Source: Acidimicrobiaceae bacterium | Lineage (GTDB): Bacteria > Actinomycetota > Acidimicrobiia > Acidimicrobiales > MedAcidi-G1 | DNA: 21,704 nt | Assembly (NCBI GenBank): GCA_002713545.1 | Contig: PATJ01000003.1 | Location: 1 to 21,704, forward strand | Direction: 5' to 3' | Shown here: piece by piece, positions 1-21,704 of the stretch | Layout: each line of letters begins with the position of its first letter | How positions within the stretch are numbered: position 1 is the first letter of the stretch | Notes under the pieces: model-generated | Told to the model about the DNA's origin: nothing | Seen by the model: the letters and a program-made list of their open reading frames with translations, nothing else | The model's database searches: none | Translations under genes and position numbers: made by a program

Positions 1-1
1 A

Positions 2-1846
2 TCAAAAGTCAGGCAGGTCGCTGGAAGAACGAAGTGGGACAACCCTGGTATTGGGCCCTATTCTGACCTGCGGACGACCGTTGAACTCCCCGACTTCTCC
101 ATTCAGAATGGCTATCTCATCACCTCTGCCCATGCTCGCAGCGGTAACCGGAATGAACTGCTTGAATGCTACAGCACCTGCAATTCCGGATTTGTCCAAC
201 AGAGTTACTGACCACCTAGAAACTCCGACCCCAGTTGGAAACGCGTCGACCGACCAGATCCTCCCAACTATACTGGCTCTTGTCTCGATTTCAACAATGG
301 GTTCAGAGTCATCTTCTTCTGCCAGGGAGATTGAGGATTTTTCGTCCAACTCGAGAATCATCTCCCCCCTCCATACTGATGGAATGGCATTCCTCACCAC
401 TACTCTGCAGTCGTTTGAAATTGACCTTGTGACACTCCTCGGAGAGCCGTATCTCGAAGGTCTTACCTTGGCCCTATCATAACCATCCAACAGCTTGAAT
501 GACAATTCTATGGATCCGTCATCCTCGAGCCTTGGCCCCCTGATTTCAGAGACCGTGCCTGTCGCATCCACCCTTGTCTTCAACGAGCCCATGTGAGTGA
601 TAGGCCATGCATGACCGAATCTCTCGATCCTGTCCTCCATGGGCAGTTCTAGGTCATGATCCCCATTCTCGCAGACACCTCTCAAATCGCATCTTACACA
701 TCTGGCCAGGGGATTCGGGTCAATAGGGGTCTTGGATGGCTTACCCCCCTCGTCGAAGTAGCGGAGGGGAGATGGTTCTGCAGGGCAGTCCTCCATTTGA
801 GGATCGTTTGCATGTAATAGGTTGTACACATCCTTCAGATCATCTCCGTATTGGGTTAGTTCCTCTGGAGTCGGCAGTGGCACTTCCTTGACCGAGCCAG
901 GTCCAAGATACCAAATCCCCAGTGACTCTACTTCCTCGGCCCTGTTGTGAGTTTCCCACCAGAGCCATGCGTAAAGCCGGAGTTGCTCGATATAGCCTCC
1001 CGACCTATCCCCCTTTCCTTTGGAAGCCTTGATGTCTATCACAGAGGGTTTGCCAGTCCACCTGTATACCAAATCATACTCGCCCTGGAACCATCCTTCT
1101 GGGTGTGATGTCGTCTGCGTGAATGAGCCAGAATCGGGATCTACGAACCATGGGCGGGCCAGCTCCCATGCCTCGCACCATGAGACCTCGGAACCCGGTT
1201 CCTGGGCGCAAGGATGTGGCTCTTCCCAAACTCGTGGGAAGCCATCCGGGGCTGGCCAGTTGTGCCTGTGCTTGCCCAGCCTCCAGGATTCTGCATGTGG
1301 TCCGCCTCCCGCCCTCATGCAAGCCTCTACCTGGTCAATGTGCATTCTGATCCCGTTGGCCACCATCTCCCTGCATTCCTGCTCATTGGCCCCTTCCGAT
1401 GATCCGACCTTGTTCGATATTGACTCCCAATCTGCAACTGCATCGTCCCATGATGACTGGAAATGTGCATCTGCACGAGAAAGGGCCCATTCCTCGAGAG
1501 AGTCCCTGGTGGATGGCCATTCGGAGCTATCCATTGGAAGCAGCGAAGGAGCGGGCCAAAGGTCGCTGAAGTCGTAGGCGGGACGCCCGTCGTCAAGAAT
1601 CGGGGATTTCAGGAGGTCTCCCGAGTTAGCAGGGACGATCGAGGGAGAGTCCCTGAGGACCTTTGAGATGCAGGACTCTGCTGCATTGCCCCTGATAATC
1701 TGAGGCGGCAGGGGGCCCCTCAATCTTGGAATGTAATTGTAGTACCAGAGGCGTGGACAGGCCTGCCAAGTGACCATCTGAGAGGCTGAAAGCCTCCTGT
1801 AGGGATTCACCGAGTTGTCCCCGGGTTCGACTGACTTGACTGGCAC
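2..1846 (-). CDS. RecB/Cas4-like PD-(D/E)XK nuclease with Fe-S cysteines and C-terminal OB-fold region
   Basis: This is a 614-residue protein with a GTG start and a complete stop at the window edge. The N-terminus (18-37) has the LSASQMVTWQACPRLWYYNY pattern that opens RecB/AddB/Cas4 nuclease domains. The core is visible as GEYDLV (D258), VIDIKAS (D271, K273) and QLRLYAW (Q288). A Cys trio C383-x2-C386-x5-C392, with C30, matches the four-cysteine iron-sulfur site of this superfamily. The motif-I His of relatives (G-x3-H) appears here as Glu57. Residues ~420-610 look like one or two OB-folds; the last (525-605) is the clearer. The family acts on DNA ends or single strands, and the OB part suggests ssDNA binding (inference). 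It lies 48 bases after the radical SAM gene on the same strand. No cas genes or repeats are nearby, so I do not call it cas4. Confidence 0.8.
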   Translation of the reverse strand: MPVKSVEPGDNSVNPYRRLSASQMVTWQACPRLWYYNYIPRLRGPLPPQIIRGNAAESCISKVLRDSPSIVPANSGDLLKSPILDDGRPAYDFSDLWPAPSLLPMDSSEWPSTRDSLEEWALSRADAHFQSSWDDAVADWESISNKVGSSEGANEQECREMVANGIRMHIDQVEACMRAGGGPHAESWRLGKHRHNWPAPDGFPRVWEEPHPCAQEPGSEVSWCEAWELARPWFVDPDSGSFTQTTSHPEGWFQGEYDLVYRWTGKPSVIDIKASKGKGDRSGGYIEQLRLYAWLWWETHNRAEEVESLGIWYLGPGSVKEVPLPTPEELTQYGDDLKDVYNLLHANDPQMEDCPAEPSPLRYFDEGGKPSKTPIDPNPLARCVRCDLRGVCENGDHDLELPMEDRIERFGHAWPITHMGSLKTRVDATGTVSEIRGPRLEDDGSIELSFKLLDGYDRAKVRPSRYGSPRSVTRSISNDCRVVVRNAIPSVWRGEMILELDEKSSISLAEEDDSEPIVEIETRASIVGRIWSVDAFPTGVGVSRWSVTLLDKSGIAGAVAFKQFIPVTAASMGRGDEIAILNGEVGEFNGRPQVRIGPNTRVVPLRSSSDLPDF

Positions 1847-1894
1847 TATGGAATAGCGGGGGACGGGGCCATATCAACCCAACGTGGTAGAAAA

Positions 1895-3031
1895 TCAGGG
1901 CCTATGTTCATTGAGCCACACGAGAGACACCTCAGTACGGTCGAAAGTAGGCGTTACCTCGATCACTGCCACAGGGGCTTCGGCGTCTTCAGATATTTCC
2001 TCGGCGACTGATATTGGCATCTCTATCCTGCCCTCATCCCGGTCATAGTGGAGGAACCTAGTCGGAAGTCCGGTGAATTCAGAAATTTCCTCGACCCAAG
2101 CAGAGTGATCTTCGAACGACGAGTAAATTGCCCCGAAGAACAAGGTTGCATCATCGCTCAATGTCTCATGCGGTGCGATAGTTGCCTCCCCCCTTCTCAT
2201 GAATCTCCTCCTCATCTGGCCTGCATCCTTGTAAACCGAGGTGCAGTACTTCAAGTGGAATCCATACGGCTCCCTGGCCTTTCCATCCAGTGGGTCTCTA
2301 GCGCCGATCGAAGCCGCCATCACCCTGTCCCTGAGGGATTGTGCGAGCTCGGATGATCCCTCGGCACCAGCGGTAATCTCGGTTGACAAGTTGAATCCCC
2401 TGAGTTCCATGTTGTCGTGGTTCCCCACAGTTATCTCAAGCTCGTTCAGGTTCAGGAAGCTCACATCGAAGTCCCTCAGGTCTTCCAGAATCTGCATCAA
2501 TTCCTCCTCCTTGTCTGGCTCGCAGGGGAGCTCGACTCCAGTCAGGATACCGGACCGTGCGCAGGCTGCAATTGTTTCTTTGTACTGGTCTGCCTCCAAA
2601 TCCAAGAAGTGGAAGCGGATTTCATCGAGGCCCGCATCTGCGAAATCTGCGGCCCATTCCGGACGGAATGGGATGCTGGTGTACATATGGAGGTGGAATT
2701 CTTGTCCGAACTCCTCCTTCAGGGCCCTGATTCCTTCCAAAGACCTCTCCCTTGCCATTAACGGGTCTCCCCCTGTGATCCCGGCCCCAGTTGCTCGCAT
2801 GGCCCGGGCCTCCTCGATTACCTCGTCGAACGACCCACAGGGCCTTTCGTTGGCGTACATGAAATCGATATCTCGTCTGGTCTCCGAGAGAGGGCAATAG
2901 TCGCACCTCCAATGGCAGTTGCCCGTTATGAAAAGTACCAGTTTGCTGCCCATCTGGCATTGTATGCAACCCTCGCAATCTGCAAGATCGGCAGTCTCTG
3001 CAACCTCTACAGTCTGAGGCAGAATGCTCAT
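1895..3031 (-). CDS. Radical SAM protein of the COG2108 type (related to pyruvate formate-lyase activating enzymes)
   Basis: This 378-residue protein has the radical SAM cluster motif C39-x3-C43-x2-C46 within GNCHWRCDYCPLS, followed by YANERP (59-64) and a glycine-rich GITGGDP (84-90) that fits the SAM-binding GGE-like motif. An extra CxxCxxC (C19, C22, C25) just upstream could bind a second cluster or a metal. These features match the uncharacterised archaeal COG2108 group, whose reaction is unknown to me. The ATG overlaps the pdxT stop as ATGA, so the two are probably translationally coupled. The C-terminal ~100 residues (from about 275) carry no motif I recognise. The radical SAM assignment is firm; the substrate is not visible from sequence. 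Confidence 0.85.
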   Translation of the reverse strand: MSILPQTVEVAETADLADCEGCIQCQMGSKLVLFITGNCHWRCDYCPLSETRRDIDFMYANERPCGSFDEVIEEARAMRATGAGITGGDPLMARERSLEGIRALKEEFGQEFHLHMYTSIPFRPEWAADFADAGLDEIRFHFLDLEADQYKETIAACARSGILTGVELPCEPDKEEELMQILEDLRDFDVSFLNLNELEITVGNHDNMELRGFNLSTEITAGAEGSSELAQSLRDRVMAASIGARDPLDGKAREPYGFHLKYCTSVYKDAGQMRRRFMRRGEATIAPHETLSDDATLFFGAIYSSFEDHSAWVEEISEFTGLPTRFLHYDRDEGRIEMPISVAEEISEDAEAPVAVIEVTPTFDRTEVSLVWLNEHRP

Positions 3032-3624
3032 TGAAAGGCCTCCTTGGCTGACTCCAGAAGCCAGACGTGGAACCCCGGGTCACCGGATAACTCGGGGTGG
3101 AATGTGAGAGCTACGACATTACCGGTCCTCACACCGACCACCTCGTCCCCGTGCATCGCTGAGATCTCTGCATCGTGTGATATGAATCTCGGGGCCCTGA
3201 TGAAAACTCCGGGAAAGTCGCACCCCAATAGGGGCGAGTAGAGAGTGTCTTGGAATGAGTCGGACTGTCTGCCGTACGCATTGCGGTCGATTCTGGCATC
3301 GACCAGTGGGTAGCCCCCATCCTGTGGGTCCGAGAGGAGGATTGCTCCCGCACAAGTGCCCAGCACGGGCAGTGTCGGCCTATCCCTGATCCACTGGAAG
3401 AGCCCGGGAAGCAGATTCGATGCCTCGTCGAGTCCTGTCAGCCTCATGGTGGTCGACTCTCCGCCCGGTAGAACGAGTGCTTGAGGGTCGGACGATTGAA
3501 GATCGGAGAGTTTTCTGATCTCGTGAATCTCCACCATAATGCCAGAACGCGAAGACGCTGCCTCTATTGCGGCGATATGCGCGTGTCTCGCGCCCTGAAG
3601 CATGACCAAGCCGATACGGAGCAC
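3028..3624 (-). CDS. pdxT: Pyridoxal 5'-phosphate synthase glutaminase subunit PdxT
   Basis: This 198-residue class I glutaminase releases ammonia from glutamine for the PdxS synthase in the DXP-independent vitamin B6 pathway. The family motifs are all present: LPGGEST (52-58), GTCAGA with nucleophile C91, RNAYGRQ (114-120) and TFHPEL with H176 and E178 of the catalytic triad. Length fits the family (~190-200). The start is GTG; an in-frame TAG lies six codons upstream, so no longer N-terminus is possible. No good Shine-Dalgarno sequence is seen. PdxS is not in the window. The gene is divergent from serC, a PLP-dependent enzyme, across ~80 bases, and overlaps the downstream radical SAM gene. 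Confidence 0.95.
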   Translation of the reverse strand: MLRIGLVMLQGARHAHIAAIEAASSRSGIMVEIHEIRKLSDLQSSDPQALVLPGGESTTMRLTGLDEASNLLPGLFQWIRDRPTLPVLGTCAGAILLSDPQDGGYPLVDARIDRNAYGRQSDSFQDTLYSPLLGCDFPGVFIRAPRFISHDAEISAMHGDEVVGVRTGNVVALTFHPELSGDPGFHVWLLESAKEAFQ

Positions 3625-3704
3625 GCCCCGGCGTCTCGCCTAGTGGAGATGAACCCTGTCGTGCCCTCCGATGGGCTGAAAGACCGGGGATTGCACGTCC
3701 AAGC

Positions 3705-4796
3705 ATGACTGGAGCGGGCAGAGTGCACAATTTCGGTGCGGGGCCAGCGGTGCTCCCGCTCGAAGTGGTGTCCGAAGTAGCCGAGGCGCTTCCTAATCTA
3801 TCCGACAGTGGCTTCGGGCTACTGGAAGTGTCCCATAGGAGCGAAGTCTTCCAGAGCGTAATAGACTCGGCCGAGGAAAGGGTGAGGAGGGTTCTTTCCG
3901 TGCCCGGTGACTACCATGTCCTATTCCTCCAGGGCGGTGCCTCAACCCAGTTCTACATGACCGCCCTAAATTTGCTCGGGGAGGCTGGAAAGGCGGACTT
4001 CCTAGTAACTGGCGGATGGTCCCAGAAGGCCATCAAGGAGGCCGGCAGGGTTGGTGATGTGCAATCAGCCTGGGATGGGTCGGGAGACGGATTCGTTTCT
4101 GTCCCCAGTAACGGCGACTACGTCATCAGGGACGATGCTGACTACGTCCACTACACCTCGAACAACACCCTCTTCGGAACACAGTTCCACCACCTTCCGG
4201 ACAGTGGGGGTAAGCCTAGGGTGGTGGATGCAAGCTCGGACATCTGCGGAGTCCCACTGGACATCTCATCCCATGACCTCGTCTATGCAGGGGCCCAGAA
4301 GAACCTGGGGCCGAGCGGGGTCACCCTGGTGATCATCTCCCCCTGGGCAATTTCCAAGATAGGGGATGGGCTTCCCACGATGATGGACTACAGGACCCAC
4401 GTGTCCAAGGGATCCATGTTCAACACCCCCAACACATTCGGCATCTTCGTCCTGGACAGGGTAATGGCTTGGGTCGAGAGGAACGGGGGTTTGGAAGGGG
4501 CCATAGATAGGAACAGGAGGAAGGCAACGCTACTCTACGATGAGCTGGATAGGACCTCATTCTGGGCCCCTCATGCCGAAGCCGGATCGAGATCAGTCAT
4601 GAACGTCACCTGGAGGCTAGCCGACCAGAGCCTGGAGCCAGCATTCCTGGAGGAGGCCGTCGCCGCTGGAATGGGCGGCCTGAAGGGCCATCGGAGCGTC
4701 GGAGGAATCAGGGCGAGCATGTACAACGGATGCACAATAGACAGCGTAGAGGCTTTGGTTTCCTTCATGAGGGATTTCGAGGCGAGACACGGGTGA
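3705..4796 (+). CDS. serC: Phosphoserine aminotransferase
   Basis: A 363-residue class V aminotransferase that makes 3-phosphoserine from 3-phosphohydroxypyruvate and glutamate in serine synthesis. Visible signatures are HNFGAGPAVLP (8-18), LEVSHRS (40-46), LFLQGGAS (73-80), the PLP-ring aspartate in VVDASSDI (D176) and the Schiff-base lysine in AGAQKNLGPSG (K199). Length is normal (~360). The ATG at 3705 has no clear ribosome site. A GTG at 3723 is preceded by GGAG at 3711-3714 with 8-base spacing and gives an N-terminus closer to the family, so it may be the true start. Its stop lies 8 bases before the preferred deoC ATG, and deoC probably follows it in one transcript. Confidence 0.95.
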   Translation: MTGAGRVHNFGAGPAVLPLEVVSEVAEALPNLSDSGFGLLEVSHRSEVFQSVIDSAEERVRRVLSVPGDYHVLFLQGGASTQFYMTALNLLGEAGKADFLVTGGWSQKAIKEAGRVGDVQSAWDGSGDGFVSVPSNGDYVIRDDADYVHYTSNNTLFGTQFHHLPDSGGKPRVVDASSDICGVPLDISSHDLVYAGAQKNLGPSGVTLVIISPWAISKIGDGLPTMMDYRTHVSKGSMFNTPNTFGIFVLDRVMAWVERNGGLEGAIDRNRRKATLLYDELDRTSFWAPHAEAGSRSVMNVTWRLADQSLEPAFLEEAVAAGMGGLKGHRSVGGIRASMYNGCTIDSVEALVSFMRDFEARHG

Positions 4797-4804
4797 GCGT
4801 TTCC

Positions 4805-5506
4805 ATGGATACGAGGGATATTCTCGACATCCTGGACCTCACATTGCTGGACCACGATGCCTCCGAGGCCGATCTGAGAAGGATATGTGACAGGGCCAAC
4901 GAGCACGGGCCCGCCGCCGTGTGCGTATTCTCCGAGCACGTTGAGCTGGTCAGGGGGATGCTGGATGACGGGATCTCCGTGGCTGCCGTGGCCGGCGGAT
5001 TCCCCGTCGGGGGGGACGACGCTACGTCGATTCGCGAGTCGATAGAGGATGCAGTGAGGTCAGGGGCGGACGAGATAGACTGCGTCCTAGAGCCCCGGGA
5101 CTCCGACGACTTCCCCGGGGAGCAAGACCTGTCCCTGCTCGAGGCCATGAGGCAGGCGTCTTCAGGCCGGACGCTCAAGGTAATCATCGAGACCCCCCTT
5201 CTGGGAGAGCACGCCATCAGGGCAGTGACTCGCATGGTACTGGCAACTGGCGCTGACTTCGTGAAGAGCTGCACGGGCATGAGGGGAGGATGCAGCGATG
5301 AGGACGCACGGCTACTGTCTTTCGAGGTCAAGCGTCATTCCGTAACGATGGGAGAGGACAGGGGAGTCAAGCTATCAGGCGGAATTAGAGTCAGGGGGGA
5401 CGTCGAGAGGCTGATCGAAATCGTGGACTCCAATGAGGCGGACATCTCCGGCCCGTCGAGGCTCAGGATAGGCGCATCGTCCCTACTTGACGACATTCTG
5501 AGATGA
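4805..5506 (+). CDS. deoC: Deoxyribose-phosphate aldolase
   Basis: A class I aldolase that interconverts 2-deoxyribose 5-phosphate with glyceraldehyde 3-phosphate and acetaldehyde in nucleoside salvage. From the ATG at 4805 it is 233 residues. Catalytic positions are recognisable: D92 in DEIDCVLEPRD, the Schiff-base K154 in GADFVKSCTG and K189 in GVKLSGGIR; the phosphate-binding RIGASSL is at 221-227. The start is chosen because GGTGA at 4792-4796, part of the serC end, sits 8 bases upstream. A GTG at 4793 overlapping the serC stop (GTGA) is the alternative. The longer open frame from 4730 would run deep into serC and is unlikely. The gene ends one base before the convergent tRNA-Val. Confidence 0.92.
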   Translation: MDTRDILDILDLTLLDHDASEADLRRICDRANEHGPAAVCVFSEHVELVRGMLDDGISVAAVAGGFPVGGDDATSIRESIEDAVRSGADEIDCVLEPRDSDDFPGEQDLSLLEAMRQASSGRTLKVIIETPLLGEHAIRAVTRMVLATGADFVKSCTGMRGGCSDEDARLLSFEVKRHSVTMGEDRGVKLSGGIRVRGDVERLIEIVDSNEADISGPSRLRIGASSLLDDILR

Positions 5507-5507
5507 A

Positions 5508-5583
5508 TGGTGGGCTCGGCAGGAATTGAACCTGCGATCTTCGCCATGTGAAGGCGACGTCATAACCCCTAGACCACGAGCCC
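5508..5583 (-). tRNA. tRNA-Val (anticodon CAC), CCA encoded
   Basis: On the minus strand the sequence folds as a full cloverleaf. The acceptor GGGCTCG (5583-5577) pairs with CGAGCCC. A D-arm is closed by GTC/GAC, the anticodon stem is TCGCC/GGCGA with loop TTCACAT (anticodon CAC, reading GTG valine codons), and the T-arm is GCAGG-TTCAATT-CCTGC. The discriminator is A at 5511 and the next three bases spell CCA (5510-5508), so the tail is encoded. There is no intron. It is transcribed toward deoC, whose stop ends at 5506. The promoter would lie in the 97-base gap shared with the thioredoxin-CcdA gene. Confidence 0.95.
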
Positions 5584-5680
5584 CGGGTCCATGCGGGCTG
5601 AGCCCTCACGATAAGCATGATGACGCGACTGGGGCGCCATCTCCCGCCGGAATCAAAAGTCCGGCCCGATTCGGACAAAC
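5584..5680. promoter_or_regulatory. Divergent promoter gap between tRNA-Val and the thioredoxin-CcdA gene
   Basis: This gap must hold the tRNA promoter (minus) and that of the CcdA fusion (plus). On the minus strand GCTTATCG (5616-5609) lies about 29 bases upstream of the tRNA 5' end, the right distance for an archaeal TATA element, though the match is weak. On the plus strand GAATCAAAAG lies ~27 bases before the ATG at 5681, which would fit a leaderless message. A small inverted pair GTCCG/CGGAC just before the ATG could form a 5-bp stem. All three are inference from spacing. Confidence 0.35.
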
Positions 5681-7129
5681 ATGGCTGCGGGTCTGGACTT
5701 CGGGGTCCTCAGGGAAAGGGACACCTGGAAAGGGTTCGGCGTGGGCGTCGTTCTGTTCTGCATTATCGGGTACTCATCGCTCAGCCTTTTCGGGTTGTCC
5801 TCGTCGGCATACGGCGTAAGTGACGTAGTCGAGGTCAGCCCGGACTTCGAGGTCGAATCGATGAACAGGACCGGTATCGACGATGCCATCGCCGATGATT
5901 CGGGAATGATCAGGCTGAGCGACCTCAGGGGCAGCGTGATCGTGCTAGACTTCATGGCGGTGGATTGCGCCAACTGCCACTACGTCCAGGAGCACATCGA
6001 CCAGCGCATCGAAGAATGGGGGGCTCTCGAAGGGGAGTACCCGGTCGTCGCCCTGTCCGTGGCAACTTGGTACGCGTACGAGGACTTCGACAGGATAAAC
6101 TCGACCTTCGGAGACTCGGATTCTGACAAGCACATGAGTTGGCCGGTTGCGAACGGTGGGCCCGATTCCGTGATCCTCGATGACGGCACCAGGGGAGACT
6201 TGGTCGAGCACTACTTCGCACAGGCCATCCCCCTCGTCCTTGTGATAGACCACGAGGGCTATGCGGTCGCCAAGGAGGGCACTGGGACGCCACTCGATGG
6301 CTGGTCCTCCTTCGATTCAGCGATCGAGAGGGCTAACGAGGGGGATGCCGAGTCACTCAGGTTCGGCATAGAGAAGCCCGACAGCTCGATGGCGGGCGTG
6401 TTCCTGATCGGGCTTTTCCTAGGGGTGCTGGTCTACTTCTCCCCCTGCGCGTTCCCCGTACTCCCGTCGTACATCACCTACTACCTGAACCTCGGAATGA
6501 GGCAGGACGAGCTGATCGAGGCGGGCAAGATAACCGGTAGCATGCCGAGGCCCGTCGAGGTGGGCCTGTTCGCTGCCCTCGGGCAACTGGCGTTCTTCAC
6601 GGTGGTAGGAGCGATAATCTTCGGCTTGGACGGGATCGTTGACCTCTCGGGGGCCCTGCACGACATCGCGGTGGCGATAGCATGGCTGCTGCTCATCCTG
6701 GGCGGGATGATGCTGCTCGGATGGACGTCCCACCTCTTGGCATGGGTCCAGAGGGCGCTGGACAAGTACCAGACTGACGAGTCCGACGAGAGATTCACTC
6801 CGCGCAGGAACATGTTCCTGTGGGGCATAGGGTACAGCGCCGCCTCTGTGGACTGCACGGCGGCGGCCGTGTTCCCGTTCGTAGCATGGCTCACTGTGGT
6901 CGGTGACGGCGCATTCCTCTCGGGCATGCTGGGCCTGATACTCTCCGCCACCATCCTGATGGTCACCGTGACCGCCCTCGTAGGGACTGGCAGGCAGGCC
7001 ATGCTTGACTTCCTCAGGAGGTCGACAGGGGTCGTAAAGGCCACGGGCGCCTGGATGATGATGTTCGCAGGTGCGGGGCTCCTCGCCTACCTGACCCAGC
7101 CGGCACTGGTCTCGGGGATCCTCGGGTAG
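5681..7129 (+). CDS. Membrane thiol-redox fusion: N-terminal thioredoxin-like domain plus CcdA/DsbD-type transmembrane domain
   Basis: A 482-residue fusion. Residues 18-40 form a membrane anchor. Residues ~50-225 are a TlpA/thioredoxin-like domain with the active site D95-C96-A-N-C99 and a likely cis-proline at P184. From ~238 a multi-spanning CcdA/DsbD-beta-like domain follows, with its paired cysteines at C256 (SPCAFPVLP) and C392 (SVDCTAAA). CcdA-type proteins pass electrons from cytoplasmic thioredoxin across the membrane, and here the extracytoplasmic acceptor is on the same chain. In DsbD the thioredoxin domain is at the C-terminus, so this order differs. It is 8 bases from the following tauE-like gene and probably co-transcribed with it. 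Substrate could be cytochrome c apoprotein or exported disulfide proteins; sequence does not decide. Confidence 0.85.
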   Translation: MAAGLDFGVLRERDTWKGFGVGVVLFCIIGYSSLSLFGLSSSAYGVSDVVEVSPDFEVESMNRTGIDDAIADDSGMIRLSDLRGSVIVLDFMAVDCANCHYVQEHIDQRIEEWGALEGEYPVVALSVATWYAYEDFDRINSTFGDSDSDKHMSWPVANGGPDSVILDDGTRGDLVEHYFAQAIPLVLVIDHEGYAVAKEGTGTPLDGWSSFDSAIERANEGDAESLRFGIEKPDSSMAGVFLIGLFLGVLVYFSPCAFPVLPSYITYYLNLGMRQDELIEAGKITGSMPRPVEVGLFAALGQLAFFTVVGAIIFGLDGIVDLSGALHDIAVAIAWLLLILGGMMLLGWTSHLLAWVQRALDKYQTDESDERFTPRRNMFLWGIGYSAASVDCTAAAVFPFVAWLTVVGDGAFLSGMLGLILSATILMVTVTALVGTGRQAMLDFLRRSTGVVKATGAWMMMFAGAGLLAYLTQPALVSGILG

Positions 7130-7137
7130 GTGCGAGA

Positions 7138-7866
7138 ATGGAGATGGTGGTGCTCGCTTTCCTCGGTTGCTTCCTAGCGGCCGCGCTGACGGTGCCTGCC
7201 GGGTTCGGGCTGTCGACCATGCTGACGCCGGTTGTTCTCCTGATGATGGGGCCCCACGAGGCGGTTGCCGTCGTTGCGGTGGTCCATGGCGCCCACAACG
7301 CCGGGAAGTTCGTTGCACTGAGGGAAAGCGTCGACCTCTCCGCGTTCCGGCACTACGGGGTATGGCTGGTCGCGGGGGCAATCATAGGGGCGCTGCTTCA
7401 GAACCAGGTACCGCAGGACCCGTTGCTGGCCGTGATAGGCGTCTTCCTGGTGCTGCTGCCGATACTCACCCTCAGCGAGTCGTGGACCGGGTACAGGATT
7501 CCTGAGGCGAATGACAGGGTGGGTGGCTTCGGTTCCGGATTCATGGGGGGCCTTTCAGGGCACCAGGGCGCCCTTAGGGCGATGTTCCTGACGAGGAGGC
7601 TGAGCGACAAGATGACGTACGCCGCCACGGCTAGCGTCCTGGCGCTTTGCGTGGACCTATCGCGGATTCCCGTCTACCTGTTCTTCAGGCCGGACGAGAT
7701 TGTGGAGCACCTCCAACTGACTGCCATTTTGGTGGTAGCAGCCCTGCTTGGAGTCAGGGTTGGCAAGAGGTGGTTGGAGACAATGAAGTCGGAGTTGATC
7801 CGTAAGATTGTGATGTCGGGAATAGTTGCCAGCGGTGCTTTCTACATACTCGAGTCAGTGGCCTAA
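7138..7866 (+). CDS. TauE/SafE-family membrane transporter (sulfite/organosulfur exporter family)
   Basis: A 242-residue integral membrane protein with about seven or eight hydrophobic segments. The two-fold repeat typical of TauE/SafE (former DUF81) is visible: VPAGFGLSTMLTPVVLL near the N-terminus, GAIIGALL in the first half, and GFGSGFMGGLSGHQGALRAMFL in the second. Family members export sulfite, sulfoacetate or other small anions; the substrate here is not known. AGGTG (7128-7132), overlapping the upstream stop, gives a ribosome site 5 bases before the ATG. Pairing with a thiol-redox protein hints at sulfur chemistry (inference). Its stop overlaps the stop of the convergent phoU-like gene. 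Confidence 0.85.
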   Translation: MEMVVLAFLGCFLAAALTVPAGFGLSTMLTPVVLLMMGPHEAVAVVAVVHGAHNAGKFVALRESVDLSAFRHYGVWLVAGAIIGALLQNQVPQDPLLAVIGVFLVLLPILTLSESWTGYRIPEANDRVGGFGSGFMGGLSGHQGALRAMFLTRRLSDKMTYAATASVLALCVDLSRIPVYLFFRPDEIVEHLQLTAILVVAALLGVRVGKRWLETMKSELIRKIVMSGIVASGAFYILESVA

Positions 7867-8927
7867 ATTCTACCTAATTGAGGGGAAGAAACCTCAAAGG
7901 AATCTCTGTGAGATTGAATATTCAGTAAAATCTCGCTCATGTTTATGGAATAGGCACATATCCTCCTCAGAGACTCAGAAATACGGTCCAGGAATAGGGC
8001 TTCTGAGATTTCCATAGAACTAGATCTGAGTTCTGTCTCGAAATCCTCGAGACCCACTAAGGCTGAAGAAAGTCTCTCCTTGGCCAAGTGAATCTCGGAT
8101 ACCTTTCTCTTCCGAAAGTTAGAGATAAGGAGTTTAATCGATTCCTGCCACACCGGAATTGCATCCAAGGGTGTTTCTTCGATCGACAATTGACTGCTGT
8201 CCTCCCTCTCCAAAGTTAATTTGCAAAGAGCATATGAGTGATCGCCCATTCTTTCCATCGTCCTGACGACTTTTCCCAATTCCGACGCCTCCCATCTCGA
8301 AGTCCCCAATGAGTCCTCGATACTAGCAGACTCCAATATCTGCCCTACCTGCCTCTCAAGAAGTAGCCTGATCGCGTCCACCTCCTGCTCTCTTTCATGG
8401 CAGTCCTCTAGAACTTCCTTATCTGAACCTCCAAGAACGTCTACGACATCTCTAATTTGACTCAGGATTAGGAGATACATCCTATTCAGACTTGAGTAGA
8501 GTGGCATCTCCGAAGGACTCAGTAGACTTATCATATCTATCGAGTTTTCACTTTCCGATGATATGTCGACGCCTCTTGAGGTATTGACGAATTTCCGGAA
8601 TATCTTCCTCTCTGTTCGAGAGAATCCGGAGTTTGAACGTATTCTAATCACCTGAGTGCCTGCCAAATAAGCTGCTACTAGGTGATCGAACACCATGTTC
8701 TCTGGAACATCATCAAGATCTATTGCCACCTCCCTACGTCTGCTAATGGATGATGCTTCTGGAATCACTCTCAGGGTTCCCGATGGACGCCACTCTATTC
8801 GCACGTGGTCCTTGGCAGCCAAACCATGTTCTGTAACCCACTTCTTAGGCAGACTGACTATGAATGTGGAACCACCAGTCTGTTGTAATCTCCTTACCTC
8901 TGACTTAGGTGCTCCCTCATGATTCAC
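7863..8927 (-). CDS. phoU: Archaeal PhoU-family phosphate uptake regulator with AbrB-like N-terminal domain
   Basis: A 354-residue protein with a GTG start. Residues ~8-55 (VRRLQQTGGSTFIVSLPKKWV and following) form a SpoVT/AbrB-like swapped-hairpin DNA-binding domain. From ~120 there are two PhoU-type helical repeats, each with an acidic cluster (HEREQEVDAI around 175-185; MERMGDHSYAL around 225-235). This is the architecture of archaeal COG0704 PhoU. It probably controls phosphate uptake, and the divergent PiT transporter is the obvious target. A TATA-like TATTTATTTA lies about 26 bases upstream of the GTG, consistent with a leaderless message. Base composition is clearly lower in GC than neighbours: 7921-7980 and 8521-8580 are each 24/60 GC, while 9781-9840 in the PiT gene is 33/60. 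Confidence 0.9.
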   Translation of the reverse strand: MNHEGAPKSEVRRLQQTGGSTFIVSLPKKWVTEHGLAAKDHVRIEWRPSGTLRVIPEASSISRRREVAIDLDDVPENMVFDHLVAAYLAGTQVIRIRSNSGFSRTERKIFRKFVNTSRGVDISSESENSIDMISLLSPSEMPLYSSLNRMYLLILSQIRDVVDVLGGSDKEVLEDCHEREQEVDAIRLLLERQVGQILESASIEDSLGTSRWEASELGKVVRTMERMGDHSYALCKLTLEREDSSQLSIEETPLDAIPVWQESIKLLISNFRKRKVSEIHLAKERLSSALVGLEDFETELRSSSMEISEALFLDRISESLRRICAYSINMSEILLNIQSHRDSFEVSSPQLGRI

Positions 8928-9048
8928 GTACTTCCGAGGTGGAGTCTAAATAAATAGTTATAGTAGCCCTCTAGTGTAACGATATTAAGATAACTATATA
9001 GAAAATATATTTGTAAATCAATATACCTGTCATTTATCGCAAGGGGTC
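8928..9048. promoter_or_regulatory. AT-rich divergent promoter region of phoU and the PiT transporter
   Basis: This 121-base gap is the most AT-rich intergenic stretch in the window. For the minus-strand phoU, TATTTATTTA (about 8958-8949) is spaced ~26 bases from the GTG. For the plus-strand transporter, the A/T run AAAATATATTT (9002-9012) would place a start of transcription near 9033, leaving a short leader with AAGGGGT at 9041-9047 before the ATG at 9049. Two local palindromes, CTATATAG (8994-9001) and AAATATATTT (9003-9012), overlap this box. Assignment rests on spacing and composition only. Confidence 0.6.
8954..8997. repeat. Inverted repeat ATAGTTAT ... ATAACTAT, candidate operator
   Basis: The 8-base arms at 8954-8961 and 8990-8997 are perfect inverse complements separated by 28 bases. 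They sit between the two TATA-like elements of the divergent phoU and PiT genes, and each arm is next to one of them. A symmetric regulator such as the AbrB-domain PhoU could bind there to control both genes. The A/T richness means chance occurrence is possible. Confidence 0.35.
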
Positions 9049-11172
9049 ATGGAACCGATAATGAGTCTAGTCCTGATTGTATCTCTGGTGGTTTGTGCCT
9101 ACATGGCATGGAACATCGGAGCTAATGATGTTGCCAATGCAATGGGTACGTCTGTCGGGTCAAGGGCCCTTACGCTCAAGCAGGCAGTGATCATAGCCGC
9201 CATATTCGAGTTCGCAGGTGCGTTCTTCGCTGGTGACGCGGTTACGGACACCGTGCGAAAGGGCATCCTCTCTGTGGACTTCGAGACGGTCACGGAAAGC
9301 TTCGCGAACGATCTGATGTACGGGTTCATTGCGGCCATGATGGCTGCCGCGGTTTGGCTTACCGTAGCAACCAGATACGGGCTGCCCGTATCCACAACTC
9401 ACAGCATAATCGGCGGTATTGTCGGTGTGGGGCTGGTTCTCGAGGTTCAGCATGACACCTCCCTGATCGACTGGGAGGTCATCCAGAAGGTCGTGATGTC
9501 ATGGGTGGCTAGCCCGCTGATGGGCGCCCTCCTGGCGTTCTTCACTTTCTTCATAGTTAGGGAGACCATCCTCGAGGCCGACGACCCGATTGGGAGGTCG
9601 AGGTGGCTCGCACCGATACTGGCTATACCGACATTCTTCGTCCTAGGGCTGGCGCTCCAGTTCAAGGCCCTGAAGGGTTTCTTCTCGAGGGCGCAGTCAG
9701 AGGGGTGGATTGAGAGCAAGTACGACTGGTTGCCAGTCAAGGAGAACGGTTCCTGGAACCCGATGGACGCCAACGCCTGGTTCCCGATCAACAGCCTGAT
9801 TCTTGCCAGCATTGTCGCTGTAATTGCGGCAGCGGTCCTCGGTTACGTCCTGAGGAACTACGAGTTCAAGGGAGAGGAGGACGGCTTCCACGGGGTCGAG
9901 AGGATTTTCGTCTGGCTGCAGGTCATCACCGCTGCCTACGTCGCCTTCGCCCATGGGGCTAACGACAGGTCGAACGCGATCGGGCCAATGGCCGCCGTGT
10001 ACCAGGTCCTGTCTAGCGGCGGGGAATTGGCCGAGTCGGCTGAAGTTCCCGTTTGGCTGGTGCTCCTCGGGAGCGCTGGAATAGCGATTGGTGTTATGAC
10101 CTGGGGATGGAGGGTCATGGACACCATAGGGACCAAGATCACTGACATCACGCCCACGAGGGGATTCGCTGCCGAGTTCGGGGCCGCGACCACCATACTG
10201 ATCTTCTCGATGCCCTTCCTCGCAGTACCTGTCTCGACCACTCACACGCTGGTCGGAGCAGTGGTCGGCGTTGGCCTGGCTGGGGGCGCGAAGGCTGTCG
10301 ACTTCAGGGTGTTCGGCAAGATCTTCGCTTCATGGGTCGCGAGCCTCCCAGCTGCTGGATTCGGCTCGATATTGATATTCGTCGCCGTTGCTTCTGATCC
10401 GATCAAGCTACTGGTGGTGATACCAATTGCTCTAGCCGGTGTTGGTTACGTGATTTGGAGCACGCGCGACGATGAGATCTACGTCGAGGACGCCCTCGCT
10501 GAGGTTGGTGGCGGCCCCGAGGTCGGGTCCCCTACCTACTTCGAGCTGTTCCACACTCATGCTGAGGCGGTGAACGAGACCGTTGAGCACATGCTGGTCG
10601 CTGTCAATGCCGCTGCTGACGGAAAGGACCCGTCTGAGGAGATAGAGGCCACTGTGGCCGCTGAGCTCAGGGCTGACAACATCAAGAACGACCTGAGGAA
10701 GGCGATTGGCTCTGGCCAGTGGAGCCTCCTCCTGAGGTCGGAGGACTTCATGGAGATGCTGAGCAAGCAGGACAGGATAGCGGACTATGCGCAGAATGTG
10801 GCTGAGCAGCTGTCGTTCAGGCCGCTTTACGAGAATGAGGGGGCCAGGGAAGCCCTGAAGGAGATGGGAGAGTCAGTGGCAAAGACCGCTTCACTCTACG
10901 AGGAGTCGGTCACCGCACTCCGTGACCTGACCCTTTCCGGGTACACCAAGGCGGGTCGCGAGAAGCTAGGCGAGCTGATTGACAAGGTGAACCTGGCCGA
11001 GCACGATGCAGATCTAGTCGAGGGCAGGGCAGCGTCCCTGGTCTTCAGCGAGGGAGACGATGAGGCTCTCGCAGCCATGCACATGTACAGGGTCCTACAG
11101 AGGATGGACGACGTTGCGAATGCTTGCGAGTCGGCGGCTAACGCCTTCCTTCCGATAGTCTACAACAACTAG
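9049..11172 (+). CDS. PiT-family phosphate transporter fused to a C-terminal PhoU/DUF47-like domain
   Basis: A 707-residue protein. Residues 1-470 are a PiT (inorganic phosphate, proton- or sodium-coupled) permease with both halves of the family signature: GANDVANAMGTSVGS (24-38) and AHGANDRSNAIGP (301-313), plus the paired PVSTTH motifs at 113-118 and 394-399. A hydrophilic loop (~205-245) separates the halves. Residues ~495-707 are all-helical and acidic, with repeats resembling the PhoU/DUF47 Pit-accessory proteins (for example LSKQDRIADYAQNVAEQL and MHMYRVLQRMDDVANACESAANAF). Normally that accessory is a separate gene. It is divergent from phoU. The ATG at 9049 is used; another at 9061 is possible. 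Its stop (CTAG) is shared with the convergent PAP2 gene. Confidence 0.93.
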   Translation: MEPIMSLVLIVSLVVCAYMAWNIGANDVANAMGTSVGSRALTLKQAVIIAAIFEFAGAFFAGDAVTDTVRKGILSVDFETVTESFANDLMYGFIAAMMAAAVWLTVATRYGLPVSTTHSIIGGIVGVGLVLEVQHDTSLIDWEVIQKVVMSWVASPLMGALLAFFTFFIVRETILEADDPIGRSRWLAPILAIPTFFVLGLALQFKALKGFFSRAQSEGWIESKYDWLPVKENGSWNPMDANAWFPINSLILASIVAVIAAAVLGYVLRNYEFKGEEDGFHGVERIFVWLQVITAAYVAFAHGANDRSNAIGPMAAVYQVLSSGGELAESAEVPVWLVLLGSAGIAIGVMTWGWRVMDTIGTKITDITPTRGFAAEFGAATTILIFSMPFLAVPVSTTHTLVGAVVGVGLAGGAKAVDFRVFGKIFASWVASLPAAGFGSILIFVAVASDPIKLLVVIPIALAGVGYVIWSTRDDEIYVEDALAEVGGGPEVGSPTYFELFHTHAEAVNETVEHMLVAVNAAADGKDPSEEIEATVAAELRADNIKNDLRKAIGSGQWSLLLRSEDFMEMLSKQDRIADYAQNVAEQLSFRPLYENEGAREALKEMGESVAKTASLYEESVTALRDLTLSGYTKAGREKLGELIDKVNLAEHDADLVEGRAASLVFSEGDDEALAAMHMYRVLQRMDDVANACESAANAFLPIVYNN

Positions 11173-12014
11173 TCCTGCCAGCCGCTCTCGGTGGCCATCT
11201 CTGATGGCCCCTTGCGCTCCACCATCTCCATGACGGGCAGGAAGAGCCTCCAGCAAACCACTCCCACCAATGCGCCGGTGAACAGGTCGAACAGGTAGTG
11301 CTGCTTGGTGGCGAGGATGCTTATGCATAGCAGCACCCACTCGATCCACAGTATGGCGATGAACGCGGAAGCTGCCTTGCTCTCCGGGTGCTCCCTGACG
11401 ACCCAGAAGGTCATCAGCCTGGCGAGCAGGTACGAGTGGACGATGTGGAGGCTCGGCCAAGCGTTCCAGGGATTGTCGGAGAAGTGGATGAAGCCGAAGA
11501 GCGCGTCCTCCAACGCGTTGGGGGGGTGGTCCAGCCAATGGGTGTCGAGCTGGTCCCTGAGATCGATCTCGGCAGGCAGCGCCATGAAGAAGAAGACGCA
11601 CAGCATCGTGGCGAGCGCTAGCCCCTGGATTCCCAGTGCTAGCTCCATCCTGCCCCTGTCATCACGGGGGGCGATGAAGAGTGTCGCTGGGTAGAAGAGG
11701 TACAGCGCGGCATACGGGATGATCATCCAATTTATCACGGGGAAGTCTCGGTCGAAGGCTATCTCGGGATCCCAGACGGTCGAAAGGTAGCTTGCCGCGA
11801 TGTTGTTTGAAGCGAAGTAGGGGATCGCCACGCAGGACACACCCAATGCGAATACGAACAGGGTGAACATCCACCCGCCCATGTCCTCCCTGCGAGACCA
11901 CATTGGCCTCCACACGCCCTTCCAGGGCAGGAGAATAGACAGTGGCGCCCTTCCATCCACGAGCACGCGTGGCAGGGTTCGTTCATGAACAAAGCGCAAG
12001 GGCCACTCATTCAT
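11169..12014 (-). CDS. PAP2-superfamily membrane phosphatase
   Basis: A 281-residue protein with about six membrane segments after a ~45-residue cytoplasmic-looking N-terminus. The C-terminal half holds the PAP2 core: WNAWPSLHIVHSYL (183-196, H190) and TKQHYLFDLFTG (236-247, H239 and D243), which supply the phosphatase His and Asp. The KxxxxxxRP motif of classical PAP2 is not obvious, so it resembles the PAP2_3/inositol-phosphorylceramide-synthase-like branch. Substrates in the family are lipid phosphates or other phosphate esters on the outer membrane face. The ATG overlaps the symporter end by 8 bases, so it should be translated from the same TPP-riboswitch-controlled message. It may serve lipid metabolism or act on thiamine phosphates (inference). 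Confidence 0.85.
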   Translation of the reverse strand: MNEWPLRFVHERTLPRVLVDGRAPLSILLPWKGVWRPMWSRREDMGGWMFTLFVFALGVSCVAIPYFASNNIAASYLSTVWDPEIAFDRDFPVINWMIIPYAALYLFYPATLFIAPRDDRGRMELALGIQGLALATMLCVFFFMALPAEIDLRDQLDTHWLDHPPNALEDALFGFIHFSDNPWNAWPSLHIVHSYLLARLMTFWVVREHPESKAASAFIAILWIEWVLLCISILATKQHYLFDLFTGALVGVVCWRLFLPVMEMVERKGPSEMATESGWQD

Positions 12015-13470
12015 CGTCAGGGAGTGCGAAGGACCCAGCGACCGTCACGATGGAGGAGCCTATTACCGCTGAGAGGAATACGTGCAGGTTCGCTAGGCCG
12101 AACTCGTTTGTAGGCGAGAAAACATACCATATGCCTGTTCCAAGATCTTCTGTGAATGTGCCGTATGCGACTACGGATAGCAACCCACAGACTGCACCCA
12201 GTAGTGCACCTCTGGCCGACACCTCGCCCCACAGTGAGAGAAGGACTGGCATAACCGTGGCTGCAGCTAACAAGTCGGCGAAGAGGAATATCTGAAACAC
12301 ACCGAGTGCATCGAAGGTGAACAATCCAATGATGGGGACACTGAAAGGAACGGTAGGGCCAGTGGCCAGATAGATTGCTATGGGAATCATGCCGATTGTC
12401 AAGTAACGCGCATTCTGCAGACTCATCGTGCTATCGCTGAGGTCTCTTGATATCGAAGCCACAATGGCATTTTGCAGGGTATCGACGCTGGAGCATACCA
12501 GAGCGATTGCAAGGACGATGAATGCGGCTACAAACAGAACACCGGCATCCTCAATCAGGTAGAAGAAGGCTGCAGACGGGTCGGTAACGGCCCCCTGCCC
12601 AGCGACGACGGTCCCGAGGACGCCCATCACGAATACCAGCGGGAGGACGAGGGCCGCAGCGAGCCATGCCCCCTTGGCCAGGGCCTCGTCGGACTCAGAC
12701 GCCCACGCCCGCTGCCAGTTCCCCTGGGAGAACATCTCAGCAGCGGTGATAGCGATGATCAGAGCCAGGCCCGAATCGAAAGATTCCATGTACGACATAG
12801 ACCCGATGCTCCAGGAGTCTTCGGGGTTGTATGCCCTAGCATCATCAATCAGCCCCCCGATGTCTCCGCCGAAAAGAACGAGCAAGAGGACCACCACGAG
12901 GAACATGATGGTCCACGCCTGGACTCTGTCGGTCGCTAGGGATGCTGGAAGGCCGCCTCTGGATACGTACCCTGCGGTGACAATCCCAACAAGTGCCATG
13001 GGGATTAGCGGCTCCATCTCGGAGAGAGTCTCCATCCCCTTGCCGATTGCAGTGAACTCGGCGAACAGGAAGGTGAACATGTATAGCACCGAAATCAGCC
13101 CCACGTAGACCTGCATTGGCCTGCCTAGGCGGATGCGCACGTAGTCGGCCAGAGTCACTCCCGACGGCAGCCTCTCGCGGATCATCGGTCCGACATACGC
13201 CAGAAGTAGGAATGGCATGGACGCGGAGACGGCGTAGCCGACTACATCCCAGAACCCGCCGTAGTAGCCGACCTCCGATGGGCCGAAAAGGATCCATATC
13301 CCCATCCCGGAGGCGAACAGGCTCAGCCCGATTCGCAGCCAGTCCTGCGAGCCCCTGGCCGAGAGGTAGTCATCGGCCTCGATCTCCTTGGCATTCGATG
13401 CTTGGTATCCGATGTAACCGAAGACACCCAGCGTTGCAATCATCAATCCGTATGCGATATTCGTATCCAT
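12007..13470 (-). CDS. Sodium:solute symporter (SSS) family transporter under a TPP riboswitch; probable thiamine or thiamine-precursor importer
   Basis: A 487-residue polytopic protein with about 13 hydrophobic segments. The SSS fold is indicated by the N-terminal DDYLSARGSQDW, the SGMGIWILFGPSEVGYYGG segment, TEFTAIGKG-like helix 4 (FAEFTAIGKGM) and the ALVCSSVDTLQNAIVASISRDL helix late in the chain, all family landmarks. The SSS family moves proline, sugars, urea, pantothenate and others. Proximity to P5C dehydrogenase would suggest proline. However, a TPP riboswitch lies directly upstream, which points to thiamine or its pyrimidine precursor; the SAR11 ThiV transporter is an SSS protein with the same control. 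GGAGG at 13482-13478 gives a strong ribosome site 7 bases before the ATG and is part of the riboswitch 3' end. Confidence 0.88.
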   Translation of the reverse strand: MDTNIAYGLMIATLGVFGYIGYQASNAKEIEADDYLSARGSQDWLRIGLSLFASGMGIWILFGPSEVGYYGGFWDVVGYAVSASMPFLLLAYVGPMIRERLPSGVTLADYVRIRLGRPMQVYVGLISVLYMFTFLFAEFTAIGKGMETLSEMEPLIPMALVGIVTAGYVSRGGLPASLATDRVQAWTIMFLVVVLLLVLFGGDIGGLIDDARAYNPEDSWSIGSMSYMESFDSGLALIIAITAAEMFSQGNWQRAWASESDEALAKGAWLAAALVLPLVFVMGVLGTVVAGQGAVTDPSAAFFYLIEDAGVLFVAAFIVLAIALVCSSVDTLQNAIVASISRDLSDSTMSLQNARYLTIGMIPIAIYLATGPTVPFSVPIIGLFTFDALGVFQIFLFADLLAAATVMPVLLSLWGEVSARGALLGAVCGLLSVVAYGTFTEDLGTGIWYVFSPTNEFGLANLHVFLSAVIGSSIVTVAGSFALPDDE

Positions 13471-13473
13471 TTC

Positions 13474-13567
13474 TCTCCCTCCGCTGGTATTACCCAGATC
13501 AGGTCAAGGGGTCGTCGCCTCGCGGCGACCTCTCAGCACTAAGCTCCCCCGTTTCCCCCCTGGGAAA
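13474..13567 (-). promoter_or_regulatory. TPP (thiamine pyrophosphate) riboswitch
   Basis: Read on the minus strand this matches the THI-box consensus. It has CTGAGA (13536-13531), then a GTCGCC-GCGA-GGCGAC hairpin (13529-13514) with a GNRA loop as the variable arm, ACCCCTTGACCTGATCTGG (13512-13494), the CTGG/CCAG P5 stem around GTAATA (13497-13484), and GCGGAGGGA (13484-13476). The P2 pairing GGGG/CCCC and the P4 pairing CCT/AGG can be drawn. P1 is short: TTTC near 13567 can pair with GAGA at 13477-13474, and the exact 5' limit is uncertain. The GGAGG ribosome site of the symporter lies inside P4/P1, so binding of TPP should block translation. No terminator hairpin with a T-run is seen. Confidence 0.93.
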
Positions 13568-13589
13568 CAGGATATTCAATGTTGGGACC

Positions 13590-15212
13590 TCATTCGTCCG
13601 CTCCCATGAACGGGTATGTCCAGTCCTGGGGTATGTCGAGGGTCCTCTTGACTGAGCGTGGCGATATCCACCGGAGCAGGTTGAGGGGGCCCCCTGCCTT
13701 GTCGTTGGTGCCAGACGCCCTAGCCCCCCCGAATGGCTGCTGGGCCACTACGGCCCCGGTTGGCTTGTCGTTGATGTAGAAGTTCCCGGCAGTGAACCTG
13801 AGGGCCTCGTAGGCCTTCTGGACGTTCTCCTCGGAGCTCGAGAATATTGAACCGGTCAGTGCGTAGGGAGAAGCCTTGTCACATACTTCTAGGACGCTCT
13901 CGAAGTCTTCGTCGTCGTAGAGGTAGACTGTCAGGACGGGGCCGAATATCTCCTCTATCATGGACTCGGAGTCCGGATCGGTGGTTACGATTACCGTTGG
14001 CTCGATGAAGTACCCTACCGAGTCGTCATACCCCCCTCCGCAGACGATCTCGCAGGTGTCTCTCTCGGATGCCCTGTCGATGTATCCGGAGATCTTGTCG
14101 AACGCCCTCTTGTCGATGACCGCGGTCATGAAGTTAGTGAAGTCCCTGGCATCGCCCATCTTTATTTTGCCAATCTCCGTTATCAGGTTCTCTGAAATCC
14201 CCTCCCATACGGACCGTGGGACGTAAGCGCGGCTTGCCGCTGAGCACTTCTGCCCCTGATACTCGAATGACCCCCTGAGCAGGGCCACTAGAAGGCCCCT
14301 CCTGTCGCAGTCCGGGTGAGCGACCACGAAGTCCTTGCCTCCCGTCTCGCCCACTATGCGCGGGTATGACCGTAGCCCCGGCAGTGCCAGCCCTATCTCC
14401 TGCCAGAGCCCCTGGAAGGTGGCGGTCGAGCCAGTGAAGTGCAGGCCCGCGAAGTCGGGGTTGGACAGTGCGACTTCCGTGATCTCGGCACCCGATCCGG
14501 GGAGGAAGTTGATTACCCCCGGGGGAAGTCCTGCTTCCAACATTAGTTGCATCAGAACGTAGTTTGAGAGGTATGAGTTCCTACTGGGCTTCCAGACGCC
14601 GGTGCACCCGACGATTGCCGGTGCGCTGGGGAGGTTCGCAGCGATGCTCGAGAAGTTGAACGGGGTTATCGATAGTACGAATCCCTCGAGGGGCCGGATG
14701 TCAGTAGTGTTCAGGACGCCCTCGGGAGAGACCAGTGGCTGGAAGTCGTCATGGAAGCCCCTGGCGTAGTGGCAGTTGAACCTCCAGAAGTCTATCAGTT
14801 CGCATGCAGCGTCTATCTCGGCCTGGAATGCCGTCTTGGATTGGTTTAGCATGGTTGCCGCGTTGACCCTCATCCTCCAGTCGCCGGCAAGCAAGTCCGC
14901 GCATCTCTCGAAAATCTCGCACCTTGCTTCGAGACCGATCCCTATCCACTCGCCCTGGGCGTTGACCGCTGCATCGCAGGCCGCCTCAATCTGATCCCTG
15001 CCTGCAAGGTGGACTTTGGCGATAACGTGCCCGTGGTCATGAGGCACGACTTGGGTCGTCGTGGTACCAGTGTAGACCTCCTCGCCATTGATGATGCAGG
15101 GTATCTCGATGACCTCGGACAGCTGCCTGTCGATCTCTTCCATCAGAGACTCTCTTTCGGAGCTTCCTGGAGCGTATCCCAATATTGGCTCATTCATGGG
15201 TTGTTCCGACAT
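13590..15212 (-). CDS. L-glutamate gamma-semialdehyde (P5C) dehydrogenase
   Basis: A 540-residue aldehyde dehydrogenase of the ALDH4 type, oxidising P5C/glutamate semialdehyde to glutamate with NAD as the second step of proline breakdown. Motifs: ITPFNFSSIAANLP (182-195, N186), GSTATFQGLW in the cofactor site, GETGGKDFVVAH with general base E289, and EYQGQKCSAASRAYV with nucleophile C323. The C-terminal FGGARASGTNDKAGGP is a specific mark of P5C dehydrogenases. The single-domain length (~540) resembles mitochondrial and Bacteroidetes enzymes rather than PutA. No proline dehydrogenase is in the window. It sits 48 bases after the small zinc-ribbon gene, and an A-rich TAGAAAATC in that gap could be its own promoter. 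An ATG at codon 6 is an alternative start. Confidence 0.93.
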   Translation of the reverse strand: MSEQPMNEPILGYAPGSSERESLMEEIDRQLSEVIEIPCIINGEEVYTGTTTTQVVPHDHGHVIAKVHLAGRDQIEAACDAAVNAQGEWIGIGLEARCEIFERCADLLAGDWRMRVNAATMLNQSKTAFQAEIDAACELIDFWRFNCHYARGFHDDFQPLVSPEGVLNTTDIRPLEGFVLSITPFNFSSIAANLPSAPAIVGCTGVWKPSRNSYLSNYVLMQLMLEAGLPPGVINFLPGSGAEITEVALSNPDFAGLHFTGSTATFQGLWQEIGLALPGLRSYPRIVGETGGKDFVVAHPDCDRRGLLVALLRGSFEYQGQKCSAASRAYVPRSVWEGISENLITEIGKIKMGDARDFTNFMTAVIDKRAFDKISGYIDRASERDTCEIVCGGGYDDSVGYFIEPTVIVTTDPDSESMIEEIFGPVLTVYLYDDEDFESVLEVCDKASPYALTGSIFSSSEENVQKAYEALRFTAGNFYINDKPTGAVVAQQPFGGARASGTNDKAGGPLNLLRWISPRSVKRTLDIPQDWTYPFMGADE

Positions 15213-15260
15213 GATGCTCGCTGACGGCGTCCATCTAACATTGTTACGATTGGGGATTTT

Positions 15261-15548
15261 CTAAGTCCACTCGGTCGGTTCGTCCTTCTTGGCCTTCTTC
15301 CAGTGCCTGTAGCAGGACTTGCAAACAGTGATTCTACGGGAGTCCCTGCTGAGTCCTGACTCGCCCCAAACATCTGCTGCTCTGTCGAACGCTAGCTTGC
15401 GGCCCCCTACCTTCTTGTCCGCCCAGTTCTGACATCCTGCGACATCGCATCTGACCTCCCCGACGTACTCATCGTCCGACTTCGAGGAAGAATTGGCATC
15501 TATGCCGGCCTCCTTGCGCCTCTTGCGGGCGTTGGACTTGAATCCCAT
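15261..15548 (-). CDS. Small basic zinc-ribbon-like protein, function unknown
   Basis: A 95-residue protein I do not recognise. It begins with a basic stretch (KSNARKRRKEAG), has an acidic linker (~24-30), then C34-x4-C39 and, later, C76-x2-C79 followed by a Lys-rich tail (YRHWKKAKKDEP). The two cysteine pairs, 36 residues apart, look like a single zinc-binding site, and the charge pattern fits a nucleic-acid or ribosome-associated protein (inference). It lies 23 bases downstream of purA and 48 upstream of the P5C dehydrogenase gene, all on one strand. A clear coding frame between two tightly spaced genes and the patterned cysteines support it as a real gene. Confidence 0.75.
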   Translation of the reverse strand: MGFKSNARKRRKEAGIDANSSSKSDDEYVGEVRCDVAGCQNWADKKVGGRKLAFDRAADVWGESGLSRDSRRITVCKSCYRHWKKAKKDEPTEWT

Positions 15549-15571
15549 GTGTGTCCGTCCGTGTCAGTCGA

Positions 15572-16918
15572 TTAGAAGGTTGCCTCGACCGAGTCGACAT
15601 CGAAGGGCCCTCCAGAGCTGGCTATGGAGGCGCGCCGATCCGGTCCGACACCTACGCTGACTACCGGGATGCCTGAGAGCTCCTCTATCCTGCGCACGTA
15701 TCTGAGTACGATCTCCGGCATTGCCCGTAGACCTGACCCGGTTGACCTTGAGTCGTCTGCCATTGCTATCCACTCATCATCGGACAACGCTGGGAAACCC
15801 GGGTGCGTCTCGTAAACAGGTATGCACCTAGCCAGATCATCACAGCTAGTTGGCATTACCTCGATTACTTCTCCATCCAGCTCGTATCCGGTACATATCT
15901 TGATTTCCTCGAGGCCACCAAGGACGTCGAGCTTGGTCAGAACAAGGCCAGTGTAGCCGTTTATCCTATGGCTGTCCTTTAGGGCCACCATATCAAGCCA
16001 CCCGGTCCTCCTGGGCCTTCCGGTCGTGGTTCCGAATTCATGGCCCACCATCGCCATGTGGTTTCCTGGGCCATCCTCGTACGGGAGTTCGGTTGGGAAG
16101 GGGCCGTTTCCGACTCTGGTCGTGTATGCCTTGGAGATTCCGAAGCACTGTGAGACGTGTCCGGGGTGTATCCCAGCGCCATGGGTCGCATTTGCCCTAC
16201 TAGTGACAGAGGAGGTTACGAATGGATAGGTGCCTTGGTCTATGTCGAGCATGGCGCCTTGGGCCCCTTCCAAGAGGACGTTCTCGCCATTCCTGAGCGC
16301 CTCGTCGACCATTAGCCCAGTGGGCCTAATCGCGTCGCCGAACCTCTCGATTACCCACTTCAAGTCCGACATTAGTCCTTCGGGCTCTATCTTGTCATCG
16401 ACACCTACTGCTGCGAGTTGCTTGTTCATCCTCTGTGCGGCCTCGCTCACCTTGGCTTCGTCCGAAGCTACGTCTACCAAGTCTACGAATCTGATGCCGA
16501 CCCTCTCAATCCGATCCCTGTAGGCCGGGCCGATCCCCCTGCCGGTAGTTCCGACGACCCTGTCCGCACTGTCATACATCCTGTGGAATGGCAGGATTAC
16601 CGAGGCCCTCTCGCTGATGAAAAGACGGTTGCCCTCCGGACTCTCCCCTGTGAGTTCCCTCCACCTGTCCAGCTCCTGCTCGAGGACCCATGGATCGATT
16701 ACCATCCCATCCCCGAGGACGAGCTTGCAGTTCTCCGCGGTCACTCCAGAGGGTATCTGGTGTAGCTTGAGCGTCGTATCTCCGAGGACTATGGTGTGCC
16801 CTGCGTTGTTGCCCCCTTGGAACCTGACTGCCCAGGTTGAGTCTGCCGCTAGCTGGTCTATCGCCTTCCCCTTTCCCTCGTCCCCCCACTGGGCTCCGAG
16901 CACGACGCTAGCTGGCAC
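15572..16918 (-). CDS. purA: Adenylosuccinate synthetase
   Basis: Joins IMP and aspartate with GTP to give adenylosuccinate, the first committed step to AMP. With the GTG start at 16918 the protein is 448 residues and begins MPASVVLGAQWGDEGKGK, aligning with family N-termini: catalytic D13 and H41 (GGNNAGHT) fall at their expected positions. Further signatures are GTTGRGIGPAYRDR, EGAQGAMLDIDQGTYPFVTSS and TGRPRRTGWLD. The open frame extends 23 codons further upstream (to 16987), but that stretch is unlike PurA and covers the divergent promoter region, so I reject it. It probably heads the minus-strand run zinc-ribbon gene - P5C dehydrogenase. It is divergent from the L40e gene. Confidence 0.96.
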   Translation of the reverse strand: MPASVVLGAQWGDEGKGKAIDQLAADSTWAVRFQGGNNAGHTIVLGDTTLKLHQIPSGVTAENCKLVLGDGMVIDPWVLEQELDRWRELTGESPEGNRLFISERASVILPFHRMYDSADRVVGTTGRGIGPAYRDRIERVGIRFVDLVDVASDEAKVSEAAQRMNKQLAAVGVDDKIEPEGLMSDLKWVIERFGDAIRPTGLMVDEALRNGENVLLEGAQGAMLDIDQGTYPFVTSSVTSRANATHGAGIHPGHVSQCFGISKAYTTRVGNGPFPTELPYEDGPGNHMAMVGHEFGTTTGRPRRTGWLDMVALKDSHRINGYTGLVLTKLDVLGGLEEIKICTGYELDGEVIEVMPTSCDDLARCIPVYETHPGFPALSDDEWIAMADDSRSTGSGLRAMPEIVLRYVRRIEELSGIPVVSVGVGPDRRASIASSGGPFDVDSVEATF

Positions 16919-17030
16919 CGTAGATTGGGGCGGTGCACTTGGTGTTTGATGCTTTGGATGCCGGAGGTGCCGAAAAATACGTGGCAAACCTCACGAAGCG
17001 GTTATGAAGGGCATGCAGGTCGGCGGTCTG
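16919..17030. promoter_or_regulatory. Divergent purA / L40e promoter region
   Basis: The gap contains an A/T run GAAAAATACG (about 16972-16981), the only TATA-like element seen. For the plus strand it lies ~27 bases before an ATG at 17004, which would suggest either a leaderless longer L40e or a short leader to the ATG at 17031. On the minus strand the same element would start purA transcription near 16950. Assignment is by position only. Confidence 0.4.
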
Positions 17031-17192
17031 ATGGCTCAGAGGCACCCTGTCGCAGAAGCTCGACTTCTGAAGAAGTGGATCTGCATGAAGTGCTCTGCTA
17101 CCCACAGGGGAGCTAAGAAGCCGAGGGCGTGCCGAAAGTGCGGCTACAAGAACTTCAGGGCCAAGTCAGCAGAGAGGCGCCAGGGCGTTTGA
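17031..17192 (+). CDS. rpl40e: 50S ribosomal protein L40e
   Basis: A 53-residue zinc-ribbon protein of the large ribosomal subunit, found in archaea and eukaryotes. The core is ICMKCSA...[13 protein letters not shown], with two CxxC pairs that bind zinc. The spacer between pairs is 12 residues, two more than in several archaeal homologues I remember, through an insert around GAKKP. The start at 17031 ([15 protein letters not shown]) matches known archaeal N-termini; ATGs at 17004 and 17013 would add 9 or 6 residues (MKGMQVGGL). A terminator-like hairpin follows. This gene is a strong marker that the window is archaeal. Confidence 0.92.
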
Positions 17193-17226
17193 TTTCTGAC
17201 TGGGGCATTATGTCAATTGACGAGTC

Positions 17227-17252
17227 GCCCCAACAGGCGGTGGGGCTTGTTT
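17227..17252 (+). terminator. Terminator-like hairpin after L40e
   Basis: GCCCCA (17227-17232) and TGGGGC (17241-17246) form a 6-bp GC-rich stem with an 8-base loop, followed by TTGTTT. It lies 34 bases past the L40e stop and just before the end of the convergent UPF0147 gene, where a plus-strand stop is expected. Archaeal termination depends mostly on T-runs, so the stem may be incidental. Confidence 0.4.
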
Positions 17253-17270
17253 CTGCTAGGAATTCTTGTT

Positions 17271-17546
17271 CTATGACCTTTTGACTTCTGACATCAGCGT
17301 CTCAAGGGCGGTCTGAATCTGTAGGCAGAGAGGGCCGTAATGGATCGGAAGGTTCGTGTCATTGAATATCTCGTCTAGCTTGGAGGCGGTCATTCCAAGC
17401 CTTACGTCCATATCCTTGTCCTTGTTGAGCAGCCACTGATCGACCGATTCCTTGGCAGAGGCCCTGATGTTGCGGGGGACCTGGCTGTCGTCCAACTGCG
17501 CGAGGACCTGCGCTATCTGCTGGATTCTAGCCTCTATGTCGGTCAA
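17271..17546 (-). CDS. UPF0147 family protein
   Basis: A conserved archaeal helical protein of unknown function (COG1698). With the TTG start at 17546 it is 91 residues, the usual family size. The signatures VPRNIRASAKE and DVRLGMTASKLDEIFNDTNLP match the family's conserved VPRNIR...A...LDEIxNDPNxP pattern. The TTG is chosen because GGAGGG (17558-17553) sits 6-7 bases upstream. The open frame continues to 17639 and would overlap the upstream peptidase gene, with an N-terminal part unlike the family. It follows the isoaspartyl peptidase gene by 71 bases on the same strand and ends convergent to L40e. Confidence 0.88.
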   Translation of the reverse strand: MTDIEARIQQIAQVLAQLDDSQVPRNIRASAKESVDQWLLNKDKDMDVRLGMTASKLDEIFNDTNLPIHYGPLCLQIQTALETLMSEVKRS

Positions 17547-17617
17547 TTCAATCCCTCCATTCCCGGCGACCGGTGAGTGCTCCTTAAGCACATCCCCCTG
17601 AAGAACCCGGTCAGAAC

Positions 17618-18412
17618 TCAGCCATGCCACTCTGCCCATGGCATATCCGTGTTTGAGAATCCCTTTCCCGGACCCTCCCTACCCAGTGCAATGAGGCCCA
17701 CTGATACTCCCTCGTCAATAAGTTCGGAAATACCCCATGACATGGCCTCTTGGATTGTGGCTTTCTCGCGCAACGCCCTCTCGCCTACCCTGTAGCTGAG
17801 GAGCGCGGTGGTTATCGCCTCGCCCTCGCCCGTGGCTGCTACTGAGAGTTCTCTCGACGCCCAGAATCCACAGCCTGGAAGTGGGACATCTCCAACCCTT
17901 CCAGGGGGCCTGTAACTACACCCCCCTGTACTAGTTGCGCATGCCATTGCGCCGGTGGAGTCCCTCGTAATCACCCCCACCGTGTCGCCGACCTCTTCCA
18001 CGGGTTGCCTCCCCTCGACCGGGGCCCTCTTGTGGCCCTTCGAGTCAGCCCACGACCTTGCTCCCTCTCCTGTGAGCCCGTTGATTGGCTCATCCAAGAG
18101 ATCGGCAGCAACTCGTATCGGGTTGGGGGTATCTTCCATCGCTATTACGAAACCCATCCTGCCATCGCTTAGGTGAAGGGATGCATCAAGGAGGACGGAT
18201 CCGTCGTTACGGAAAACCCCGCCTGTTCCCGCGTTGAAAACCGGATCATCCTCCAGGATGACGCATGCCTCTACGGCTGCATCGAGTGCGGAGGCTCCCG
18301 ACTGAAGGAGTTTCGAGGCGACCTTGACCGCCTCTTCCACGTTCTTCTGCCTGTCTGGCCCTGGCCCGGCGCCCCCATGTGCTACGACCGCTGGTATCGA
18401 CTCTGGCATCAC
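17618..18412 (-). CDS. Isoaspartyl peptidase / L-asparaginase (Thr-type Ntn hydrolase)
   Basis: A 264-residue precursor of the plant-type asparaginase family, which cleaves itself before a Thr and then hydrolyses isoaspartyl dipeptides or asparagine. Marks are AHGGAGP (11-17), DPVFNAGTGGVFRNDGSVLLDAS (56-78 region), the cleavage site G-D-T144-VG and ATSTGGCSYRPPGRVGDVPLPG (159-180 region), where R172 and D175 bind substrate. It is shorter than the ~300-330 of many homologues, mainly through a short linker before T144. The start is GTG at 18412 or ATG one codon later. It lies 48 bases after lonB, so the two are likely co-transcribed. Repair or clearance of isoaspartyl damage beside a protease is plausible. 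Confidence 0.92.
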   Translation of the reverse strand: MMPESIPAVVAHGGAGPGPDRQKNVEEAVKVASKLLQSGASALDAAVEACVILEDDPVFNAGTGGVFRNDGSVLLDASLHLSDGRMGFVIAMEDTPNPIRVAADLLDEPINGLTGEGARSWADSKGHKRAPVEGRQPVEEVGDTVGVITRDSTGAMACATSTGGCSYRPPGRVGDVPLPGCGFWASRELSVAATGEGEAITTALLSYRVGERALREKATIQEAMSWGISELIDEGVSVGLIALGREGPGKGFSNTDMPWAEWHG

Positions 18413-18460
18413 ATCCCCCGCCCTAGGAATGAGAACAGGGACTTAGTTAGAGCGGTCGAA

Positions 18461-20515
18461 CTATGCGGATGGCTGCTTGTCGGTCTGGGATGTGAATGTA
18501 TCAATGACCTTTGCGAGACGCTCGACTAGGCTAACCTTCTCTTCCGCGCCCACCAATGCGAACTGGAGAACCTCGTCCAAGGAGTCGACGGGATGGATCT
18601 TGACCATGGACTCGTACTTCTCGTCTATCAGGACATCCTGGAGGTTAGCACGAGGGATGATTATGGTCTCTATACCGGCCTTTGCTGCAGCCTCTATCTT
18701 CGCCGTCACGCCGCCTATCGGGAGTACCTCACCCCTAACTGAGAGGGAGCCGGTCATAGCCAGGTTCTGCTCTATTGGAACTCCTTCGAAGGCACTGATT
18801 ATTGCTGTCGCCATGGTAATTGAGGCACTGTCGCCATCTACGTTGTGCGTGCCTGGGAATTGAACATGGAGATCGAAATCCTTGATGTCTTTCCCTGTGA
18901 GTTTCTTCACAACCGCGCTGATGTTTGTGACGCTCTCCTTGGCCATATCGGAAAGGCCCCCTGTGGCAATGACCTGTCCCGAGCGACCTTGGGCCGGGGT
19001 AACCATGGCCTCCACCGGGAGGACGACTCCGGAGAAGTCGGATAGGCCGCTGTCCGCGCCCAAGACTGCTAGGCCGTTGATTCTCCCCACCCTTGTTCCG
19101 CGGTTGACGAGCATTGCATACTCGGACTGCCGTTCCAGGTACCTGTCGGCGACCTGTTGCTCGAGAGGCTTTGCTATCGCTCTAGCGCGTGTGATGTGCT
19201 GGGCCCCTACTAGATCTGCGCCCTCTTCGGAAGCAAGGTCTCCTGCGATTCGGACCAAGCCCCCGAGCTCTCGTAGCCTGAGGGAGAGCCTGCCTCTCCT
19301 GCCACTTCTCCTCTGTGCTTCCTTCAGGACGAGCCCGATTGAGTCCCTGTTGAAGTGGGGAATCGCGCGTCCAGAGTCCTTGTTCTGCTCATTCCTCACC
19401 TCCTGCGCGATGAATCTGATGAGCCTCCTGCGATTTCTCTCGGTGTCCCTCATATCTGAGTTGACGTAGACCTCGTACCCATAGCCCCGTATACGACTCC
19501 TCAGAGCTGGGTGCATCTGCTGGATACTATCGAGATTCCCGGCAGCGACGAGTATGAAGTTCGTGGGGACTGGTTCTGATTTGGTGAGTGCTCCTGAGGA
19601 TCTCTCAGAGCGACCGCTGATTGAGAGTTCACCTTCCTGCATGGCGACCAGGAGGGCCTGCTGCTCCTCCATCCTCAGCATCCTGATCTCGTCGATGTAG
19701 AGTACGCCCTTGTTTGCCCTGTGAACGGCCCCAGGCTCCACCCTTTCGTGTGCTGGGGTGGCTAGGTCTGCGCCGGATTGGAATGGGTCGTGCCTTACGT
19801 CGCCCAGGAGTGCCCCGGCTAGGGTACCTGTTGCGTCGATGAATGGGGGGTCGTCGTTCCGAGTCCTCTTGATTAGGAGCTTGGGTATATTTGACTCATC
19901 GCCTGAGGTTAGCCTGGTCCTGAGGAAGAAGTATCCGAATATCAAAAGAAACGACCCGAATATTAGTGTCATTATGTCGCCAGTTTGCAATACTGCGAGC
20001 AGGAGGGCTGCGCCGATCACCATGACCACGAAAAGAAGGGTTCGGTTTGTGCGCTCCCTCTGTAACCTGATCTGTGCCTTCCTCTCTGAGATTATAGCTG
20101 AGCCCCTTCCTGCCGGTACTGTCCTGACCTTTGGCTCGTTCTCGTCCTCTACGTTCCTGTAAACAAGAATATCCTCAAGGCTGTCTTTGGGCAGAAACTC
20201 CGTCATGGAACGGGCCAGCATAGACTTTCCAGTTCCAGGATCCCCCACCATAATCATGTGTCGGCGTTGCTCGGCCGCCTTTCGAACGACGATTGAAGCG
20301 GCTTCCTGGCCGATCACTTGGTCGACTAGCTTCTCAGGAATGGGGACACTGGCGGTTGATTGTATGTCGATGGTATCTATCCACTCCTCGACCGGGACCT
20401 CACAAACTGGGTCTTTATCCTCCCCTATACCGAATGCAGGACCCTCGTCCCATGACTCCAAATGGTCTTCTTCGGGACCTTCTGGACTGTTTTGGACCTC
20501 CGAATCATCAGACAT
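18461..20515 (-). CDS. lonB: Archaeal LonB, membrane-anchored ATP-dependent protease
   Basis: A 684-residue AAA+ serine protease that degrades misfolded and regulatory proteins at the cytoplasmic membrane face. The AAA domain has Walker A GDPGTGKS (91-98) and Walker B VLYIDEI (271-277). Two transmembrane helices (about 159-177 and 180-198) are inserted between them, as is characteristic of archaeal LonB. The C-terminal protease domain carries the dyad S563 (VDGDSAS) and K606 (GGVTAKIEAA). The first ~55 residues are acidic and poorly conserved. GGAGG at 20527-20523, 7 bases before the ATG, is a strong ribosome site. It lies 75 bases after the surface-protein gene and precedes the isoaspartyl peptidase gene. 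Confidence 0.97.
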   Translation of the reverse strand: MSDDSEVQNSPEGPEEDHLESWDEGPAFGIGEDKDPVCEVPVEEWIDTIDIQSTASVPIPEKLVDQVIGQEAASIVVRKAAEQRRHMIMVGDPGTGKSMLARSMTEFLPKDSLEDILVYRNVEDENEPKVRTVPAGRGSAIISERKAQIRLQRERTNRTLLFVVMVIGAALLLAVLQTGDIMTLIFGSFLLIFGYFFLRTRLTSGDESNIPKLLIKRTRNDDPPFIDATGTLAGALLGDVRHDPFQSGADLATPAHERVEPGAVHRANKGVLYIDEIRMLRMEEQQALLVAMQEGELSISGRSERSSGALTKSEPVPTNFILVAAGNLDSIQQMHPALRSRIRGYGYEVYVNSDMRDTERNRRRLIRFIAQEVRNEQNKDSGRAIPHFNRDSIGLVLKEAQRRSGRRGRLSLRLRELGGLVRIAGDLASEEGADLVGAQHITRARAIAKPLEQQVADRYLERQSEYAMLVNRGTRVGRINGLAVLGADSGLSDFSGVVLPVEAMVTPAQGRSGQVIATGGLSDMAKESVTNISAVVKKLTGKDIKDFDLHVQFPGTHNVDGDSASITMATAIISAFEGVPIEQNLAMTGSLSVRGEVLPIGGVTAKIEAAAKAGIETIIIPRANLQDVLIDEKYESMVKIHPVDSLDEVLQFALVGAEEKVSLVERLAKVIDTFTSQTDKQPSA

Positions 20516-20546
20516 AGTGCATCCTCCGCACCCACCGCTGAGGCTG

Positions 20547-20564
20547 ACACCTTCTTGAAGGTGT
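20547..20564. repeat. Short perfect hairpin ACACCTT-CTTG-AAGGTGT between surface-protein gene and lonB
   Basis: The 7-base arms (20547-20553 and 20558-20564) flank a 4-base loop. The hairpin lies 27 bases beyond the stop of the surface-protein gene and 31 bases upstream of the lonB start. It could be a stem-loop at the 3' end of the upstream message or a dyad operator for lonB. No T-run follows it on the minus strand, which speaks against a simple terminator. Confidence 0.4.
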
Positions 20565-20590
20565 GTTAGACATGTAATTGTGGAAACTGG

Positions 20591-21704
20591 TCACTTTCGC
20601 CTGCTGAGGTATTCCTCGCCATAGTAGTGCCACTGTTCCATGGTCCATCCATCTGGGAGCCCCTCGGGAGGCAGTGGGATGGTTGTCGGGGGCGGGGGCG
20701 GGGTTAAGCCAGGTGGGCGCGGAGGCTTGGGGAGCGGGGCTTGCTGGTTTGGCTGTGGGGCGTAGCCGTCCTGGTAGTGGTCGTAGTCGTAGTCCCCATC
20801 CCTCCTCCTGAGAGCGGTCGCAAGTCCGATTGCCAGAGCCATGCAAACTAGAAGTGCGAGCCCCAACACGCCGACGGTGGTCATCGATACCACGGATGGC
20901 GAGGAAGAGTCTGGTTCTTGTTCGGCTTCGGGGGTGCCCTCAGAGGCATCGGATGGCTTGGTGGCGAAGGTCTTGTACTGGGTCTGCGTAGCTCTGTCGA
21001 AACCATCCTGGTCGACTGCCTGTACGCTCAGCGTGAAGTAGTCGCCGGCCCCAAGTCCCTCGCCGGATGATGGTAGGATGATGAATGGCCCAAGATTGTA
21101 CGAGGTTCCGGACGAGTGGCAGATTCCCGTAATGCTGTTGCAGACAGTCCAAATTACACTAGTGTCAGAAAGCACGAGGTCCCCTACATTGGAAATTGCC
21201 ACAGTCGGATTTGTCCCGTAGTCTTGGGTGTCTACCGACACTTGAAGTTCGGAGTCCCATTCGAGAGGTAGGTCGTCGACTACATCGAACATGAGTTCCA
21301 CATAGGAAGACTCGCCATGCCTGTCCTCAAGGGTGATGGTGACTATCTCATGGCCCGGCTCCTGCCAATTGACGGCCAGGATGCCCGTGATCGGGTTATA
21401 TTGCGCTGCGCCGGGAACGACATTGGAGGCTGTCACCCATATCTCGTCATCCGGGTCGTCCACATCGGTGATGATATCGAGAATCTGGATTTCTAAAACC
21501 TCGTCAATCTTCATCATGTTGTCTTCAAGACCCGAAATGTCGATCCTGGGCGCATCATTGACGTTGAGCAGATGGAAGGTAATCGTGGTATCCGAAACCA
21601 TGGAGCCATCGTCGGCTCTGACCATTATGTCGACCATTCCGAAACCGTCGTCGTCTAGTGCGTTTATGTTCAGAGTCTGGCCATATATGTTAGCCTCGAC
21701 TAGG
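20591..21704 (-). CDS. C-terminal part of a large cell-surface protein with cadherin/VCBS-like repeats (5' end outside window)
   Basis: The frame is open from the window edge to the stop at 20591, so only the last ~370 residues are seen. They include a repeat of the type ANIYGQTLNINALDDDGFG... ending in LNVNDAPRI, the VNDAP mark of cadherin-like/VCBS surface repeats, then a second Ig-like region (EDRHGESSYVELMFDVVDD) and a CARDB-like region with a CNSITGIC pair. A low-complexity Ser/Glu linker (~245-262 counted from the ATG at 21637) precedes a single transmembrane helix (TTVGVLGLALLVCMALAIGLA) and an RRR stop. The cytoplasmic tail is Tyr/Asp-, then Pro-rich, and ends in GLPDGWTMEQWHYYGEEYL. 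It is an anchored extracellular protein, perhaps for adhesion or substrate capture; the exact role is unknown. Confidence 0.85.
   Translation of the reverse strand, partial: LVEANIYGQTLNINALDDDGFGMVDIMVRADDGSMVSDTTITFHLLNVNDAPRIDISGLEDNMMKIDEVLEIQILDIITDVDDPDDEIWVTASNVVPGAAQYNPITGILAVNWQEPGHEIVTITLEDRHGESSYVELMFDVVDDLPLEWDSELQVSVDTQDYGTNPTVAISNVGDLVLSDTSVIWTVCNSITGICHSSGTSYNLGPFIILPSSGEGLGAGDYFTLSVQAVDQDGFDRATQTQYKTFATKPSDASEGTPEAEQEPDSSSPSVVSMTTVGVLGLALLVCMALAIGLATALRRRDGDYDYDHYQDGYAPQPNQQAPLPKPPRPPGLTPPPPPTTIPLPPEGLPDGWTMEQWHYYGEEYLSRRK

What the first reader, a model, noticed from the sequence alone, without database searches (positions are those of the whole stretch)
13470..13567. TPP riboswitch controlling an archaeal SSS-family symporter
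The minus strand just upstream of the symporter carries a clear THI-box: CTGAGA, the CCTGATCTGG/GGTAATACCAGCGGAGGG core and a GNRA-capped variable arm. Archaeal TPP riboswitches are rare, and this one sits on a sodium symporter that neighbourhood alone would label as a proline transporter. The ribosome site GGAGG is inside the aptamer's 3' strand, so the predicted mode is translational shut-off by TPP. The gene is then a likely importer of thiamine or a precursor, which would mean reliance on dissolved vitamin B1 compounds.
Basis: partly seen in the sequence, partly recalled or inferred. Interest (0 to 1): 0.78.

Follow-up and report, generated by a model that had tools for sequence, protein, structure and literature searches.

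The report
Vitamin B1 switch on archaeal symporter
A group of uncultured ocean archaea carries an RNA switch for vitamin B1 in front of a sodium-driven transporter, and their gene content suggests that they cannot make the vitamin and import it ready-made.

Summary
The TPP riboswitch is real. Rfam RF00059 scores 54.5 bits (gathering 54.3, E 2.2e-8) on the minus strand, directly before an SSS-family symporter. The window is a Marine Group II (MGII) contig misbinned in an unrelated MAG, so pathway genes were sought in 50 MGII genomes. Of 80 orthologous loci, 60 have a whole aptamer, one is cut, 18 have none, one has no upstream sequence. P3 and P5 covary (54 double-change cells, shuffles 14.4). 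In 60 of 60 the ribosome site GGAGG lies in P4; P1 is not supported. ThiC and ThiE have 0 of 50 over cut-off, ThiL none over cut-off (43 weak), thiamine pyrophosphokinase is in 44 of 50: the likely cargo is intact thiamine. In six genomes an HTH-ThiN regulator with a palindrome accompanies or replaces the riboswitch. Against this: 18 orthologues lack the element, 14 of them abutting a proline-catabolism gene, and proline dehydrogenase is in 48 of 50, so proline uptake is not excluded. This extends the known TPP-riboswitch/SSS pairing (SAR11 ThiV, algal SSSP) to MGII archaea.

The parts
13573..13579 (-). TTGAATA promoter-like (TATA-type) box, 30 nt before the first G of the aptamer's GGGGAG
   Evidence: TTGAATA with up to 2 mismatches at -33..-27 from GGGGAG in 31 of 60 loci, 8% in single-letter shuffles; same heptamer 29 nt before the start of the HTH-ThiN gene in 5 of 5. 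Promoter role inferred.
13459..13560 (-). TPP riboswitch aptamer, Rfam RF00059 match
   Evidence: 54.5 bits, gathering 54.3, E 2.2e-8; 55 bits in the whole-genome search, there placed at 13459-13571
13547..13549 (-). P2 5' strand (pairs with 13509-13511)
   Evidence: 49 of 49 paired, invariant, so no covariation evidence
13514..13529 (-). P3 variable arm with GCGA loop (13520-13523)
   Evidence: 5 of 6 pairs have double changes; 95.9% of cells paired
13531..13536 (-). CTGAGA thi-box motif
   Evidence: Read in sequence; invariant in alignment A2
13484..13497 (-). P5 hairpin
   Evidence: 2 of 4 pairs have double changes, 100% paired
13478..13482 (-). Shine-Dalgarno-like GGAGG; its AGG (13478-13480) is the 3' strand of P4, pairing with CCU 13501-13503
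   Evidence: 60 of 60 aptamers carry GGAGG; P4 49 of 49 paired, invariant
12007..13470 (-). SSS-family symporter, 487 aa, ATG 7 nt after GGAGG
   Evidence: PF00474 57.8 bits, cut-off 22.8; TIGR00813 60 bits, below its 184 cut-off; no PutP or PanF match
13590..15212 (-). L-glutamate gamma-semialdehyde (P5C) dehydrogenase, upstream neighbour; 119 nt intergenic
   Evidence: TIGR01236 743 bits, cut-off 613.6
11169..12014 (-). PAP2-superfamily gene overlapping the symporter stop by 8 nt; possibly on the same transcript
   Evidence: PF14378 33.3 bits, cut-off 27; directly downstream on the same strand in 50 of 76 loci with enough sequence

Best explanation
A TPP-sensing riboswitch controls translation of a sodium-coupled thiamine importer in Marine Group II archaea. 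Transcription probably starts at or just before the aptamer's 5' G tract, so the mRNA would begin with the aptamer and lack a P1 helix. When TPP is scarce, P4 is loose and the ribosome reaches GGAGG, 7 nt before the ATG. When TPP binds, P2-P5 lock and GGAGG is held in the 3' strand of P4, so synthesis of the importer falls. The imported thiamine is made into TPP by thiamine pyrophosphokinase, because ThiC, ThiE and a clear ThiL are not found. Shown here: aptamer, covariation of P3 and P5, position of GGAGG, gene content, orthology. Inferred: TPP binding, direction of control, transcription start, sodium coupling, substrate.
For: Rfam match over the gathering score. 60 aptamers upstream of orthologues, 60 of 60 with GGAGG, 7 nt from the next ATG/TTG in 36 and 8 nt in 14. 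Covariation in P3 and P5. Whole-genome search of 50 MGII genomes (50 of the 80): each of 32 TPP-type genomes has exactly one RF00059 match, each of 18 TPP-less ones none; in 32 of 32 the match lies next to the symporter by the coordinates. In 11 of the 60 loci the upstream gene is not P5C dehydrogenase, so the riboswitch goes with the symporter. ThiC 0 of 50 (control: found in 13 of 14 named genomes), ThiE 0 of 50 over cut-off, ThiL 0 of 50 over cut-off, ThiN domain 6 of 50 and in all six an HTH-ThiN protein, TPK 44 of 50, 42 over cut-off. In 5 of those 6 genomes the HTH-ThiN gene is directly upstream of the symporter, a link to thiamine independent of the riboswitch. A palindrome ATGCANNNTGCAT stands before all 6 ThiN genes and before the one TPP-less symporter that is apart from its ThiN gene.
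Against: 18 of 79 readable orthologues lack the element, and the tree needs 8 changes of that label; in 14 of the 18 the symporter abuts the P5C dehydrogenase gene. Proline dehydrogenase is in 48 of 50 genomes, so proline uptake would be useful. P1 is not supported. The palindrome is not more frequent in the six ThiN genomes (9 sites) than in 18 controls (30 sites); only its places speak for it. 43 of 50 genomes have weak ThiL matches (20.7-55.4 bits, cut-off 184.15), so a divergent ThiL is not excluded. TPK is not found in 6 of 50. ThiD, ThiM, TenA and Thi4 were not searched. No residue-level substrate test was possible; no binding or expression data.
Confidence: 0.76

Rival explanations
1. 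The symporter is a proline (or other amino acid) transporter serving the adjacent P5C dehydrogenase; the TPP riboswitch ties amino acid uptake to TPP status rather than importing the vitamin.
For: P5C dehydrogenase is the upstream gene by BLAST in 62 of 80 loci. In 14 TPP-less loci it lies 17 nt or less from the symporter or overlaps it by one base (12; L065 and L098 read from the sequence). Pro_dh in 48 of 50 genomes.
Against: No match to PutP or PanF models at E <= 0.001. hhalign to E. coli PutP (probability 86.9) places M246 and G250 at PutP Y248 and P252, recalled, not tested, as proline-site residues. 27 of 50 genomes have more than one SSF match, and the six further SSF proteins examined are nearest PutP (TIGR02121 151-184 bits, all below the 515.5 cut-off). 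11 TPP loci are not beside P5C dehydrogenase. HTH-ThiN linkage.
Confidence: 0.13
2. The symporter imports a thiamine precursor or breakdown product (HMP, as reported for SAR11 ThiV) rather than thiamine.
For: The closest functional precedent, SAR11 ThiV, is an SSS protein with a TPP riboswitch and is reported as the likely HMP importer (PMC11452348, passages and section 18). Salvage genes ThiD, ThiM and TenA were not searched here.
Against: ThiE 0 of 50 over cut-off; the ThiN domain occurs in 6 of 50, in all six within an HTH protein, so no known enzyme was found that could join HMP to a thiazole. A TPK, which acts on thiamine, is in 44 of 50.
Confidence: 0.08
3. The element is a relic that no longer binds TPP (no P1, score near the cut-off).
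For: P1 45.7% paired against 44.3% in shuffles; the window scores 0.2 bits over the gathering score.
Against: Core invariant over 49 sequences with compensatory changes in P3 and P5. 28 of 30 loci of the other MAG's family, before a thiB-like gene, show the same layout without P1. 23 of 50 MGII genomes score over the cut-off, best 66.7 bits.
Confidence: 0.03

Closest known systems
SAR11 ThiV with TPP riboswitch (PMC11452348; passages and section 18 seen)
   Same: SSS-family symporter behind a TPP riboswitch in a marine plankton cell that cannot make thiamine de novo
   Different: Bacterial; reported cargo HMP. In MGII no ThiE was found over cut-off and TPK is common, which points to thiamine. 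Kinship inside the SSS family not resolved here.
Algal and bacterial SSSP/SSSQ symporters with TPP riboswitches (PMC4260697; passages seen)
   Same: PF00474 proteins, in three domains, many of whose genes carry TPP riboswitches
   Different: That paper reports no riboswitch in the representative halobacterial SSSP genes it examined; here an archaeal gene has one. Membership of the MGII symporter in SSSP/SSSQ not tested.
TPP riboswitches before thiB-like genes in the family of the MAG (L001, L003-L031; taken to be Actinobacteria, not tested)
   Same: Aptamer without P1 and GGAGG or GAAGG in the P4 3' strand; start codon 3-8 nt on in 27 of 28 loci by script
   Different: They precede a thiamine-type ABC binding protein (TIGR01254 236 bits in L011, the one scanned), not a symporter; other organism
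ThiR, HTH-ThiN repressors of archaeal thiamine genes (Hwang 2017, Rodionov 2017: not held, recalled; ThiR mentioned in PMC12029414, passages)
   Same: N-terminal HTH plus C-terminal ThiN domain, next to a transporter gene
   Different: Here the inferred targets are the regulator itself and the symporter; the HTH match is weak (HTH_3 16.9-21.6 bits, cut-off 23)
PutP sodium/proline symporter
   Same: SSS superfamily; beside a proline-catabolism gene
   Different: No PutP model match for the window symporter

Membership tests
TPP riboswitch (RF00059) | Covariance-model score at or over gathering | tested here: met
   54.5 against 54.3 bits; 23 of 50 MGII genomes over the cut-off, 9 more below it at E <= 1.2e-8, 18 without a match
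TPP riboswitch (RF00059) | P2, P3, P4, P5 helices with covariation | tested here: met
   98.5% of cells paired, 7 pairs with double changes, all in P3 and P5; P2 and P4 do not vary
TPP riboswitch (RF00059) | P1 helix closing the aptamer | tested here: not met
   45.7% paired against 44.3% in shuffles. Also no full four-pair P1 in 28 loci of the other MAG's family, so its absence does not by itself exclude membership
TPP riboswitch (RF00059) | Binds TPP | not testable with these tools
   Needs in-line probing
Sodium:solute symporter family (PF00474) | Profile match over the curated cut-off | tested here: met
   57.8 against 22.8 bits, profile positions 1-406 of 406; but TIGR00813 60 bits is below its 184 cut-off
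Sodium:solute symporter family (PF00474) | LeuT-type fold with sodium site | not tested
PutP proline symporter | TIGR02121 or NF011948 equivalog match | tested here: not met
   No match at E <= 0.001; E. coli PutP control 776 and 1143 bits
ThiV/SSSP/SSSQ symporters | TPP riboswitch on the gene | tested here: met
ThiV/SSSP/SSSQ symporters | Clade membership and Tyr78/Asp139/Phe254 (SiaT numbering) signature | not tested
   No ThiV, SSSP or SiaT sequence was obtained; signature read in PMC11452348 section 18
ThiR regulator (related loci) | HTH domain plus ThiN domain | tested here: inconclusive
   Six of six proteins: ThiN 80.7-97.6 bits (cut-off 25), HTH_3 16.9-21.6 bits, below the 23-bit cut-off

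The most novel reading that the evidence does not exclude
In Marine Group II archaea one thiamine symporter has passed repeatedly between modes of control: a minimal, P1-less, 5'-terminal TPP riboswitch; the riboswitch together with an adjacent HTH-ThiN repressor; the repressor and its palindrome alone; and loss of dedicated control by fusion to the P5C dehydrogenase transcript. It would be a natural series showing an RNA sensor of a vitamin being replaced by a protein sensor at the same gene.
Probability: 0.5. Interest if true: 0.75.

Novelty: new member of a known kind. Interest (0 to 1): 0.56.

Why it matters
Marine Group II archaea are described as the most abundant planktonic archaea of surface waters and as uncultured (PMC6461757, PMC6864105; beginnings of the abstracts in the listing). 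A TPP riboswitch on an importer, with ThiC and ThiE not found, predicts that they live on dissolved intact thiamine, which matters for vitamin B1 budgets of the sea and for attempts to culture them. It also carries the TPP-riboswitch/SSS pairing into MGII archaea, and offers close relatives in which an RNA switch and a protein regulator appear to trade places at one gene. The paper searches made for this listed no paper that I recognised as reporting the element in MGII; listings were capped and most subscription journals are not in that library.

Tried and rejected
Reading thi genes from the window's own MAG was rejected: the contig is foreign to it (symporter in 1 of 48 genomes of the MAG's family, G000 itself; window 99.9% identical over 4452 nt and 100% over 1664 and 345 nt to UBA173). 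The second RF00059 hit of G000 (C18, L001) belongs to the MAG's own lineage.

The idea that TPP-bearing and TPP-less symporters are two paralogues was rejected: they interleave on the tree (8 changes, at least 7 forced by starred branches; AU p 0.011 against one TPP-less clade, a test that assumes the group was named beforehand; rows L105, L111, L101, L037 left out of 81), and TPP-less genomes have no RF00059 match elsewhere (0 of 18). A first quick tree with E. coli PutP, PanF and ActP (L105 and L111 left out) was useless for placement: the outgroup end branches reached 10.

P1 was looked for at the Rfam register and neighbouring ones and not found (caught only 34 of 60 MGII and 3 of 30 other loci by its pattern, hence). 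The promoter reading rests on 31 of 60 loci; in the 80 loci TTGAATA lies exactly 29 nt before an open ATG in 7 of 218 cases, 5 of which are presumably the HTH-ThiN genes, so it is not an independent proof of leaderless starts. PDB searches gave nothing for the single sequence and weak glucose and choline cotransporter matches for the profile; SiaT was listed for the yardsticks but never among the printed alignments, so the HMP/thiamine residue signature stayed untested. One scan of viral contigs found no relative.

On rechecking I scanned more proteins: six instead of four HTH-ThiN proteins, six instead of one further SSF, and one thiB-like protein.

Full report
THE OBSERVATION. The Rfam TPP model matches the minus strand at 13459-13560 with 54.5 bits (gathering 54.3, E 2.2e-8). 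The downstream gene, 12007-13470, is an SSS-family protein (PF00474, 57.8 bits). The upstream gene, 13590-15212, is P5C dehydrogenase (TIGR01236, 743 bits).

WHOSE DNA IT IS. The window is contig C47 of a MAG (G000, 78.6% complete, 4.0% contamination). The other RF00059 match in that MAG lies in a locus of 41% GC, against 57% for the window. 45 of 48 genomes of the MAG's family have an RF00059 match; of the 31 fetched loci only the window's own holds the symporter, and a relative of the gene behind the others, in L011, is a thiamine-type ABC binding protein (TIGR01254, 236 bits). The symporter is found in 1 of those 48 genomes, G000. By contrast its relatives in genome contigs are records titled Euryarchaeota, Marine Group II, Poseidoniales or Thalassarchaeaceae, with one titled Thermoplasmatota (110 relatives, best 80 kept), and the window is 99.9% identical over 4452 nt and 100% over 1664 nt to UBA173, and 96.3% over 13466 nt to SP3063. 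The window is a misbinned MGII contig. That the rest of the MAG is actinobacterial is my guess, not tested with marker genes.

CONSERVATION. Reading 170 nt upstream of the 80 symporters: 60 carry a whole aptamer, L046 shows its 3' end at a contig edge, 18 have none, L111 has no upstream sequence. All 60 have GGAGG at the 3' end of the aptamer, 7 nt from the next ATG/TTG in 36 and 8 nt in 14; the six cases at 1-3 nt are spacings to an earlier ATG or TTG picked by the script. On an alignment of 49 (window plus 48 of the 60, near-copies left out) P2-P5 are 98.5% paired, 7 pairs show double changes, and 54 cells have them against 14.4 in shuffles and at most 13 in slid registers. P2 and P4 never vary, so the covariation comes from P3 and P5. 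P1 is at shuffle level (45.7% against 44.3%). A search of 50 whole genomes (50 of the 80) gives exactly one RF00059 match in each of 32 TPP-type genomes, all beside the symporter (compare), and none in the 18 TPP-less ones.

HOW IT MAY WORK. The AGG of GGAGG is the 3' strand of P4 (13478-13480), so folding of the aptamer would cover the ribosome site directly. A TTGAATA-like box (up to two mismatches) lies at -33 to -27 from the first aptamer G in 31 of 60 loci (8% in single-letter shuffles). If it is the TATA element, transcription starts at about the aptamer's 5' G tract, which would explain the missing P1. The same layout is seen in 28 of 30 loci of the MAG's own family, so it is not peculiar to archaea.

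WHAT IS IMPORTED. In the 50 genomes (chosen because they hold the symporter): ThiC 0 (found in 13 of 14 control genomes), ThiE 0 over cut-off with 2 weak, ThiL 0 over cut-off with 43 weak, partial matches, thiamine pyrophosphokinase 44, 42 over cut-off (30 of 32 TPP-type, 14 of 18 TPP-less), the one member scanned being TIGR01378 at 116.7 bits. The MAGs are incomplete, so single absences mean little, but 0 of 50 is informative. The cells should need intact thiamine. Proline dehydrogenase is in 48 of 50, so a proline importer would also find use. The window symporter matches neither PutP nor PanF models. 27 of 50 genomes have more than one SSF match (in G092 some and in G095 one are fragments), and six of these further SSF proteins are nearest PutP, at 151-184 bits, well below the equivalog cut-off.

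A CHANGE OF REGULATOR. Six of 50 genomes have a ThiN domain. In five it is the gene just upstream of the symporter (L048, L054, L056, L074, L108); in the sixth (G069, L061's genome) it lies elsewhere. All six proteins have a ThiN domain at 80.7-97.6 bits and a weak N-terminal HTH, as in archaeal ThiR (recalled; named in PMC12029414, passages). All six genes have ATGCANNNTGCAT about 50 nt before the start, and L061's symporter, TPP-less and away from its ThiN gene, has the same palindrome upstream. In whole genomes the pattern is sparse and no commoner than in controls: 1, 2, 1, 3, 1, 1 sites in the six, 0-5 in 18 controls, so the case rests on its places: 7 of the 9 sites in the six genomes stand before a ThiN gene or L061's symporter, one (L181) is inside a long reading frame, and one (G062:C35) was not examined. 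L048 and L054 have riboswitch and regulator; L056, L074, L108 and L061 only the regulator. The other 14 TPP-less symporters abut or overlap the P5C dehydrogenase (12; L065 and L098 read from the sequence). The tree needs 8 changes of the TPP label and one TPP-less clade is rejected (p 0.011). Loss is the likelier direction, because the aptamer is homologous throughout, but the root is not known and exchange between lineages is not excluded.

THE PROLINE RIVAL. P5C dehydrogenase is the upstream gene by BLAST in 62 of 80 loci. In 11 of the 60 TPP loci (L038, L039, L041, L048, L049, L054, L066, L067, L095, L096, L101) it is not, so the riboswitch goes with the symporter and not with the dehydrogenase. 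I hold thiamine import under TPP control at about 0.76.

COMPARISON. TPP riboswitches on SSS genes are known in SAR11 (ThiV; PMC11452348, passages and section 18) and in algae and bacteria (SSSP/SSSQ; PMC4260697, passages), the latter paper finding none in the halobacterial SSSP genes it checked. PMC2211319 (passages) lists thiV among TPP-riboswitch genes in metagenomes. PMC3486863 (passages) treats the TPP riboswitch as universally distributed, so archaeal TPP riboswitches as such are not new. PMC6336850 on MGII metabolism has no occurrence of thiam, vitamin, symporter, riboswitch or proline in its main text. So this is a new member of a known kind, in a lineage where my searches showed no report of it.

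Noticed in passing
window 1-21704 (G000:C47): The contig is a Marine Group II archaeal piece misbinned in an unrelated MAG.
   Followed up: yes
window 11169-12014: A PAP2-superfamily gene overlaps the symporter stop and is directly downstream in 44 of 59 TPP-type and 6 of 17 TPP-less loci with enough sequence. An outward-facing phosphatase could free thiamine from its phosphates before uptake; pure guess.
   Followed up: partly
L056:5155-5991, L048:5043-5888, L054:5044-5886, L074:5155-5991, L108:5158-5991, L169:1474-2307: HTH-ThiN regulator genes with a shared palindrome ATGCANNNTGCAT upstream, a small candidate regulon of regulator plus symporter.
   Followed up: yes
L149, L151, L154, L155, L156 (and L147, 500 aa): A second SSF type of MGII, nearest PutP; five of the six examined are 690-723 aa, with a C-terminal extension that matches no other Pfam model in the two scanned.
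   Followed up: partly
L001, L003-L031: TPP riboswitches before a thiB-like gene in the MAG's own family also lack P1 and embed the ribosome site in P4 (28 of 30 loci).
   Followed up: partly
window 9049-11172: Phosphate permease (PHO4) fused to a C-terminal PhoU_div domain, beside a PhoU/MazE-like gene on the other strand (7863-8927).
   Followed up: no
window 1895-3624: A radical-SAM gene of unclear function (best NCBIfam model MoaA at 25 bits, far below cut-off) overlaps the pdxT gene by 4 nt.
   Followed up: no
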